Part shown: in pieces, positions 1 to 64,000 of the stretch
How the letters are laid out: every line of letters starts with the position of its first letter
How positions within the stretch are numbered: position 1 is the first letter of the stretch
Source: Acidovorax carolinensis
GTDB lineage: Bacteria; Pseudomonadota; Gammaproteobacteria; Burkholderiales; Burkholderiaceae_C
NCBI RefSeq assembly: GCF_002157145.1
Contig: NZ_CP021361.1
Location: forward strand, 2,535,001 to 2,599,000
DNA length: 64,000 nt
Direction of reading: 5' to 3'
Translations under genes and position numbers: made by a program
The notes under the pieces: generated by a model
The model's database searches: none
Seen by the model: only the letters and a program-made list of their open reading frames with translations
What the model was told of the DNA's origin: nothing

Positions 1-1538
1 AACTCGCGGCCCAGGTGGAAGAGTCGGTGCGCGAATACGGCAAATACCTCGACATCAACTCCACCGTCGTCTTCGGCGGTGTGGGCATGAACCCCCAGAT
101 CGACCGCATCAAGCGTGGCGTGGACATCCTGGTGGCCACCCCCGGCCGCCTGCTCGACCTGCAGCAGCAGGGCTTCCTGGACCTTTCCACCGTGCAGGTG
201 CTGGTGCTCGACGAAGCCGACCGCATGCTGGACATGGGCTTCATCCATGACGTGAAGAAGGTGCTGGCCCTGGTGCCCAAGGACAAGCAGAGCCTGCTGT
301 TCTCGGCCACCTTCAGCGACGAGATCCGCGAGCTGGCCAACACCCTGCTCAAGAGCCCGCAAAGCATCCAGGTCACGCCCAGCAACACCACGGTGCAGCG
401 CATCACGCAGGTGATCCACCCCGTGGGCCGCGGCAAGAAAAAGCAGGTGCTGCTGCACATCATCCAGCAGCACAACTGGAGCCAGGTGCTGGTGTTCACG
501 CGCACCAAGTTCGGCGCCAACAACGTGGCCGAATTCCTGACCAAGAACGGCGTCAACGCCATGGCCCTGCATGGCAACAAGAGCCAGAGCGCCCGCACGC
601 AGGCCCTGGCCGGCTTCAAGAGCGGTGATATCCGCGCCCTGGTTGCCACCGACATCGCGGCGCGCGGCATCGACATCGACGAGCTGCCGCACGTCGTCAA
701 CTACGAAATCCCGAACGTGTCGGAAGACTACGTGCACCGCATCGGCCGCACCGGCCGCGCGGGCAACAGCGGTGAAGCCGTCAGCCTGGTCTGCATGGAC
801 GAGGAAGGCTTCATGATGGACATCGAGCGCTTCACCAAGCAGCAGATTCCGGTGCAGGTCATCGAAGGCTTCGGCCCCGACGCCGGTGAAAAGGCCGAGC
901 CCATTGCCATGGGCCGCCAGACCATCTGGGGCGGCGCAGGCAAGCCCCCGAGCCGCGATGTCATGCAGGCAGCGGCCAAGGCGGCGCGCAGCGAGATGAT
1001 GGAACGCATCCGCACCAACAAGGCCGGCCAGGGTGGCGGCGGTGGTGGTGGTGGTGGTGGTGGTGGCGACCGCGGCCCACGCCAGGGTAGTGGTGGCGGT
1101 AACGGCGGCGGTGGCGGCAATGCCCCCCGCTCCGGCCGCGGTGGCGGCGGTGGTGGCCAGGGCGGCGGCGCGCGTGGGGGTGCCCAGGCACCGGCACGCG
1201 GCCGTGCCCGCCCCGCCGGTGGCGGCGGCTATGACGGCGGCGGCGGCGGCAACCGCTATGACGACGCCCAACCCCCTCGCCCCAATGCCCACCTGGGCAC
1301 GCATTCGGGCCACAGCAACCCGGGCCAGCGCAACGCAGGCCATACGCCAGGCGGCCAACCCGACCCGATGCGCACCAGCGTGGACAGCATGGCCGGCAGC
1401 GGCCGCCGCGGCGGTGGTGGTGGTTACCGGGGCAACTCGGGCGGTGGTGGCGGCTATGGCGGTGGCACGGGTGGCGCTGGCGGCCGGGGCGGCGGGTCTC
1501 GCGGGCCGGGTGGTAATCGCGGCTCTTTCGGCCGCTGA
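1..1538 (+). CDS. rhlE: DEAD-box ATP-dependent RNA helicase RhlE (5' end outside window)
   Basis: The frame is already open at base 3 (LAAQVEE, just after the motif Ia region), so the true start lies upstream of the window. The product unwinds short RNA duplexes with ATP and acts in the cytoplasm on rRNA and mRNA. Visible helicase motifs are TPGR, the DEAD box in [16 protein letters not shown] in [18 protein letters not shown] and HRIGRTGR. After about residue 330 of the visible part comes a roughly 180-residue Gly/Arg/Asn low-complexity tail with RGG-like repeats, as is usual for RhlE of this bacterial group and probably RNA-binding. The helicase identification is firm; RhlE rather than another DEAD-box paralogue rests on the tail and motif context. 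Confidence 0.9.
1041..1064 (+). repeat. GGT trinucleotide tract in the rhlE tail
   Basis: Eight consecutive GGT codons encode part of a polyglycine run. The tract could slip in units of three, which would change tail length without breaking the frame. Confidence 0.8.
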
Positions 1539-1840
1539 GAGCGCCCGAGGCACGCCCATCCATATCCTGCATGCAGCGGGGCGCCACGCGCCTGCTGCCA
1601 TGCCGCGAGGGCGACCTGTTTGCGAACGCCGTCCGATCGGTGCCCACGATCTCGGGTCAGGCGCTGCAAATACACTGAGCGCCCCACCTGGGTGGCGCGG
1701 TGTTCGCTGACACACCAGCTGTGGGACGCGCAGTTAACATCGCGCCAAGACCGACAGGCTCCCAGGCAAAGCACACCATGACCCAGCGCCCCACCCTCCT
1801 TGTTCCAAACACCCCCAGTGCTGCCCAGTCAACACCGTTG
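1539..1840. other. Intergenic stretch between rhlE and the M14 peptidase gene
   Basis: About 300 bases with no gene I can support. The M14 frame is open back to a GTG at 1700 and has an ATG at 1778, so part of this stretch may be coding if an upstream start is used. No clear terminator with a T-run follows rhlE. Confidence 0.5.
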
Positions 1841-3628
1841 ATGGCGCGCCGCATGCCGTGGCGCAGCTCTTTGGCCCTGGTGGCCGTGCTGTTGTCGGCA
1901 TGTGCCAGCACCCCACTGCCCCCATGGCCCGGCACGCCTGCCGCGGTGCAACAGCCTCTGCCGCGTGTGCAGCGCGGCACCGTGGTGCCGGCACCGCTGG
2001 GGCAGGTGCGCGAGAACGTGGTGGTCACGCCCTTGCAGTCCAGCGCGCCCGCGCCGGCTGCCGCAGACTCTGCTGCGTCGGTAGCGCCCTACGGCCCGGC
2101 CGTGGCCGCACGGTTTGCCGAACCACCCACCCAATACAGCACGCCCGGGCTTGGCCCCGAGCGGCGCAGCTTCACCACCAATGCCGAACTGGGGCAGTGG
2201 CTGCGCAACATGGCCAGCGCCGCGCCACGGGGGCCAACCACGGCCAGTGTTCTCAGTCTGGGTGCCTCGCAGCAGGGCGAGCCCATTCTGGGCCTGCTCC
2301 TGACCCGCGCCAAGGGCACGGACCTTGCCAGCCTGGAGACCAATGGCCGCTCCACCGTCGTGCTCATCGGCCAGCAGCACGGCGACGAGCCCGCCAGCAG
2401 CGAGGCACTGCTGGTGATTGCCCGGGAACTCGCCCAGGGCCTGCTGGAGCCCCTGCTCGACCGCATCAACGTGGTGGTGATCCCCCGGGCCAACCCCGAT
2501 GGCGCGGCCAGCGGCAATCGCACCACGGCCAGCGGCGTGGACATGAACCGCGACCACCTGCTGCTGCAAACACCCGAAGCCCAGGCACTGGCGCGCGTGG
2601 TGCGCGATTACCGCCCCATCGTGGTGCTGGACGCGCACGAATTCACCGTGGTCGGGCGCTACCTGCAAAAGTTCAACGCCATCCAGCGCTACGACGCCCT
2701 GCTGCAATACACCACCACGGCCAACTACCCCGAGTTCCTGACCAAGGCCTCGCAAGAGTGGTTCCACCAGCCCATGCTCGGCGCGCTCCAGTCGCAGGGC
2801 CTGACAAGCGACTGGTACTACACCACCTCCACCCAGCCAGACGACCGGCGCATCTCCATGGGCGGCGCGCAGCCCGACACCGGACGCAACGTGAATGGCC
2901 TGAAGAACAGCGTCAGCCTGCTGGTTGAAACCCGTGGCGTGGGCCTGGGGCGCATGCACCTGCAGCGCCGCGTCCACACCCAGGTTACCGCCATCACCAG
3001 CGCGCTGCGCAGCGCCGCAGAGCGTGCCACCAATCTGGAACAGGTGCGCTCTTTTGTGGCGCGTGACACCGCCTCCCAGGCCTGCAAAGGCCAGGTGGTG
3101 ATAGAGGCGCAGGCCACGCCCACACAGCGCGAGCTGACCATGCTCGACCCCGAAACCGGCGCCGACCGCATTCTGAAAGTGGACTGGAATTCGTCGCTCA
3201 CCCTGCAGCCCGTGAAAACACGCGCCCGGCCTTGCGGCTACTGGCTGGCGGCCAGCGCCACCACGGCGGTCGAGCGGCTGCAATTGCTGGGCGTGCAGGT
3301 GCTGCGCATCGCCGAAAACGGCGGCGTGCTGGCCGACACCTACAACGAAACCGCCCGCGAAACCACCGAACGCGCAGACGTGCGCGGCACCGTCGCGGGC
3401 AGCGCCGGCACCATCCGCATCCAGGTCACCCCCGTGCGCCGCGCCATCGACGTGCCTGCGGGCAGCTTCTATGTGCCGCTGAACCAGGGCCTGGCCAACC
3501 TGGCCGTGGCGGCCCTGGAGCCCGACACCCAAAGCAGCTATTTCGCCAACCGCCTGATCGGCGATTTGGCCAGCACGGCCCGCGTCATGTCGGTGCCTTC
3601 GCTGGTTTTTGAAGACAGCGACGAATAA
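1841..3628 (+). CDS. M14-family zinc carboxypeptidase-like lipoprotein
   Basis: Predicted secreted zinc metallopeptidase anchored as a lipoprotein. From ATG 1841 the N-terminus MARRMPWRSS..LLSAC is a textbook lipoprotein signal with the lipobox Cys at residue 21. That is why I prefer this start over the in-frame ATG at 1778 or GTG at 1700, although none has a strong ribosome binding site. M14 features follow: HGDE (first zinc His and Glu), NPDG and MNRD (substrate-binding Asn-Arg), DAHEF (third zinc ligand His), and a later VETRG Glu that fits the catalytic general base. The substrate is unknown; peptidoglycan or small peptides in the periplasm are possible. A dispersed repeat follows the gene. 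Confidence 0.8.
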   Translation: MARRMPWRSSLALVAVLLSACASTPLPPWPGTPAAVQQPLPRVQRGTVVPAPLGQVRENVVVTPLQSSAPAPAAADSAASVAPYGPAVAARFAEPPTQYSTPGLGPERRSFTTNAELGQWLRNMASAAPRGPTTASVLSLGASQQGEPILGLLLTRAKGTDLASLETNGRSTVVLIGQQHGDEPASSEALLVIARELAQGLLEPLLDRINVVVIPRANPDGAASGNRTTASGVDMNRDHLLLQTPEAQALARVVRDYRPIVVLDAHEFTVVGRYLQKFNAIQRYDALLQYTTTANYPEFLTKASQEWFHQPMLGALQSQGLTSDWYYTTSTQPDDRRISMGGAQPDTGRNVNGLKNSVSLLVETRGVGLGRMHLQRRVHTQVTAITSALRSAAERATNLEQVRSFVARDTASQACKGQVVIEAQATPTQRELTMLDPETGADRILKVDWNSSLTLQPVKTRARPCGYWLAASATTAVERLQLLGVQVLRIAENGGVLADTYNETARETTERADVRGTVAGSAGTIRIQVTPVRRAIDVPAGSFYVPLNQGLANLAVAALEPDTQSSYFANRLIGDLASTARVMSVPSLVFEDSDE

Positions 3629-3667
3629 GGCTTTGGCAACAGCGCGCGCAGGCCGGCGGCAACATCA

Positions 3668-3726
3668 TCAAAAAAGATAGCACGTAGCGCTTGCTACATA
3701 AGCGCTACAGGCCGATTTGGCTATCA
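3668..3726. repeat. Dispersed short inverted repeat, copy 1
   Basis: Core AGCGCTTGCTACATAAGCGCT flanked by GATAG and CTATC. Lies between the convergent ends of the M14 peptidase and ybaL genes. Same element as copies near 11922, 18043, 26514, 27975, 32705, 35042 and 38122. Confidence 0.75.
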
Positions 3727-3757
3727 ATAACGCCAGATCACGCCAAATCGGGCCACT

Positions 3758-5491
3758 TCAAGCCGATTCGTGCAGCGCACCCGGCACCGTTGCGCTGGCG
3801 CCCCGGGCAACCGCACGGGCCAGCACATGGCCCGCCATGGCCTGGGCCAGCGCCTCGTCGCCCAGAAACACCGTGCTGCCACATTCTTTTTCAAGCCGGT
3901 GCGCCTCTTCTTCGCCGTGGCTACGCACCACGGTCTCGATGGTGGGGTTGAGCATGCGCGCCGTGGCAATGATCTGCTGCACATTCAGTGTGTCGGGCGT
4001 GGCAATGACCAGCATGTAGGCACGCGCAATGTGGGCCTGTATCAACACCGCCGGGTCCACCGCATCGCCAAACACGGCCGCTATACCCTGAGCGCGCAGC
4101 TTCTCGACCAGTTCACGGTTCTGCTCGGCCACCACCAGCGGAATGTCGTGCGCGGCCAGCGCGCTGGCCACGCGCCGCCCCACGCGCCCATAGCCCACCA
4201 GCACCACCTGGCGCGCCAGATAGCGCTCGTCCGTGCTGGTGGGCAGCTCGGCCAGCGGGTCATCGCGCTGCTCCAGCCGCCGCGCCAGGGCCGAGCGCGC
4301 CAGCAGCCATTTCTGCAACGGCGCTATGGCCCGAAAAACCAGCGGATTGAGCGCAATCGAGATCAGCGCCCCGGCCAGCACCAGGCTGGCGCCCTCGGGT
4401 GGCAGCAGCCCCAGTGAAGCACCCAGCCCCACCAGAATGAAAGAAAACTCGCCAATCTGCGCCAGGCTGGCCGACACCGTCAGCGCCGTGTGCAGCGGGT
4501 AGCGAAACGCCAGCACCAGCGCGGCCGCCGCCAGCGATTTGCCCACGATGATGATGGCCACCACGGCCAGCACCTGCAGGGGCCGCTCCCACATCACCGA
4601 GGGGTTGAACAGCATGCCCACCGACACAAAAAACAGCACGGCAAACGCGTCGCGCAGCGGCAAACTCTCCTGCGCTGCCCGGTGGCTGAACTCGGACTCG
4701 CGCATCACCATGCCCGCAAAAAAAGCCCCCAGCGCAAACGACACCCCAAACAGCGCCGCCGAGCCAAACGCAATGCCCACGGCCGCCGCCACCACGCACA
4801 GCGTGAACAGCTCGCGCGAGCCCGTGCGCGCCACCTGCCACAGCACCCACGGAAACACCCGCCGCCCCACCACCAGCATCAGCGCCACAAACCCGCCCAC
4901 CTGCATCAGCGTCCACCCCAGCGTTTGCCAGATGCTGGCCGACGTGGCTGCGGCAGCATGGCCGCCCAGCACGCCCGACAGCGGCGGCAGCAGCACCAGC
5001 ACCAGCACCATGGCCAGGTCTTCCACCACCAGCCAGCCCACCGCGATGCGGCCGGTGTAAGTGTCGAGAATGCCCAGGGTTTCCAGCGCGCGCAGCAGCA
5101 CCACCGTACTGGCCACCGACAGCGATATGCCGAACACCAGCGCGCCCCCCAGGCTCCACCCCCACCCAAAAGCCACCGCCATGCCCAAGGCGGTTGCCAC
5201 CATGATCTGCACCACCGCGCCGGGCACGGCAATCTTGCGCACCGCCAGCAGGTCACCCAGCGAGAAATGCAGGCCCACCCCAAACATCAGCAGCATCACG
5301 CCAATTTCGGCCAACTGGCTGGCCATGGCGGCATCGGCCACAAAACCGGGGGTAAACGGGCCAATCACCACGCCCGCCAGCAAATAGCCCACCAGCGCCG
5401 GCAGCCGCACACGCGTTGCCAGAAAACCCAACACCAGCGCCAGCCCCAGCGCGGCCGCAATGGTGTTGATCAGATTCAGGCTGTGCGGCAT
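3758..5491 (-). CDS. ybaL: CPA2-family cation:proton antiporter with TrkA-N domain (YbaL/Kef-like)
   Basis: Inner-membrane monovalent cation/proton antiporter of the CPA2 (KefB/KefC/YbaL) family. The first ~390 residues are strongly hydrophobic, with about a dozen membrane segments and family motifs such as LVGYLLAGVVIGPFTPGF and LLMFGVGLHFS that closely resemble E. coli YbaL. The last ~170 residues form a cytosolic TrkA-N (RCK) nucleotide-binding domain with the glycine motif GYGRVG. Its 577 residues match the usual length (YbaL is about 558). It is convergent with the upstream M14 gene and stands alone. Exact ion specificity cannot be read from the sequence. Confidence 0.88.
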   Translation of the reverse strand: MPHSLNLINTIAAALGLALVLGFLATRVRLPALVGYLLAGVVIGPFTPGFVADAAMASQLAEIGVMLLMFGVGLHFSLGDLLAVRKIAVPGAVVQIMVATALGMAVAFGWGWSLGGALVFGISLSVASTVVLLRALETLGILDTYTGRIAVGWLVVEDLAMVLVLVLLPPLSGVLGGHAAAATSASIWQTLGWTLMQVGGFVALMLVVGRRVFPWVLWQVARTGSRELFTLCVVAAAVGIAFGSAALFGVSFALGAFFAGMVMRESEFSHRAAQESLPLRDAFAVLFFVSVGMLFNPSVMWERPLQVLAVVAIIIVGKSLAAAALVLAFRYPLHTALTVSASLAQIGEFSFILVGLGASLGLLPPEGASLVLAGALISIALNPLVFRAIAPLQKWLLARSALARRLEQRDDPLAELPTSTDERYLARQVVLVGYGRVGRRVASALAAHDIPLVVAEQNRELVEKLRAQGIAAVFGDAVDPAVLIQAHIARAYMLVIATPDTLNVQQIIATARMLNPTIETVVRSHGEEEAHRLEKECGSTVFLGDEALAQAMAGHVLARAVARGASATVPGALHESA

Positions 5492-5649
5492 GGCTGATGG
5501 GGCGAAAGTCGCCTGCGGTGGGTAGATGCGCCGTTATAACTGCAATTGCAGCCGCCCGGCCATGTGCGGCCCCGCGCTTAAAGCAGAGCCTGCGCCGGGT
5601 ATGATTCACCCCCTCGGGGCGCTGCCCAGGCGCCCTGCACCACATCCAT

Positions 5650-5726
5650 CTGCCCGTAGCTCAACTGGATAGAGCAATAGCCTTCTAAGCTATAGGTCGG
5701 GGGTTCGAGTCCCTCCGGGCAGGCCA
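5650..5726 (+). tRNA. tRNA-Arg (TCT)
   Basis: Complete cloverleaf: acceptor CTGCCCG pairs with CGGGCAG, D-arm TAGCTC..GAGC, anticodon loop CTTCTAA (anticodon TCT), T-loop TTCGAGT, encoded CCA. It borders the type I restriction locus, a position where islands often integrate, but I found no repeat of its 3' end in the window. Confidence 0.96.
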
Positions 5727-5766
5727 AAAAATCGGCGCCGCGCTTCAGCCCGACTCCAAACACCGC

Positions 5767-5801
5767 AAAACCCGCACGCTTCGTAGCGTGGCGGGTTTTA
5801 T
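5767..5801. terminator. Bidirectional hairpin between tRNA-Arg and hsdS
   Basis: AAAACCCGC..GCGGGTTTTA forms a stem with one bulge, with T- or A-rich sequence on each side. It can end both the tRNA (plus) and hsdS (minus) transcripts. Confidence 0.7.
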
Positions 5802-5811
5802 TGTTGCTGCC

Positions 5812-7479
5812 TCACGCCAAAGACACCTCGTGCACCAGTGCCTCGGCCAAGCGGGCCTGCACGGCCTCGCGCTCGGCCAGGCGCTGGCGCAGGTCGGCGC
5901 ACAGGCGGCGCAGGGCGGTGACGCGGGTGACGATGCGGGTTTGTTCGGGGAGGGGAGGCAACCCAATCACGATGCTGTTGAGCTTCGCCTGATTCATCTT
6001 CGGCTGCGCTGTTCCTGTGACATAAGGCTCCAGCGAAATCGCGTTGATGAACAGCGCCAAATAGGTCATCAACTCGGGATGCGTCGTGTCGATGACATGC
6101 GCGTGGTTGTTGACCCAGTACTTACCGTGCGCCAAAAATGCAATAGGAGTCGAACGGTTAATGAGGTTTGCCCCATCCTCGCCAATCAACAGCAGAGTCT
6201 TATCGAACAAAAAGCCATCGATCTTGTCGATCACACCAGAAGCGCCGTAATAGTCGTAGGTTTTCGCACGGTTTTCCCGATCGCTGGACGAAACTGGAAT
6301 CCGTTCGCCATCCCGGTTGATAGAGGCATCGCCAAACCGCACCCACTCCCACCCCACAGGCAACGCAAACGGCTTTTCCTCGTCGGTGATGGGCGGCAGG
6401 GGTTTGTCGCGTTTGATCTGGCCTGCGGCGATGAGGCGGTCTTTTTCGGCGCGGATCTTTTTCAGCAGAACGCTGGCGGGTTCGTCGGTGGGGTCTTGGG
6501 GCACGAGCAGGCCGCGCACGGCCAGTTGCAGCAGGGTTTGCTCCAGGGCGTCGATGGCTTCGGGGCGGCCCGCCAGCAGGTCGAAGTGCTGGGCCACGCG
6601 CTGCCAGTTCTCAGCCAATTCCTCGGGCGTGGTGCTGGCGGTAAGCGCGCCCAGCAGGGTGCTGACCAGTTGGGCGTGTTGCGCGGCCTCCAGCCGGCCC
6701 TTGGCCTCCAGCGCATCGCACAGGCGCATGAGGGCATCGACGCGGGTGACGATGCGGGATTGTTCGGCGAGGGGTGGGAGCGGAAACACACAATGCTTCA
6801 ACTCGGTCATGTTGATTGAAGCCAGATTCGTCGTTTGCTTGGCGGAGAACGCGAAATAGGCCCGCGCAACTGGAGAGTTCAGGAAAAGCTGCGCCCAAAG
6901 CGGACTCCATTCGGGACTGGTGCCACGCACTTTGAAAACGTGGTTCTGATGCAGGCACGTTGGCAACTCATCACGCCAGATGGCTGTCCGACCCACTTTG
7001 TCCCAGTCGCCGCCTTCTGTAATCAGCAAGTCGCCGTTGACCAACTGAAAACGAGCCAGCTCGGTGCGGTCGATGACGACCTCTTTTATCGCAGTCAGGT
7101 TCACGTGCCAGCGCTGCACATTAGCCACGCGTAGGTAAGGCAGCATGATTGGCGAGGGAATCGCTGTCTTTCGGCCCAAGGTGACGCCGCTCGAAATCAA
7201 CGCCACGTCGCCAAATCTCACCCACTCCCACCCCTGCGGCAACGCAAACGGCTTTTCCTCCTCTGCAATCTCCGCCAGCGGCTTGTCCCGCTTGGATTTC
7301 CCTTCCGCGATCAACCGGTCTTTCTCGGCCCGAATCTTTTGCAGCAGGGCGCTGGCGGGCTCATCGGCAGGGTCTTGCGGCACCAGCTTGCCCTGCACGG
7401 CCAGGGTCAAAATCAGTTCCCGCAGGCGGGCCACGCCGCCGGGGGCGGTGGCCAATAAATCCAAATTTGATAGCAGCAT
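5812..7479 (-). CDS. hsdS: Type I restriction-modification specificity subunit HsdS
   Basis: DNA-recognition subunit of the type I enzyme; each of its two target-recognition domains reads one half of a bipartite site. The protein shows the expected internal duplication: a conserved block (RAEKDRLIAEGKSKRDK.. then FALPQGWEWVRFGD) occurs near residues 55-100 and again about 290 residues later, each followed by a divergent recognition domain with a PPL.EQ.RIV motif. I chose ATG 7479 (MLLSNLDLL); the frame is open further upstream, but that would run into the preceding gene. 555 residues, slightly long but normal. It is the last gene of the hsdR-hsdM-hsdS array and lies directly downstream of the IS30 insertion. 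Confidence 0.92.
   Translation of the reverse strand: MLLSNLDLLATAPGGVARLRELILTLAVQGKLVPQDPADEPASALLQKIRAEKDRLIAEGKSKRDKPLAEIAEEEKPFALPQGWEWVRFGDVALISSGVTLGRKTAIPSPIMLPYLRVANVQRWHVNLTAIKEVVIDRTELARFQLVNGDLLITEGGDWDKVGRTAIWRDELPTCLHQNHVFKVRGTSPEWSPLWAQLFLNSPVARAYFAFSAKQTTNLASINMTELKHCVFPLPPLAEQSRIVTRVDALMRLCDALEAKGRLEAAQHAQLVSTLLGALTASTTPEELAENWQRVAQHFDLLAGRPEAIDALEQTLLQLAVRGLLVPQDPTDEPASVLLKKIRAEKDRLIAAGQIKRDKPLPPITDEEKPFALPVGWEWVRFGDASINRDGERIPVSSSDRENRAKTYDYYGASGVIDKIDGFLFDKTLLLIGEDGANLINRSTPIAFLAHGKYWVNNHAHVIDTTHPELMTYLALFINAISLEPYVTGTAQPKMNQAKLNSIVIGLPPLPEQTRIVTRVTALRRLCADLRQRLAEREAVQARLAEALVHEVSLA
6329..6525. repeat. Direct repeat inside hsdS (second copy 7208..7404)
   Basis: About 197 bp at constant offset of 879 bp encode the conserved spacer regions of the two HsdS halves, for example CAACGCAAACGGCTTTTCC in both copies. 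Recombination between them, or with another hsdS, could shuffle specificity domains. Confidence 0.8.
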
Positions 7480-7490
7480 GCGCTTATTCC

Positions 7491-7925
7491 TCAAGCGCCA
7501 GAGGCGTTTTGGTTCAACAAAGGGGCCAGCTTCTGCTGCGCCAGCAGGCTGAGGGCCTGGGCCTGTTGCAGACATTCGAGCAAGGCCTGCTCGGTGACCA
7601 GTTCACCGTCGTAGTCGCTCAGGTTGCGCTGTTTGCGCAGGGCGTCGAGCACGCGCACGGTGGCGGGGCTGACGCCCAGGGTGTGCACGAAGCAGCCGAT
7701 GGTGGTCTGGTGGTGGCCCGGTTTGCTGGTAGAGGTGCGCCAGCCCTGGGCGTGCAAAGCGGCATCGGCCACGGCGCGGATGGCGGTGTAGGCGCAGTCG
7801 AAGCGGGTTTCCGGGCTGTTGTCGGTGCGCTGCGCGTCTTGCAGTCGGGTGCGCGCGGTGGCCAGCATTTTTTGCAGCAGGGCGGCAGAAAATGGCACCG
7901 GCGGATTCAAGTCCAAGTGCAACAA
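7491..7925 (-). pseudogene. HEPN-domain gene, 3' part left after IS30 insertion
   Basis: Frame for about 137 native residues of a HEPN-like small helical protein. RFDCAYTAIRAVADAALHAQ and the later RKQRNLSDYDG resemble the HEPN partner of MNT nucleotidyltransferases. The current ORF can only start at a TTG (7925) that belongs to the end of the IS30 element. The native start, ATG 9058, and the first ~20 codons lie on the far side of the insertion. The R..H catalytic pair of toxic HEPN RNases is not obvious (RNLSDY lacks the His). A shortened protein might still be made from an IS-borne signal. Confidence 0.75.
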
Positions 7926-8998
7926 ATATTCATTAATGCACTGAATCAGGCTGTAGGGTCAGCCGGGCCAAATGTTCGGCATAAACCTCAATGGGCTTGC
8001 TCCACCCCAGAGTCATCCTGGGGCGCCCATTGAGCTCATCGGCTACGGCATCCAGATACTGCTGGCTATAGCCGCTCAGATCAGTCCCCTTGGGGAAGTA
8101 CTGCCGCAGCAATCCATTGGTGTTTTCGTTGGAGCCCCGCTGCCAGGGGCTGTAGGGGTCACAGAAGTACACCTTCATGCCCGTGTTCTCGGTGAGCTTG
8201 GCATGCTCTGCCATCTCACTGCCACGGTCATAGGTCAGGCTCTGGCGCATCGGGCTGGCAATGCCATTGAGCTTGTCGCTGAAGGCCTGCAGTACATGTG
8301 CCGCTGTCGCCGGGTTGGGGTGCGGCAGCTTGACCAGCACCACCAGGCGGGTCGTGCGCTCGAGCAGCGTGCCAATGGCACTGGCATTGCCTTTGCCCTT
8401 GATGAGGTCGCCCTCCCAGTGCCCGGGCAACTGACGATCCTCAATCTCGGGTGGGCGCACATGGATGCTCAGCAGGTCGGTGATTTGCCCACGCCGATCC
8501 TCGCCTTTGGAGCGCGGCCAGCGCTTGGCGCGGGCCATGCGCAAGCAGGCCACCAGCTCCTTCTTGAGCTCTCCGCGGGGCTGGGCGTAGATGCAGGTGT
8601 AGATGCTCTCGTGGGACACTTGTTTGCGCTTGTTGTCAGGGTGCAGTTTCTTCAACTGCCCAGCGATTTGCTGGGGAGACCAGTGCCGGAGCAGATAGTC
8701 GCGAACGATCTTGAACAAAGGTCCATCGCGGTGCAGTTTGGGCTGGGGACGGGCAAAGCATCTGCGCCTGTCGCTGCGTTGCTGGGCGAACTTGGAGGTG
8801 TAGGCCTTGGCGCCCGCATTGCGTTGGCATTCCCGGCTGATGGTGCTCTTGCAGCGCCCCAAGGCCCGCGCTATGGCACTGAGGCTTTGCTTTTGCTGCA
8901 GCCCCAAGGCGATCGCATGGCGTTCGCTCTCGCTCAACTGCTGGTAATTCTTCTTTGTCATCTTGACCTCAATTCTCGGTGTTGCACTTCGGAATTGA
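7905..8998 (-). mobile_element. IS30-family insertion sequence
   Basis: About 1.1 kb carrying one transposase gene. Imperfect terminal inverted repeats share AAGTGCAACA about 10 bp inside each end (7914-7923 and the complement of 8980-8989), preceded by TCAAgTCC / TCAAtTCC. Ends are given to within a few bases; the 2-3 bp target duplication usual for IS30 could not be fixed by eye. It interrupts the HEPN gene after about codon 20. Confidence 0.85.
7933..8961 (-). CDS. IS30-family transposase
   Basis: 342-residue DDE transposase. N-terminal HTH (SESERHAIALGLQQKQSLSA, then ARALGRCKSTISRE) binds the inverted repeats. The catalytic core has Asp185 in HWEGDLIKG, Asp245 in YDRGSE and Glu279 in SNENTNG, followed by GLLRQYFPKGTDL, a hallmark of IS30 transposases. 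It looks intact, so the element may still be mobile. The stop codon lies inside the left end of the IS, only about 30 bp from the terminus. Confidence 0.95.
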   Translation of the reverse strand: MTKKNYQQLSESERHAIALGLQQKQSLSAIARALGRCKSTISRECQRNAGAKAYTSKFAQQRSDRRRCFARPQPKLHRDGPLFKIVRDYLLRHWSPQQIAGQLKKLHPDNKRKQVSHESIYTCIYAQPRGELKKELVACLRMARAKRWPRSKGEDRRGQITDLLSIHVRPPEIEDRQLPGHWEGDLIKGKGNASAIGTLLERTTRLVVLVKLPHPNPATAAHVLQAFSDKLNGIASPMRQSLTYDRGSEMAEHAKLTENTGMKVYFCDPYSPWQRGSNENTNGLLRQYFPKGTDLSGYSQQYLDAVADELNGRPRMTLGWSKPIEVYAEHLARLTLQPDSVH

Positions 8999-9058
8999 GG
9001 CCGCCACCTTGTCCAGTTGGCCGATGCGGGCCAGATTGTTCAGTTCTTCTTCAGGCAT
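8999..9058 (-). pseudogene. HEPN gene, 5' fragment (about 20 codons)
   Basis: ATG at 9058 overlaps the stop of the MNT gene by 8 bases, as expected for translational coupling. The fragment reads MPEEELNNLARIGQLDKVAA, a start like that of HEPN partners of MNT proteins, then runs into the IS30 right end. Together with 7491..7925 it reconstructs a normal-length HEPN protein. Confidence 0.7.
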
Positions 9059-9707
9059 CGAGTTCTCCAATCAGCATCACTTTGGGCTTGGCCAGCAGCT
9101 CTTGCACAAAGGGGTTGCCTTCGGCTTGCTTGCGCATCCATTCGGCGGTGGTCATCACCTTGGGGTTGATCTCGCGGCCCAACTGGGTTTGGGCGGCGTG
9201 GGTGGCCTCCACCACCTGGGCAAAGCTGGCACTGCCCACCACCAGCACATCCACATCGCTGCCTGCATGGGCGCTGCCGTTGGCCATGGAGCCAAACACA
9301 AAAGCCAACGTAACCTGGTCGCCCAGCGGTTGCAGGGCCTGGCGCAGCACGTCGGCCAGCCCCGTGGTTTTGCGGATGAGGGCTTGCAGTTCGGCAAAAA
9401 CGGGGTGGCCCTGGTTGGCCTGAAACTGCACCTGGTTGCCCACGCGCTCGCTGGTGAGCAGGCCGACGTGGCACAGCGCGTCCAGCTCTTTTTTCAGGGT
9501 GCCGGGGGCGGTCTGCGTCTGCCGGGCCAGCTCGCGCAGGTGCATTTTTTGGCCGGGCTGCATGAACAGCAGCGCCAGCACCTTGCGCCGGTACTGGTTG
9601 GGAAACAGCAGGTCAGACAGTGAGGTGTTTGTTTTCAAAGCAAGAACAATCGTTTTTAATTTGAAAACGTATTGTGCGCCAAACCGCCAGGGTCTGGACC
9701 CCGCCAT
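9051..9707 (-). CDS. Winged-helix / MNT-type nucleotidyltransferase domain protein
   Basis: Two parts are visible: an N-terminal winged helix-turn-helix (YRRKVLALLFMQPGQ, HLRELARQTQ, GTLKKELDAL) and a C-terminal minimal nucleotidyltransferase domain with FGSMANGSAHAGSDVDVLVVG, i.e. the GS..(11)..D.D metal-binding signature. MNT proteins of this kind pair with HEPN proteins; known MNT antitoxins AMPylate the HEPN toxin. The start is uncertain: ATG 9707 follows mqsA by 16 bases, but homologues begin nearer TSLSDLL, which would need TTG 9638 inside a palindrome. Its partner is disrupted, so this half may now be orphaned. Confidence 0.8.
   Translation of the reverse strand: MAGSRPWRFGAQYVFKLKTIVLALKTNTSLSDLLFPNQYRRKVLALLFMQPGQKMHLRELARQTQTAPGTLKKELDALCHVGLLTSERVGNQVQFQANQGHPVFAELQALIRKTTGLADVLRQALQPLGDQVTLAFVFGSMANGSAHAGSDVDVLVVGSASFAQVVEATHAAQTQLGREINPKVMTTAEWMRKQAEGNPFVQELLAKPKVMLIGELDA
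9631..9668. promoter_or_regulatory. Palindrome at the MNT gene start
   Basis: GTTTTCAAA and TTTGAAAAC are exact inverted 9-mers, 20 bases apart, in an unusually A/T-rich patch. This is a candidate operator for the winged-helix protein encoded directly downstream. Confidence 0.5.
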
Positions 9708-9723
9708 GCCACGCACAACAGGT

Positions 9724-10122
9724 TTATGACCGCACCTCGGCCAGCAGCTCGGGGTGGCGGTCGAGCACCTTGAGCAGCTTGACCAGCGCCAGCGGGGGCC
9801 GGGTTTTGCCGGTTTCGTAGCGCGAGAAGGCGTTGACGCCGCCGCCAAATATTTCGGCGGCCTCGCGCTGGTCGAGCGCGAGCTTTTTGCGCACCTCGGT
9901 GATGTAGCCGGGGGCGACGAAGGCGGCGTTGACCTGCTGGGTGAAGGCACGCATCTCGCGCATGACGCGTTCGGTCTCGGCCGGGTCGAGCAAGGATTCA
10001 TCGCAGGCCGGGCAGAAGTCGCCTGTCACGGCGGGGATGACGGTGCTTTCACCCTTGTAGGTGTAGGTTTCATCGCGGGTATCGTGAATGAGTTCGGCTG
10101 CGCCGCAGACAGGACATTTCAT
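9724..10122 (-). CDS. mqsA: Antitoxin MqsA
   Basis: 132-residue antitoxin and transcriptional repressor. The N-terminal zinc domain has Cys3, Cys6, Cys37 and Cys40, the same positions as E. coli MqsA. The C-terminal HTH contains NAFSRYE, with Asn97 and Arg101 at the positions that contact DNA in E. coli. It lies one base downstream of mqsR, the toxin-first order typical of this module. It neutralises MqsR and should bind the palindrome at 10428. Confidence 0.95.
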   Translation of the reverse strand: MKCPVCGAAELIHDTRDETYTYKGESTVIPAVTGDFCPACDESLLDPAETERVMREMRAFTQQVNAAFVAPGYITEVRKKLALDQREAAEIFGGGVNAFSRYETGKTRPPLALVKLLKVLDRHPELLAEVRS

Positions 10123-10123
10123 G

Positions 10124-10420
10124 TCATAGCTCCTTGAAAGACACGATCAGCAGGTCATCGACCACGGTCAACTTGAGATAGACATCCCCCAGCGGCGAGC
10201 TGGTGCGGTACACGTCTTGCCAGATGGTGTGGTCGGCATGGGTGGTCATGCTTTTATAAAAGTCTGACGCCTGCAGCGCCGAAATCACGGTCAGCATGCC
10301 TTGGAAGTCGATGCCCATGGCCTCTGCCCCGGTGCGCGCTGAACGCGTCACGCGAAACTTGCCATCTTGCAGCAGGGCCTTGACGACGGTCAGCTTGCAA
10401 TGCGGTGTGCTCTTTTCCAT
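10124..10420 (-). CDS. mqsR: Toxin MqsR (mRNA interferase)
   Basis: 98-residue RelE-fold endoribonuclease that in E. coli cleaves mRNA at GCU. Strong motif conservation: EKSTPHCKL, SDFYKSMTTHADHTIWQDVY and VYLKLTVVDDLLIVSFKE are nearly the E. coli sequence. The length is the family norm. It starts 18 bases after the hsdM stop, so the toxin-antitoxin pair sits inside the type I restriction operon. Confidence 0.95.
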   Translation of the reverse strand: MEKSTPHCKLTVVKALLQDGKFRVTRSARTGAEAMGIDFQGMLTVISALQASDFYKSMTTHADHTIWQDVYRTSSPLGDVYLKLTVVDDLLIVSFKEL

Positions 10421-10427
10421 GAATTTT

Positions 10428-10440
10428 AACCTACTTGGTT
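10428..10440. promoter_or_regulatory. Candidate MqsA operator
   Basis: AACCTACTTGGTT upstream of mqsR matches the AACCT-spacer-AGGTT architecture bound by MqsA, with one half-site base different. It overlaps the hsdM stop codon, which implies an internal promoter for mqsRA. Confidence 0.55.
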
Positions 10441-11905
10441 ATTTTTCACCCAATGACTGCGCCAGAATGCCCTTGAGCTCGTCGCGCAGCGCCTGGGCCT
10501 CGGCCTGGAGGCGGGCGTAGTCGGCCAGCAGCACCTCGGGGTCGTGGCTGGTTTGCTCGCCGATGTGGGGGTTTTTCTGGTCGAGGTTCCAGTTGGCGGC
10601 CTTGATCTGCTCGATACCCACCTTCCAGGCGCGTTCGTTTTCCACGCGGGCGGCAAAGCCATCCTGCTCGGTGCCCCACCAGGCTTTCTCGGCGTCGAAC
10701 TCTTCGATGCGGATGGGCTTGGTCTTGTTGTAGTTCTTCACGCCCGGCGGGTAGGGGTGCTCGTAATACCAGACATGCTGCGTGGGCTGGCCTTTGGTGA
10801 AGAACAGCAGGTTGGTCTTGATGCCGGTGTAGGGGGCAAACACGCCGTTGGGCAGGCGCACGATGGTGTGCAGGTTGCACTCTTGCAGCAGCTGCTCTTT
10901 GATGCGGCTTTTGACGCCTTCGCCAAACAGCGTGCCGTCGGGCAGCACCAGGGCGGCGCGGCCGTTGGTTTTGAGGATGTGCTTGATGAGCACCAGAAAC
11001 AAATCAGCCGTTTCCTTGGTGCGCACGTCGGCGGGGTAGCCTTGTTCGATGCCGGGCTCTTCCACGCCGCCAAAGGGCGGGTTGGTGAGCACCACGTCCA
11101 CGCGGTCGGCCTGGGTGTAATCGCGCAGGGGGCGCACCAGGGTGTTGTCGTGGCGGATGTTGCTGGGCACCTCGATGCCGTGCAGCAGCAGGTTGGTGAC
11201 GCAGAGCATGTGGGGCATCTGCTTTTTCTCGACGCCGCGAATGCTGTTTTGCAGCACGGCCTCTTGGTCGGCGTTGTGCACCTGCTTGCGCAAATGCTCG
11301 ATGGCGCAGACGAGAAAGCCGCCGGTGCCCGTGGCCGGGTCGAGCACCACCTCGCCGAGCTGCGGGTTGACCATGTCCACCATGAACTGGGTGACGGCGC
11401 GGGGGGTGTAGAACTCGCCCGCGTTGCCGGCGCTTTGCAAATCCTTGAGGATTTTTTCGTACAGGTCGTTGAACTGGTGGCGCTCGGCCTGGCGGTTGAA
11501 GTCGATGGCGTTGAGCTTGTTGACCACCTGGCGCAGCAGATGGCCGCTTTTCATGTAGTTGTAGGCGTCTTCGAACACGCCGCGCACCACGTAGCCACGC
11601 GGGTTGCGCGCGGGGTCGGCGCTGAGGCTTTTGAGGGTGGCAAAGAGCTGGTTGTCGACAAAGTCGAGCAGCGCCTCGCCGGTGATGCCTTCGGGGTTGG
11701 CCGCCCAGGCACGCCAGCGCATGGCCTCGGGGATGGGGCTGTGGTAGTGGTCGCGGGTGAGTTCGAGCTCTTCTTCAAGCGCGTCAAACACCTTCAAAAA
11801 CAGCAGCCAGGTGAGCTGGCTGATGCGCTGGGCATCGCCATCGACGCCGCTGTCCTGGCGCATGATGTCCTGGATGGATTTGATGACGGGGGTGAGGTTG
11901 GACAT
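10439..11905 (-). CDS. hsdM: Type I restriction-modification methyltransferase subunit HsdM
   Basis: N6-adenine DNA methyltransferase; with HsdS it forms the methylase, with HsdR the restriction complex. 488 residues. The helical HsdM N-terminal domain is followed by AGEFYTPR, SAM-binding motif I DPATGTGGFL (about residues 189-198) and catalytic motif IV NPPF (275-278). ATG 11905 begins MSNLTPVIKSIQDIMRQ, a normal HsdM start. It lies downstream of the ATPase gene, with one dispersed repeat between them. Confidence 0.95.
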   Translation of the reverse strand: MSNLTPVIKSIQDIMRQDSGVDGDAQRISQLTWLLFLKVFDALEEELELTRDHYHSPIPEAMRWRAWAANPEGITGEALLDFVDNQLFATLKSLSADPARNPRGYVVRGVFEDAYNYMKSGHLLRQVVNKLNAIDFNRQAERHQFNDLYEKILKDLQSAGNAGEFYTPRAVTQFMVDMVNPQLGEVVLDPATGTGGFLVCAIEHLRKQVHNADQEAVLQNSIRGVEKKQMPHMLCVTNLLLHGIEVPSNIRHDNTLVRPLRDYTQADRVDVVLTNPPFGGVEEPGIEQGYPADVRTKETADLFLVLIKHILKTNGRAALVLPDGTLFGEGVKSRIKEQLLQECNLHTIVRLPNGVFAPYTGIKTNLLFFTKGQPTQHVWYYEHPYPPGVKNYNKTKPIRIEEFDAEKAWWGTEQDGFAARVENERAWKVGIEQIKAANWNLDQKNPHIGEQTSHDPEVLLADYARLQAEAQALRDELKGILAQSLGEK

Positions 11906-11921
11906 GGGTTGAAGTATTTAA

Positions 11922-11975
11922 ACAAAAATAGGCGCTAGCGCTTATAGAGTAAGCGCGAGCAGCTATCAAAAAAAG
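11922..11975. repeat. Dispersed short inverted repeat, copy 2
   Basis: GCGCTAGCGCTTATAGAGTA followed by AGCGCGAGCAGCTATC, between the AAA+ ATPase gene and hsdM. Its presence suggests this junction has existed in the host for some time. Confidence 0.7.
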
Positions 11976-12004
11976 AGTGGTTGACGGCGCTGGCAGGGAT
12001 GGAC

Positions 12005-13186
12005 TTATTCATCCAGCCAATCCAGCTGCGGGCCTGCCGGTGGCCAGGTTCCAGCCTGCACGCGCTGCGCATACCAACGCAGCATGGCGGCGTCTTCGAC
12101 GGCGTATTCACTGCGGGCGGATTTCCAGACCAGGCTGGGCTGGTGGGCACGCAGGCCCTCCAGGGCTTTTTGCGCCTTGGCCACGGTGACTTTGTCGCCT
12201 GTTTTTTCGGCGTAAAACTGCAAGGCATCGGCGTCGTAGGGGCGAAACCGGGTGCCCAGTTCCAGCATGCGCCACAGCACGGCTTGCTCCAATGGGCGCA
12301 GGGCGGTGTAGTCGCTCTCCATTTGTGCTTCATCGCTGCGCTGCTGCTCGGCCGCCTTGGCCAGCATGGCGTCTTCAAACCGGCCCGTGTGCGTGGCCAG
12401 GGGGCTGAGCACCTGGCCCAGGGCTTCCATGAAAAATTGCGGGCGCTGGCCAAAAAGGGCAAATGCCTCTGCCAAGGTGGCTTGGTTGACCTCGCCCAGG
12501 TCGGGCCGTTGGCGGGTGATGAGGTGGGCGATGTGGGCCACAAAATCCGGCCCCAGTTCCGGCATGCGCTGGATTTGCGAGCCGTAAAACGGGGCGGCGT
12601 TGGTGTTGACAAGGCGCAGCAGCTTGTCGCGGTCAGAGCCCGACATCACCAGCATGAGCTGGGCGTGGCCAGGCCGGTTGAGCTGGTCGCGGGCTGACTT
12701 GAGGGCCGCCATGGCGGTTTCGCCCGCTTCGCTGGTGAGGGCGTGCTGAGCCTCATCGATGATCAGTGCCACGGGGTTTTTGGCGGCCTCGACCAGGGCG
12801 CGCAAGGCATCGGCCAGTGTGCTGCCGTCGGTACGGCCAATTTTGGCGGTGTCGATCTTGATGCCGCCCACACTGATGCTTTCCAGCCCAGCGGAGCGGG
12901 CGGCTTTGGCCACCACACCGAGCTGCTTCAATAGCGCACGGCCTACGGCTTCAGCAATCAGACTGCCGGGGTCGCGCTTTTGGTCGGCCCACAAGTCCAC
13001 GTACACCACCACCACCTGGCGCCGCGCCAGCTCGGGCATGAGGTCGGACTGCAAAAACGTGGATTTGCCCGTGCGCCGTGGCGCTGCAAGGAACAGGCCG
13101 TTGGGTGCATCACTGAAGGCGGCTTTACCTTGCAGGGCGTCTGCCAGCGCGGCGGCTAGCTGGGTGCGTGGGTAGTAGAGCATCAA
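12005..13186 (-). CDS. AAA+ / Orc-like ATPase of unknown function inside the type I RM locus
   Basis: 393-residue P-loop ATPase. Walker A is APRRTGKST (residues 35-43) and Walker B is ALIIDEAQ with Asp144-Glu145; a sensor-like LMLVMSGSDRD follows. The C-terminal third looks like a winged-helix region. No membrane segment or nuclease motif is visible. Such single-domain ATPases are widespread next to mobile and defence genes but have no assigned role. Position between hsdR and hsdM, same strand, suggests co-regulation with restriction. It begins 57 bases after the hsdR stop behind its own AT-rich leader. Confidence 0.75.
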   Translation of the reverse strand: MMLYYPRTQLAAALADALQGKAAFSDAPNGLFLAAPRRTGKSTFLQSDLMPELARRQVVVVYVDLWADQKRDPGSLIAEAVGRALLKQLGVVAKAARSAGLESISVGGIKIDTAKIGRTDGSTLADALRALVEAAKNPVALIIDEAQHALTSEAGETAMAALKSARDQLNRPGHAQLMLVMSGSDRDKLLRLVNTNAAPFYGSQIQRMPELGPDFVAHIAHLITRQRPDLGEVNQATLAEAFALFGQRPQFFMEALGQVLSPLATHTGRFEDAMLAKAAEQQRSDEAQMESDYTALRPLEQAVLWRMLELGTRFRPYDADALQFYAEKTGDKVTVAKAQKALEGLRAHQPSLVWKSARSEYAVEDAAMLRWYAQRVQAGTWPPAGPQLDWLDE

Positions 13187-13243
13187 CTATCTTTAAATAT
13201 CAATTTTTGAATATTTTATCTTTTTTAAGATAATTAAAGATAT
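13187..13243 (-). promoter_or_regulatory. AT-rich leader between hsdR and the ATPase gene
   Basis: 57 bases, strikingly A/T-rich against GC-rich surroundings. It holds the hairpin TATCTTTTTTAAGATA (13217-13232) and a TAAAAT that could be a -10 box for the ATPase gene, with nearby copies of AAAGATATT/ATCTTTAAATAT. Either an internal promoter or a hsdR terminator. Confidence 0.45.
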
Positions 13244-15745
13244 TCAAGGTGGCGTACCTTGCGATGGCGCGTACAGCTCCCGCTGTAGCGCTTGCAGGGC
13301 GCCCAGGTACTGCGGGCGGCCGCCAAAGCTGCGCACCAGCTCCACGGGGCTGCCCAGGTCGGTGAAGGGCTGGAGCTTGAAGATGTCGTTGCTCTCGATG
13401 GTGGCAATGCCCTCATCGGCGTATTTGTCGAGCAATGCTTCCAGCACCTTGCGGGCCACGGGGCCGTATTGGGTGAAGACGTTGCGCTTTTGCACGCGGC
13501 GGGCGCGCTCGCTGCGGGTGAGCGGGGGCTGGTCGTAGGCCACATGCAGCAGCAGATCGAACGGGTCGAGGTCCACCATGCCCGTGTGTGCCACCTCGTC
13601 GGCCAGGGCTTCCAACAATACGCCCTGCCCTTCGAGCTCTTGCAGCAGGGCGGCCTTGCGGTCGGCCTGTTGCCAGGCCTGCAGGAACTGGTCGAGCGAG
13701 TCGAAGCGCTTGCGCAGGTTGATGCGGGTGTAGTCGCGCAGGCTTTCGGTGATGAGCTTGCCCTCAGCGTTGAGGTACTGCACGCGCTCGCGGGCAATCA
13801 TCACGGTGACGTTGTTGCCGAGGATGTATTTTTTGGGGCCATCACCCGCGCCGCTGCCGCCCGCGAAGGGCCCCAGGGGTTGGAGTGCGCCTGGGGGCTG
13901 GCCTTCTACGGGCTCAGGCTGAACGGGGTGGTCGGGATCGAATGGATGGGGTGAGCCGAGAGGCTCGGGCGGCGCCACGGGCTCGCCTGCGCCGGGTTCG
14001 TAGATTTGCACGGGCTCGCCGTCAAAGTCTTTGTCGGCAAACAGTTCGGTGGCGCGCTTGAAGTCGAGAATGGTGAACCAGGTTTTGCCCAGGTCTTCGC
14101 GCAGGCGGGTGCCCCGGCCAATGATCTGCTTGAACAGCGTCATCGACTTGATGCCCTGGTCCACCACGATGAGCTTGCAGGTTTGCGCATCGACCCCGGT
14201 GCTCATGAGCTTGGAGGTGGTGGCAATGACGGGGTAGGTTTTCTCGGGGTCGATGAAGTTGTCGAGCTCCAGCTTGCCCTCGGCGTTGTCGCCGGTGATC
14301 TGCACCACGTATTTGGGCTGGGTGGCGCACAGGTCGGCGTTGGCGTTGCTGAGCGCCTGGCGCATGCGTGCGGCGTGGTCGATGTCTTCGCAAAACACGA
14401 TGGTCTTGGCGTAGCGGTCGGTGGCCTTCAAATATTCGGTGATCTTGGCGGCCACGGCCACGTCGCGCTGCTCCAGCACCAGCTTGCGGTTCATGTCGGC
14501 GCCGGTGTAGATGCGGTCTTCGATGGCGTGGCCATGCTTGTCGGTCATGCCCGCCGTGGGGCGCCAGCCGAAGGTGTCTTTGTCCAGATCGACGCGGATG
14601 ACTTTGTACGGTGCCAGGTAGCCGTCTTCGATGCCTTGCTTCAAGCTGTAGGTGTAGACGGGCTCGCCGAAATAGTCAGTGTTGGAGACGTCTTTGGTCT
14701 CTTTGGGCGTGGCCGTGAGACCGATTTGCGTGGCGCTGGCAAAGTAGGTGAGGATGTCGCGCCAGGCGGAGTCTTCGGCCGCGCTTCCCCGGTGGCATTC
14801 GTCCACGACGATGAGGTCGAAAAAATCGGGGCTGAACTGCTTGTAGATGTTGCGCTCTTCCTCGGTGCCCGTGACGGCCTGGTAGAGCGAGAGGTAAATC
14901 TCAAAGGCTGTGTCCACCTTTTTGGTGGTTTTGTTCACAGCCAACGGAATTTGCTCTACCTCGGTCTGACCCTGTGCATTGATGCGTTCCACGCCTTTGC
15001 CATTGGGGCTGAGCTTGGCCATGGCGCCCTTGAAGGGGCGAAAGTCGTTGACCATGGTCTGGTCGATGAGGATGTTGCGGTCCGCCAGGAACAGGATGCG
15101 TTTTTTGGCGCCGCTCTTCCACAGGCGCCAGATGATCTGGAAGGCGGTGTAGGTCTTGCCGGTGCCGGTGGCCATGACCAGCAGCACGCGGTTTTGCCCG
15201 GCGGCGATGGCCTCGACCGCGCGGTTCACGGCGCCCAGCTGGTAGTAGCGCGGGGTTTTGTGCGGGGCGTAGTCAAACCCGGCCACGCGGCTTTGCTCGG
15301 CGGACCAGCCCTTCCAGGCGCAGTAGCGGCGCCACAGCTCTTGCGGCGAGGGGAATTCTTCGAGGGTGAGGTTTTGCTCCAGCACGCCGGTGGCCAGGGT
15401 GGCGTCGCGGAACACGAAACCGTCGCCGTTGCTGGCGAAGCTGAACGGCACATCAAGCAACTGCGCGTATTGCAGGGCCTGCCCCATGCCGGCACCGACA
15501 GCCTGCCGGTTGTCCTTGGCCTCGACCACGGCGAGCGGAATGTTGGCCTTGTAAAACAGCGCGTAGTCGGCCCGCAGCACCGTGCTCTTGTCGCGGTAGG
15601 CCTTGTTGCCGCGCACCACCACACGCCCGGCGCGCAAGGGGTATTCACGGAAGATCTGGTCCTGGCCGCTCCATCCCGCGTCCACCATGGCGGGCCGGAT
15701 GAATTTGTCGCAGATGTCGCTTTCGGAGAGGTTGGTCTTGTCCAT
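13244..15745 (-). CDS. hsdR: Type I restriction endonuclease subunit HsdR
   Basis: ATP-dependent translocase and endonuclease of the type I system. The N-terminal nuclease domain shows Asp60 in RADYALFY and Glu76-Ala-Lys78 in VVEAKD (PD-ExK pattern, numbered from ATG 15745). Helicase motifs: Walker A ATGTGKT near 192-198, DECH near 315-318, TATPK near 350. ATG 15745 (MDKTNLSES) is preferred over a TTG nine codons upstream. About 833 residues, in the range of the shorter HsdR type. A Pro-rich linker near residue 610 separates the motor core from the C-terminal domain. First gene of the locus. Confidence 0.93.
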   Translation of the reverse strand: MDKTNLSESDICDKFIRPAMVDAGWSGQDQIFREYPLRAGRVVVRGNKAYRDKSTVLRADYALFYKANIPLAVVEAKDNRQAVGAGMGQALQYAQLLDVPFSFASNGDGFVFRDATLATGVLEQNLTLEEFPSPQELWRRYCAWKGWSAEQSRVAGFDYAPHKTPRYYQLGAVNRAVEAIAAGQNRVLLVMATGTGKTYTAFQIIWRLWKSGAKKRILFLADRNILIDQTMVNDFRPFKGAMAKLSPNGKGVERINAQGQTEVEQIPLAVNKTTKKVDTAFEIYLSLYQAVTGTEEERNIYKQFSPDFFDLIVVDECHRGSAAEDSAWRDILTYFASATQIGLTATPKETKDVSNTDYFGEPVYTYSLKQGIEDGYLAPYKVIRVDLDKDTFGWRPTAGMTDKHGHAIEDRIYTGADMNRKLVLEQRDVAVAAKITEYLKATDRYAKTIVFCEDIDHAARMRQALSNANADLCATQPKYVVQITGDNAEGKLELDNFIDPEKTYPVIATTSKLMSTGVDAQTCKLIVVDQGIKSMTLFKQIIGRGTRLREDLGKTWFTILDFKRATELFADKDFDGEPVQIYEPGAGEPVAPPEPLGSPHPFDPDHPVQPEPVEGQPPGALQPLGPFAGGSGAGDGPKKYILGNNVTVMIARERVQYLNAEGKLITESLRDYTRINLRKRFDSLDQFLQAWQQADRKAALLQELEGQGVLLEALADEVAHTGMVDLDPFDLLLHVAYDQPPLTRSERARRVQKRNVFTQYGPVARKVLEALLDKYADEGIATIESNDIFKLQPFTDLGSPVELVRSFGGRPQYLGALQALQRELYAPSQGTPP

Positions 15746-16081
15746 TCGGCAGTGCGCACTAACCTCGGGCAAGCAAGGGTGGCGGGTAGTTGTTACCGAA
15801 TACTACCGCCACCGCGTGGCGCGCCGAAGATTCATGCCCCGCCGGGGCAGCCCTGCCGTGTCGTGCTGCCAGTCACAGCCAAAGCAATCGGGCGCCACCC
15901 GACCCGAGCGCAGCGATTGCTTCGGGCCTGCGCCAGTCGATTTCTTTGCAGTGCCACGCCCGTGCGTGCGCCGGTTTCATGGGGGCGCGTGGCGCATATG
16001 CACGGCCCTCAGCGCGGAGTATTGCGAATAATTCGCGTTTGCTTTACTATCTGACATTTCCAACCTCCAGAGATGTACTCC
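15746..16081. other. Intergenic stretch between hsdR and the binding-protein gene
   Basis: About 330 bases between divergent genes with no coding signal I trust. It has the inverted pair AGCAATCG / CGATTGCT (near 15880 and 15917), and the palindrome described at 16024. Promoters for both flanking genes must lie here. Confidence 0.5.
16024..16036. promoter_or_regulatory. Fur-like palindrome upstream of the iron binding-protein gene
   Basis: GCGAATAATTCGC is a perfect inverted repeat around a central A, 45 bases before the start codon. The AATAATT core resembles a Fur box, but the GC ends do not; a guess supported mainly by the iron-uptake gene downstream. Confidence 0.35.
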
Positions 16082-17134
16082 ATGTCGAAGACCGTCAAAG
16101 CCCTGCTCACCGCCTGTGCCCTGGCCGCTGCTGCTGGTGCCGCCATCGCCCAGGAACAGGTGGTCAACCTCTACTCGGCGCGCCACTATTCCACCGATGA
16201 AGCCCTGTACACCGGCTTTACCAAGGCCACGGGCATCAAGATCAACCGGGTGGATGCGGACGACGCGGGCATTCTGGCGCGGCTGAAGGCGGAAGGCGCG
16301 GCCTCGCCTGCGGATGTGATCCTGCTGGTGGATGCAGCCCGGCTCTACCGGGGGGAAATGGACGGCCTGTTCCAGCCGATTCGCTCCAAAGTGCTGGAAG
16401 ACGCCATCCCCACCAATCTGCGCAGTCTGCCGGCTGCCGATGGTGGCATCTCGTGGTTTGGCCTGTCTACCCGCGCACGACTGATCGTGTTCAACAAGGT
16501 CAAGGTGCAAAAGAGCGATGTGGATACCTACGAAGAACTTGCCGACCCCAAGAACAAGGGCAAGCTGTGCATTCGCTCGGGCTCGCACCCCTACAACCTG
16601 AGCCTGTTTGGCGCCGTGACCGAGCACCTTGGCGAACAGAAGGCCGAAGCCTGGCTCAAAGGCATGGTGGCCAACCTCGCCCGCGCCCCCAAGGGTGGCG
16701 ACACCGACCAGATCAAGGCCGTGGCCGCTGGTGAATGCGACATTGCCGTCACCAACAGCTATTACCTGGCGCGCCTGATGCGCTCCACCAAGCCCGAAGA
16801 TGTGGCCGTGGTCAACAAGGTGGGCGTGGTGTTTCCCAACCAGCAGTCGTGGGGCACGCACATGAACATTGCCGGCGGCGCCGTGGCCCGCCATGCCAAG
16901 AACCAGGCCAACGCCGTGAAGTTTCTTGAATACCTGGCCAGCCCGGAAGCGCAGAATTATTTTGCCAATGGCAACAATGAATGGCCTGCGGTCAAGGGCC
17001 TGAACATCGACAACCCCGCGCTCAAGGCCATGACGCAGGGCCAGCCCTTCAAGAGCGAAACCATTCCGATCAGCGCTGTGGGCGCCAACATCACCAAGGT
17101 GCAGCAGATTCTGGACCGCGTGGGCTTTCAATAA
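16082..17134 (+). CDS. Fe(3+) ABC transporter periplasmic substrate-binding protein (FutA/FbpA type)
   Basis: Periplasmic ferric-iron binding protein. It has an N-terminal signal peptide (hydrophobic Ala/Leu run ending AAIAQEQ) and the family start NLYSARHYSTDEALYTGFTK. Tyrosine-rich segments such as NSYYLARLM fit metal ligands of the FbpA fold. ATG 16082 has AGAG nine bases upstream; an ATG three codons earlier (16073) is possible. About 350 residues, normal length. No permease or ATPase gene is adjacent, so it must share a transporter encoded elsewhere. A strong terminator follows. Confidence 0.85.
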   Translation: MSKTVKALLTACALAAAAGAAIAQEQVVNLYSARHYSTDEALYTGFTKATGIKINRVDADDAGILARLKAEGAASPADVILLVDAARLYRGEMDGLFQPIRSKVLEDAIPTNLRSLPAADGGISWFGLSTRARLIVFNKVKVQKSDVDTYEELADPKNKGKLCIRSGSHPYNLSLFGAVTEHLGEQKAEAWLKGMVANLARAPKGGDTDQIKAVAAGECDIAVTNSYYLARLMRSTKPEDVAVVNKVGVVFPNQQSWGTHMNIAGGAVARHAKNQANAVKFLEYLASPEAQNYFANGNNEWPAVKGLNIDNPALKAMTQGQPFKSETIPISAVGANITKVQQILDRVGFQ

Positions 17135-17180
17135 ATCGGCCCCTGCGAACGCCCCCTCTTTTTGAGGGGAATTCGAATCC

Positions 17181-17207
17181 TGCCCGGCACTGCCCGGGCA
17201 TTTTTTT
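17181..17207 (+). terminator. Rho-independent terminator after the binding-protein gene
   Basis: TGCCCGG..CCGGGCA stem with a six-base loop, then seven T. Confidence 0.85.
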
Positions 17208-17238
17208 GCCCGTCTGGGCGCGCATCCTTGGGTGATAA

Positions 17239-17254
17239 TTGACGTTAACGTCAA
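17239..17254. promoter_or_regulatory. Perfect 16-bp palindrome, LiuR-like operator
   Basis: TTGACGTTAACGTCAA is exactly self-complementary and lies 22 bases before the SDR start codon. It resembles the sites of the MerR-family regulator LiuR, which controls branched-chain amino-acid and fatty-acid catabolism genes in proteobacteria. The regulator gene is not in this window. Confidence 0.6.
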
Positions 17255-17276
17255 CGTCATTCACTGGAGACAGAAC

Positions 17277-18035
17277 ATGGAAATCAAGGGCAAAGTATTC
17301 ATCGTGACCGGCGGCGCATCGGGCCTGGGCGAAGGCACGGCGCGCATGCTGGCCGCGCAGGGCGGCAAGGTCGTCATCGCCGACATGCAGGCAGAAAAAG
17401 GCGAAGCCGTTGCAAAGGACATCGGCGGCGCCTTCGTCAAATGCGATGTCAGCAGCGAAGCCGATGGCCAGGCCGTGGTGGCCAAGGCCGTTTCGCTGGG
17501 CAAGCTGATGGGTCTGGTCAACTGCGCGGGCATTGCCCCCGCAGAAAAAACCGTGGGCAAGAACGGCGCCCATGCGCTGGCCGTTTTCAGCAAGACCATC
17601 ACGGTCAACCTGATCGGCAGCTTCAACATGATCCGCCTGGCCGCTGAGGCCATGTGCAAGAACGAACCCGAGGCCACCGGCGAGCGCGGCGTGTTGATTT
17701 CCACCGCCAGCGTGGCGGCCTACGACGGCCAGATTGGCCAGGCCGCTTATTCCGCCTCGAAGGGCGGCGTGGTGGGCATGACGCTGCCCATCGCCCGCGA
17801 CCTGGCGCGCAACGGCATCCGCAACATGACCATTGCCCCCGGCATCTTCGGCACGCCTATGCTGTTTGGCATGCCCCAGGAAGTGCAGGACGCGCTGGCC
17901 GCCGGCGTGCCCTTCCCCAGCCGCCTGGGCACGCCGCAGGACTATGCCAAGCTGGCGCAGCACATCTTTGAGAACGACATGCTCAATGGCGAGGTGATTC
18001 GTCTGGACGGCGCCATCCGTCTGGCTCCGCGCTGA
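17277..18035 (+). CDS. SDR-family dehydrogenase, type II 3-hydroxyacyl-CoA dehydrogenase-like
   Basis: 252-residue NAD(H)-dependent short-chain dehydrogenase. The [11 protein letters not shown] glycine motif is at residues 12-22, and the catalytic Ser and YSASK (Tyr-x-x-x-Lys) lie around [20 protein letters not shown]. The overall pattern ([30 protein letters not shown]) is like HSD10/type II 3-hydroxyacyl-CoA dehydrogenase, which oxidises 3-hydroxyacyl-CoA in isoleucine and fatty-acid breakdown. That fits the LiuR-like operator upstream. ATG 17277 chosen because the palindrome occupies the upstream frame extension. Confidence 0.82.
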
Positions 18036-18042
18036 ATAAGGA

Positions 18043-18100
18043 TTGCTATTTAATTTATAGCTTCCAGCGCTTATCCATAAAGCGTTAGAGGCCAAATCAA
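18043..18100. repeat. Dispersed short inverted repeat, copy 3
   Basis: Contains CAGCGCTTATCCATAAAGCG and TTATAG, directly after the SDR stop codon. Confidence 0.65.
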
Positions 18101-18106
18101 TGAAAA

Positions 18107-18136
18107 CCCCGCAAACGGAAGCTTGCGGGGTTTTTT
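18107..18136 (+). terminator. Rho-independent terminator after the SDR gene
   Basis: CCCCGCAA..TTGCGGGG stem followed by six T. Confidence 0.85.
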
Positions 18137-18150
18137 GCCGCACCCAGACA

Positions 18151-18188
18151 CAAAAAAAACCGCTGCAGCCTTGCGACTGCAGCGGTTT
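18151..18188 (-). terminator. Terminator of the tRNA cluster
   Basis: On the minus strand, AAACCGCTGCAG..CTGCAGCGGTTT pairs perfectly over 12 bp and is followed by a T-run, directly after the last tRNA-Asp. Confidence 0.85.
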
Positions 18189-18194
18189 CTTATC

Positions 18195-18271
18195 TGGCGG
18201 AGTGGACGGGACTCGAACCCGCGACCCCCGGCGTGACAGGCCGGTATTCTAACCAACTGAACTACCACTCC
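18195..18271 (-). tRNA. tRNA-Asp (GTC), copy 2 in transcript order
   Basis: Begins GGAGTGGTAGTTCAGTTGG, anticodon loop CTGTCAC (GTC), encoded CCA. Identical in sequence to the copy at 18576. Confidence 0.96.
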
Positions 18272-18323
18272 TGGCAGGCAGCTTTTGCTTGCATCTTTTC
18301 AATACAAGCCAAGCGCTACAACT

Positions 18324-18399
18324 TGGCGACCCCACGGGGATTCGAACCCCGGTACTCACCGTGAAAGGGTGATGTCCTAGGCCTCTAGACGATGGGGTC
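18324..18399 (-). tRNA. tRNA-Glu (TTC), copy 2 in transcript order
   Basis: Begins GACCCCATCGTCTAGAGG, anticodon loop CTTTCAC (TTC), encoded CCA. Identical to the copy at 18703. Confidence 0.96.
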
Positions 18400-18435
18400 A
18401 AAACCTTGGAACTAACCGTATCTATCAACAAACTT

Positions 18436-18511
<76 letters not shown>

Positions 18512-18534
18512 AAATTTCTCTGGTTCTCACCAAA

Positions 18535-18567
18535 GAAAAACCCTTGCACATCAAAGACCTGCAAGGG
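18535..18567 (-). terminator. Terminator between the two tRNA units
   Basis: On the minus strand, CCCTTGCA..TGCAAGGG stem then a T-run, right after the first tRNA-Asp (18576..18652). The distal unit therefore needs read-through or its own promoter. Confidence 0.65.
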
Positions 18568-18575
18568 CTTTTGAC

Positions 18576-18652
18576 TGGCGGAGTGGACGGGACTCGAACC
18601 CGCGACCCCCGGCGTGACAGGCCGGTATTCTAACCAACTGAACTACCACTCC
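18576..18652 (-). tRNA. tRNA-Asp (GTC), copy 1 in transcript order
   Basis: Same 77-base gene as 18195..18271, anticodon GTC, encoded CCA. Confidence 0.96.
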
Positions 18653-18702
18653 TGGCAGGCAGCTTTTGCTTGCATTCTTCACACAAGCCAAGCGCTACAA
18701 CT

Positions 18703-18778
18703 TGGCGACCCCACGGGGATTCGAACCCCGGTACTCACCGTGAAAGGGTGATGTCCTAGGCCTCTAGACGATGGGGTC
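18703..18778 (-). tRNA. tRNA-Glu (TTC), copy 1 in transcript order
   Basis: Same 76-base gene as 18324..18399, anticodon TTC, encoded CCA. Confidence 0.96.
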
Positions 18779-18814
18779 AAAACCTTGGAACTAACCGTAT
18801 CTATCAACAAACTT

Positions 18815-18890
<76 letters not shown>

Positions 18891-18940
18891 ACTTAATGAC
18901 CTCGATCACATTGCAATCGTTGTCATCATCTGAGCCTTGA

Positions 18941-18970
18941 ATTATAGACAGATTTTTAGCGGTTTCGCAA
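18941..18970 (-). promoter_or_regulatory. Promoter of the tRNA cluster
   Basis: On the minus strand TTGCGA (18965-18970), 18-base spacer, TATAAT (18941-18946). It overlaps the 3' end of gltX. Confidence 0.6.
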
Positions 18971-20371
18971 ACGCGCTACAACTTTTTCACGTCCGACCAG
19001 TTCCAGCACTGCATCGACCGATGGCGTATGGGCCGACCCGACGGTCAGAACCCGCACGGGCATGGCCAGCTGCGGCATCTTCAGCCCCTGCGCCGTCAAC
19101 ACCTGCTTGAACGCCGCGCTGATGGACGCTTTGTCCCATGCGCATGCCGACAGGGCATCAGCCAGAGCATCCAGAGCGGGCGCAATCGCATCGGTCACAT
19201 GCTGGGCACGCTCTGCTTCCGATGGCGATACAGGCCCATAAAACACAAAAGCCCAGTCCGCGAGCGCCACCGTGGTGTCGCACCGGTCCTTGAACAGGGC
19301 GCAGATGCGGGGCAGACGGCCGTCGGCCAGGTCTGCCGCAGCAATGCCGCGCTTTTCCAGCTGGGGGGCGACCAGGGCCGCCAGCGCATCGTCGGCCATG
19401 GCCTTGAGGTGCTGGGCGTTGACCCAGCGCAGCTTGGCTTCATCAAACTGCGTGGCGCTGCGGCCCAGGTGGTCCAGGTTGAACCACTGCAGGAACTGCT
19501 CGCGGCTGAAAATTTCGTCATCCCCATGGCTCCAGCCCAGGCGGGCAAGGTAGTTCACCATGGCGTCGGGCAGGTAACCCTCGTCGCGGTATTGCGTGAC
19601 GGGCTTGGCGCCGTTGCGCTTGCTCATCTTTTCGCCCTGCTCGTTGAGCACGGTGGGCAGGTGGGCGTACACGGGCGGCTCCTTGCCCAAGGCGCGGAAG
19701 ATGTTGATCTGGCGCGGCGTGTTGTTCACATGGTCGTCACCACGAATGACATGGGTGATGGCCATGTCGATATCGTCCACCACCACGCAGAAGTTGTAGG
19801 TGGGCGTGCCATCGGGCCGTGCAATCACCAGATCATCCAGTTCGTCATTGCTGATCTCGATACGGCCCTTGACCTTGTCGTCCCAGGCCACTACGCCGCC
19901 TTGCGGGTTCTTGAAGCGCAGCACCGGCTGTACACCCTCGGGCACGGCCGGCAGGGTCTTGCCCGCCTCCGGACGCCAGGTGCCGTCATAGCGGGGCTTT
20001 TCCTTGGCGGCCATCTGCTTTTCACGCAAGGCATCGAGTTCGGCCACGCTCATGTAGCAGGGATACACATGGCCCGCGGCCTGCAACTGAGCCAGCACTT
20101 CCTTGTAGCGGTCCATGCGTTGCATCTGAAAGAACGGACCTTCGTCATGGTCCAGCCCCAGCCAGGCCATGCCTTCAATGATCACATCCACTGCTGCCTG
20201 GCTGGAACGCTCGAGGTCGGTATCTTCAATCCGCAGGATGAAATCCCCGCCGGTGGCGCGCGCAAACGCCCACGGGTAAAGCGCCGAGCGGATATTGCCC
20301 AAGTGGATGAAGCCGGTGGGCGACGGTGCGAAACGGGTGCGCACATGCACGGTGGAATTCTGTTCAGTCAT
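18956..20371 (-). CDS. gltX: Glutamyl-tRNA synthetase
   Basis: Class I aminoacyl-tRNA synthetase that charges tRNA-Glu in the cytoplasm. [20 protein letters not shown] carries the HIGH signature as [12 protein letters not shown] is the KMSKS signature. 471 residues, the usual bacterial length, with the C-terminal anticodon-binding helical region intact. Its end abuts the promoter of a cluster that includes two tRNA-Glu genes, i.e. its own substrate. Downstream of purF with about 97 bases between. Confidence 0.97.
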
Positions 20372-20468
20372 TGCGTAGAGGCCGGGCGCATCGGCCCGGC
20401 GTTGTTGTCTTGGTCAGCAGTTGCGGCAGTTACAGGCTCATGCGAAAGCCCGGCCAGCAATCGTCGTG

Positions 20469-21974
20469 TCAGGCGACCTGGGCGTTGGGCAGCGCCAGGC
20501 GGGAAGTATCTTCTTCGCCCTCCTCCACACCCACGCGGCCTTCGTTGAGTCGTGCAATATCGTCCGCCGTGATGTCTCCGGTGACATAGACCCCGTCGAA
20601 ACACGAGGCATCAAACCCCGCAATGGCGGGATTGAGGGCACCGATCGCCCGCTTCATGCCATCCACATCCTGGTAGATCAGCGCATCACAGCCGATGGCC
20701 TGGCGCACCTCTTCCACCGTGCGGTCATGGGCCACCAGTTCGCTGCTGGTGGGCATGTCAATGCCGTACACATTGGGGTAGCGCACGGGTGGCGCCGCGC
20801 TGGCCAGATACACCTTGCGGGCACCGGCGTCGCGCGCCATCTGCACGATCTCGCGCGAGGTGGTGCCGCGCACGATGGAATCGTCCACCAGCAGCACATT
20901 GCGGCCCTTGAATTCGCTGCCGATTACGTTGAGCTTCTGACGCACCGACTTCTTGCGCACGCCCTGGCCGGGCATGATGAAGGTGCGGCCCACATAGCGG
21001 TTCTTGACGAACCCCTCGCGGTACGGAATGCCCAGCAGATGCGCCAGCTGGGTGGCGCTGGGGCGGCTCGACTCGGGGATGGGAATGATCACATCGATCT
21101 CGTTCGGCGGCACGGTGGACACCACCCGCTTGGCCAGCGTCTCGCCCAGGTTCAGCCGCGCCTGGTAAACCGAAATCCCGTCGAGCACCGAATCGGGCCG
21201 CGCCAGATAAACGAACTCGAAGATGCAGGGGTTGAGCTGCGGATTTTCTGCGCACTGGCGCGCATGCACCTGGCCGTCGAGCGTGATGAAGATGGCCTCG
21301 CCCGGGTCGATGTTGCGCTCGAAGACATGCGAGGTGCCTTCCAGCGCCACCGATTCGCTGCCCACCATCACGGTGCCATCCTGGCTGCGCCCCATGGCCA
21401 GCGGCCGGATGCCGTGGGGGTCGCGGAAGGCCAGCAGACCATGTCCGGCAATCAGTGCGATGACGGCATACGAACCCTTGATGCGCTTGTGCACGGCACG
21501 CACCGCCGTAAAGACGTCCTCGGGCTGCAGCGGCACGCCCCGGGTAGCCCGTTCAAGCTCGTGGGCAAATACGTTGAGCAGCACTTCCGAATCGCTGTCG
21601 GTGTTGGTGTGCCGATGGTCGGTCTGAAAGAGCTCGTTGCGCAGGGACAGCGCATTGGTCAGGTTGCCGTTGTGCACCAGCACGATGCCAAACGGCGCGT
21701 TCACATAAAACGGCTGCGCCTCTTCTTCGCTGAAGGCGTTGCCTGCCGTGGGGTAGCGTACCTGGCCCAGCCCCACATTGCCCGGCAAGGCCCGCATATT
21801 GCGCGTGCGAAACACATCGCGCACCATGCCCTTGGCCTTGTGCATGAAGAATTTGCGGCCCTGCTGGGTCACGATGCCTGCGGCATCCTGGCCCCGGTGC
21901 TGCAGCAGCAGCAAGGCGTCATAAATCAGCTGGTTGACGGGCGCTGCGCTGACGACGCCGACGATTCCACACAT
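20469..21974 (-). CDS. purF: Amidophosphoribosyltransferase
   Basis: First committed enzyme of purine synthesis: transfers the glutamine amide nitrogen to PRPP. Begins MCGIVGVVS; Cys2 is the N-terminal nucleophile of the glutaminase domain after Met removal. The phosphoribosyltransferase signature VLLVDDSIVRGTTSREI lies near residue 370. 501 residues, as in E. coli. ATG 21974 is fixed by the catalytic Cys; the longer open frame upstream is ignored. Preceded by cvpA with a 73-base gap, the classical cvpA-purF pairing. Confidence 0.97.
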   Translation of the reverse strand: MCGIVGVVSAAPVNQLIYDALLLLQHRGQDAAGIVTQQGRKFFMHKAKGMVRDVFRTRNMRALPGNVGLGQVRYPTAGNAFSEEEAQPFYVNAPFGIVLVHNGNLTNALSLRNELFQTDHRHTNTDSDSEVLLNVFAHELERATRGVPLQPEDVFTAVRAVHKRIKGSYAVIALIAGHGLLAFRDPHGIRPLAMGRSQDGTVMVGSESVALEGTSHVFERNIDPGEAIFITLDGQVHARQCAENPQLNPCIFEFVYLARPDSVLDGISVYQARLNLGETLAKRVVSTVPPNEIDVIIPIPESSRPSATQLAHLLGIPYREGFVKNRYVGRTFIMPGQGVRKKSVRQKLNVIGSEFKGRNVLLVDDSIVRGTTSREIVQMARDAGARKVYLASAAPPVRYPNVYGIDMPTSSELVAHDRTVEEVRQAIGCDALIYQDVDGMKRAIGALNPAIAGFDASCFDGVYVTGDITADDIARLNEGRVGVEEGEEDTSRLALPNAQVA

Positions 21975-22047
21975 AGTTCGATTCCATCCATTTGCGGGAA
22001 CATCCCCGCGCCAATTTTCTCGGCAGCAGCTTGTGGCCGCCACCCTG

Positions 22048-22557
22048 TCATGAAGGCAAATGCCTTGCAAATTCTTCCGGCAATGCGGGCTTCAAGCTCT
22101 TGAGCAAGCCCCCCAGCACCGGTGCGCTGTGCGACTCCTGCCACCACGCGGCCTCTTGCAGGGGCGTCAAACCCACCACCACGGCCACCACCAGCAGCAA
22201 CACCAAGCCCCGCACCACGCCAAACAGAGCCCCCAGCGTTCGGTCCGCCGGACGCAACCCCATGGCGTCCACCAGCTTCTTGGCCAGCCAGGCCAGAAAG
22301 CCACATGCAAACACGGCGCCGACAAAGACCACGATGAAGCCCGCCGCATAGCGCAGTGCCCCATCGGAATCTCCCAAAGGCAGCATCGCTGCCATGTCGG
22401 CGGCAAACCACTGGGCCACAAAAAACGACGCTACCCAGCCCGCCACGGACAACACCTCAAACACCAGGCCGCGCCATGCGCCAATGGCCATCGATGCCAG
22501 CAAAACTGCCGCAAAAATCCAGTCCAACGATGCCACGGTGTGCGATGGGGTATGCAA
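22048..22557 (-). CDS. cvpA: CvpA family inner-membrane protein
   Basis: 169-residue membrane protein with four hydrophobic segments (starting LDWIFAAVLLASMAIGAWRG). The CvpA family is needed for colicin V production in E. coli and more generally affects envelope stress; its molecular role is unsettled. Positioned directly upstream of purF on the same strand, as in many proteobacteria. The conserved loop LRPADRTLGALFGVVRG is present. Confidence 0.92.
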   Translation of the reverse strand: MHTPSHTVASLDWIFAAVLLASMAIGAWRGLVFEVLSVAGWVASFFVAQWFAADMAAMLPLGDSDGALRYAAGFIVVFVGAVFACGFLAWLAKKLVDAMGLRPADRTLGALFGVVRGLVLLLVVAVVVGLTPLQEAAWWQESHSAPVLGGLLKSLKPALPEEFARHLPS

Positions 22558-22579
22558 GCAATCGTGCAGCCGACTGCGG

Positions 22580-23449
22580 CTACAGCGTCAGCACCGAGGC
22601 CGTCAACCCCAGTCCCTTGATGCGGCTGGCCGCCTTGTCGGCTTCGGCCCGGCTGGCCAGCGGCCCCACACGCACGCGCACGCGCTTGCCATCCTTGGTA
22701 TCCACCACCTGGGTGTAGGTTTTGAGTCCGGCACGCTCCAGCTTGGTGCGCGCCTCACGGGCCTTTTCGGCATCGGCAAAAGCGCCCACCTGGACGATGA
22801 AGCGGCCATCCTCGGCCTGTGCACTGGCGGCGGGCTGTACCGCGCGCCCTTCCAGCAACGCCCGGGCCCGGGCCGCGTCCTCGGCCACCGGTGGCTTGTG
22901 CTCAGCGGGCGATGATGGTTTGGTATCAGGCTTGGCTTTGGGTTCCGGCTTGGGCTCGGGTGCCGCCGCGGCCTTTGGCTTGACTTCGGGTTTGGCGACA
23001 GCCTTTGCAGTGGCGGATTCCCCGGTCGGCGCCTTGGCAGCAGCACTGCGGCTGCTTGCCACCAGCTCCTCGCCATCGCCCAGGCTGGCCGCGGCCGCGC
23101 TGCGCTCTGGTGCTTGTGACGGCACGCCTGGTGCGGGTGCCTTGGGTGATTGCCCGGCGGGCCGCGATGAAGACGAATCGGACGTGCCAGCGGGCACAAC
23201 CAGCGGCGCCACCTTGTTGCGGTCGGGGATTTCAATCGGAATATCCACCGGAATGGGGCGCGGCTGGGTATCAAACAGCAGCGGAAAACCCACCACACCG
23301 AGCAAGACCAGCACCGCAGCGCCAATGAGACGATGCTTTGCGCGCCGGCGCATGACTTCGATGCTCTCTGCCTGGGGCGAACGGGAGCGCTTGCCCGGCT
23401 TGTCAGCCTGTTCACTCTGACCCGGCCACCGAAACTTGAAAAATGCCAT
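22580..23449 (-). CDS. SPOR-domain cell-division protein (DedD/FtsN-like)
   Basis: 289-residue bitopic membrane protein. Short cytoplasmic N-terminus, one transmembrane helix (LIGAAVLVLLGVVGFPLLF, about residues 45-63), a long Ala/Pro/Lys low-complexity periplasmic linker, and a C-terminal SPOR domain (FIVQVGAFADAEKAREARTK..) that binds denuded peptidoglycan at the septum. ATG 23449 (MAFFKFRWPGQ) chosen. Sits between folC and cvpA, the standard order in this bacterial group. Confidence 0.88.
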   Translation of the reverse strand: MAFFKFRWPGQSEQADKPGKRSRSPQAESIEVMRRRAKHRLIGAAVLVLLGVVGFPLLFDTQPRPIPVDIPIEIPDRNKVAPLVVPAGTSDSSSSRPAGQSPKAPAPGVPSQAPERSAAAASLGDGEELVASSRSAAAKAPTGESATAKAVAKPEVKPKAAAAPEPKPEPKAKPDTKPSSPAEHKPPVAEDAARARALLEGRAVQPAASAQAEDGRFIVQVGAFADAEKAREARTKLERAGLKTYTQVVDTKDGKRVRVRVGPLASRAEADKAASRIKGLGLTASVLTL

Positions 23450-23471
23450 GGAATAGGGACTTGTGCGGAGC

Positions 23472-24797
23472 TTATGCGCCCAGATGCTTGGCGTGCAGGC
23501 GGGGGATTCCATTGATCAGCACACCACCCACCGTGTAGAACGAGCCAAAGACCACGATTCTATCAGCGGGGTCTGCCGCAGCCACCGCTGCCTGCAAGGC
23601 CTGCAAGGGGTCGGCGTGGACACTGGAGGTCACCTGCCGCCGGCCACCCGACACCATCTGCAACGCGTTCCATTTCTGCTGCAATACGGCGCCTGCTTCC
23701 GCGCGAGGCGTGGGCAGATCGGTGAAATACCAGTGGTCCACCAGCGGCCCCACCTTGGCCAGCATGGGCGCAAGGTCCTTGTCGGCCATGGCACCAAACA
23801 CCGCGTGCGTGGCCGGAAAATAGCCCATGGCGTCCAGGTTGGCCGTGAGTGCCGCCACCGAATGGGGGTTGTGCGCCACATCCAGCACCAGCGTGGGCTG
23901 CCCGGGCACGATCTGGAAACGGCCCGGCAATTCGACCAGTGCCAACCCATTGCGCACCGCCTGCGCCGTTACGGGCAGGCGCGTGCGCAGCGCTTCGAAC
24001 GCCGCCAGCACCCCCGACGCATTCACCAGCTGGTTGGCCCCGCGCAGCGCCGGATAGGCCAGCCCTGCATAGCGCCGCCCCCGCCCGGCCCAGCTCCACT
24101 GCTGCTTGTCGCCAGAAAAATTGAAATCATGGCCAAAACGCCAGAGATCAGCCCCCATTTCACGCGCATGGTCGATCACGCTTTGTGGCGCCATGGGATC
24201 GCTCACGATCACCGGGCGGCCCGTGCGCATGATGCCGGCCTTTTCCCGCCCGATGCTCTCGCGGTCCGGCCCCAGGTATTCGATGTGATCAATGTCGATG
24301 CTGGTGATGATGGCGCAGTCTGCATCGATGATGTTGGTGGCATCGAGCCGGCCGCCCAGCCCCACCTCCAGAATGGCCACATCCAGCAGGGCGTGGCTCA
24401 TCAGCCGCAGGATGGCCAGCGTGGTGAATTCGAAGTACGTCAGCGAAACATCGTTGCCGTTTTGCGTTCTGGCGCTTTCCACGGCTTCAAAGTGCGCTAT
24501 CAGATCAGAAGCATTGACAGCTTCGCCATGCACGCGGCAGCGCTCTTCGAAATGCACCAGGTGCGGCGAGGTGTACACCCCGGTGCGAAAACCCGCCTGC
24601 TGGGCCACGGCCTCCAGCATGGCGCAGGTGGAGCCCTTGCCGTTGGTGCCGGCGACGGTGATCACCGGGCAGTCAAAACGCAGACCCATGCGGGTGGCCA
24701 CTTCACGAACCCGATCCAGGCCCATGTCGATGTTCTGAGGGTGCAGCTGTTCGCAATGGCGGAGCCAGCCTTCCAGGGTGTGGATTTTGGTGTGCAT
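23472..24797 (-). CDS. folC: Bifunctional folylpolyglutamate synthase / dihydrofolate synthase
   Basis: Adds glutamate to dihydropteroate and then to folates. ATP-binding motif VAGTNGKGSTCAML near residue 48 and the Mur-ligase family fold (GLGGRLDATNIID, DVAHNPHS) are clear. 441 residues, the usual size. The SPOR gene follows after 22 bases, suggesting one operon folC-SPOR-cvpA-purF. Divergent from the yffB-like gene, with only about 48 bases between the start codons. Confidence 0.96.
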   Translation of the reverse strand: MHTKIHTLEGWLRHCEQLHPQNIDMGLDRVREVATRMGLRFDCPVITVAGTNGKGSTCAMLEAVAQQAGFRTGVYTSPHLVHFEERCRVHGEAVNASDLIAHFEAVESARTQNGNDVSLTYFEFTTLAILRLMSHALLDVAILEVGLGGRLDATNIIDADCAIITSIDIDHIEYLGPDRESIGREKAGIMRTGRPVIVSDPMAPQSVIDHAREMGADLWRFGHDFNFSGDKQQWSWAGRGRRYAGLAYPALRGANQLVNASGVLAAFEALRTRLPVTAQAVRNGLALVELPGRFQIVPGQPTLVLDVAHNPHSVAALTANLDAMGYFPATHAVFGAMADKDLAPMLAKVGPLVDHWYFTDLPTPRAEAGAVLQQKWNALQMVSGGRRQVTSSVHADPLQALQAAVAAADPADRIVVFGSFYTVGGVLINGIPRLHAKHLGA

Positions 24798-24845
24798 ACG
24801 CGAGCGATTGTCGCCGAGGGCGAACTATCGGGGATGATGGCGGCC

Positions 24846-25232
24846 ATGAAGACACCTCTCATCACGTTGTACGGAATCCCCAACTGCGACACGGTCAAGA
24901 AGGCGCGCGCCTGGCTCACCAGCCACGGACTCGAATACGCCTTCCACGACTTCAAGAAACAGGGCGTTCCCGCTGAACGCCTGCCCGACTGGCTGGCCGC
25001 CGCAGGCTGGCAAAAGCTGGTGAACCGGCAGGGAACCACCTGGCGCAAGCTCGACCCGGGCGCCCAGGCGGCCGTGCAAGACGATGCCAGCGCCAGTGCG
25101 CTGATGCAGGCGCAGCCCAGCATCATCAAGCGCCCGGTGGTGGAGTGGCAAGGGGGCCAGCACAGCGCCATCACGGTCGGCTTTGATGCAGCCCAGTGGC
25201 AAGCACTGCAGGAAACGCTGTCCAGTGAATGA
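24846..25232 (+). CDS. yffB: ArsC/Spx-family reductase-like protein (YffB type)
   Basis: About 128 residues. Starts KTPLITLYGIPNCDTVKKA, with the single N-terminal Cys of the Spx/YffB branch of the thioredoxin-like ArsC family. Arsenate reductase activity is unlikely without an ars context. Later IIKRPVVEW is the family's conserved block (KRP). Start could equally be ATG 24834 two codon pairs earlier. Divergent from folC. Confidence 0.83.
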   Translation: MKTPLITLYGIPNCDTVKKARAWLTSHGLEYAFHDFKKQGVPAERLPDWLAAAGWQKLVNRQGTTWRKLDPGAQAAVQDDASASALMQAQPSIIKRPVVEWQGGQHSAITVGFDAAQWQALQETLSSE

Positions 25233-25364
25233 ACCAGCTCAACCGGTGAATTGCCGCGCTGATCTTTACGCAGATTTACGGGCCCGTGCCGAGTGATTGA
25301 CGCGGCGCGCCTAAACTTTTTCCCGGTCTGGTGCGTTATGCACCGAACCGTCAGGAGTTTTGTC

Positions 25365-26042
25365 ATGAAAAAGATCGCCCTATTTTCCGTTCTGGCCGCC
25401 GTGGCCACTGTCGCGGCAGCGCAGGAACAAGGCCGCGTGCTGTCAGCCACGCCCGTGGTGCAGCAAGTGGGCATACCGCAGCAGGTGTGCGGCAACGAAA
25501 CCGTCTACAGCGGCTCGCGCAACTCGGGCGCGGGGGCCTTGCTGGGCGCCATTGCCGGTGGCGCGGCCGGCAACGCGGTGGGCCATGGCGGCGGGCGCGC
25601 TGCAGCCACCGCCTTGGGCCTCATCGGCGGCGCAGTGCTGGGCAACCAGATCGAAGGCAATGGCCAGCCCCAGTACCAGAACGTGCCGCGCTGCACCACC
25701 GAGACGTATTACGAAAACCGCACCATGGGTTACGACGTGGTGTACGAATATGCCGGGCGCCAGTACAGCACCCGCACCCAGACCGATCCGGGTGGCTGGA
25801 TCCCCGTCAGCGTCCAGCCCCTGACCGGCAACCCGGGGCAAAGTTATTCCACCCAGCCCGATCCTTATGGGCCGCAGGGCGGGTATGCGCAGCCCGGGGT
25901 AGTCACGTCCACTTACCCCGCCTACCCGGCCCAGCCCGCCTATCCGGCGCAGCCCACCTATGCGAGCCCGCCCGTGACGGTGATCGAGTACGGCTATGGC
26001 CGTCCCTACTACCCGGCCCACCGCAACCCTTACTGGCGCTGA
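25365..26042 (+). CDS. Glycine-zipper 2TM domain envelope protein
   Basis: Secreted or outer-membrane associated protein of 225 residues. Signal peptide MKKIALFSVLAAVATVAAAQ with an AQ cleavage region; glycine-zipper segment GAGALLGAIAGGAAGNAVG, then GLIGGAVLGNQIEG (residues about 55-100) as in the SlyB/Rick_17kDa family; C-terminus rich in Pro, Tyr, Gln and Ala with PAYPAQP-type repeats. AGGAG lies eight bases before ATG 25365. Probably an envelope integrity protein; no enzyme motif. Ends with a strong terminator. Confidence 0.85.
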   Translation: MKKIALFSVLAAVATVAAAQEQGRVLSATPVVQQVGIPQQVCGNETVYSGSRNSGAGALLGAIAGGAAGNAVGHGGGRAAATALGLIGGAVLGNQIEGNGQPQYQNVPRCTTETYYENRTMGYDVVYEYAGRQYSTRTQTDPGGWIPVSVQPLTGNPGQSYSTQPDPYGPQGGYAQPGVVTSTYPAYPAQPAYPAQPTYASPPVTVIEYGYGRPYYPAHRNPYWR

Positions 26043-26060
26043 TGCGCGTTCGGCGGTACC

Positions 26061-26087
26061 AGAGCCCCTTGATGGGGCTCTTTTTTT
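26061..26087 (+). terminator. Rho-independent terminator
   Basis: AGAGCCCC..GGGGCTCT stem and a run of T after the glycine-zipper gene. Confidence 0.9.
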
Positions 26088-26193
26088 GCCCGCCGCGCCG
26101 GCAAACCTCGGCCCGCCCGGACGCCGCCGCGCTGCGGCCACGCCCCCTGCCCTAAAATCTCGCGTTTCCCTCTTTCTATCTACCCGCGCAACC

Positions 26194-26511
26194 ATGACCA
26201 CCGAAAAAATCGACGGCGTGTCCGTCACGACCAAGGCCAGTGTGTATTTCGACGGCAAGTGCGTGAGCCATGGCATCACGTTCCCCGACGGCACGAAGAA
26301 GTCGGTGGGCGTAATCCTGCCCGCCACGCTGACCTTCAACACCGGCGCTCCCGAGATCATGGAAGGCGTGGGCGGTTCGTGTGAATACAAGCTCGATGGC
26401 ACCGACACCTGGGTGAAATCTGGCGCGGGCGAGCAATTCAGCGTGCCGGGCAACTCGAAGTTCGACATCCGCGTGACCGAGGCCTACCACTACATCTGCC
26501 ACTTTGGCTGA
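26194..26511 (+). CDS. ppnP: Pyrimidine/purine nucleoside phosphorylase PpnP
   Basis: 105-residue cupin-type nucleoside phosphorylase (formerly DUF1255/YaiE) that splits nucleosides with phosphate. Family motifs FDGKCVSHGITFPDGTKKSVG, PATLTFNTG.PEIMEGV.G and GEQFSVPGNSKFDI are all present. The length is the family norm. ATG 26194 begins MTTEKIDGVSV. Stands alone between a terminator and argG. Confidence 0.93.
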   Translation: MTTEKIDGVSVTTKASVYFDGKCVSHGITFPDGTKKSVGVILPATLTFNTGAPEIMEGVGGSCEYKLDGTDTWVKSGAGEQFSVPGNSKFDIRVTEAYHYICHFG

Positions 26512-26513
26512 AA

Positions 26514-27916
<1,403 letters not shown>

Positions 27917-27945
27917 GCGAGCGGCCTTGCCGCTGCGCCAACCAG

Positions 27946-27968
27946 AAACCGCCCTCGGGCGGTTTTTT
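27946..27968 (+). terminator. Terminator after argG
   Basis: AAACCGCCC/GGGCGGTTT stem with a two-base loop and T-run. Confidence 0.85.
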
Positions 27969-27974
27969 CATGGT

Positions 27975-28023
27975 CTTTTCGGCCTGCAGCGCTTACAGAA
28001 AAAGCGCAAGCAGCTATAAAAAT
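27975..28023. repeat. Dispersed short inverted repeat, copy 5
   Basis: CTGCAGCGCTTACAGAAAAA followed by GCGCAAGCAGCTATAAAAAT, between the convergent ends of argG and murB. Confidence 0.75.
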
Positions 28024-28042
28024 GGAAGCAATCCGGCGCGGA

Positions 28043-29116
28043 TCACCACACCACGGGCTCGGGCTCCAGCCGGATGCCGAAGCGCTCGTACACGCTGGTC
28101 TGGATGGCGCGGGCCAATGTCATCACCTCGCCGCCGGTCACGCTGTGGGCGCCCTGGCCCCGGTTGACCAGCACCAGCGCCTGCTTTTCGTACACGGCCG
28201 CCTTGCCCACGCTCTTGCCCTTCCAGCCGCAGGCGTCAATCAGCCAGCCGGCGGCCAGCTTGATGCTGCCGTCGGGCATGGGGTAGTGCACGATCCTGGG
28301 TTCGCGCGCGATGATGTCGGCGCACTGGTCTGGCGTCACCGTGGGGTTCTTGAAGAAGCTGCCCGCGTTGCCCAGCACCGCCGGGTCGGGCAGCTTGGCG
28401 CGGCGGATGTCGCACACCCAGTCGAAGATCTGCTGCGCCGTGGGCTGATCGACACCGGCCTCGACGCGCCGCCGCTCCAGATCCAGATACCCGAGCACCG
28501 GCTTCCACGGCCGGGGCAGACGAAAACGCACATGGGTGATCACGGCGCGGCCCGCCAGGCCCATGCCGCGCGGCAGGCCCCCATCGACCGGCGATGGCGA
28601 TGGTGCGTGCTTGAACACCGAATCGCGGTAGCCAAACGCGCACTGGGCCGCATCGAGCGTGAAACGCTGGCCAGTGGCCAGGTCCACCGCATCCAGTGAC
28701 TCAAACCTGTCTTGCAGCTCCACGCCATAGGCGCCGATGTTCTGCACCGGCGAGGCCCCCACGGTGCCTGGAATCAGCGCCAGGTTTTCGAGCCCCGGAA
28801 ATCCCTGCGCGAGTGTCCAGGCCACCGTGTCGTGCCACACCTCGCCCGCACCGGCCTCGACGATCCAGGCCCGGTCGGTTTCTTGCACCAGGCGCAGGCC
28901 CTTGATCTCCATCTTAAGCACCACGGGTTTGACATCGCCCGTCAGGATGATGTTGCTACCCCCGCCCAGCACCCACTTCGGCAAGGAGGCCAGCTGCGCA
29001 TCCGCCAGGACGGCGTGCAGATCTTCCACGGAACGCACCCGAACCAGGGTGTGGGCGCGTGCAGCGATGCCAAAGGTGTTGCAGGGCTGCAAAGGGACGT
29101 TTTTCTCGACTACCAT
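28043..29116 (-). CDS. murB: UDP-N-acetylenolpyruvoylglucosamine reductase MurB
   Basis: FAD enzyme that reduces UDP-GlcNAc enolpyruvate to UDP-MurNAc in peptidoglycan synthesis. N-terminal [17 protein letters not shown]-binding [11 protein letters not shown] and [17 protein letters not shown], and the substrate domain with NAGSFFKNP containing the catalytic Ser. E. coli-type (type I) MurB of 357 residues. ATG 29116 ([10 protein letters not shown]) chosen; the open frame upstream is antisense to yajQ and is not real. Divergent from yajQ with 73 bases between. Confidence 0.95.
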
Positions 29117-29189
29117 TGGCCCGATTGTCGCACCGGGGGCCAGCGCGCCTGTCCGGACCACTACGTTTTCCGAGAGACCACCAACAGCC

Positions 29190-29675
29190 ATGCCCTCTTT
29201 TGACACCATCTGTGAAGCCAACCTCGTTGAAGTGAAGAATGCGGTGGAAAACACCGTGAAAGAGATCACGACCCGCTTTGATTTCAAGGGCACCTCGGCC
29301 AGCATCGAGATCAAGGACAAGGAAATCACCATGGTGGGCGATGCCGAGTTCCAGCTCACCCAGATCGAGGACGTGCTGCGCAACAAGCTCACCAAGCGCA
29401 ACGTGGATGTGCGCTTTCTGGACATGGGCGATGTGCAGAAAATGGGTGGCGACAAGGTCAAGCAGGTCATCAAGGTGCGCAACGGCATCGAGAGCGAGCT
29501 GGCCAAGAAGCTGCAAAAGCTCATGAAGGAAAGCAAGCTCAAGGTGCAGGCCGCCATCCAGGAGGACAAGGTGCGCGTGACGGGCGCCAAGCGCGACGAC
29601 CTGCAGGCGGCCATGGCGCTGATCCGCAAGGAAATCAACGACGTGCCGCTGTCGTTTGACAACTTCCGCGACTGA
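29190..29675 (+). CDS. yajQ: YajQ family nucleotide-binding protein
   Basis: 161-residue protein of the YajQ family. It begins [20 protein letters not shown] and has two alternating RNP-like halves. A Xanthomonas member binds cyclic di-GMP and modulates transcription; E. coli YajQ binds tRNA and GTP. The sequence is highly typical, including [15 protein letters not shown] and [12 protein letters not shown]. Upstream of a retropepsin-like gene on the same strand. Confidence 0.94.
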
Positions 29676-29737
29676 CCTGCGGTCCCGGCCCGTTTCGCCG
29701 CCCCACGCATTGCACCGTCGCACAGCTGCCGTCCACC

Positions 29738-30388
29738 ATGAAAAACCACCTGTTCCGCCCTGGCGCAGCGCTGCTGGTCGCCGCGCTGCTGGCACCCCTG
29801 TTGGCGCGCGCTCAGTCGGTGGCCCTGGGCGGCATTCTGGGTAGCAAAGCCCTGCTGATCGTGAACAACAGCGCGCCCCGGGGCGTTGGGGCCGGAGAAG
29901 CCCATCAGGGCGTGAAAGTGGTCAACGTCGGCAAGGACGAGGCCGTGGTGGAAATCGCGGGCGTCCGGCGCACCCTGCACCTGGGCGAAGCCCCGGTGAG
30001 CGTGGGCAGCACAAGCAGCGGCAGGCGCGTTGTGTTGACCGCCGACAGCCGGGGTCATTTTGTGAACAGCGGCACCATCAACGGCAGCACCATGCAATAC
30101 ATGGTGGACACGGGCGCCTCCACCGTGGCCATCGGCCGCCCCGATGCGGAACGCATGGGCCTTAAATACCTGAGCGGCCAGCCCGTACGCATGAGCACCG
30201 CCAATGGCGTGGCCCAGGGCTGGCGCATGAAACTCGATTCGGTGCGCATCGGTGATGTCGAGGTGTTTGGTGTTGAAGCCATCGTCACGCCGCAGCCCAT
30301 GCCCTTTGTGCTGCTGGGCAACAGCTTTCTGACCGAGTTCCAGATGACCCGTACCAACGACCAGATGGTGCTGGAAAAGCGCCACTGA
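29738..30388 (+). CDS. Exported retropepsin-like aspartic protease (TIGR02281 type)
   Basis: 216 residues. N-terminal signal peptide (ALLVAALLAPLLARAQS). The C-terminal half is a clan AA aspartic protease domain: VDTGASTVAIG carries the catalytic DTG-A/S motif near residue 124, and VLLGNSFLTEF is the usual end block. A single DTG means the active enzyme would be a homodimer. Substrate unknown. Ten bases upstream of the HD-domain gene, probably cotranscribed. Confidence 0.85.
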   Translation: MKNHLFRPGAALLVAALLAPLLARAQSVALGGILGSKALLIVNNSAPRGVGAGEAHQGVKVVNVGKDEAVVEIAGVRRTLHLGEAPVSVGSTSSGRRVVLTADSRGHFVNSGTINGSTMQYMVDTGASTVAIGRPDAERMGLKYLSGQPVRMSTANGVAQGWRMKLDSVRIGDVEVFGVEAIVTPQPMPFVLLGNSFLTEFQMTRTNDQMVLEKRH

Positions 30389-30398
30389 TCCACTGCCC

Positions 30399-31424
30399 AT
30401 GTCCGTCCGACATTCCCCCGGCAACCAGCGCCACGATGGCGAGTATGAAGACCTGCTGAGCCTGTGGTCCGATCTGGAGTCGGCATTGTCGGTCGTGCTT
30501 TCCACGCCGCTGCGGGTGCAGGATTTTCCGGCCAAGGTGCGCCAGATCGACCGCTGGCTGCAAGACCTGGTGACCCACGATATTGACGCCGCGCTGTACC
30601 TGATGTTCCAGCTGGCCTCCACCTCCACGGTCGGCTACAGCGCATCGCACGCCGTGGTGTGCGGCACCCTGTGCCACATCATGGCGCAGGAACTGCAACT
30701 GCCCAGCCGGGAGCGCGACAGCCTGGTGCGTGCCGCACTCACCATGAATATCGGCATGACGGCGCTGCAGGACGTGCTGTCCGAACAGCGTGAAAAGCCC
30801 AGCTCCGCGCAGCAGGACGCGATTCGCAACCACCCCCAGGAAAGCCAGGCCTTGCTGGAACGCCTGTTCATCACCGACAGCCTCTGGCTGGACGTGGTGG
30901 GGCAGCACCATGCCAGCATTTCCGACCGCGTGCCGCTGGCCAACCAGGAGCCGCAAGACCGGCTGACCCGCATCCTGGGCACCATCGACCGCTACGCCGC
31001 CATGATCAGCCCCCGCAAGTCGCGCGCCGGGCGCAGCGCCACCGATTCGGTGCGCGCCATCGTGGGCCACGAAGTCGATCAGCGCGACGAGGTGAGTTAC
31101 ACGCTGGTGCGCTCGGTGGGGCTGTGCCCGCCCGGCACTTTTGTGCGCCTGGACAATGGTGACACGGCCATCGTGCTGCGCCGGGGCGAAAAGGCCAACC
31201 AGCCCCTCGTGGCAAGCCTGCTCGATCGCGCGGGTGCGCACCACGCTCGGCCAGGCATCTACGACACCGCCACCACGGGCAAGCCGCGCATCCAGTCGGC
31301 ACTGGCCCGCTCCGCCGTGACGGTGGAGCTCAACCACCGGACAATGGTGCGGCTGGGGCTGTATGCAGCGACACCGCACAACTCGGGCCTCATGGGGCTG
31401 GTGACGGCTGGCGGAGCCCTCTGA
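30399..31424 (+). CDS. Degenerate HD-GYP-like domain protein
   Basis: 341 residues resembling HD-GYP cyclic di-GMP phosphodiesterases in layout but missing key residues. Retained: His84 (SASHAVVCG), His145-Pro (NHPQES), His170-His171 and Asp197 (TIDRYAAMISPR). Lost: the HD of HDIGK is Met116-Asn117 (TMNIGM), the Lys is Met, and no GYP motif remains after HHA. It is probably non-catalytic, perhaps a binding or scaffold protein. Close behind the aspartic protease gene; yajQ, another possible c-di-GMP protein, is nearby. Confidence 0.75.
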   Translation: MSVRHSPGNQRHDGEYEDLLSLWSDLESALSVVLSTPLRVQDFPAKVRQIDRWLQDLVTHDIDAALYLMFQLASTSTVGYSASHAVVCGTLCHIMAQELQLPSRERDSLVRAALTMNIGMTALQDVLSEQREKPSSAQQDAIRNHPQESQALLERLFITDSLWLDVVGQHHASISDRVPLANQEPQDRLTRILGTIDRYAAMISPRKSRAGRSATDSVRAIVGHEVDQRDEVSYTLVRSVGLCPPGTFVRLDNGDTAIVLRRGEKANQPLVASLLDRAGAHHARPGIYDTATTGKPRIQSALARSAVTVELNHRTMVRLGLYAATPHNSGLMGLVTAGGAL

Positions 31425-31490
31425 GCGTTCTTCGACAGCGCCAGAGCCTGCCCGCCCCAACACAGTTCGCCCGCGAAGCCAGGCGATGCG

Positions 31491-32144
31491 CTACGGCTTG
31501 TGCTTGGGCGCAGGGGCCGCCTTGGAACCGCCCAGGCGCGACTCCTTGCCTTCGATCAGGCGCCGGATGTTGTCCTTGTGGCGCCAGGCCAGCAGCATGG
31601 CCATGATGGCAATGGCCACGGCAATGCTGGTCTCTGCATACCAGACCACGCCGCTGACCAGCAGGTAATACACGGGCGCAAACACCGCCGCCACCAGCGA
31701 GGCCAGCGACGAATAGCGAAAGAAAAAGGCCACGATGAGCCAGGTGGCCGCCGTGGCCAGCCCCAGCCAGCCGCTGATGCCCAGCAGCACGCCTAAAGCG
31801 GTGGCCACGCCCTTACCCCCCTCGAAACGGAAGAACACGGGCCACAGGTGCCCCAGAAACGCCGCCAGCCCCACCAGCGCGATGGTGCCGTCTTCCAGGC
31901 CATAGGGCTTGCCAAACCAGCGCACCAGTACCACGGGCAGCCAGCCCTTCACCGCATCCAGCAGCAAGGTCACGATGGCGGCGGCCTTGGAACCCGAGCG
32001 CAGCACGTTGGTGGCGCCGGGGTTCTTGCTGCCATAGGTGCGCGGGTCGTTCAGCCCCATCAGGCGCGTCACGATGACCGCAAACGACAGCGAGCCCAGC
32101 AAGTAGGCAGCCACAGTGGCAAGGACGGGATACACGGCGTTCAA
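31491..32144 (-). CDS. plsY: Glycerol-3-phosphate acyltransferase PlsY
   Basis: Inner-membrane acyltransferase that moves an acyl group from acyl-phosphate to glycerol-3-phosphate, the first step of phospholipid synthesis. 217 residues, five membrane segments, and PlsY signatures [28 protein letters not shown] and [14 protein letters not shown] start at TTG 32144: GAAGGAG lies five bases upstream, and homologues begin at this point. The longer frame upstream overlaps the ybaK end region. C-terminal Lys/Pro/Ala tail. Confidence 0.92.
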
Positions 32145-32194
32145 ATCAACTCCTTCGAGGGAACAACAACGCGGCGCAGGCGCGCCGGGGCGGC

Positions 32195-32698
32195 CTATTC
32201 TGCCAGCGCGCAGTGCACCGGCGTGGCACCCAGCAACTGAACGCACACCTGCGGGTCGATCTGCACCAGAAAACCGCGCCGCCCGCCATTGATGGCAATG
32301 CGCGGCAGCTCCAGCACCGACGCTTCGATGTACACCGGCATGGTCTTGCGCGTGCCAAACGGCGAGGTGCCACCCACCAGATAGCCGCTGTGGCGGTTGG
32401 CGACCTCGGGCTTGCACGGATCGACCGACTTGGCACCAATCTGCCGCGCCAGGTTCTTGGTGGACACCTTGCAGTCGCCATGCATCAGCACGATGAGCGG
32501 CTTTGCGTCCTGGTCCTGCATCACCAGGGTTTTGACGACCATGTGCTCATGAAGCCCCAGGCTGGCGGCACTGTGCGCGGTACCGCCATGCTCCACATAG
32601 TCATAGGGGTGTTCGGTGAACGCCACCTGGTTTGCCTTGAGCAGTTGCGTAGCGGGGGTCTCGCTCACATGCGCGCCCTTGCCGTCTTTCTTGGCCAT
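32195..32698 (-). CDS. ybaK: Cys-tRNA(Pro)/Cys-tRNA(Cys) deacylase YbaK
   Basis: Editing enzyme that hydrolyses Cys-tRNA(Pro) made in error by ProRS. 167 residues. Motifs [43 protein letters not shown] and the conserved Lys are present. Upstream of plsY on the same strand with a 50-base gap. A dispersed repeat and a long hairpin lie just before its start codon. Confidence 0.93.
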
Positions 32699-32704
32699 GA
32701 TTGC

Positions 32705-32755
32705 TTCAAAAATATAGCTGATAGCGCTTTACCAGAAAGCGCTGAAAGCTGATTT
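32705..32755. repeat. Dispersed short inverted repeat, copy 6
   Basis: ATATAGCTGATAGCGCTTTA then CCAGAAAGCGCTGAAAGCTG, in the ybaK leader. Confidence 0.7.
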
Positions 32756-32870
32756 CAGGCTCTTCTAACGAATAGTAGTGATGGCATGCTCCGTACGTCC
32801 TCAAACAGCGTTTTTGGAGTACGGCGTTTATCGAGTGCATCACTAGCATTCGCTAGAAGAGCCTGATTTC
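32751..32870. repeat. Long imperfect hairpin (MITE-like) between ybaK and the Tas-like gene
   Basis: The left arm CAGGCTCTTCTAACGAATAG, then TAGTGATG, is matched by the reverse complement of the right arm, CAGGCTCTTCTAGCGAATGC, then TAGTGATG. The pairing resumes around CCGTAC near the centre. Arms of roughly 35-55 bp around a central GCGTTT. It has no ORF and is placed between two minus-strand genes. Resembles a miniature transposable element or structured transcript end. Confidence 0.7.
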
Positions 32871-32873
32871 ATC

Positions 32874-33935
32874 TCAAATTGCGGGATCACCCACCTGCCA
32901 GCGAATCTGGTCGATGGCCGCCAACAAGTCGGGCGAAAGCGTTGTGCCCCAGGCGGCCAGGTCTTCGTCGAGCTGCGCCAGCGAAGTCACACCGATGATG
33001 GTGCTGGCCACACGCCAGTTGGTGTAGCAAAAGGCCAGCGCCAATTGCGTGGGCGTGAGGCCATGCTCGCGCGCGAGCTGGTTGTAGCGGCGGGCAGCGG
33101 CCAGCGCCTCGGGCCTACCCCAGCGCTGCTTGCGCACCGATTCATAGCTGGCAATGCGGGCGCCCTGGGGCGCATCAGGCCCTTCGATGCCACTGGCGTC
33201 GTATTTGCCCGTGAGCAGGCCAAAGCCCAGCGGCGAATAGGCGAGCAGCGACACGTTCAGGCGGTGGCAGGTTTCGTCGAGCGCGTTGTCGTAGCTACGG
33301 TTGATCAGGCAATAGGGGTTCTGCACCGTGGCCACGCGCGGCAGGCCATGCTGCTCTGCCAGGCGCACGAACTCGTGCGCGCCGTAGGGCGTTTCGTTCG
33401 ACAGGCCGACATGGCGCACCTTGCCGGCCTTGACCAGGCCGGCCAGCGCCTGCAGCTGCTCGTGGATCGGCGTCTGCGCGGTTTCCTTGGCCGGGTCGTA
33501 GTATTTGATGCCAAAGGCCGGCACATGGCGCTCGGGCCAGTGGATCTGGTAGAGGTCGATCACATCGGTCTGCAGGCGGCGCAGGCTGCCCTCGCACGAG
33601 GCCACGATGTCGGCGGCCGTCATGCCTTTGCCCTCGCGAATCCAGGGCATGCCGCGCGAGGGCCCGGCCACCTTGCTGGCCAGCACCAGCTTCTGGCGCG
33701 CGCCCGGGTTCTTGGCAAACCAGTGGCCGATGATGGTTTCGGTGGCACCAAAGGTTGGCGCCCGGGCCGGCACGGCATACATTTCGGCCGTGTCGATGAA
33801 ATTGACGCCGCGCTCCAGCGAGCGATCGAGAATGGCATGGGAATCGGCCTCGCTCACCTGCTCGCCAAAAGTCATGGTGCCCAGGCAGATGGGGGTGACA
33901 TGCAGGTCGCTCTGACCGAGCTGGATGGTTTTCAT
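32874..33935 (-). CDS. tas: Aldo/keto reductase (Tas-like)
   Basis: 353-residue NADPH-dependent (beta/alpha)8 reductase. MKTIQLGQSDLHVTPICLGT start, TMTFGEQVSEADSH, FIDTAEMYAVP (catalytic Asp-Tyr), KVAGPSRGMPW (Lys) and DLYQIHWPER (His) follow the catalytic tetrad of the family. The sequence closely resembles E. coli Tas, known only for suppressing a tyrosine auxotrophy, so the physiological substrate is unknown. ATG 33935 chosen over the long upstream extension. Confidence 0.88.
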   Translation of the reverse strand: MKTIQLGQSDLHVTPICLGTMTFGEQVSEADSHAILDRSLERGVNFIDTAEMYAVPARAPTFGATETIIGHWFAKNPGARQKLVLASKVAGPSRGMPWIREGKGMTAADIVASCEGSLRRLQTDVIDLYQIHWPERHVPAFGIKYYDPAKETAQTPIHEQLQALAGLVKAGKVRHVGLSNETPYGAHEFVRLAEQHGLPRVATVQNPYCLINRSYDNALDETCHRLNVSLLAYSPLGFGLLTGKYDASGIEGPDAPQGARIASYESVRKQRWGRPEALAAARRYNQLAREHGLTPTQLALAFCYTNWRVASTIIGVTSLAQLDEDLAAWGTTLSPDLLAAIDQIRWQVGDPAI

Positions 33936-34117
33936 GCAGGCTCCAAAAATGATGTGGCGCAGTGTAAGAGCTGCTTTGGCCTGGCCGCTTGCCGCCGACG
34001 GATCGCTCAGTGCGCCAGGGGGGCATTCCCTGGCCACCCCGACCTGGCGCAATCGGCCAGCACCCGGCAGTCTTGTGGTTGACAGCCATCGCCCGCAGCG
34101 CCTTCAATAATGCCGCC

Positions 34118-35041
34118 ATGTACCCAGCACTCCGCACCAGCCGCAGCCACTTCATCCCCTTGCGCACCCTGCGCTACCACCTGCACATCTGGGGCGAGGC
34201 CGCTCCATGCAGCACCCCGCTGGTGCTGCTGCATGGCTGGATGGATGTGGGCGCGTCCTACCAGTTTGTGGTGGATGCGTTCTCCGAGGCCTTTGCAGCG
34301 GGACGCCAGATCATTGCGCCCGACTGGCGCGGCTTTGGCCAAAGCCGCCTGCCCTCGCCCTGCGATCACTATGTGTTTGCCGACTACCTGGCCGACCTCG
34401 ACCAGCTGCTCGACCAGTTGGTGGGCGAGCAGCCCATTGATCTGGTAGGCCACAGCATGGGCGGCAACGTGGCCATGATGTATGCGGGCGTGCGGCCTGC
34501 GCGCATCCGGCGCCTGGTCAACCTCGAAGGTTTCGGCCTGCCGGCCACCCGGCCCGACCAGGCCCCCACCCGGTATGCGCAATGGATGGACGAAATGAAG
34601 CAGCTGCCGCAGGGCGGCATGGCCCTCAAGGCCTATGACAGCGCAGCCGGCGTGGCCCAGCGCCTCATGAAAACCAACCCGCGCCTGTCACAGGACAAGG
34701 CCGACTGGCTGGCCCGGCACTGGGCCGCGCCCAACGCCGCTGGGCGGTGGGAAATCCTGGGCGACCCGGCCCACAAGGTCACCAGCGCGCAGCTGTTTCG
34801 CCTCGACGAAGTGCTGGCCATTTACGCAGCCATCAGCGCACCCACGCTGGCCGTGGAAGCCTGCGATGACAGCCTGGGCCGGTGGTGGAAGGGCCAATAC
34901 AGCCTGGACGAATACCACCAGCGCCTGACCCATGTGCGCAACTGCCGCGTTGCCGTGGTGCCGGACGCCGGCCACATGCTGCACCATGACCAGCCCGATG
35001 CGGTGGCGGCCCTGATCGAGCAGTTTGTCGGTGATATGTAA
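34118..35041 (+). CDS. Alpha/beta hydrolase
   Basis: 307 residues. LVLLHGWMDVGASYQFV oxyanion region, nucleophile elbow GHSMGGN near residue 111, and a C-terminal DAGHMLHHDQP His. The catalytic Asp is probably in the AISAPTLAVEACDD region. Substrate cannot be inferred. ATG 34118 (MYPALRTSRSHF) chosen. Divergent from the aldo/keto reductase gene with about 180 bases between. Confidence 0.88.
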   Translation: MYPALRTSRSHFIPLRTLRYHLHIWGEAAPCSTPLVLLHGWMDVGASYQFVVDAFSEAFAAGRQIIAPDWRGFGQSRLPSPCDHYVFADYLADLDQLLDQLVGEQPIDLVGHSMGGNVAMMYAGVRPARIRRLVNLEGFGLPATRPDQAPTRYAQWMDEMKQLPQGGMALKAYDSAAGVAQRLMKTNPRLSQDKADWLARHWAAPNAAGRWEILGDPAHKVTSAQLFRLDEVLAIYAAISAPTLAVEACDDSLGRWWKGQYSLDEYHQRLTHVRNCRVAVVPDAGHMLHHDQPDAVAALIEQFVGDM

Positions 35042-35094
35042 GAAAAATGGTGCTTGCGCTTATGCGCCAAGCGCAAGTAGCTATCATTTTTGAT
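35042..35094. repeat. Dispersed short inverted repeat, copy 7
   Basis: GTGCTTGCGCTTATGCGCCA then AGCGCAAGTAGCTATCATTT; a perfect GCGCTT..AAGCGC stem directly after the hydrolase stop. Confidence 0.8.
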
Positions 35095-35217
35095 ATTTTG
35101 TGGCGGATATCCCGCCTGCTGCGGCGCGCGGCGGGCCGGCCGGAGGGCATTGGGCGCCAGGGAGCTGGTCCCATGAGAAAATCACGGGTTATTCCACAAG
35201 ACACCCAGGACAAGACC

Positions 35218-36322
35218 ATGGACGCAGAACGTATCAACCTCATCGGCAACACCCTCTCCGACCTGACCGTGCGCACGCAAGAGTTACGGAGGTATCTTTG
35301 ACTTCGATGCCAAATTCGAACGTCTGCGCACGGTAAACGCCTCGCTGGAAGACCCCGCGGTCTGGAACGACCCCAAGAAAGCCCAGGAATTGGGCAAAGA
35401 GAAAAAATCGCTCGACGGCGTGGTGCTCACGCTCGACAAGCTCACGCGTGAGCTGGCCGACAACGCCGAGCTGTTCGAGATGAGCAAGGAAGAAGGCGAC
35501 GAAGCCGGCCTGCTCACCATCGAGGCCGAAACTGCCAAGCTCAAGCCCGAGATCGAGCAGCTCGAATTCCGGCGCATGTTCAGCAACGAGGCCGACCCGC
35601 TCAACTGCTTTGTCGACATCCAGGCTGGCGCCGGCGGCACCGAGGCCTGCGACTGGGCCAGCATGCTGCTGCGCCAGTACCTCAAGTACGCCGAGCGCAA
35701 GGGCTTCAAGACCACGGTCGAAGAAGAAACGCCGGGCGACGTTGCCGGGCTCAAGAGCGCCACGATCAAGATCGAGGGCGAATACGCCTATGGCCTGCTG
35801 CGCACGGAAACCGGCGTGCACCGCCTGGTGCGCAAGAGCCCGTTCGACAGCTCGGGCGGGCGCCACACCAGCTTTGCCAGCCTGTTCGTCTACCCCGAGA
35901 TTGATGACTCGATCCAGATCGACATCAACCCGGCCGATGTGCGCACCGACACCTACCGCGCATCGGGCGCGGGCGGCCAGCACATCAACAAAACCGACTC
36001 GGCCGTGCGCCTGACGCACATCCCCACGGGCATCGTGGTGCAGTGCCAGGACGGCCGCAGCCAGCACGGCAACCGCGACATCGCCTGGCAGCGCCTGCGC
36101 TCGCGCCTGTACGACCACGAGATGCGCAAGCGCCAGGAAGAACAGCAAAAACTCGAAGATACCAAGACCGATGTGGGCTGGGGTCACCAGATCCGCAGCT
36201 ATGTGCTGGACAACAGCCGCATCAAGGACCTGCGTACCGGCGTCGAAATTTCGGCCACCCAGAAAGTGCTGGACGGCGATCTGGACGCATTCATCGAAGC
36301 CTCCCTCAAGCAGGGCGTTTAA
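35218..36322 (+). CDS. prfB: Peptide chain release factor 2 (programmed +1 frameshift)
   Basis: Terminates translation at UGA and UAA. The gene is in two frames: ATG 35218 to an in-frame TGA at 35299-35301 (27 codons), then +1 from 35300 to 36322; joined product about 367 residues. The second frame has the stop-codon-reading SPF tripeptide (RKSPFDSS) and the hydrolysis motif GGQ ([13 protein letters not shown]). The frameshift site is intact, so this is regulation and not a mutation. pepN follows nine bases later. Confidence 0.97.
35287..35302 (+). promoter_or_regulatory. prfB autoregulatory frameshift signal
   Basis: CGGAGGTATCTTTGAC: a Shine-Dalgarno-like GGAGG three bases before the slippery CTT, then TGA C. 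Low RF2 favours slippage, giving more RF2. Same layout as E. coli AGGGGGTATCTTTGAC. Confidence 0.96.
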
Positions 36323-36331
36323 GGAAAACCC

Positions 36332-39055
36332 ATGTTGCTACTGCGTGACGGTCAGGGCCCAGCGCCCGCCATTCATCGCGCCGACTACCAGGCCCCGGCC
36401 TGGTGGATCGACACCGTCGACCTGACGTTCGACCTGGACCCCGCCAAGACCCGCGTGCTCAACAAGATGCGCCTGCGCCGCAACCCCGACGTAGCGGCAC
36501 AGCCGCTGCGCCTGGACGGCGAAGATCTGAACCTGGCGCGCGTCATGGTCAATGGCGGCGGCACCTCGTTCAAGATGGATGGCAACCAGCTGGTGCTGGA
36601 GAACCTGCCCGAAGGCACCGAGCCCTTCGACCTGGAAATCTTCACCACCTGCGCGCCCGCCAAGAACACGCAGCTCATGGGCCTGTATGTGAGCCAGGGC
36701 ACGTTCTTCACGCAGTGCGAGGCCGAGGGCTTTCGGCGCATCACCTACTTCCTGGATCGGCCGGACGTGATGGCCAGCTACACCGTTACGCTGCGTGCCG
36801 ACAAGGCGCTGTACCCGGTGCTGCTCTCCAACGGCAACCTGGTGGACAGCGGCGCCATCGAAGACGGCCGCCACTTCGCCAAGTGGGTCGATCCGCACAA
36901 GAAGCCCTGCTACCTGTTCGCCCTGGTGGCGGGCAAGCTGGTGGCGCGCGAGCAGAAAATCCGCAGCCGCTCGGGCACCGAGCACCTGCTGCAGGTGTAT
37001 GTACGCCCCGGCGACCTGGGCAAGACCGAGCACGCCATGAACTCGCTGATGCACAGCGTGGCCTGGGACGAGGCCCGCTTTGGCCTGCCGCTCGATCTGG
37101 AACGCTTCATGATCGTCGCCACCAGCGACTTCAACATGGGCGCCATGGAGAACAAGGGCCTGAACATCTTCAACACCAAGTACGTTCTGGCCAGCGAAGC
37201 CACCGCCACCGACACCGACTTCGGCAACATCGAAAGCGTGGTGGGCCACGAGTATTTCCACAACTGGACGGGCAACCGCGTAACCTGCCGCGACTGGTTC
37301 CAGCTCTCGCTCAAGGAAGGCCTCACGGTCTTTCGTGACCAGGAGTTCAGCCAGGATCTGGCCGGCAGCCCGTCGGCCCGCGCCGTCAAGCGCATCGAAG
37401 ACGTGCGCGTACTGCGCACCGCGCAGTTCCCCGAGGATGCCGGCCCCATGGCCCACCCGGTGCGGCCTGACAGCTACATCGAGATCAACAACTTCTACAC
37501 CGTCACCATCTACGAAAAGGGTGCCGAGGTGGTGCGCATGATGCACACGCTGGTGGGCCGCGAAGGCTTTGCCAAGGGCATGAAGCTGTATTTCGAACGC
37601 CATGACGGCCAGGCCGTGACCTGCGACGATTTCGCCCAGGCAATCGCCGACGCCAACCCCACCAGCGACCTGGCACGCCTGCTGCCCCAGTTCAAGCGCT
37701 GGTACAGCCAGGCCGGAACGCCCCGCGTGCAGGCAACGGGCCAGTACGAAGCGGCGACCCGCAGCTACACGCTCACGCTCACGCAAAGCTGCGCCCCCAC
37801 GCCCGGCCAGAGCGCCAAGGAGCCGTTCGTCATTCCGGTGGAACTGGGCCTGCTCAGTGCCAACGGGGCCGCCCTGCCCTTGCAGATGGCGGGCGAAAGC
37901 GCCACGGGCGCCGTATCGCGCACCGTGGTGCTTACCGAGCCCACGCAAACGCTCACCTTCGTGCAGGTGGATGCCGAGCCGGTGCCCTCGCTGCTGCGCA
38001 ACTTCAGCGCCCCGGTGGTGCTGGACATCGAGTACTCCGATGCCCAGCTGCTCACGCTGCTGGCGCACGATGCAGACGCCTTCAACCGCTGGGAAGCAGG
38101 CCAGCGACTGGCGCTGCGCACCGCTATCAATGCAATAGCTAATAGCGCTTATGAAACAAGCGCTAGCGGCATTTTTGACCATCAAGTTGTTGGCGCCGAC
38201 TTCATCGAAGCCATGCGCAGCGTGCTGCGCAACCCGGCGCTGGACGCGGCCTTCAAGGAGCTGGTACTCACGCTGCCGTCCGAGACCTACATCGCCGAGC
38301 AACTCGAAGTGGTGGACCCACAGCGCATCCACGCTGTGCGCGAAGCCATGCGCGAACAGTTGGCACTGGCCCTGCAAACCGACTGGGAACGGGCCTGGGA
38401 GCAAAACCAGGACACCGGCGGCTACCGCCCCGACCCGGTCTCGTCGGGCCGCCGCGCCCTGAGTGGCTTGGCGCTGCACATGCTGTGTATCGCTGCCAGG
38501 CGCACCGGCGATGTGGTCTGGCCCGGCAAGGCCTACCAGCGCTTCAAGGTGGCGGCCAACATGACCGACCGCTTCAACGCCCTCACCGCCCTGGTGGCCA
38601 GCGGCAGCGAACTGGCGGCCCCGGCCCTGGCACGCTTTCACGCGCTGTTCAAGGACGAGCCGCTGGTCATCGACAAGTGGTTTGCCCTGCAGGCGGGCGC
38701 GCCCGACCGCGGTGGCAATGTACTGCCCGCCGTGCGCCAGCTCATGCAGCACCCGGACTTCAGCTTGAAGAACCCCAACCGCGCGCGCAGCGTGATCTTC
38801 AGCTACTGCAGCGCCAACCCCGGCGCCTTTCACCGGGCGGACGCGGCCGGCTACGTTTTCTGGAGCGACCGCGTGATCGAACTCGACGCCATCAACCCGC
38901 AGGTCGCCGCACGCCTGGCGCGCGCCCTGGACCGCTGGAAGAAGCTGGCCGAACCCTGGCGCAGCGGCGCCCGTGAGGCCATCGCCCGCGTGGCCGCACG
39001 CCCCGACCTGAGCAACGACGTGCGCGAGGTTGTCACCCGCGCACTGGCTGATTGA
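36332..39055 (+). CDS. pepN: Aminopeptidase N
   Basis: M1-family zinc aminopeptidase of 907 residues; removes N-terminal amino acids from peptides in the cytoplasm. Exopeptidase motif GAMEN (FNMGAMENKG) near residue 270, zinc motif HEYFH with downstream Glu (HEYFHNWTGNRVTCRDW, then LKEGLTVFRDQEF), and the long helical C-terminal domain. AAGGA precedes ATG 36332. Odd: codons near 38122-38180 (residues about 597-617, AINAIANSAYETSASGIFDH) are a copy of the dispersed repeat read in frame, adding roughly 15-20 residues in the region before the C-terminal helical domain. Confidence 0.96.
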   Translation: MLLLRDGQGPAPAIHRADYQAPAWWIDTVDLTFDLDPAKTRVLNKMRLRRNPDVAAQPLRLDGEDLNLARVMVNGGGTSFKMDGNQLVLENLPEGTEPFDLEIFTTCAPAKNTQLMGLYVSQGTFFTQCEAEGFRRITYFLDRPDVMASYTVTLRADKALYPVLLSNGNLVDSGAIEDGRHFAKWVDPHKKPCYLFALVAGKLVAREQKIRSRSGTEHLLQVYVRPGDLGKTEHAMNSLMHSVAWDEARFGLPLDLERFMIVATSDFNMGAMENKGLNIFNTKYVLASEATATDTDFGNIESVVGHEYFHNWTGNRVTCRDWFQLSLKEGLTVFRDQEFSQDLAGSPSARAVKRIEDVRVLRTAQFPEDAGPMAHPVRPDSYIEINNFYTVTIYEKGAEVVRMMHTLVGREGFAKGMKLYFERHDGQAVTCDDFAQAIADANPTSDLARLLPQFKRWYSQAGTPRVQATGQYEAATRSYTLTLTQSCAPTPGQSAKEPFVIPVELGLLSANGAALPLQMAGESATGAVSRTVVLTEPTQTLTFVQVDAEPVPSLLRNFSAPVVLDIEYSDAQLLTLLAHDADAFNRWEAGQRLALRTAINAIANSAYETSASGIFDHQVVGADFIEAMRSVLRNPALDAAFKELVLTLPSETYIAEQLEVVDPQRIHAVREAMREQLALALQTDWERAWEQNQDTGGYRPDPVSSGRRALSGLALHMLCIAARRTGDVVWPGKAYQRFKVAANMTDRFNALTALVASGSELAAPALARFHALFKDEPLVIDKWFALQAGAPDRGGNVLPAVRQLMQHPDFSLKNPNRARSVIFSYCSANPGAFHRADAAGYVFWSDRVIELDAINPQVAARLARALDRWKKLAEPWRSGAREAIARVAARPDLSNDVREVVTRALAD
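38122..38180. repeat. Dispersed short inverted repeat, copy 8, inside pepN
   Basis: GCTATCAATGCAATAGCTAA, TAGCGCTTATGAAACAAGCG and CTAGCGGCATTTTTGA match the intergenic copies. The reading frame stays open through it. Confidence 0.8.
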
Positions 39056-39059
39056 AGTG

Positions 39060-39095
39060 CCCCCTGAGCCGCTTCGCGTCCTCCCCCTCAGGGGG
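39060..39095. terminator. Hairpin after pepN
   Basis: CCCCCTGAG..CTCAGGGGG nine-base stem with a 18-base GC-rich loop, five bases after the stop. No T-run, so either a weak terminator or a REP-like intergenic element. Confidence 0.5.
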
Positions 39096-39213
39096 ACGCC
39101 ACCCTTGGCCCGGCAAAGCCGGCTCCACGGTGGCACTGGCCTGAGACGCGCCAGTTTTAACGGCTTCGCGGAGCGTGCGGCGACATGCTGAATTAATGAA
39201 AGGAAATTTTGAG

Positions 39214-40221
39214 ATGGCAAAAAACATCAGCCTGACCCGCTACCTGGTCGAACAGCAACGCGTGGACGGTCTCATCCCCGGCCAACTGCGCCTGCTGCTT
39301 GAAGTGGTCGCGCGGGCCTGCAAGAGCATCAGCCACGCCGTCAACAAAGGCGCCCTCGGTGGCGTGCTCGGCAGTGCCGGCAGTGAGAACGTGCAGGGCG
39401 AAGTCCAGAAAAAGCTCGACATCATCGCCAACGAGGTGCTGATCGAGGCCAACGAATGGGGCGGCCACCTGGCCGGCATGGCCAGCGAGGAAATGGACGG
39501 CATCTATGTGGTGCCCAACCGCTACCCCAAAGGCGAATACCTGCTGCTGTTCGATCCCCTCGATGGTTCCAGCAACATTGACGTGAACGTGAGCATCGGC
39601 ACCATCTTCAGCGTGCTCAAGATGCCCGAAGACGACCGCGGCGTGGATGAAGGCGACTTCCTGCAGCCTGGCAACCAGCAGGTGGCGGCAGGTTATTGCG
39701 TTTATGGACCACAGACCACGCTGGTGCTCACGGTGGGCGACGGCGTGGCCATGTTCACGCTTGACCGCGAACAGGGCTCGTTCGTGCTGACGCAAGAAAA
39801 TGTGCGCATTCCCGAGGACACCAAAGAATTCGCCATCAACATGAGCAACATGCGCCACTGGGACGAGCCCGTGAAGCGCTACATTGATGAGTGCCTGCAG
39901 GGCAAGGAAGGCCCGCGCGGCAAGGACTTCAACATGCGCTGGATCGCCAGCATGGTGGCCGACGTGCACCGCATCATGACCCGCGGCGGCATCTTCATGT
40001 ACCCCTGGGACAAGCGCGAACCCCACAAGCCCGGCAAGCTGCGCCTGATGTACGAGGCCAACCCCATGGGCTGGCTCATCGAACAAGCTGGCGGCGCCGC
40101 CACCAACGGCAAGCAACGCATCCTGGACATCCAACCCACCCAGTTGCATGAACGCGTCAGCGTGATCCTGGGCTCAAAAAATGAGGTGGACCGCGTGACA
40201 AGCTATCATTCCAAGCTATAA
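39214..40221 (+). CDS. fbp: Fructose-1,6-bisphosphatase class I
   Basis: Gluconeogenic phosphatase, Mg-dependent, cytoplasmic. 335 residues; [20 protein letters not shown] is the metal and phosphate site signature, ASEEMDGIY supplies another metal ligand, and [16 protein letters not shown] is the conserved active-site helix. ATG 39214 ([16 protein letters not shown]) is preferred over an ATG seven codons upstream. The stop codon overlaps the promoter of tRNA-Thr. Confidence 0.96.
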
Positions 40222-40222
40222 T
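40195..40222 (+). promoter_or_regulatory. Promoter of tRNA-Thr
   Basis: GTGACA, 16-base spacer, TATAAT, inside the last codons of fbp; the tRNA begins 12 bases downstream. Confidence 0.65.
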
Positions 40223-40233
40223 TGCAGGCTTAC

Positions 40234-40309
40234 GCCGGTGTAGCTCAGTCGGTAGAGCAGCTCATTCGTAATGAGAAGGTCGGGTGTTCGATTCATCTCT
40301 CCGGCACCA
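40234..40309 (+). tRNA. tRNA-Thr (CGT), integration site of the adjacent element
   Basis: GCCGGTGTAGCTCAGTCGG start, anticodon loop TTCGTAA (CGT), encoded CCA. One T-T mismatch in the acceptor stem. Its 3' half is repeated exactly at 50900-50948. Confidence 0.96.
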
Positions 40310-40312
40310 AAT
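40264..40312. repeat. attL: 49-bp direct repeat in the tRNA-Thr 3' end
   Basis: Starts ATTCGTAATGAGAAGGTCGG and ends CCGGCACCAAAT; identical over 49 bp to 50900-50948. It keeps the tRNA gene intact after insertion. Confidence 0.93.
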
Positions 40313-40336
40313 TTTGATAATGAAATCAAGCACTTA

Positions 40337-40363
40337 AGCCATCCCACAAGGATGGCTTTTTTG
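40337..40363 (+). terminator. Terminator just inside the element's left end
   Basis: AGCCATCC..GGATGGCT stem and six T; now ends the tRNA-Thr transcript. Confidence 0.8.
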
Positions 40364-40402
40364 TTTCTGGCGTCTGCCAAACACGAAACGAACACAGCAC
40401 GG

Positions 40403-40452
40403 CGCCTTCGTAATGAAAAGGTCGCCAGTTCGAATCCTCTTTCCGGCACCAC
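40403..40452 (+). repeat. Degenerate second copy of the tRNA-Thr 3' half
   Basis: TTCGTAATGAAAAGGTCGCC then AGTTCGAATCCTCTTTCCGG and CACCA resemble the last ~45 bases of tRNA-Thr with several differences. No acceptor 5' half is present, so this is a relic att site and not a gene. Confidence 0.7.
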
Positions 40453-40460
40453 TTGATGTA

Positions 40461-40496
40461 AAAAAGGGCAGCCCACATGGGCTGCCCTTTTTGCTT
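40461..40496. terminator. Perfect bidirectional terminator
   Basis: AAAAAGGGCAGCCCA..TGGGCTGCCCTTTTT, 15-bp stem with a two-base loop. Ends the 40506..40994 gene on the minus strand. Confidence 0.85.
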
Positions 40497-40505
40497 CTAG
40501 TCTAG

Positions 40506-40994
40506 TCAGACCTGCGCCGCCTCCAGAGGCTCAAGGAAGCGCTCGAACTCCACCGTGCGCGCCTTGGAGTACTCCTCCAGTGCGCGTGCGACCAACTCCT
40601 CCGCCTTGCCCCTCGGGTCGTCGCGCAGTTCCTCGCTTCCCCGCCTTGCCGCGTACTCGGTCATGGCGAGGACGAGCCAGTTGCCGCCGAACAGTTCGCG
40701 GAGGTCGAGGTATGCGTCGAGCGACATGAACGGGCAACCGTCGCCGAGCACGAAGTCGGTCGGGTTCGGGTTGGCCTCGTCGTTGTAGGACTCGAACAGG
40801 CGGTCGTTGCCCACCAGGGCGTCGCAGGCTTCGAGCAGGAGGTCTGCGTCGAAGTGATCGCGGCCGCCGCTTACGTGCATGGCCTGCCTGGCTGCGAGCG
40901 CACGGACGCCGGAGGCGTGCTCCAGCTCCAGGCCGAGCACCTCGATCTGGTGCTGGTGAGCGTTGATGGCGTTGGTATCGATCATAGTATTCAT
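40506..40994 (-). CDS. Hypothetical protein of the tRNA-Thr element
   Basis: 162 residues, acidic, no signal peptide or membrane segment. GGAG lies eight bases before ATG 40994 (MNTMIDTNAINAHQ). Rich in Leu/Glu/Asp with a conserved-looking PFMSLDAYLDLRELFGGNW stretch near residue 90. I recognise no family. It stands alone at the left end of the element, followed by a strong terminator, so it is probably expressed from its own promoter in 40995-41100. Confidence 0.7.
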   Translation of the reverse strand: MNTMIDTNAINAHQHQIEVLGLELEHASGVRALAARQAMHVSGGRDHFDADLLLEACDALVGNDRLFESYNDEANPNPTDFVLGDGCPFMSLDAYLDLRELFGGNWLVLAMTEYAARRGSEELRDDPRGKAEELVARALEEYSKARTVEFERFLEPLEAAQV

Positions 40995-41317
40995 GTGAAT
41001 TTCTCCAAAGTTGTCAATCAAGGGTTTGTTGCCGAGGCGTCCCTCAGCACATCGCGATGGAGACAAGTTTGGAGGCTCTGTCTACGAAAAAATATCATCA
41101 TTTGCGTCGGCGTGTGGTCGGCACGCATCGGCCCGAATTCGTTTGTTGACGGCGTGCGCGGGCGCGTGTTCGCGGGACGCCTGATCCTCAATCAGATGGT
41201 CAGATCAGCTAAGCCTCTGATGTGAAAGGTCGTCGCCATAGGCGGCCTTCTTCTTGATACAACCAGGCAACAACCGCGGACTTTCTCTACAACAAAACGC
41301 TCTGCTCGTGTAGGCTC
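40995..41317. other. Gap between divergent element genes
   Basis: About 320 bases, more A/T-rich than the flanks. I see no gene; it must carry the promoters for 40506..40994 (minus) and the probable endonuclease gene (plus). Confidence 0.5.
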
Positions 41318-42373
41318 ATGGATTTGAGTCTCAATGAGCAAGATATGGCATTTATCGACGATATTGCAGCGGCCCACGGGGTTCCCGCAGACAACCTGCT
41401 AGTGCAGTACTTGCTACGAAAAACCCGGGCAGCCGACCGAGGCAGCAAAGCAAGACGGTCCCTTGGGAATCTGTATGCACTTTATGTGCTAGCAGAAGAT
41501 TACTTGGCTGGAAATACCTCCCGCTTTACTGATCTGCTAGCCCGAATGCGCGCGCTGCCTTTTGGGGCAAAGCTGCAAAATCACCCACTCGACAACCGTT
41601 TGAACGATGAATTTTCACGCCAGCTCGGCGTCAATGGAGAGCTGCTTCCTGTCCATGCGGCAGTAGTCGCGGGTCAAAAGGCGAGGACTCTTTCACCGGC
41701 TCTTCTCAGGCACGGAGGCGCAGACCCAACGATGGTTGCGCGCTTTGTGGTCGCAGCAATACAAGCTTATGTTGAGCAGATTACTGCCAACCAGTCGAGT
41801 GCATTGGAAGAAATTCAAGCGATAGAGACCATCGAAGACTTGGGAGAGTTTTTCGACGCGGCATTCGCTGCGAATTCAGATGCTCGCCTATTTGAAATTG
41901 CCTCGTATGTCTTGCTGGCTGAGCACTATCGTGGGAAGGTTGTTTATTTCGGAGACTCTCCAGCAACAGCGAGGGCAACTCCGCTTGAGCTCTTTCGAGC
42001 TGGGAGAACAAATGCAAATGACGGAGGTATTGATTTTGTGCTGCGCCCCCTTGGGAGGATTTTCCAAGTCACTGAGACGCTAGATTTCCGCAAGTATTTT
42101 CTAGATTTTGAGAAGGTTAATCGTTACCCCATATCCTTTGTAATTAAAGTCTATGGAGCTGGCGACGAAGTGAAACAGCGAATCCAGCAGGATGCAGTAC
42201 GATCAGGTCTCTACAGTCCCGCGATGATTTCCGTCTACATGTCGTTGTTTGAAGAGGTGATAACGCTGGATGATCTTCAAGGCGCGGCATCAAGAATTCC
42301 TGATTCCGCGCTTGATCGAGTTAAGGCTCAGCTCTCCTTACAATTCAAGCTGGAGTATGGGCTGCTCGACTAA
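41318..42373 (+). CDS. Probable type II restriction endonuclease, family not recognised
   Basis: 351 residues, soluble. Assignment comes mainly from context: it is convergent with, and overlaps by 36 bases, a YhdJ-like adenine methyltransferase. In the C-terminal third, GRTNANDGGIDFVL and then GRIFQVTETLDFRKYF resemble a PD-(D/E)xK core (Asp in IDFVL, then a beta strand), but the usual E-x-K appears as Q-V-T, so the active site would be atypical. The N-terminal ~200 residues are helical. ATG 41318 has only a weak ribosome binding site. Alternatives: a methylase-associated protein of unknown role. Confidence 0.5.
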   Translation: MDLSLNEQDMAFIDDIAAAHGVPADNLLVQYLLRKTRAADRGSKARRSLGNLYALYVLAEDYLAGNTSRFTDLLARMRALPFGAKLQNHPLDNRLNDEFSRQLGVNGELLPVHAAVVAGQKARTLSPALLRHGGADPTMVARFVVAAIQAYVEQITANQSSALEEIQAIETIEDLGEFFDAAFAANSDARLFEIASYVLLAEHYRGKVVYFGDSPATARATPLELFRAGRTNANDGGIDFVLRPLGRIFQVTETLDFRKYFLDFEKVNRYPISFVIKVYGAGDEVKQRIQQDAVRSGLYSPAMISVYMSLFEEVITLDDLQGAASRIPDSALDRVKAQLSLQFKLEYGLLD

Positions 42374-43282
42374 ATCCTTAGTTCGCTGCTTCTTCGATAG
42401 GTTCTGCGTCTTGCGCACTTTTTGCTTGGCAAGCGCTTCCTCTGAGTAGTCGGACGGAATACCCACGCGGCGCAGACCTATTTTTATGTAGGTCTCGTTG
42501 CGCTCAATGGATATTGATCGCCGGCCAAGGCGTTTTGCCACGGCGCTGGTCGAAAAAGAGCCACCGAAAGGATCAAGCACAATATCGCCTGGATTAGACG
42601 AGGCTTTAATTACTCGCTCAAGCAAGGCCTCTGGTTTCTGAGATGGATGATTCTCGTATTCATCCATCTTGAATCGAACCCGGGCGAAATCCCACACGTT
42701 CCCCGGCACTTTTGTCGTGTTGTAGGGCTGCGGTGGATTTTTTCGATAGTCAATTAAACCTCGCTTTGCACCCGTCTTGGCCTCGACGAGGATGTCCTCC
42801 GTATTAAATGTGTAGGACTTTGGGTTTTTGACCATGTGGAGTATTGGCTCATAGAGGGAGCCGTAGAATTTTCGAGCCTGCATCCCTGAGCTGTCATAGG
42901 ACCAGACAATCCTAGAAAGGATTGCGAACTTAGTCCTACAGTACAAGTCGATGTGAGGCATGTTCTGCGTGGAATTCATCAGATAAAAGGTCCCCTCCGG
43001 CTTTAGAACGCGGTGGCACTCATCCAACCACTTCCAGCACCAATCGAAGTATTCTGACTCTTCAACTTGATCGTGAATTCCGTCGAAATCTTTTCCTATG
43101 TTATAAGGCGGGTCCGCAAAAACTAGATCGACTGACCCCGTCTCGATGGTTTTAAGAACCTCAAGTGCCTCCCCATGATGTATGGTGTGCCCTTCGGCAG
43201 TGTATGATTTCGTCACGAGTAAATGGCTCCAATTTTCTCGGGAAGCAAAGCAAGTTGCGCCTTGTTCTAACAAACTTCCCAC
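42338..43282 (-). CDS. Adenine-specific DNA methyltransferase, YhdJ-like
   Basis: 314-residue N6-adenine methyltransferase. Catalytic DPPY (FADPPYNIGKDFDG) lies near residue 57, before the SAM-binding motif DPFGGS near residue 252, the order of beta-class enzymes. Long near-identical stretches to E. coli YhdJ are visible (RIVWSYDSSGMQARK, LIDYRKNPPQPYN, KVPGNVWDF, DEYENHPSQKPEALL). YhdJ methylates ATGCAT, so this protein may protect the same site. A basic C-terminal extension of about 35 residues follows. Confidence 0.88.
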   Translation of the reverse strand: MGSLLEQGATCFASRENWSHLLVTKSYTAEGHTIHHGEALEVLKTIETGSVDLVFADPPYNIGKDFDGIHDQVEESEYFDWCWKWLDECHRVLKPEGTFYLMNSTQNMPHIDLYCRTKFAILSRIVWSYDSSGMQARKFYGSLYEPILHMVKNPKSYTFNTEDILVEAKTGAKRGLIDYRKNPPQPYNTTKVPGNVWDFARVRFKMDEYENHPSQKPEALLERVIKASSNPGDIVLDPFGGSFSTSAVAKRLGRRSISIERNETYIKIGLRRVGIPSDYSEEALAKQKVRKTQNLSKKQRTKDLVEQPILQLEL

Positions 43283-43328
43283 AATAACGTGATCTTACCG
43301 GCTGGAGCTAGCGAGGTACAGGAACTCG

Positions 43329-43802
43329 CTAGTCGACGGCGGATTGGTGCGAGTCACCGTCCACGCGCTGACGATCAGGCACCGCAGTGCCCTTCTTGCG
43401 CATGTCGTGGGCGTACCACCGGACCGACTTGGCGGATGCCTGCGCGCCCTCGATCTGCGCTTTGACCATCTCGGCAATGACGGCGTGCGGGTAGCCCGCG
43501 GGGTCCATCAGCAGCTCTCGGGCGAGTCGGCCGATGCCCTTGCCGCTGGGCTTCTTCTCGGTCTCTGTCGGGGCCTCGGTCGCTTCGGTGACGTCGGCCT
43601 GCGGCTGTGCGCGCGGCTCGGTCACCTCGGCGGCCTGCGACTGCCCGAACGACGCGACGTCGATGTTCTTGGCCTTGGCTATGGACTCGATTCGGTCGAG
43701 CAGCTTGCCTCGGGTCGCGAAGGTCTTCGGCCCAGCGGCCTTGTCGGCGATCTGGTTGTGCAGGACCAGCAGGTCCTTGGTGCTCATCTCTTGCAGGTTC
43801 AT
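43329..43802 (-). CDS. Hypothetical protein with C-terminal helical domain
   Basis: 157 residues. The N-terminal 45 residues look helical (MNLQEMSTKDLLVLHNQIAD), then comes a Glu/Thr/Ala-rich linker, and a C-terminal block GIGRLARELLMDPAGYPH..VRWYAHDMRKKG. That block recurs as a small conserved domain in phage and plasmid proteins, possibly DNA-binding; this is from memory of sequence style, not a search. Same strand as and 46 bases upstream of the methyltransferase gene. Confidence 0.65.
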   Translation of the reverse strand: MNLQEMSTKDLLVLHNQIADKAAGPKTFATRGKLLDRIESIAKAKNIDVASFGQSQAAEVTEPRAQPQADVTEATEAPTETEKKPSGKGIGRLARELLMDPAGYPHAVIAEMVKAQIEGAQASAKSVRWYAHDMRKKGTAVPDRQRVDGDSHQSAVD

Positions 43803-44017
43803 CTCACGCTCCAGTGGTTGGGTGTGAGTTCATTAAGTCGTGTTCAAGGGGATTCGGGAGCGGGGCCCCCTGAAGAAAATTGGCCCGCTGACTGTCCATC
43901 AGCGGGCCGTGATTCCTAAGCGCATGAAAAAGAAGGGGATGCCTTGTGGGCATCCCCTCCGAAGCACGGCCGGGGCAACCTCGGCCTCTGTTCCGACCCC
44001 GGCCGCTGGCACCAAAC

Positions 44018-44293
44018 TCAGTGCATGAACGCCAAGTGCAGGCGGTCGTAAGGGAGGGCGTCGGCGCGGCGCTTGGTCTCGCGGTCAACGTACAGGTCCA
44101 GCGGGCGCGAGTACGGCACCCCAGCCAGCGCCGCCGCGTCGTCGAAGGTCTCGCAGCCGAAGGGCACGCCCACGCTGGCGGCACGCTCGGCCAGGGCGTC
44201 GATGACCTCGCAGCCGCTGCGCAGGGCGCACGCGAGGCCCGTGAGCGCGAGGGCCACGGGGTGATGCGCGGGGTAGACGGCGTGCTTATTCAT
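44018..44293 (-). CDS. Small hypothetical protein
   Basis: 91 residues, no recognised domain. Its ATG (44293) overlaps the stop of the preceding gene by 8 bases, implying translational coupling and supporting it as real. Two hairpins without genes fill 43803-44017: GGCCCGCTGA..TCAGCGGGCC near 43880 and GGGGATGCC..GGCATCCCC near 43936. Confidence 0.6.
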   Translation of the reverse strand: MNKHAVYPAHHPVALALTGLACALRSGCEVIDALAERAASVGVPFGCETFDDAAALAGVPYSRPLDLYVDRETKRRADALPYDRLHLAFMH

Positions 44294-45002
44294 CGCCGCC
44301 CCCGATCAGGCCGCGGTCGATGGCCTGCTCGCGCAGGGCGAGCTGCACGGTGTTCAGCGGGTTCGACTTGCCCTGGTTCCAGGTGCGGATCGCGACGAGG
44401 ATGCCCTGCAGGCGCGCGTCGCCCAGCTTGATGTACTCCTGCACCTTCAGGTAGTCGTCCAGCTTCATCGCGGCGGCGAGCTCGGCGGGGCCGACCGGGC
44501 GGTCCTTCGACGGCATGCGGTCCAGCAGGCTCAGCAGCGCGGAAGCGAGCGGGATGTTCTGCGTGGCGACGGCGACCTGGGCCATGTGCCCGAGCTCGGC
44601 GGGGCCGGCGTAGGCGAGCTGGTGCAGGTACTCGGTGCGCTTGGGGTCGCCGAGGGCGGCGCGGGCCAGCACCTTGGCGGGGCTGGAGTAGAACTCGCGC
44701 TGCGAGACGAGCTGGGCGTGCGGCGCGCCCGCGTCCTTCAGCAGCTTGTCGAGCTCCTTGGCGGAGTTGTCCTTGATCTGGCGGACGGCGGCCACGGTCT
44801 CGCTCTGCGCGAAGCGGGCCTTGTCGGCGGCGTCGATGCCGGCGGACTTCCAGCGGTTGGCAATCTCTGCCTTGCGCGCGTCGATGTCGGACTGAAGGCG
44901 CTGAATGGCCTTGATGGCGCGGGTGTGGATGGCGTCCAGGTTGGACGCGAGCTCGCCGATCTGTTGCGGGCTGAGCAGCGGGGATACTTGATTCAGGTTC
45001 AT
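44286..45002 (-). CDS. Hypothetical helical protein of the tRNA-Thr element
   Basis: 238 residues, almost wholly helical by composition (MNLNQVSPLLSPQQIGELAS, AIKAIQRLQSDIDARKAEIA), with a likely coiled-coil at residues 25-85. No enzymatic motif. Such proteins in phage-derived modules are often scaffold-like or regulatory, but I cannot assign one. Preceded at about 105 bases by the shared upstream motif at 45108-45144. Confidence 0.65.
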   Translation of the reverse strand: MNLNQVSPLLSPQQIGELASNLDAIHTRAIKAIQRLQSDIDARKAEIANRWKSAGIDAADKARFAQSETVAAVRQIKDNSAKELDKLLKDAGAPHAQLVSQREFYSSPAKVLARAALGDPKRTEYLHQLAYAGPAELGHMAQVAVATQNIPLASALLSLLDRMPSKDRPVGPAELAAAMKLDDYLKVQEYIKLGDARLQGILVAIRTWNQGKSNPLNTVQLALREQAIDRGLIGGGDE

Positions 45003-45107
45003 GGCTCGTTGGCTCCTATGAGGTTGAGGGTCCTCCGGTCGCCTTCGAGCGCGTCCCCAGCCGCGGGGTGGTCATGCGCGCCAATGCGCTGACCGGATGC
45101 TTTCAAT

Positions 45108-45144
45108 GTGTCGTGGTGCGTTGGCCGAGAACGCCATCGTTCTT
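45108..45144 (-). promoter_or_regulatory. Shared upstream motif, copy 1
   Basis: GTGTCGTG, 15 bases, ACGCCATCGTTCTT. The same two blocks with the same spacing occur at 46437-46473; both precede minus-strand genes of the element. Confidence 0.55.
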
Positions 45145-45227
45145 CGGTCGTGTTCATCTGTTCTGCGCCGCCGTCACGGTGGCTTGTGCTTCAAGGGCTT
45201 GGCGTCTCGCCGCCCCCTGATCGAGAG

Positions 45228-45674
45228 TCAGGCGTCTTCGTTGGGGTCGGCGCCGACTGGCAGGCCGCCAGCGCCGCCGCAGTTCAGGCACAGGCGGGCG
45301 CGGCTCACGTCCTCGGAGAAGTGGAAGCGGCCGCAGCACATGCACCTGAGCCAGCCCACCGTGCGCACCACGCGGGGAGGCTGCACGTTGAGGTCGATGA
45401 CGTTGGCGCGTCGCGCGCCGCCGTCGAATGCCCAGCGCGTCGGCTCCACCAGCGGCTTCGCAACGTCGCAGTCCTCGGGCGTCCTGACCCTTCGCGGGCC
45501 GGGCGTCGCGCCGAGCCAGCGGAAGGTCGGGAAGTTTGGGCTGTGGGCGCGCTGCTGCACGGAGCTGACGCTCATGCCAAGTGCCTGGGCCGCCTGCCGG
45601 GCGCTGGGGTATCGCACCCCCGCGACCTCGATGGCGACGGCGTGCCCGCTAGGCGCCGCGGTTGACGCTGCCAT
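45228..45674 (-). CDS. Hypothetical HTH / zinc-ribbon protein
   Basis: 148 residues. The N-terminal half has a helix-turn-helix-like segment (YPSARQAAQALGMSVSSVQQ) of the kind found in phage and homing-endonuclease associated proteins. The C-terminal half has two CxxC-type pairs (RCMCCGRF and LCLNCGGAGG), a small zinc ribbon. Likely a DNA-binding regulator of the element. Its start overlaps the end of the 45649..45897 gene. Confidence 0.62.
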   Translation of the reverse strand: MAASTAAPSGHAVAIEVAGVRYPSARQAAQALGMSVSSVQQRAHSPNFPTFRWLGATPGPRRVRTPEDCDVAKPLVEPTRWAFDGGARRANVIDLNVQPPRVVRTVGWLRCMCCGRFHFSEDVSRARLCLNCGGAGGLPVGADPNEDA

Positions 45675-45897
45675 GCTGGCGGCCTGCCTCGTACTCGTTC
45701 GACATGGCCTGCCACGTGTCCGCGTCGATGCGTGGGATAGGGCCGATGCAGGTCATCTCGCAACTGCGGGCAAGGGCATCGCGCCCGCCCATCGCCACGA
45801 CCGTCTGCGGTGCCGTCTCGTCGAAGGCGTCGAGGTTGCGGTCGATCTGCTCGGCGCGCAGCAGAGCCTCCTCGACGGTCAGCATCTCACTCGTCAT
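45649..45897 (-). CDS. Small hypothetical protein
   Basis: 82 residues, acidic, no domain recognised (MTSEMLTVEEALLRAEQIDR). Real by position: its start overlaps the preceding gene by 11 bases and its end overlaps the next start by 26 bases, forming a tight three-gene unit with the TerS-like gene. Confidence 0.58.
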   Translation of the reverse strand: MTSEMLTVEEALLRAEQIDRNLDAFDETAPQTVVAMGGRDALARSCEMTCIGPIPRIDADTWQAMSNEYEAGRQHGSVNRGA

Positions 45898-46402
45898 CGT
45901 CTTGCTCCTTGTTCGCGTGGTACTTGGAGAGCAGCCCCGTCAGCGCCTTGCGCTCGTCGGCCGACATGCGCAGCAGCGCCTCGGCGTCGAGGCCTGTGGA
46001 GTCCACCTTGACGCGCAGGCGGTCCGCCATCTGGTCGCCGTAGCGCCACTTGAGAAGGACCTCCATCAGCCTGTCGCTGTACTTGCGCACCGTCAGCGGG
46101 CGCTCGTCGCCGGTCTCGGGGTCGGCCACGGTCGAGACGCGGCCCTGGTGGATAACAGGCTCATCGACGCCGACGGCAGCACGCCGATAGGCTTCTTCGA
46201 GCAGGCTGTCGAGCGCCACCTCGACGGCCGCCTCCCACTGCGTGCGGAACTCCAGGTCGTTGGCCTTGTGATAGAAGGCCGTCGAGCGCACGATCCCCGC
46301 AGCGGCTGCCGCAGCCTTGGGGCTCGCCGTGTCTTCGAGCACCGCAAGGAAGATCGCCTTCCTCTCCGGTGTGAAGGTGTTGGGGATAGATGGGCGGCTC
46401 AC
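45887..46402 (-). CDS. Terminase small subunit-like DNA-binding protein
   Basis: 171 residues. The N-terminal HTH (FTPERKAIFLAVLEDTASPK, AAAAAGIVRSTAFYHK) is followed by EAYRRAAVGVDEPVIHQGR and TVRKYSDRLMEVLLKWR, a pattern common to small terminase subunits that recognise pac or cos sites. In phage satellites, an own TerS redirects packaging of helper-phage heads to satellite DNA. No large terminase is present. The acidic C-terminus (NKEQDDDE) is unremarkable. Confidence 0.55.
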   Translation of the reverse strand: MSRPSIPNTFTPERKAIFLAVLEDTASPKAAAAAAGIVRSTAFYHKANDLEFRTQWEAAVEVALDSLLEEAYRRAAVGVDEPVIHQGRVSTVADPETGDERPLTVRKYSDRLMEVLLKWRYGDQMADRLRVKVDSTGLDAEALLRMSADERKALTGLLSKYHANKEQDDDE

Positions 46403-46436
46403 GTCTGTTCTCCGAAAAATGGCTTACGGAGTTATC

Positions 46437-46473
46437 GTGTCGTGCTTATGCGCGCAGGCACGCCATCGTTCTT
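46437..46473 (-). promoter_or_regulatory. Shared upstream motif, copy 2
   Basis: GTGTCGTG-N15-ACGCCATCGTTCTT, 35 bases before the start of the TerS-like gene. Confidence 0.55.
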
Positions 46474-46641
46474 TCAAGCACATCAACGGCTTGGAGGGCT
46501 TTGGCCCGCGAATCAATGATTGGTGGGTCGAACGGCCCGGATCGTTGACCTCGCGCGCGAAGGTCTCGGCGCAGCAGGTTGGGCACGTTCGACCACCGTG
46601 ATTCCCTCTTTGAAGGGGTTCGGTTTTTCGATCGTCAAGGC

Positions 46642-46853
46642 GATTGTCAAGGTCGTCGTCTATAGACTGACGACCATCCTGACAATCAAATCCTCCAGTG
46701 ACTTTCGCTTTGACAATCGGGTGGCCGAAAGTGGCCTAAGTGCTTGTCGCGCTTAGATTGTCAGCTCGACAATCGAACCTGACAATCGACGACAATCTGA
46801 TTGTCAGGGGGCGTGACAATCGAACACCGAAAATCGTGCCCCGTGACAATCGA
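46642..46853. repeat. Iteron-like array, probable replication origin
   Basis: Ten copies of GACAATC or its complement GATTGTC, most extended to TGACAATCGA. They occur at about 46642, 46681, 46712, 46756, 46768, 46781, 46790, 46799, 46815 and 46845, in both orientations. They lie immediately downstream of the primase-helicase gene's stop, A/T-rich against the surroundings. Confidence 0.75.
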
Positions 46854-46863
46854 AATTGCCTGC

Positions 46864-48936
46864 TCACCCCTCCGTCCTGACCAGGATTCCGAGCTTCGGG
46901 TTGCGCGGGTCTGCGGGTTCCTGCCACACCAGCCCGCCGTCTGCTGACTGCTTGGCGTTGTCACGGGTGCAGTGCTTGGGGATCGCTTCCTCAATCCTGC
47001 GGCGCGCCGTCTTGTCCGCCACCCCATCGCGCTCGCACACGGCTTCGGCCAACTCCTTCAACGGCACGCTGCCACCGCGCTCGCTCGCCATCTGGCGCGC
47101 CAGCTCCACGATCAGGTCCGTCCTGCCATCAAAGTCACCACCCGCATCGACCATCGCAGTCGGCTTGAGAACAAGGGAGTCGGCTGCCTTCTCCAAGTTG
47201 AAGCGCATAGGCCCTTCGCGCTCGGCGTCCTTCTGCTTGTGCACGGCGACCTTGATCGAGTGACCGTCGGTGGAGCGCTCCACCTCGACGGTCGTGTCCA
47301 TCGCGCCTAGCAGCGCCGTGCTGCCGCGCATGCCTTTGCTCACGTCCTTGCCCGAGTGGTGGACCACGACCACGGCGGCGCCAGTCGCGTCGCGCAGCTT
47401 CTTCATGCTGGCGATGTAGCGCCCCATGTCCTTCGCCGAGTTCTCGTCGGCGCCTGCGGCTGTCTGGTTCAGGGTGTCGATGACGATCAGGCGCAGCGGC
47501 CCGAGCTCATCGGTCACAGCTTGGACGAAGGCGCGCACACCGCCATCCTTCTCGGCTGCGAGGTTGAGTTCGTCGCGCATCAGGTGGAGTTGGAAAGCAC
47601 GGCCCTGTGCCCCGCGATTCACCTTCCAGGCGCGCATGCGCTTGCCGAGGCCCGGCGCGCCCTCCGCCGCGATGTACAGGACGCCGCCGCGCTCGACGGT
47701 GCGCCCGTGCCAGTCCATGCCGCTCGCAATGGCCATCGCCATGTCCACTGCAAGGAATGACTTGCACGATTCGGGCGGCCCGTAGATCGCTGCGATGCTG
47801 GCTTCGACCAGGACGCCTTGCACCAGCCACTTCGGCGGCGGCAGCCTCTCCACCTCGTCGATGCTCAGGAAGCGCCAGCGGCTGGATTCGGCTTCGACGG
47901 TGCCGTCGTCCTCCCACACGTCGAAGTCGTCCTCTGGGTCCGGCGATGCGATGTCGCCGCCGACCTCTTGCAGGTACATGCGCAGCGTGGCCGTCGTGAT
48001 CTTCTGGTCGCGGTTGACGTGCAGCGAGTCCCAGCGGCGGCCGACGATCCAGTCCTGGTCGGCGTACTCGGGATCGCCCATGCACCAGTCGATGAACTCC
48101 TGCCTCCCTTCGCCGTCGGTGGCGTAGTGGCAGGCCATCATCAGTTCCTTCCAGCGCTCGTGCTGCTTCTTGCCGAAGTCGCACGGGTCGAGCTGTTCCA
48201 GTGTTTTCGCCAGCAGCTCAGGCGTGAGTTCGCCAGCGTCCGATGATGCCGCGGCAACGCGCTCCGGCCTGCGAGCCATCTTCAGCACGTTCGACGGCAA
48301 GTCAGGCATGTCGGCCAGCGGCGGCGAGTCGGTGGCCCATTCGTAGCGACCGCCTGTTGGGTGGACGGAGCCGGCAGCGACCACCTGGCGGCCGAGCGAC
48401 TTGAACTCCAGCCCCGCATAGCCCTCGATGCTTTCCAGCAGCACCGCACCCGCAGGTTTCCTGAAGTAGTAGTGGTGCCCCGGTGTATTCAGGTTGCCGG
48501 TGAGAACGTGGGGCGCTGCTGACAGGTCGATGCCCGTGTCGGCCACCAGCTTGTCGAGGCTGTTCGTGCCGTCGGGGAAGTGGCGCGGGTCAACGTCCAG
48601 CACAACCACGTCGGCGGGCAGGCGGACACCCAGATTCAGACGTTCGCGCTGCGCCCGTTCGAGCGTTTCGGCGTGGTCGTACTGCCGGGTTGTCCAGCGG
48701 CCGTCGGCGGGGGCCTTGCCGAGTTCGCGCCCATCGCGGCTGATCGCATTCCAGCAGTGCAGCGGGATCAGTTCCAGGCGGGCGCCACGGTACGGCCGCA
48801 CGTCATCGAACGATGGTGTAGGCGCTTGGCGCATCCCGGCATCATTTGATCCGGTGAGCTTGCTCACCTCTCCAGGTTGTTGACCATTGGCGCCCACGGA
48901 CTCGTCCCCCGTGGGCGTTTTCTTTTGTTCGCTCAT
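46864..48936 (-). CDS. Replication protein: primase-polymerase plus RepA-like helicase
   Basis: 690 residues in three parts. Residues ~45-200 form a primase-polymerase (AEP-type) domain with DVD (114-116, VVLDVDPRHF) and the His motif GHHYYF; about 250-325 resemble a primase C-terminal helical region (ERWKELMMACHYATDGEGRQ); 365-560 are a RecA-like hexameric helicase with Walker A GPPESCKS (386-393), Walker B LIVIDTLNQ (Asp487) and VVVHHSGKD. The C-terminal part is a winged-helix-like region. It should prime and unwind replication from the adjacent iterons. Starts four bases after the AlpA-like stop. Confidence 0.88.
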   Translation of the reverse strand: MSEQKKTPTGDESVGANGQQPGEVSKLTGSNDAGMRQAPTPSFDDVRPYRGARLELIPLHCWNAISRDGRELGKAPADGRWTTRQYDHAETLERAQRERLNLGVRLPADVVVLDVDPRHFPDGTNSLDKLVADTGIDLSAAPHVLTGNLNTPGHHYYFRKPAGAVLLESIEGYAGLEFKSLGRQVVAAGSVHPTGGRYEWATDSPPLADMPDLPSNVLKMARRPERVAAASSDAGELTPELLAKTLEQLDPCDFGKKQHERWKELMMACHYATDGEGRQEFIDWCMGDPEYADQDWIVGRRWDSLHVNRDQKITTATLRMYLQEVGGDIASPDPEDDFDVWEDDGTVEAESSRWRFLSIDEVERLPPPKWLVQGVLVEASIAAIYGPPESCKSFLAVDMAMAIASGMDWHGRTVERGGVLYIAAEGAPGLGKRMRAWKVNRGAQGRAFQLHLMRDELNLAAEKDGGVRAFVQAVTDELGPLRLIVIDTLNQTAAGADENSAKDMGRYIASMKKLRDATGAAVVVVHHSGKDVSKGMRGSTALLGAMDTTVEVERSTDGHSIKVAVHKQKDAEREGPMRFNLEKAADSLVLKPTAMVDAGGDFDGRTDLIVELARQMASERGGSVPLKELAEAVCERDGVADKTARRRIEEAIPKHCTRDNAKQSADGGLVWQEPADPRNPKLGILVRTEG

Positions 48937-48939
48937 CGG

Positions 48940-49233
48940 TCAGCCCTCCACGTTCGCGCGATCGACACGGGCCTTGCGCGACTCGTAAGAGCGGGACAGC
49001 GGCTGGACCTCGACCATGTAGGCGCGCAGGTCGCCGACGCGATAGCGGATGACCTTTGGGCCGACGCGCTGGTAGGTCGGGCCGCGGCGCTGGCTGCGAT
49101 ACCAGTTCAGGGCGTTGGGGCTGAGGCGCAGGAAGGCGGCGGCCTCGTGGACGTTGAGCAGCGCCTCGTCGGGCAGCGCATGAAGTTCGCGCAGTTCGGC
49201 GAGCGTTACCGTCAAGCGGGTGGGGTTCGTCAT
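48940..49233 (-). CDS. AlpA/excisionase-like helix-turn-helix protein
   Basis: 97 residues. LLNVHEAAAFLRLSPNALNW then YRSQRRGPTYQRVGPKVIRY is the MerR-like winged-helix fold of AlpA regulators and excisionases (HTH_17). Such proteins control integrase expression and excision in P4-like elements and satellites. ATG 49233 chosen (MTNPTRLTVTL). Translationally close to the replication gene, so probably an early operon. Confidence 0.78.
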   Translation of the reverse strand: MTNPTRLTVTLAELRELHALPDEALLNVHEAAAFLRLSPNALNWYRSQRRGPTYQRVGPKVIRYRVGDLRAYMVEVQPLSRSYESRKARVDRANVEG

Positions 49234-49539
49234 CTCTTGGACTCCGTTCAGCGATCCCCGCAAGGCGATGTGCCGGTGCGGGGACTGCCTGCTGTGCGTC
49301 GCAGAGATGGACCCGTTAGCTCCCCTCAGTCAGCGGGGCGAGTCGCTCATGTATGGCCTGAGCAAGCCTCGGTCGGTGTCACCCGACGAAAATGAATATG
49401 CCACAAGGCGATGGTGCGAAATACCATTACTTCTTCGGCCGTCCAGGTGAGTCGGTGGCGAGCCGAACAGGTCCAGGCGGCTCGGTATCAGGCCGAACCG
49501 CACCGGGCGCGACACGGGCCGTCTGGTGAGACCGTGCGG
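49234..49539. other. Gap between the AlpA-like gene and the integrase gene
   Basis: About 305 bases with no gene; expected to hold the promoter of the early operon. Direct and inverted GAGCCGAAC/GTTCGGC-type segments near 49455-49500 could be regulator sites, but are not certain. Confidence 0.4.
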
Positions 49540-50727
49540 CTATTCCTTGGGCTGCGGCGGCCACTCTCCGGGCGTCCAGGTCAGACCGAGTGCGTCCAGC
49601 ACATTGGCCGACGCCTTCTCCTGCCACGTCCGCAGGTGGTGCAGGCTGGGGTTCAGGTAGCCCATCGTGACGTTGCCCGCAGCGTGGTTCAGCAGGAATT
49701 TCAACTCGGCGATGGGCACGCCCGATTCAAGAGCCAGCGTTGCGTAGGTATGGCGGAGGGCATGGCCGATCAAGTCGCCCAGCTCGTACTGCGCCACCTC
49801 GGCGACATGGCCCGACTTCGAGTCGGCAGGGAACAACCAAGGCGAGCGCCGATAGGCCAGCTTGTTCTGCTCGGACCTGTGGGCTACGAGGTCTTGCAGT
49901 GGGCCGGACAGAGGCAGGTCGAAGGCGCGGGCGGCCCCACCCTTGGGTTTCGGCACATGCAGGGCGTCGCCCGTCTGGTTCAGTTGCTCGGCCCTCGCCT
50001 CGCAGGCGGCGGTGCGGCGCATGCCGGTCAGGATCATGAAAAGATGGAGGTCGCGGCGCACGGGGCTGCCCAGCGCGACCACCGCCTTGCCCCACGCCTT
50101 CAGCTTCTCGGCGTTGGCATCCACCTTGCGGCGCTTGAGACCGTGGTAATCGACGTTGGCGGTTGGATTCGCGGGAAGGTCGGGGTGCTCGCGCAACCCG
50201 CGGTTGTAGACGGCGCGCAGGATGCGGAAAACGGTATCTGCTGTGGGCGCGCCATGCTTTGCGGTGATGCGGACGTGGCGCTCGCGCACGCCGGCACGGT
50301 CCGCGCCGAGTTCGGCCAGCGGTGTGTCGAGCCAGTCGGATAGGTACTGATCGCAGCAGTAGCGGTAGTCGTCCTTGGTGCGCTGAGCCAACGGCTTGGC
50401 GGTGAGGTGCAGGTCGAGTGCCTGCCTGAGCGTGATGCCCTGCGCCCGCGCCTTGCGGCGCTCCTCGTTCGGGTTTGTGCCGCTGCGCATGCCGACGAGG
50501 GTCTGCCTGGCGGCATCGCGGGCTTGCTTGGCGTCGAGCGCAGGATGGTCGCCCAGCTTCGCGCGAACCTGCTTTCCGTTGACCAGCGACTGGACGTAGT
50601 AGGCCCGCTTGGTCGCGGTCACGATGAGGTAGAAGCCCCTGAGTTCGGGGTCGGCGTAAAGCACGGGCTTGCCGCGCTCGGCGTATGGTGCCCTCTCGAC
50701 GAGGGCCTGCGTTATCTTGGCTTTCAT
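49540..50727 (-). CDS. Tyrosine site-specific integrase of the tRNA-Thr element
   Basis: 395 residues, P4-integrase type: N-terminal arm-binding DUF4102-like domain (ALVERAPYAERGKPVLYADP..GFYLIV), core-binding domain, and the catalytic domain. Visible catalytic residues: Arg in ILTGMRRTAACEA, His-x-x-Arg in GHALRHTYAT, and the nucleophile Tyr in HAAGNVTMGYLNP. Integrates the element at the tRNA-Thr 3' end; the gene starts 170 bases from attR, the normal arrangement. ATG 50727 chosen over an upstream extension. Confidence 0.94.
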   Translation of the reverse strand: MKAKITQALVERAPYAERGKPVLYADPELRGFYLIVTATKRAYYVQSLVNGKQVRAKLGDHPALDAKQARDAARQTLVGMRSGTNPNEERRKARAQGITLRQALDLHLTAKPLAQRTKDDYRYCCDQYLSDWLDTPLAELGADRAGVRERHVRITAKHGAPTADTVFRILRAVYNRGLREHPDLPANPTANVDYHGLKRRKVDANAEKLKAWGKAVVALGSPVRRDLHLFMILTGMRRTAACEARAEQLNQTGDALHVPKPKGGAARAFDLPLSGPLQDLVAHRSEQNKLAYRRSPWLFPADSKSGHVAEVAQYELGDLIGHALRHTYATLALESGVPIAELKFLLNHAAGNVTMGYLNPSLHHLRTWQEKASANVLDALGLTWTPGEWPPQPKE

Positions 50728-50757
50728 GCGTTGGCTCCGAGTGAAGCGGGCCACGGC

Positions 50758-50796
50758 GCGAACACGGTTTAGCACCACAAGGTGCCGTGTGTTCGC
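50758..50796. promoter_or_regulatory. Inverted repeat upstream of the integrase gene
   Basis: GCGAACACGG pairs with CCGTGTGTTCGC, with an inner GCACC/GGTGC pair. A candidate operator or hairpin controlling the integrase. Confidence 0.5.
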
Positions 50797-50899
50797 ACGA
50801 CGTTTTGCCCGCTGACAGAGCCATTAAGTCGCGGTTTTGCTTGCTTGTAAGCGCCCTATGCCATCTAATATCGAATCATGGTGTGGCCTATGCGCGCCG

Positions 50900-50948
50900 A
50901 TTCGTAATGAGAAGGTCGGGTGTTCGATTCATCTCTCCGGCACCAAAT
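50900..50948. repeat. attR: 49-bp direct repeat of the tRNA-Thr 3' end
   Basis: Exact copy of 40264-40312; marks the right edge of the element. Confidence 0.93.
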
Positions 50949-50950
50949 AG

Positions 50951-50986
50951 AAGCCCCTGATTCGCAAGAGTCAGGGGCTTTTTGCG
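50951..50986 (+). terminator. Original terminator of tRNA-Thr, displaced by the insertion
   Basis: AAGCCCCTGA..TCAGGGGCTT stem and T-run directly after attR. Confidence 0.85.
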
Positions 50987-51112
50987 TGTAATGGGACGAA
51001 AGGCATTCGGCTGCACCCGCACTGCCGAGTGTCACATCACCCAGACAGTTGCAGCGAACAATTCATACAGCAGACCTGCACGCCATCTGTGCAACGCTTG
51101 CCACTTCGCGCG

Positions 51113-51652
51113 TCATTCATCCTCTGCAGCGCCGATGCCCGGAAAGAGCACCTCGGTATAGCCAAACTGCGCAAAATCGCGCACCCGAATGGGATACAGC
51201 TTGCCAATCAGGTGGTCGCATTCGTGCTGCACGACGCGGGCATGAAATCCTTCCACCGTCCTGTCGATCGGGTCGCCATAGGGGTCAAACCCTGTATAGC
51301 GAATGCGCGACCAGCGTGGCACCTTGCCACGCAATCCCGGCACCGACAGACATCCCTCCCAGTCCTCATCCTCCTCTGCACCCACGGGGGTAATGACCGG
51401 ATTGAGAAGCACCGTCGGCGGCACCAGCGGCCGGTCGGGATAGCGGGGATTGGCGCCGGTGGAGCCAAAAATCACCACCTGCAGATCGACGCCAATCTGG
51501 GGGGCCGCCAGGCCTGCACCATTGACCGATCGCATGGTATCGAACATGTCGCGCACCAACAGGTGCAACGCATCGGTATCAAACCTCTGCACGGGCTGGG
51601 CTATACGCAGCAGACGCGGATCGCCCATCTTCAAGATAGTGTGGATGGTCAT
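51113..51652 (-). CDS. def: Peptide deformylase
   Basis: Removes the formyl group from the N-terminal Met of new proteins; metal enzyme, cytoplasmic. 179 residues with the three motifs [17 protein letters not shown] and QHECDHL (two His and the catalytic Glu; Cys of motif 2 is the third ligand). The [11 protein letters not shown] insertion is unremarkable. ATG 51652 ([15 protein letters not shown]) chosen. Possibly a second deformylase copy, since it is not next to fmt. Confidence 0.95.
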
Positions 51653-51753
51653 TCGAACAGGCCAGTCAACAGCGGCAGTGCACCGCCTGGGTGAGAAAAC
51701 CGACAAGCATAGCGGGAGCACCATGCCTTTGCGACCATGCACAATCGCGCTCA

Positions 51754-52173
51754 ATGGCTTCGCCCTCCGACGATCCTCCCGCCCCCCAGATGCCCAAGGT
51801 GCTGCCGCGACCCTTGCGCTGGCTGCTGAAGATTTTTGCAGGGATGTGCCTGATCCTGGGCGTTGTGGGTGTATTCGTGCCTGGGCTGCCCACCACCGTT
51901 TTCATCCTGATGGCGGCATGGGCAGCAGCCCGCAGCTCGCCCGCACTGTTTCGATGGCTTTGGCATCACCGTCTGTTCGGCCCCATGCTGCGCAACTGGG
52001 CAAACGGGGGCTGCGTGAGCCGCCGATCCAAGTGGAGCGCCACCCTGATGATGGCCCTGAGCAGCGTCATTCTGGTGTTTACGGACGCACCGCGCTGGGC
52101 TGTGGTGCTTGCATGCATCTGCATGGCGTGCGTGTTGGCGTGGCTGTGGCGCAGACGTGAACCCGCACGGTAG
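51754..52173 (+). CDS. ybaN: YbaN/DUF454 family membrane protein
   Basis: 139 residues, two or three hydrophobic segments. Family block [20 protein letters not shown] near residue 35 and NW following are the DUF454 signature. Function unknown. ATG 51754 chosen. Divergent from def with about 100 bases between. Confidence 0.85.
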
Positions 52174-52236
52174 CCTTTCAGACAGCCGCCAGTCACGTAG
52201 AAATGCTCATTTTTATGTATATAATCTAAATCTTGT

Positions 52237-52312
52237 TCCTCGATAGCTCAGTCGGTAGAGCGCCGGACTGTTAATCCGTAGGTCCCTGGTTCGAGCCCAG
52301 GTCGAGGAGCCA
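52237..52312 (+). tRNA. tRNA-Asn (GTT), copy 1
   Basis: TCCTCGATAGCTCAGTCGG start, anticodon loop CTGTTAA (GTT), encoded CCA. TATAAT at 52220-52225 is a likely -10 box. Confidence 0.96.
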
Positions 52313-52320
52313 AGAATTTC

Positions 52321-52350
52321 AGGCCCTGCATGTGTACGCAGGGCCTTTTA
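52321..52350 (+). terminator. Hairpin after the first tRNA-Asn
   Basis: AGGCCCTGC..GCAGGGCCT stem with a short T-run. Confidence 0.75.
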
Positions 52351-52362
52351 CATACCGATCAT

Positions 52363-52438
52363 TCCTCGATAGCTCAGTCGGTAGAGCGCCGGACTGTTAA
52401 TCCGCAGGTCCCTGGTTCGAGTCCAGGTCGGGGAGCCA
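52363..52438 (+). tRNA. tRNA-Asn (GTT), copy 2
   Basis: Same anticodon and D-arm as copy 1, with three changes (T-stem and acceptor side CGGGGA), encoded CCA. Accessory DNA begins right after it. Confidence 0.96.
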
Positions 52439-52449
52439 AGTAAATCAAG

Positions 52450-52481
52450 AGTCAGCAGGTTAGCGCCTGCTGACTTTTTTG
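52450..52481 (+). terminator. Terminator after the second tRNA-Asn
   Basis: AGTCAGCAGG..CCTGCTGACT stem and six T. Confidence 0.88.
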
Positions 52482-52697
52482 CTTTTTGGATCTGCCGTGT
52501 CCGACACGTGTCCGAAATTCTTCGCAGACACGTGCATGTGTCCGGATCGCAACAGACTGGCCTTGTCTAGGCGGCATCGACTACGTCAAGCTGCTCGGTG
52601 ACATACCTCTATGGGCTAGATTTGTCAGCGAATCCAGCATGACCGAGGCGCCCGCAGCGCCCTACAGTTGCCTACATGCCTCCACCGGGAGATTGCC
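52482..52697. other. Leader region of the AlpA-like gene
   Basis: About 215 bases. Contains CCGACACGTGTCCG and a second AGACACGTGCATGTGTCC within 50 bases, i.e. repeated CACGTG-centred palindromes, possible operator sites. No gene seen. Confidence 0.45.
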
Positions 52698-52925
52698 GTG
52701 CAACAGACCTCCGCCCCACCCCCGGAAACACAAGATCAAGTATCGACCGTGTTTCTGCGCATGCCATCCGTCATACAGATGACGGGCTTGGGTCGATCGA
52801 CGATCTATAGGCTCATCGCCCAACAACAGTTCCCCTGCCCCGTTCGTCTCGGTGTGCGCGCAGTGGCCTGGCGCCGCAGCGAACTGGATCTATGGAGCCA
52901 GTCACGTCCAGCGACATCGCACTGA
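52698..52925 (+). CDS. AlpA-family regulatory protein
   Basis: 75 residues. FLRMPSVIQMTGLGRSTIYR and LIAQQQFPCPVRLGVRAVAW are the classic AlpA pattern (HTH plus F..P..L G.R.V.W). I start at GTG 52698, with GGGAG seven bases upstream. AlpA regulators sit near integrases in cryptic prophages and islands; no integrase is seen here, so the neighbouring element is incomplete or its integrase lies beyond the window. Confidence 0.82.
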   Translation: MQQTSAPPPETQDQVSTVFLRMPSVIQMTGLGRSTIYRLIAQQQFPCPVRLGVRAVAWRRSELDLWSQSRPATSH

Positions 52926-53084
52926 AACGGACAGGCACTCCATCGGGACCACTCGGAGAGGATAGTCAGGCATTCGAGTCCTCAAGCTTTTGAAGTTTGA
53001 TTGCCTGCTCAATGAGTCCGAGCCCCTTCGAGTCGCCGACTTCAGGGTCAAAATACATTCTTCGTAGCCTATCGAGGAGCGCAA

Positions 53085-53330
53085 GTGCGCCCTCAAGGCC
53101 CACAAGCGCGCAGCACCATCCCGGTCGATCGCCAGGACCTCGTGCTCGATATGGTCGATGTGGAGTGCATGAAACACCTTGAACCTACAGGCGTGGAAAA
53201 CGGAGCCGTGTCCGAGCTGCTGGATCTAGTGGGGTTGTACCAGGGCTTGCCGCTGGACGAGGACTGCAAACGCATGCTTCTTCTGGCATCACTGGTGAAA
53301 CCTTTGACTCGGTACGCGCGAGAGGACTGA
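53085..53330 (+). CDS. Small hypothetical protein
   Basis: 81 residues from GTG 53085, which has GAGGAG five bases upstream. No domain recognised; the second half is helical (SELLDLVGLYQGLPLDEDCK). It ends seven bases before the CoiA-like gene, so the two are probably cotranscribed. Confidence 0.5.
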   Translation: MRPQGPQARSTIPVDRQDLVLDMVDVECMKHLEPTGVENGAVSELLDLVGLYQGLPLDEDCKRMLLLASLVKPLTRYARED

Positions 53331-53337
53331 GCAACCC

Positions 53338-54513
53338 ATGTCCAGCATCCAGATCATGGCGTTTGATGCCAGCGGAGCCATACGCTTCGTCGGCGATGTC
53401 TTACGAGGGGCAGCGTGCGGATGTTTCTGCCCCATGTGCAAGAGCCCGCTGGTGGCCAAACAAGGAGACACCAACGAGTGGCACTTCTCACACGAGGCCT
53501 CACAGGAGCGCCCCGAGTGCGAAGCCGGTGCGGAGAACCTCGCCAGAAGCCTGGGCATCGAATTTGCACGCGAGTTGGCTGAGCGTGGGGCGCTGGTGTT
53601 GCCCGAATACAGGACCTCGGCAGGCGTTTTCTCGGCGTGGCTGGACCGCTCACAAGACGTAGCGTGGAACGCTCAGATTTCAGGCCCTCTCGCATGGAGA
53701 GAGCATCCCCCGAAGTCCAAGGTGGTGGCCACCGGTGCGCTGGACACGGGTGCTGCCTTTGCGCTGTTCGTCCAGGTGGGCGACGCGGGCGTCCCTCAGG
53801 TCGACGACCTGCCTGAGCACTGCGCGTACGGCTCACTAGTGGTCTCAGCCGCATGGCCATCAGGCACCCGCACGCGCGAGGACGCTATGGCCATTCTCAA
53901 GCAGACGGTGAGCTTTCGCTGGGGGTATCACCCCGACACGCTGGGTCTCCGGGCCACCGCACAAGCCGCCATAGAGGCCGAAGAGAGTGCCGTGCGACAG
54001 CGCACCGAGGCATTGCAGCGCGAGCGCGCCAACGCAGCGGGGAGACGATGGGCTGAAATCGGCAAACGTCTGGAGCGACCTTACGATGTCCCCCCTGTAC
54101 TGCGGGATGTAGGCCTACAGGCATCCCCAGCGCCGAAACCCACTGCAAGCACCCCGCCAAGTGGAACCCGTTTCCCCGCCTATCCAGGCCACGCGCTGGG
54201 ATGCAACTTCCAGTTCTTCCGGCTGGGGGCAGATGAGGCGTGGGTGTTCTATCCGATGGATGTCGCCTTCATCAACGAGCACGTGAAGATGGCCAACGTC
54301 GCACAGCCGCTGCCAACCAAGCTCTGGGCGATTGCGCCAGTGGGCGGCCCACGCGAAGGGTGGGATGAATGCTTTCCGCCCAGCGTGGGCTCTGCCGATG
54401 CCGAACTCGGCATCTACTGGGTGCGTGACCACATCACGGCGGTGACCTTCCTCAGTCCCCGCTCCAAAGGGACCCACACGGCCAACGATCCAGCGGAGTT
54501 TTCGATCAAATAG
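53338..54513 (+). CDS. CoiA-like zinc-finger protein of unknown function
   Basis: 391 residues. The N-terminal ~70 residues (FCPMCKSPLVAKQGDTNEWH, FSHEASQERPECEAGAEN) match the Cys/His start of CoiA-like competence proteins, which continue into a nuclease domain. Here the following region lacks a D..ExK motif that I can see. A Glu/Arg/Ala-rich helical stretch covers residues ~205-245, then a Pro-rich linker, then a beta-rich C-terminal domain (FQFFRLGADEAWVFYPMDVA) of unknown type. No partner nuclease nearby. Could bind nucleic acid. Confidence 0.55.
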   Translation: MSSIQIMAFDASGAIRFVGDVLRGAACGCFCPMCKSPLVAKQGDTNEWHFSHEASQERPECEAGAENLARSLGIEFARELAERGALVLPEYRTSAGVFSAWLDRSQDVAWNAQISGPLAWREHPPKSKVVATGALDTGAAFALFVQVGDAGVPQVDDLPEHCAYGSLVVSAAWPSGTRTREDAMAILKQTVSFRWGYHPDTLGLRATAQAAIEAEESAVRQRTEALQRERANAAGRRWAEIGKRLERPYDVPPVLRDVGLQASPAPKPTASTPPSGTRFPAYPGHALGCNFQFFRLGADEAWVFYPMDVAFINEHVKMANVAQPLPTKLWAIAPVGGPREGWDECFPPSVGSADAELGIYWVRDHITAVTFLSPRSKGTHTANDPAEFSIK

Positions 54514-54529
54514 CACAGGAAACCTGGGG

Positions 54530-54835
54530 TCAAACCGAAACAGCAAGCTTCAGAACCACCCCGATCACGAACAGCGAGGCAGCGATACGACCCCAGCGCC
54601 AGGTGGTGAACCAGTAGCGGTGATTGACCCATACCGCGCGATGGATTCGCTCTGCTGAAACCAGGAGCGCAATCGCAACGGCCATGGGAGCGAGGATCCC
54701 GACGGGCGCATCGATCTGGCTCAAGAGGAATACCCAGAACAGCGGCCACGCCATCGCATCAATGGCCGCGAGCCATCGTCGACCGGTCCAGTGCGGTGCA
54801 TTGGCCCGAGGTTCACGCGCAACGAGCAGCCACAT
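54530..54835 (-). CDS. Small membrane protein
   Basis: 101 residues with three predicted membrane helices (IDAMAWPLFWVFLLSQI, ILAPMAVAIALLVSAE, IAASLFVIGVVLKLAVSV) and a Trp/Arg-rich loop. No family recognised. Convergent with the CoiA-like gene, 16 bases between stops. Confidence 0.6.
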   Translation of the reverse strand: MWLLVAREPRANAPHWTGRRWLAAIDAMAWPLFWVFLLSQIDAPVGILAPMAVAIALLVSAERIHRAVWVNHRYWFTTWRWGRIAASLFVIGVVLKLAVSV

Positions 54836-55574
54836 ACCAACCTCCAGTCACTTCATGCTTCACAGATCGAATCCACTGTTCTTCTCACCCATTCGGCCCC
54901 GGCACTGCCCAGAATCGAACGGCAATCGACAAACGTTCAAAGATTGACAGATCGCGCCCGGTGATTGAACCCACACGGCAAACAACCGTAAAAGATGTTT
55001 CATCGCTCGCGGGTTCATGGCCCGCCCTGTGATCCACCAAATCGTGTCGTCTGATCCCCAAGGAACACTGCCCCAATTTCCGAGGGAGCTGGATTGGGAA
55101 TCCGTCCCTCGATCATCGAGTCTGTTCAGGTGTGCACCCTGCCCCGCATTCGTCGGTCGCCGTGCGACACCCAATGCGCTGCGTCAAGGCGCAAGTGCCT
55201 GGGCACCGTGGAATAAATGGACGGAGCCCACCAGAGTGAAACGGCGGTGGGAAGGCGGCCGTTTATGCCGCGAAAGGCCTTGGCGTCTGCACCGGCAGCG
55301 CTATGGTTCGCAAGTCGGCGAGCGGCGAATTTTCAGGGGCGGCACCTTGTGGAGATTATTGAAAGGACCATCCACAAATAGGGAACGCAATTCCATGAGT
55401 CTCGGTTCGTGAAACGCCGAGTGCCATCAATTCGTTCCAAGAGGCTCCGACGGACGGAAACGACTGGAAACCATTGAGACGCCCACGATACCCGCACCAT
55501 CTAGACAGGTTTTCCCTACACCCCGCTAAATGGATGCAGTCAGCAAGCTGTCGTAGCTGAGCCTCCTGGAGCAC
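54836..55574. other. 740-base stretch without a supported gene
   Basis: Several short open frames exist, but none has homology I recognise, a good ribosome binding site or neighbour overlap. Probably degraded accessory DNA plus the promoter of the LysR gene. Confidence 0.5.
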
Positions 55575-56588
55575 ATGCACATGCTGGATCGTGATCAGTT
55601 GGAAACGTTTGCCACCGTGGTCGAGCAGCAGAGCTTTGACCGCGCGGCAACCGTGCTCAGCATCACGCGCGGCGCCGTCTCTCAGCGGATCAAGGCCTTG
55701 GAGGAATCGCTGTCCACCGTGCTGGTCAAGCGCGAGCGGCCAGTGGCGGCCACGCACGCAGGCGAGGTGTTGCTGCGTCATGTGAAGGCATTGCGCATTC
55801 TTGAAGGTTCTGCGCTTCAAGAGTTGACGCCCACCGCCAAACCGCACGCCCCCGTGTCCCTGGCCATTGCGGTGAATGCCGATTCCCTGGCCACCTGGTT
55901 TCCTGAAGTGCTCAAGGAGCTGCTGATGGGTCAGCTGGTGGCCCTGGAGGTGATAGCAGACGATCAAGACCACACCTCTGCCCTGCTGGCTCGCGGCGAT
56001 GTGATCGGGTGCATTTCGACATCTGCCAAACCCGCAGATGGCTTTTTGGCCGAATGCCTGGGCGCCATGGAATACCGCTGCTATGCGACGCCAGCTTTCG
56101 CCTCCACGCACTTTCCGAGCGGACTCACGGTGCCAGCAGTACTGTCAACACCGGCGGTGTTGTTCAACCGCAAGGACTCGCTGCACGACGACTTCCTGAA
56201 AAGGCATTTTGGGTTTGCCGTTGAGCGGTACGCCAGACACTACCTGCCCTCGCCCGTCGCCTTGCTCGAAGGGGTTGCCATGGGCGCTGGCTATGGTCTG
56301 ATTCCCAGCTGGCAGGCGGCACCCTTGGTGGAAGCGGGACAGCTCGTGGACGTCTGCCCCAATGAGCGAGAGATGGTGGACCTGTTCTGGCACCACTGGG
56401 ACCTCGAACCACCGATGGCCAGTGACATCACTGCCTTGATCGTCAAGGTAGCCAGAAACAGCCTGGAGCCTTCGGTCGGGTTCGAGCCATCAACGGCGCA
56501 AACTGGACCATCGCCGAGCCGACCCTCCGGCCACAAAGCGGAGCCACAAGGCGGTGCCAGCGGACAAGAAGCATCCGAGCAGCAGTGA
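55575..56588 (+). CDS. LysR-family transcriptional regulator (ArgP/LysG-like)
   Basis: 337 residues. N-terminal winged HTH (LETFATVVEQQSFDRAATVL, SITRGAVSQRIKALEESL) and a type 2 periplasmic-binding effector domain. SQRIKALE and the overall pattern fit the ArgP/IciA branch, which usually controls an amino-acid exporter beside it. TGGAG stands four bases before ATG 55575. The last ~40 residues (after VARNSLEPSVG) are a low-complexity tail, not typical of the family, lying in a 99-base overlap with the convergent transporter gene. Confidence 0.85.
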   Translation: MHMLDRDQLETFATVVEQQSFDRAATVLSITRGAVSQRIKALEESLSTVLVKRERPVAATHAGEVLLRHVKALRILEGSALQELTPTAKPHAPVSLAIAVNADSLATWFPEVLKELLMGQLVALEVIADDQDHTSALLARGDVIGCISTSAKPADGFLAECLGAMEYRCYATPAFASTHFPSGLTVPAVLSTPAVLFNRKDSLHDDFLKRHFGFAVERYARHYLPSPVALLEGVAMGAGYGLIPSWQAAPLVEAGQLVDVCPNEREMVDLFWHHWDLEPPMASDITALIVKVARNSLEPSVGFEPSTAQTGPSPSRPSGHKAEPQGGASGQEASEQQ

Positions 56589-57758
56589 CACCACGTCGGT
56601 GTCTTCACCATACTGCCCCAGCCAGCCCGCCAGATGCACAGCGACTGAACCTGCGAAGCCAACCGCCACGATCCACTTTGCGTGCTGCGGAAGCACGACG
56701 ATGCCTGTGACCATGGTGGCAAAGCAAACGCTGATGCTGGCGATGTAGACCACGTTGACCGACACCATGGTGTCCACAATGCCCTGATCACGGGAGGCCA
56801 GCAACGCGCTCAAACCCAAGGCAATGAGCGCAATCATCGGATGACCCGCCGAACGACTGCCAGAAGCGGCGCACGCCAATGCTTCCGTCATGGCGCGCAA
56901 GATCGCTGCGCCTGCACCCAACGCTGCCACGGACAGGGCGATGAGCATCAACTTGTCGGCGCCCTGCCCCACCGAGCCAGCGACCTGACCCAGCACCCAG
57001 GGAACCACCTGCTTGGTGTCCACTAAATCGCCCAACATGCCACCACCCTGCATGGCGACCACCACGGCCGACGGTAGGAAAGCGATCACGAAGAGCAGCA
57101 GCCCCGCCAGAACGCAGCCGCCCACGGCAGCCACGGGTGAGCGCGCGGCCAATACGAATTGCTGGTAGTCGGCACCGGTACACACCAGCAAGCCGACGGC
57201 CAAAGAAACGGCCACCACGCGGGATGCACTGAACGTTGACAGGTCTTCGGAAAAAGCGGGAATCGCCTGCAGGTAGAGGCCCATTCCGTTGGCCACGACC
57301 AGCGCGTAGACGAGGACAGTGGCGCTTGCAAGTAGACACATGGCGAACAGCGCCGATGCGAACCGCAAGTCCAATCGCGATGTGCCGTAGATCAACAGCA
57401 AGATCGTCATGTAGCTGTGTGGCTGTTCAAGGCCCAACAAGTCCAGCACCGCAACGCCGCCTTGAATCTGGGCAGCCAGTACGCCCGACATCCAGATCAA
57501 TGACAACAAGGCCACAACGCCTTGAAGCTGCTTGCCATAGGCACTGCCAAACAGATCCCAGACCGGAAGCCCAGTTGCCCAGAGCTGCCGTGCGAACGCA
57601 GCCAACACCAGCATGCCAAAGCCCGTAGCTACCCCGTAGATGCTGCCTGCCATGCCGTGGGAAAGTGCCAGTTCGCCCGACCCGAAAAGAAATCCGATCC
57701 CGTAGCTGGCTGAGACCAGGAGCGCCGCAACCTGCAAGCTACCCAGCGTCCTGTTCAT
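56490..57758 (-). CDS. Multi-pass membrane transporter (sodium:solute symporter-like)
   Basis: 422 residues with about 11-12 hydrophobic helices. The N-terminus SASYGIGFLFGSGELALSHG resembles the start of sodium:solute symporter (LeuT-fold) permeases. Substrate unknown. ATG 57758 overlaps the desaturase stop (ATGA), so it is translationally coupled to it. The gene ends inside the LysR gene on the opposite strand, so LysR may be its regulator, as with ArgP and its exporter. Confidence 0.7.
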   Translation of the reverse strand: MNRTLGSLQVAALLVSASYGIGFLFGSGELALSHGMAGSIYGVATGFGMLVLAAFARQLWATGLPVWDLFGSAYGKQLQGVVALLSLIWMSGVLAAQIQGGVAVLDLLGLEQPHSYMTILLLIYGTSRLDLRFASALFAMCLLASATVLVYALVVANGMGLYLQAIPAFSEDLSTFSASRVVAVSLAVGLLVCTGADYQQFVLAARSPVAAVGGCVLAGLLLFVIAFLPSAVVVAMQGGGMLGDLVDTKQVVPWVLGQVAGSVGQGADKLMLIALSVAALGAGAAILRAMTEALACAASGSRSAGHPMIALIALGLSALLASRDQGIVDTMVSVNVVYIASISVCFATMVTGIVVLPQHAKWIVAVGFAGSVAVHLAGWLGQYGEDTDVVSLLLGCFLSAGTALWLRFVAGGSARRWSSLRR

Positions 57759-58702
57759 GGAACCCGCCCTTGCGTCTGCCAGACGCCAGTTACTGGATCG
57801 GCACCGGTGAAGTAGGCACAGCAGACCTTGCCACGATCCCGAAAGACTTCTTGCCCTTTCAGCAACCGGTGCGCCTCGGGCAGTCGGTAGTAAGGCACCG
57901 CCGGCAGAAGGTGATGGGTGAGGTGGTAGCCGTTGTTGCGCGGGTGGATCAGCCAGCGCCAGACACCGTGGCAAGCCATGTCACGCGTAAAGGTGAACAC
58001 GCCGCCCGGCTGAAGGCCGAAGTGATCGCACATCTCGCGGAAGGTGGTGATCAGATGGAATACCGTCGCTCTGGCCAGCAGCCACAGCACCAGGAATGTG
58101 ATCGTGAAGTCGGCACCGGCCACCACCCACAGCAACGCCACCGCCCCAAGCCACCAGCCAAGGATGTAGAGCTGACTGGCCGTGCGAACCTGGCGCGAGA
58201 CCAGGTGCCCACCCATCGACGACAGCCAGGCGTTCAAAGAAAAGACCTGGTCCAGGTAGCTCGAGAACCAGTTCGTCGGCCCACTTCGAGCGAAGAACAG
58301 AAGATCGGGGTCACCCCCGTCGGTCCCGAGTTCCATGTGGTGTTTGAAGTGCGTTTCGCGGTAGCGTGTCAGGCTCGCGAACAACAAGGGCGCGATGAAA
58401 AGTCGGGCCACCAGGTCATTTCGCCGTCGATCCCGCCACAGATTCCGATGCCCTGCGTCGTGGAGGAGGTTGCCGAGCGCGCGTTGACGGTTGGCGATCA
58501 GCACAACGGCCACTGGCGCGAACAGCTCGCTCCACCAAACGACCAGCACCACCGAGCTGAGAACGCTGAGCCAGTCGAAGGCAATGTCCAGCACGGCGCG
58601 CCAGGGCGCCAGCCGAAACAGTTCACAGTGCGGATCGCCCTGTTGGCGCAGCTCTGATCGAAGCGCGGCCATGTCCGAAAGGACATGCGAAGTCGTTGTC
58701 AT
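57755..58702 (-). CDS. Fatty-acid desaturase family protein
   Basis: 315-residue membrane di-iron enzyme. Three histidine boxes: HDAGHR (HxxxH), HFKHH (HxxHH) and YHLTHH (HxxHH), with four hydrophobic segments between them. Introduces double bonds or hydroxyl groups into acyl chains or a related hydrocarbon; the substrate cannot be told. AGGAAGGAG precedes ATG 58702 at good spacing. First gene of a two-gene operon with the transporter. Confidence 0.85.
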   Translation of the reverse strand: MTTTSHVLSDMAALRSELRQQGDPHCELFRLAPWRAVLDIAFDWLSVLSSVVLVVWWSELFAPVAVVLIANRQRALGNLLHDAGHRNLWRDRRRNDLVARLFIAPLLFASLTRYRETHFKHHMELGTDGGDPDLLFFARSGPTNWFSSYLDQVFSLNAWLSSMGGHLVSRQVRTASQLYILGWWLGAVALLWVVAGADFTITFLVLWLLARATVFHLITTFREMCDHFGLQPGGVFTFTRDMACHGVWRWLIHPRNNGYHLTHHLLPAVPYYRLPEAHRLLKGQEVFRDRGKVCCAYFTGADPVTGVWQTQGRVP

Positions 58703-58973
58703 GGTGGACACTCCTTCCTCACGGCGTGCGGCTGCGGACGGCCTCGCAGCGCACGGTAGCGTATGTCGGAGCACAAGGCCCAGGCCGCGCCAAAAGGTAG
58801 CAGGAGATCCCAGCAGCGTGCCGTGGTTTAGGAACTTTGGCAGCGCGTCAATTCAGCTAAACCAGTCCCTTCCGCGGTGCACCTGCGCACTTGTGCACAC
58901 CCCGGGTCAATGCCAGCCGCCCATAATCAACGCCGAAAGCCAACACCATTTCCCTGTGCAGGAGGACATTTGA

Positions 58974-59387
58974 GTGAGCGGAGAAAAAGACCAAGTTCGG
59001 CTGCAGCAAATGATGGCCCCTGACCTTCGGCCAGAAACCTACGTCTACTGCACCTTCCAGGACCATCGCCTCCCTGCGGACCTCTCCCCCATCTGCACGT
59101 TCAGGGAGGCCGAAGGATTGACGGCCATCGTGGAGCGCTCTCAAGCCATACAGGCCAAGGTGCCCTACATCTTTGAGGCCAAACTCATCACGCTCACCGT
59201 TCACTCGTCACTGGAAGCCATCGGCTTTCTGGCCATGATCTCCTCGGCCCTGGCCAAAGAAGGCATACCGTGTAACGCGGTCGCAGCCTTCCACCACGAT
59301 CATCTGTTCATTCCGGTTGAGCGCGCCGATGACGCGTTCTCTTTGCTGAACGCTTTGAGCCACAGCAGCGCTCCGGCAGTGATTTGA
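58974..59387 (+). CDS. ACT-domain protein
   Basis: 137 residues from GTG 58974 (AGGAGG eight bases upstream). It resembles the small ACT_7/DUF2241 type: TYVYCTFQDHRLPADLSPIC, then FREAEGLTAIVE and FLAMISSALAKEGIPCNAVA followed by HDHLFIPVERADDA. ACT domains bind amino acids and usually regulate metabolism; no partner enzyme domain is fused. Divergent from the desaturase gene with about 270 bases between. Confidence 0.8.
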   Translation: MSGEKDQVRLQQMMAPDLRPETYVYCTFQDHRLPADLSPICTFREAEGLTAIVERSQAIQAKVPYIFEAKLITLTVHSSLEAIGFLAMISSALAKEGIPCNAVAAFHHDHLFIPVERADDAFSLLNALSHSSAPAVI

Positions 59388-59576
59388 CGCGCTGCGTACC
59401 GTCGTTTAGCGCGACTGAACCCGCTGCAGATTTGGGCGCCCTGCCGGGATTTCCTTTGACATCGCGCGACGCGCTTGTCTACCCTACCCGCTATCCAGTC
59501 TGTTGAGACTTGGGGGTGGGTTACGCGGTGTGAGCGCTGCGTGGCCTGTCGGTCAACCAGACCTGCAGGAGTGGGG

Positions 59577-60014
59577 ATGAACAACTTTCAACTTCCCGAG
59601 GTGACGCCGTCAGCATCTGCGGTTGCGCCACGCCATTCGGTCAAACGCCGTATCGATCCTATCGACGCACCCGCCCGCCCCCTGGGCTCCAAACGTTTGG
59701 CGCTGATCGCAAAGCGCACCAACGCTGCCGCATCGACGTCTGACCGCCATGCGGAGCGCATCGCTGAGGGCGATACCTTGCTGACAAACCACGATGGCAC
59801 CGTGACCTTCCTCCTGCGCGCCACCCGCTACGGGCTGCTGATGGAGCGCACCCAACGCCAAGCTTCGGGCATGCGGCTGGTACAGACGATGGTCTTTCAT
59901 GACGTGAAGAGCTTCGACCGCTGGTGTGCGGTCGAGCCGTTGCGTTTTGATGATGGCCTGCTGTTCAGCAAACTGGGACGCCAGGGTCATGCTGCATTTT
60001 CAATACACCCCTGA
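59577..60014 (+). CDS. Hypothetical protein upstream of a LuxR gene
   Basis: 145 residues. AGGAG precedes ATG 59577. Basic N-terminal 60 residues, then a compact domain (ERIAEGDTLLTNHDGTVTFL, MVFHDVKSFDRWCAVEPLRF). I recognise no family; similar small proteins occur beside LuxR-type regulators. Its end overlaps the LuxR start by 26 bases, so the two are coupled. Confidence 0.6.
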   Translation: MNNFQLPEVTPSASAVAPRHSVKRRIDPIDAPARPLGSKRLALIAKRTNAAASTSDRHAERIAEGDTLLTNHDGTVTFLLRATRYGLLMERTQRQASGMRLVQTMVFHDVKSFDRWCAVEPLRFDDGLLFSKLGRQGHAAFSIHP

Positions 60015-60771
60015 CCGCATCGAGCCTGCTTCAGGCAGCCCTGCGAGAGGGGACAACGCGCGCGTTCTTCAGATCCTCCCATTAATCACAGATGCGAGGT
60101 CCCCGGGCGAAGTGATCTCATTGTTTCGCGAGGCAGTTGTGGGTCTGGGAGCTGATGCAGGCTACTTCCTGAGTTGCCTTCGAGACGATGCAACCCGAAC
60201 CTCATTTCGATCGTTTTGGGCATGTGATCCAGCATGGCCCGCGGAGTACGCTGCTCAACGATGGTTCGAACATGATCCATGGTTGCGCTATGCATCGTGC
60301 GACGCGGAACCCACCCGTGCCAGCTACCTCCCCTGCACATCCCCCGAAGAAAACGCCTTCATCCGCGCAGCTGCAGAGCATGGCTTCGCATCTGCTTTGA
60401 TCGCACCTGCCCCCAGCTCGGTTGGTCTCTCAAGGGTCGGTGTCCTGTGCCTGGGATCAGCTGACCCCGAAAGGTTCGAGGGCGAAAGCTACCCCAGGGT
60501 CAGGGTGCTGGCGCGCGCGCTCGCCATGGAGCTACATCACTCGATTGCAAAATCCATGCGAGAGGAACTGCTCCGGGGTGCGAGCCTTACAGAATCCGAA
60601 CTGCACCTCTTGCGATGTGAGGCTGCAGGACACAGCAGCAAGGTGATCGGTGCGGCCATGAATCTTGAGGCCAAAACCATCGACAGCCGGTTTCAGCGCG
60701 TCAACGCAAAGCTGGGAGCGCCGGACAGGCGAACAGCTGTACGCATCGCCCGCCTTTACGGCCTGCTTTAG
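59989..60771 (+). CDS. LuxR-family regulator with autoinducer-binding-like domain (LuxR solo)
   Basis: 260 residues. The N-terminal ~170 residues resemble an autoinducer-binding domain (WPAEYAAQRWFEHDPWLRYA has the conserved Asp-Pro of acyl-homoserine-lactone receptors). The C-terminal GerE/LuxR HTH is SLTESELHLLRCEAAGHSSK then VIGAAMNLEAKTIDSRFQRV. No luxI-type synthase is visible, so it probably senses an external signal. ATG 59989 lies within the previous gene. Confidence 0.83.
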   Translation: MLHFQYTPDRIEPASGSPARGDNARVLQILPLITDARSPGEVISLFREAVVGLGADAGYFLSCLRDDATRTSFRSFWACDPAWPAEYAAQRWFEHDPWLRYASCDAEPTRASYLPCTSPEENAFIRAAAEHGFASALIAPAPSSVGLSRVGVLCLGSADPERFEGESYPRVRVLARALAMELHHSIAKSMREELLRGASLTESELHLLRCEAAGHSSKVIGAAMNLEAKTIDSRFQRVNAKLGAPDRRTAVRIARLYGLL

Positions 60772-60777
60772 TTAAGG

Positions 60778-60848
60778 GTTGTAGGACGCCCTCCCGCGCA
60801 GGCACGCCGACGACACACGCTGACCACGAAGGGTGGGCGTCGTACAAG
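60778..60848. terminator. Long-loop inverted repeat after the LuxR gene
   Basis: TTGTAGGACGCCC and GGGCGTCGTACAA pair with one mismatch, 43-base loop. No T-run; may be a weak terminator or the edge of the IS91-family element. Confidence 0.4.
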
Positions 60849-61123
60849 CCTCTAGGGAGGAAACCGCGGGGAGCACCCGTCTGGGCGTACCAGCTGGCAG
60901 CTCTATGGGGATTTGACAGTGCGCAGAGATGTGGGAGGTGGCCGTTGCGCCAACTGGCCAGTGCGCGAAGGCGCCACCACGGCGTACCGTGCGATTTCAC
61001 ATGAGCATCTGCAGCCGATCTCGCAGGGGTCGCGCCGTGGATTTCTGAGTCGGACGCAGGGGTCTCCGGCGAGCCGTGGTGAGCCCGCTCCAGACACACG
61101 CAAAGTTGCGAACGCCGAGGTGC
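60849..61123. other. Region between the LuxR gene and the IS91 transposase
   Basis: 275 bases without a gene; it should contain the oriIS end of the IS91-family element, which I could not fix by eye. Confidence 0.4.
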
Positions 61124-62329
61124 TCACGGTGGACCTCGCTGGTGAGGTGTGCGAATGGGCTGCCCACGAGCGAACGTCTCGACGATGAGCATCATCGCGC
61201 CGCAGTGAACGCACACGAAGGTCGGACGGATCTGGTCGGCCGCACCGCACCCAACCTTCTCGGGCAATGCGCCTGGTGCCTCGGGCGTGAGCAGCTGGCG
61301 CGCCTGGTCAATGCACTCCCGCCGATGGGTGTTGGCCAGCAGTCCGTAGTGCCGGATGCGGTGGAACCCGACGGGCAAGACGTGCAGCAGGAAGCGGCGC
61401 ATGAACTCATCCGGCGAGAGCGTCATCGTCTTGTGGCGTGTCCTGCCTTGGCCTCGGTCTTTGTCACGGTAGTCCTTCCAGCGGAACGTCACCCCACGCT
61501 CGTCGTGCGCCACCAGGCGCGAGTTGGAGATCGCCACCCGGTGCGTGTAGCGCGAGAGGTAGGCCAGTACAGCCTGTGGCCCCGCAAACGGCTTCTTGGC
61601 ATAGACCACCCATTCACACCGGCGCAGTGGTGCGAGCCACCGCGCGAAGGCCTTCGGGTCCGCGAGCGCGGTGTGTTGCGAGAAGAACTGCAACGTGCCC
61701 GCGCGGTGCTCTTGTTCCAGTGCTTCCAGGAAGAGCCGCCGGAACAGACGCGAGAGCACACGCACCGGCAGGAAGAAACCCGGTCGGCACGCCACCCAAC
61801 GCTCCCCGTCCAGCGAGAGCCCGCCGCCGGGCACGATGCCGTGCACGTGCGGGTGGTGCGTGAGTGCCGAACCCCAGGTGTGCAGCACCAGGGTGGCACC
61901 GATCTGGGCACCCAGGTGCCGGGGATCGGCGGCGATGGTGCGCAGCGTCTGTGCCGCCACCTCGAACAGCAGGCCGTAGACGACGGCCTTGTTCCAGTAC
62001 GCGATCTCGCTGATGGGTGCGGGCAGCGTGAAGACCACATGGAAGTAGTCCAGGGGCAGCAGGTCGGCCTGGCGCGCATCCAGCCAGCGCTGCGCAGCCC
62101 TGGCCTGGCACTTGGGGCAGTGGCGGTTGCGGCAGGAGTTGTAGGCGACCTGCAGGCGCTGGCAGTCTTCACAGCGCAGCACATGTCCCCCCAGTGCCGC
62201 GCTGCGGCACTGCTCGATGGCTGTCATGACCTTGAGCTGACCCAGGCTCAGGTGGGAGCGCTGGGCTTGCCGCCAGGCCGGCCCGTGGGTGCGGAAGATG
62301 TCCGCCACCTCCAGGGCAGCGGTGCCCAT
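61124..62329 (-). CDS. IS91-family transposase (HUH/Y2 type)
   Basis: 401 residues, rolling-circle transposase. N-terminal zinc finger (RCEDCQR, NSCRNRHCPKCQ), metal-binding HUH motif HHPHVHGIV (His161 and His163), and the tyrosine motif in YLSRYTHRVAISNSR. C-terminal KTMTLSPDEFMRRFLLHVLP is also typical. It looks intact. Starts eight bases after the tyrosine-recombinase stop. Confidence 0.95.
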   Translation of the reverse strand: MGTAALEVADIFRTHGPAWRQAQRSHLSLGQLKVMTAIEQCRSAALGGHVLRCEDCQRLQVAYNSCRNRHCPKCQARAAQRWLDARQADLLPLDYFHVVFTLPAPISEIAYWNKAVVYGLLFEVAAQTLRTIAADPRHLGAQIGATLVLHTWGSALTHHPHVHGIVPGGGLSLDGERWVACRPGFFLPVRVLSRLFRRLFLEALEQEHRAGTLQFFSQHTALADPKAFARWLAPLRRCEWVVYAKKPFAGPQAVLAYLSRYTHRVAISNSRLVAHDERGVTFRWKDYRDKDRGQGRTRHKTMTLSPDEFMRRFLLHVLPVGFHRIRHYGLLANTHRRECIDQARQLLTPEAPGALPEKVGCGAADQIRPTFVCVHCGAMMLIVETFARGQPIRTPHQRGPP

Positions 62330-62336
62330 GGTGGGC

Positions 62337-63212
62337 CTACGCGGTGCTGAGCTGCTCCAGCGGGCTGACCACCTCGCGCAGGACGTCGGTGGCCACCTGC
62401 GCGTACATGGCTGTCGTCTCCAGCTTCTTGTGCCCCAGCAGAACCTGGATCACTCGGATGTCCACCTTCTGCTCCAGCAGGTGGGTCGCAAAGCTGTGGC
62501 GCAGCGTGTGCATGGACACGCGCTTGTCGATGTGCGCCGACTCGGCCGCCATGTGAATGGCGCGGTTGAGCTGGCGGGTTGTGAGCGGGTCGACTGGATT
62601 CATGCCTGGGAACAACCAGCCGCCCTCGAGCATCTTGCCTTGGGCGCGCGCCACGCGCCACCAGACCCGCAGTCGCTCCAGCAACACGGGCGAGAGCATG
62701 GCGTAGCGGTCCTTGCTGCCCTTGCCTTGCTCCACGCGCAGCGTCATGCGCTGGCTGTCGATGTCGCCGACCTTCAAGGAGACCACCTCGCTGGCGCGCA
62801 AGCCCGTGCCGTAGGCCAGCGACAGCGCGGTCTGGTGCTTGAGGTTGGGTGCTGCTGCGATCAGGCGCGCCACTTCCTCCCGGCTGAGCACCACCGGCAA
62901 GGTGCGAGGCACATGAACGGGCTGCATCCTGGCCGTCAGGTCTGCGCGGTCCAGCGTGATCTCGCAGAAGAACTTCAGCCCGGTGATGGTGGCGTTGAGG
63001 GTGGTGGGTGAGGTGCCTTCGTCAACCAGGCGTAGCTGGAAGTTGCGCAGGTCTTCGACGGTGGCGGTGTCCGGAGGCCGGCCCAGGTAGGCGGCGAAAC
63101 GGCGCACGGCCCGGATGTAGGCGGTCTGCGTCTTGGGTGCCAGCTTGCGCATTCGCATGTCTTCGAGCATGCGCTGGCGCAACGGTGAGACCGTCGGATG
63201 GGGTGCATTCAT
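62337..63212 (-). CDS. Tyrosine recombinase of the IS91-family element
   Basis: 291 residues, XerC/D-like phage integrase fold. N-terminal SAM-like core-binding domain (KTQTAYIRAVRRFAAYLG), catalytic Arg in YGTGLRASEVV, His-x-x-Arg in HTLRHSFATHLL, His in LLGHKKLETT and Tyr in TTAMYAQV. All catalytic residues are present. Probably resolves or assists transposition; not a tRNA integrase. Confidence 0.9.
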   Translation of the reverse strand: MNAPHPTVSPLRQRMLEDMRMRKLAPKTQTAYIRAVRRFAAYLGRPPDTATVEDLRNFQLRLVDEGTSPTTLNATITGLKFFCEITLDRADLTARMQPVHVPRTLPVVLSREEVARLIAAAPNLKHQTALSLAYGTGLRASEVVSLKVGDIDSQRMTLRVEQGKGSKDRYAMLSPVLLERLRVWWRVARAQGKMLEGGWLFPGMNPVDPLTTRQLNRAIHMAAESAHIDKRVSMHTLRHSFATHLLEQKVDIRVIQVLLGHKKLETTAMYAQVATDVLREVVSPLEQLSTA

Positions 63213-63728
63213 GATGGTGCTCCTGTCGTAAGCGAGGCCAATTGCCTCGGCTTACAACATCGGCGCGTGCACCATCGCCGTCAACCAACCATCCTGGCTC
63301 GGAGACTACCGCGAGAGCGGTTTAGTCCAAAGGCTGATCTCCGACACTCGAACCTAACGCCTGAAAGTTCGCGTGTTGCGCAACTGGTCATTGGCCGAGC
63401 AGGGTCTCAAGCGACCGCTTTGTTGCTCAGACCGGTCACTCTATTGATGCGAGCCGGGCAAGGTAGCAGGAGCAACTGATCACACCAAGGATGAATTGGT
63501 TCTCCCGACCCGCTGCGGTCGGTGTTGATGTAGGCAACGATCCCAGAAAACCGTCCGAGAAACCGGGGGAATCCCACCCCGGATACTTGGCGGCACGGCT
63601 TATCGGAACCATTGCGAAGAGCATCCGCAGTTGGCCCGCGGGTCCGAAACACGTAGCCAAGGTCTTCTCAAAGAATTAGATCGGCCAGAACCATAGAACG
63701 TCCAAAAGCATTCTCTGGTGTGGTGACC
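63213..63728. other. Non-coding stretch between the IS91-family genes and the dehydrogenase
   Basis: About 515 bases. It should include the terIS end. Short open frames here have no recognised homology. Confidence 0.45.
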
Positions 63729-64000
63729 TCATGGCTGCACCGAGCAGTGCGAAGCTGCCACATGAGCCGCTCGGTGCGATGCCTCGTAGTGTGCAAGCGG
63801 CTCATTACCATTTAACGCAACGAGCAAATTTTCAGCAGCCTGCAACTCGATGGCTCGGCGAACCTTCTTCACCGCCGAACCAATGTGGGGTGTGAAAACC
63901 GTGGAGGGGTGTTGCAAGAGTTCCGGATGAATCTGGCGTGGACGGTCTGCCAGCAGCCAGTCTTCCATCTCGTACACATCGGCGGCGTAGGCACCCAGGC
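63729..64000 (-). CDS. D-isomer 2-hydroxyacid dehydrogenase, PtxD-like (5' part outside window)
   Basis: C-terminal ~90 residues only; the frame continues through base 64000 ([14 protein letters not shown]). [20 protein letters not shown] then [10 protein letters not shown] is the C-terminal catalytic His block of NAD-dependent D-2-hydroxyacid dehydrogenases. It is most like phosphonate (phosphite) dehydrogenase PtxD, which oxidises phosphite to phosphate. Assignment to PtxD needs the upstream part and a ptxABC transporter outside the window. Confidence 0.72.

Follow-up and report, generated by a model that had tools for sequence, protein, structure and literature searches.

A probable phage satellite carrying a type II restriction pair at a tRNA-Thr gene of Acidovorax carolinensis

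Genes and features of the island

The window analyzed here is a 64,000-nucleotide stretch of the Acidovorax carolinensis genome, in which an island of approximately 10.6 kb occupies a tRNA-Thr(CGT) gene (40234-40309, forward strand; ARAGORN; Rfam tRNA, 61 bits). The exact 49-bp att repeats described in an earlier sequence-only reading of this DNA were confirmed: attL (40264-40312) and attR (50900-50948), both on the forward strand, are identical at 49 of 49 positions. When the tRNA and repeat were used to query the one-contig, 4.12-Mb genome, this pair was recovered together with two partial tRNA-like matches. The island is evidently the product of site-specific integration into tRNA-Thr. A repeat search also revealed a third copy of the tRNA 3′ end (40406-40454, forward strand, 80%), which is the probable true left end of the element. 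Since the left end of relatives coincides with this copy (positions 269-362 of relative L010 align to window positions 40402-40496), the 142 bp at 40264-40405 may be left over, with 40406-50900 as the element proper.

Except where noted, the genes are on the reverse strand. The predicted tyrosine integrase (49540-50733) matches Pfam Phage_integrase and Arm-DNA-bind_3, both above cut-off, as well as PHROG, in agreement with the earlier assignment. A second protein had been called AlpA-like (48940-49233). It is a helix-turn-helix protein whose HTH_17 score (26.8 bits) falls just under the cut-off of 27.0 and which matches PHROG 66, “excisionase and transcriptional regulator” (E 0.006), but no AlpA-named Pfam family is among the matches listed. 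Its position beside the primase and its conservation in relatives fit AlpA. The adjacent gene encodes a prim-pol/helicase (46864-48936; Pfam Prim-Pol, PriCT_2, and AAA_25), and the iterons noted beside it were borne out: GATTGTCA or its complement occurs eight times within 46642-46851, where the 95th percentile of 100 shuffles is two. This cluster is a probable replication origin, and with the prim-pol/helicase it apparently forms a self-contained replicon.

The protein previously described as TerS-like (45887-46402) is a predicted terminase small subunit, based on its match to phrog_4044 (E 1.2e-26) and its placement in a tree. It is followed by genes for core proteins that are conserved in relatives, namely p82 (45649-45897), p148 (45228-45674; a helix-turn-helix protein with below-cut-off matches resembling HTH_50 or homing-endonuclease DNA-binding domains), p238 (44286-45002), p91 (44018-44293), and p157 (43329-43802; PHROGs of unknown function). 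The leftmost gene encodes p162 (40506-40994), an accessory protein with 28-60% matches in 8 of 36 related loci and no Pfam or PHROG family at E < 0.1. For the ten other proteins of the island, the listed Pfam and PHROG matches include no structural, lysis, or conjugation families other than chance-level names (E 0.39 and 0.69), as had been claimed, and neither a TerL nor a capsid gene was recognized among them.

A methylase with a probable endonuclease had been proposed as cargo, and both identifications held. The adenine-specific DNA methyltransferase (42338-43282) matches NCBIfam NF008572 (492 bits versus a cut-off of 292) and PADLOC MTase_II (E 5e-134). The type II restriction endonuclease, encoded on the forward strand (41318-42373), matches PADLOC REase_II (E 6e-67) and has no match in the PDB. 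The two genes are adjacent, as in a type II restriction-modification system, and are convergent with an overlap of 36 bp. This system could protect the host.

Two conserved noncoding elements lie on the reverse strand. Element 1 (46409-46530; 111 bits) is located directly before terS and includes a box at 46437-46470, and element 2 (45003-45227) is located before p238 and carries the box AACGATGGC-N19-CGACAC at 45108-45141. With a matrix built from the satellites themselves, these two copies score 39.3 and 48.0 bits and shuffles reach at most 17.3 bits; a weaker antisense copy (21.5 bits) is present on the forward strand within the primase start (48809-48842). No comparable copy was found in the presumed helper phages, where the best of 16 loci scores 17.7 bits. 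A sigma-70 promoter was rejected because neither copy matches the consensus. Likewise, element 1 does not appear to be a structured RNA, given only two predicted pairs and no covariation, and tRNA was the sole Rfam family above gathering score over 40000-51200. We consider the box promoter-like, a label drawn solely from its location and spacing; alternatively, it may be a packaging site.

A family of related elements

Related elements were found on 36 contigs (26 from genomes and 10 from IMG/VR, with L017 and L018 replaced in all counts by L048 and L050), and p238 is the hallmark protein of the family. The whole nine-gene core is present in 21 of them. Hosts belong to the Comamonadaceae, Zoogloeaceae, Rhodocyclaceae, Alcaligenaceae, Oxalobacteraceae, Lysobacteraceae, and Rhodanobacteraceae and include a Methylococcaceae metagenome-assembled genome. 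The closest named relative resides in an Ottowia species (Comamonadaceae). The same gene order does recur in other Comamonadaceae, as the sequence-only reading had suggested looking for, but its spread reaches well beyond that family, and the label “betaproteobacterial” is too narrow because the Lysobacteraceae, Rhodanobacteraceae, and Methylococcaceae, among other families, also carry relatives. The tRNA-Thr gene is present in 25 of the 33 related loci scanned, and attR lies 169-187 nucleotides past the integrase gene in 24 of the 27 loci tested.

Complete elements are 11.28 ± 0.43 kb in length (n = 18). This sample excludes L026 (a 99.8% copy of L025), L012, L016, L022, L042, L045, L049, and L050, along with contigs that are cut at an end or unmeasured (L011, L015, L029, L033, L035, L037 to L039, L041, L044, and L048). 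Elements with a longer core have less of the remainder (r −0.76, P 0.0007), a relationship that depends on four elements: P becomes 0.034 without L043 and L047, and 0.23 when L032 and L036 are also removed. TerS, p238, and the noncoding element before terS are kept among relatives, and the primase and cargo vary. Iteron type does not strictly track primase type, since GATTGTCA and AGACTTC iterons share one primase C-terminus cluster, and L047, a member of that cluster too, has neither.

The cargo is evidently exchangeable and often defense-like, with restriction, SLATT, TIR, and reverse transcriptase families among the Pfam and PHROG matches listed. In these scans of 94 cargo ORFs from 24 elements, no structural family appears among the matches listed, which number 25 in each case out of 87, 29, and 28 matching families; such genes in the same element elsewhere had been named as grounds for abandoning the satellite idea. 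Azospira sp. I13 and Azonexus hydrophilus carry elements that agree at 99.8% of positions across 11,390 bp, and the two loci share no other match of at least 200 bp outside the element. As judged from these sequences, one relative has spread recently between genera, and an assembly mix-up may also account for the identity.

Both p238 and p157 had been put forward as candidate interference factors. Of the two, p238 proved to be a satellite hallmark; it matches none of 50,697 phage records and has no significant match in the PDB. The same tRNA also harbors a second type of element, in which a distant p238 homologue adjoins TerL. An orthologous relationship to PaMx74_47, the neighbor of the phage p157 gene, was rejected because the profile match is absent. 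For p157, the proposal fared less well. Of the 50,697 phage records, 55 match this protein with E values no higher than 1 (the best 19 at E 2e-5 or lower), and the presumed helper phages encode relatives of almost its entire length; it is phage related rather than satellite specific. In the second element type, p157 yields a 33-column match (7.7% probability), and we do not claim its presence there.

Phage affinities and the candidate helper

Profile searches connected TerS and the primase to phage families, a link whose failure had been named as evidence against a satellite. TerS matches 65 of the 50,697 phage records, largely the same phages that carry p157. The primase matches 1,487 records, of which the best 25 all belong to the Mesyanzhinovviridae/Pamexvirus group (48-56% identity over less than half of the protein, at its N terminus). 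Because TerS, the primase N terminus, and p157 each match this one small siphophage group, its members are probable helpers as well as relatives. Moreover, six of eight annotated phage records inspected around TerS have the primase, a gap of 584-752 nucleotides, and then TerS. Across 49 primase-TerS gaps from phages, viral contigs, and satellites, the motif TGGCCGA occurs 79 times versus 5.2 expected; all 20 of the phage or viral contigs have it, as do 25 of the 29 satellites.

Based on these gene-level data, we favor with reasonable confidence the interpretation that the island is a phage satellite that excises, replicates on its own, and is packaged under TerS direction by a siphophage helper of the Mesyanzhinovviridae/Pamexvirus group. 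The original proposal of a capsid-less satellite with restriction cargo is supported by the integrase, prim-pol, TerS, type II pair, and lack of listed structural families. Upon infection by such a phage, the element would be turned on through the AlpA-like protein and the box that terS and p238 share upstream. The integrase would then excise it via the tRNA anticodon-loop core, and the primase would replicate it from the iterons. TerS, with a center like that of the helper but a different DNA-binding domain, would direct the helper TerL to satellite DNA, and p238 might, as a guess, help exploit helper proheads. The restriction pair would protect the host against other phages and perhaps against the helper as well.

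A satellite whose helper lies outside this group, with the shared primase, TerS, and p157 as relics of an old common source, is an unlikely alternative that nonetheless draws on the TerS data. In a quick tree, the 31 satellite sequences form one clade relative to 46 phage or viral-contig sequences (SH-aLRT 100), which counts for the favored interpretation, whereas the long branch between satellite and phage TerS (1.72 + 0.67 changes per column) counts for the alternative. Satellite-phage identity (computed without L047) is 23% in the helix-turn-helix, 56% in the center, and 20% at the C terminus. However, the helix-turn-helix is also no more than 29% identical in distant phage-phage pairs with similarly diverged centers, and the domain pattern of TerS alone is thus no proof of redirection. 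Satellites and phages are not cleanly separated in the primase tree (two label changes). Host ranges also bear on both sides. Satellite hosts exceed the listed phage hosts, with satellites in Rhodocyclales, for which no group phage is among the records matched. Group phages are on record for Pseudomonas, in which none of the 36 relatives resides, and for Stenotrophomonas, Xanthomonas, Achromobacter, Janthinobacterium, and Variovorax. We take the last five genera to belong to the Lysobacteraceae, Alcaligenaceae, Oxalobacteraceae, and Comamonadaceae, all of which host satellites. This overlap argues for the group named above, as does the agreement of three different genes, plus one cis motif, on the same phages.

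A resident prophage helper was rejected: in 24 of the 26 host genomes searched (L027 and L035 omitted), phrog_4044 TerS occurs exactly once, at the satellite, in 20 and not at all in 4. The genome containing the window has a second phrog_4044 match that is weak and interrupted (E 2e-4), and no match to phrog_2, the one TerL family searched. Whether the helper is virulent is not secure, since DLP4, a member of the group, is presumably temperate.

Far less probable is an autonomous integrative island that replicates upon excision without packaging and has re-used a captured TerS as a DNA-binding protein. The prim-pol and iterons do resemble a plasmid-like replicon, but retention of TerS, p238, and element 1 while primase and cargo vary, the narrow element size, and the p238 homologue with TerL in the second element type all speak against it. 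Finally, a decayed prophage that lost its structural genes by chance, which might explain the incomplete or rearranged relatives (L029, L038, L041, and L045), is hardly credible given the same core in 21 of 36 relatives across beta- and gammaproteobacteria, the single TerS clade, and the near-identical copy in two genera.

Returning to the siphophage-helper interpretation, a bolder version can be offered only tentatively. The family may be a widespread lineage that parasitizes infecting, perhaps virulent, Mesyanzhinovviridae-like siphophages and has its own promoter-like box regulon at terS and p238. In this version, p238 would be a prohead-hijacking factor common to both types of satellite, the first relying on TerS alone and the second bringing its own TerL, and packaging would set the unit of approximately 11.3 kb, about one-fifth of a 56-kb headful. 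More generally, if the element is a satellite of the kind favored above, its family would come with a named candidate helper group, making satellite-helper biology testable outside the usual enterobacterial, staphylococcal, and Vibrio models. Defense-like cargo would be linked to a mobile carrier that may travel with infecting phages, a point of relevance to phage therapy that uses this group, and p238 and the box would offer specific entry points for studying how capsids are hijacked and how satellites are switched on.

Comparison with known systems

P4-like satellites have the capsid-control genes Psu, Delta, and Sid, and no family so named is among the Pfam and PHROG matches listed for the island. 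Phages of the Mesyanzhinovviridae/Pamexvirus group (PaMx74, DoCa5, DLP4, and VBv52) resemble the element in the order of prim-pol, gap, and TerS and in p157 and TGGCCGA, whereas their annotated records have TerL and structural genes, and the phage collection yields no match to p238. Like capsid-forming PICIs (PMC11389934), the element probably depends on phage packaging, judging from its genes, but it lacks their own capsid genes among the matches listed. PICMIs (PMC10803314) are likewise small AlpA-primase satellites with defense cargo, no recognized capsid-remodeling gene, and a helper that is perhaps an infecting rather than a resident phage. However, PICMIs occupy a site next to fis in Vibrionaceae, and no terS was found among them, whereas the present family resides at tRNA-Thr and has TerS.

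A similar gene plan is that of Gram-negative PICIs, which carry int, an AlpA-type regulator, primase/rep, an iteron origin directly 3′ of rep, sometimes terS, and accessory genes, without structural genes (Fillol-Salom et al. 2018, PMC6092414). Such islands are further marked by an att site that prophages do not use, a regulator of AlpA or MerR type, and induction by, and interference with, a helper phage. By gene plan, as opposed to protein sequence, the present element has the integrase with att repeats (attR past int in relatives, as above), a candidate AlpA-like regulator, primase followed by an iteron origin, and terS, and the matches listed for the element and its relatives include no structural or lysis genes. 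The window element is nearly unidirectional, with the endonuclease opposed, but among the 30 relatives that have an integrase match, int is directed toward the core in 19, so transcription in the family is not unidirectional as in PICIs. The family is also smaller (approximately 11.3 kb versus the 15 kb given in the same account as typical for PICIs of Gram-positive cocci), and it is further set apart, by description, by its core proteins p238, p82, p148, p91, and p157.

Layout and ends of the element

The element (40264..50948) is a 10.7-kb stretch bounded by exact 49-bp repeats of the tRNA-Thr 3' end, as the sequence-only reading had claimed, and across the whole 4.12-Mb genome this repeat occurs only at the two element ends and in two partial tRNA-like matches. 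Leftward from attR, the gene order is integrase, AlpA-like HTH protein, prim-pol/helicase, iterons, TerS (terminase small subunit), p82, p148, p238, p91 and p157. Left of p157 lie a methyltransferase, an endonuclease convergent to it, and then p162. The GC content of this restriction part is 0.49-0.53, compared to 0.59-0.70 elsewhere in the element (1-kb windows), which fits recent cargo. The same reading had described an element free of structural, lysis and conjugation genes, and profile scans of its proteins agree: matches to head, tail, lysis or conjugation families did not rise above chance level.

A third copy of the tRNA-Thr 3' end (80%; 40406-40454) lies 142 bp inside attL, and the sequence after it resembles the left end of relatives. 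The stretch 40264-40454 thus probably retains a remnant of a further integration event at this tRNA. Elsewhere in the window, a tRNA Asp-Glu-Ala cluster occurs twice in tandem (18195-18890). The window's own genome has eleven matches to the Arm-DNA-bind_3 integrase family, including this element's, indicating many other integrated elements there. It also holds a weak second match (E 2e-4) to the TerS family phrog_4044, with an internal stop (C1:2366927-2367289).

Relatives, cargo and element size

Scans with TerS, and afterwards with an alignment of the hallmark protein p238, recovered 36 related contigs (10 from IMG/VR and 26 from species genomes). The complete nine-gene core is present in 21 of these, and the other 15 are cut at contig ends, miss at least one gene, or look degraded. 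Loci L029, L038, L041 and L045 are incomplete or rearranged, and keep p238 without a primase match or an intact terS. A tRNA-Thr is present in 25 of the 33 loci scanned, and 24 of 27 loci (all but L022, L029 and L035) have a right att site, with a score higher than any of 200 shuffles, at 169-187 nt past the integrase. At L042 (3548-15430), a tRNA-Asn takes the place of tRNA-Thr near the element end, and thus the integrase target may shift.

We sampled 299 genomes of the window's family, counting the window's own genome, and that genome alone encodes a full-length p238 (one other has a weak partial match) or a close TerS (two others reach 34-39% identity). The element is therefore uncommon and patchily distributed. 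From p157 to the conserved non-coding stretch before terS, the DNA is 88-94% identical to L010, L011, L022 (Ottowia), L023 and L024 (Zoogloea), whereas the alignable part of the AlpA-primase stretch is 65-74% identical, so modules have been exchanged. The L023 chromosome flank is 74-82% identical to that of the window, and its core 89%. The elements of Azospira sp. I13 (L025, 2530-13919) and Azonexus hydrophilus (L026, 2534-13919) share 99.8% identity across 11,390 bp, and the two loci have no further match of at least 200 bp. This speaks for recent movement between genera, or else for an assembly mix-up.

For cargo, we scanned 94 ORFs of 110 aa or longer that lie outside the core in 24 elements, mechanical ORFs included. 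Among the Pfam families listed (the best 25 of 29), we found C5 methylase (7), N6/N4 methylase (2), NaeI (2), SLATT_3 (2) and SLATT_1 (2; perhaps the same ORFs), single matches to PRTase-CE, NADAR, AAA_15, AAA_21, TIR_2, ThsB_TIR, SEFIR and RVT_1, as well as transposase-type domains and a ParA-like protein. Methyltransferases dominate the PADLOC matches, and no structural family is among the matches listed for these ORFs. Because most cargo ORFs match no named family, we limit the claim to cargo that, judged by such matches, appears often defence-like.

Mean length over the 18 complete elements (the window's and those of 17 loci) is 11.28 kb (SD 0.43, range 10.46-11.90). The longer the core block, the shorter the remainder tends to be (r -0.76, permutation P 0.0007), although among these related elements the trend leans on four (P 0.034 without two, 0.23 without all four). 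A packaging limit is a natural reading of the narrow size; the correspondence to one fifth of a 56-kb headful is no more than suggestive.

Terminase, putative control elements and candidate helper phages

The expectation that TerS and the primase would match phage families was borne out. Of 50,697 phage records, 65 match the window TerS (many are GenBank/RefSeq doubles), and the 25 top primase rows come from the phages that TerS and p157 also match, although the primase finds some match in 1,487 records. For p157 there are 55 records at E up to 1, the best 19 at 2e-5 or lower. The matched phages belong to Mesyanzhinovviridae, Pamexvirus, Steinhofvirus and unclassified kin, and their hosts are Pseudomonas, Xanthomonas, Stenotrophomonas, Achromobacter, Janthinobacterium and Variovorax, with a few Rhodobacter/Roseobacter records. 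One Mesyanzhinovviridae phage has reportedly been called lytic; DLP4 is presumably temperate.

The order primase, 584-752-nt gap, TerS was found in six of eight annotated phage records inspected around TerS, with JWX and RcRudolph lacking it; PaMx74, outside this count and split by its record ends, is compatible with the order. The motif TGGCCGA is common to these gaps, occurring in 20/20 phage or viral contigs (12 from IMG/VR and 8 named records, some of them near-copies) and 25/29 satellites; its 79 copies compare with 5.2 expected, and 100 shuffles gave no more than 12. Since the rows are kin to each other, this sharing reflects common descent or shared function rather than independent events. 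The satellite primases divide into several groups close to the phages.

Iterons of type GATTGTCA occur in the window, L025, L030, L031, L035, L037 and L039, and those of type AGACTTC in the primase-TerS gaps of L024, L034 and L046. All these loci carry the window-type primase C-terminus except L039, which is not placeable. Two iteron types within one C-terminus cluster provide a natural set for the study of origin recognition.

Satellite TerS proteins (31 rows) form one clade in a quick tree (support 100), and thus one old capture suffices. Compared to 17 group phages or viral contigs, and with L047 excluded, they are 56% identical in the centre, 23% in the HTH and 20% in the C-terminal part, versus 80% (centre) and 75% (HTH) within the phage group. 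This pattern would fit a conserved oligomer or TerL-facing core in a protein that reads other DNA. However, HTH identity is 29% in distant phage pairs whose centre has diverged to a similar degree, so satellites are not unique in this pattern. In the PDB, the closest hit falls short of significance (E 0.5-0.8) and aligns collinearly with 3hef/4dyc, the 'Gene 1 protein' small terminase of phage Sf6.

By a model built from satellites, a 120-nt non-coding element precedes terS wherever this gene is intact and is absent from the phage loci compared. A related element precedes p238, and both contain AACGATGGC-N19-CGACAC. Both box copies score above 17.8 bits in 19 of 25 elements, and neither does in L047 and L050. 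The window copy at terS starts 68 nt ahead of that gene, and the one at p238 starts 139 nt ahead of its gene. A promoter or operator is suggested by where the copies lie and how they are spaced, and a packaging site is another possibility. No conserved RNA fold was found. A weaker antisense copy (21.5 bits) in the primase start may be explained by protein conservation.

A second element type and comparison with known satellites

A p238 homologue (27% identity, profile E 5e-17) led to three contigs (L229, L230 and L231) that carry an integrase (41% to the window's), primase, resolvase, TerL (terminase large subunit), the p238 homologue and tRNA-Thr(CGT), with an integrase-to-tRNA span of ~11-12 kb. 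In L230, this second type lies in tandem with a window-like element. Profile matches in L066/L229 are DUF5906, Resolvase, Terminase_3, Eco57I methylase and BsuBI_PstI endonuclease, with no structural or capsid gene among the seven proteins scanned. That a 144-147-aa protein in TerS position, matching no profile, is TerS is only a guess. Retention of p238 alongside TerL argues against a TerL-replacing role, and would favour action on the helper's head or on regulation.

Among the open-access papers searched, none was listed whose title or abstract describes this family. We do not class the element among the phage-inducible chromosomal islands (PICIs), as genes in the family are not all transcribed in one direction; as read from sequence alone, it would work like a PICI-type satellite.
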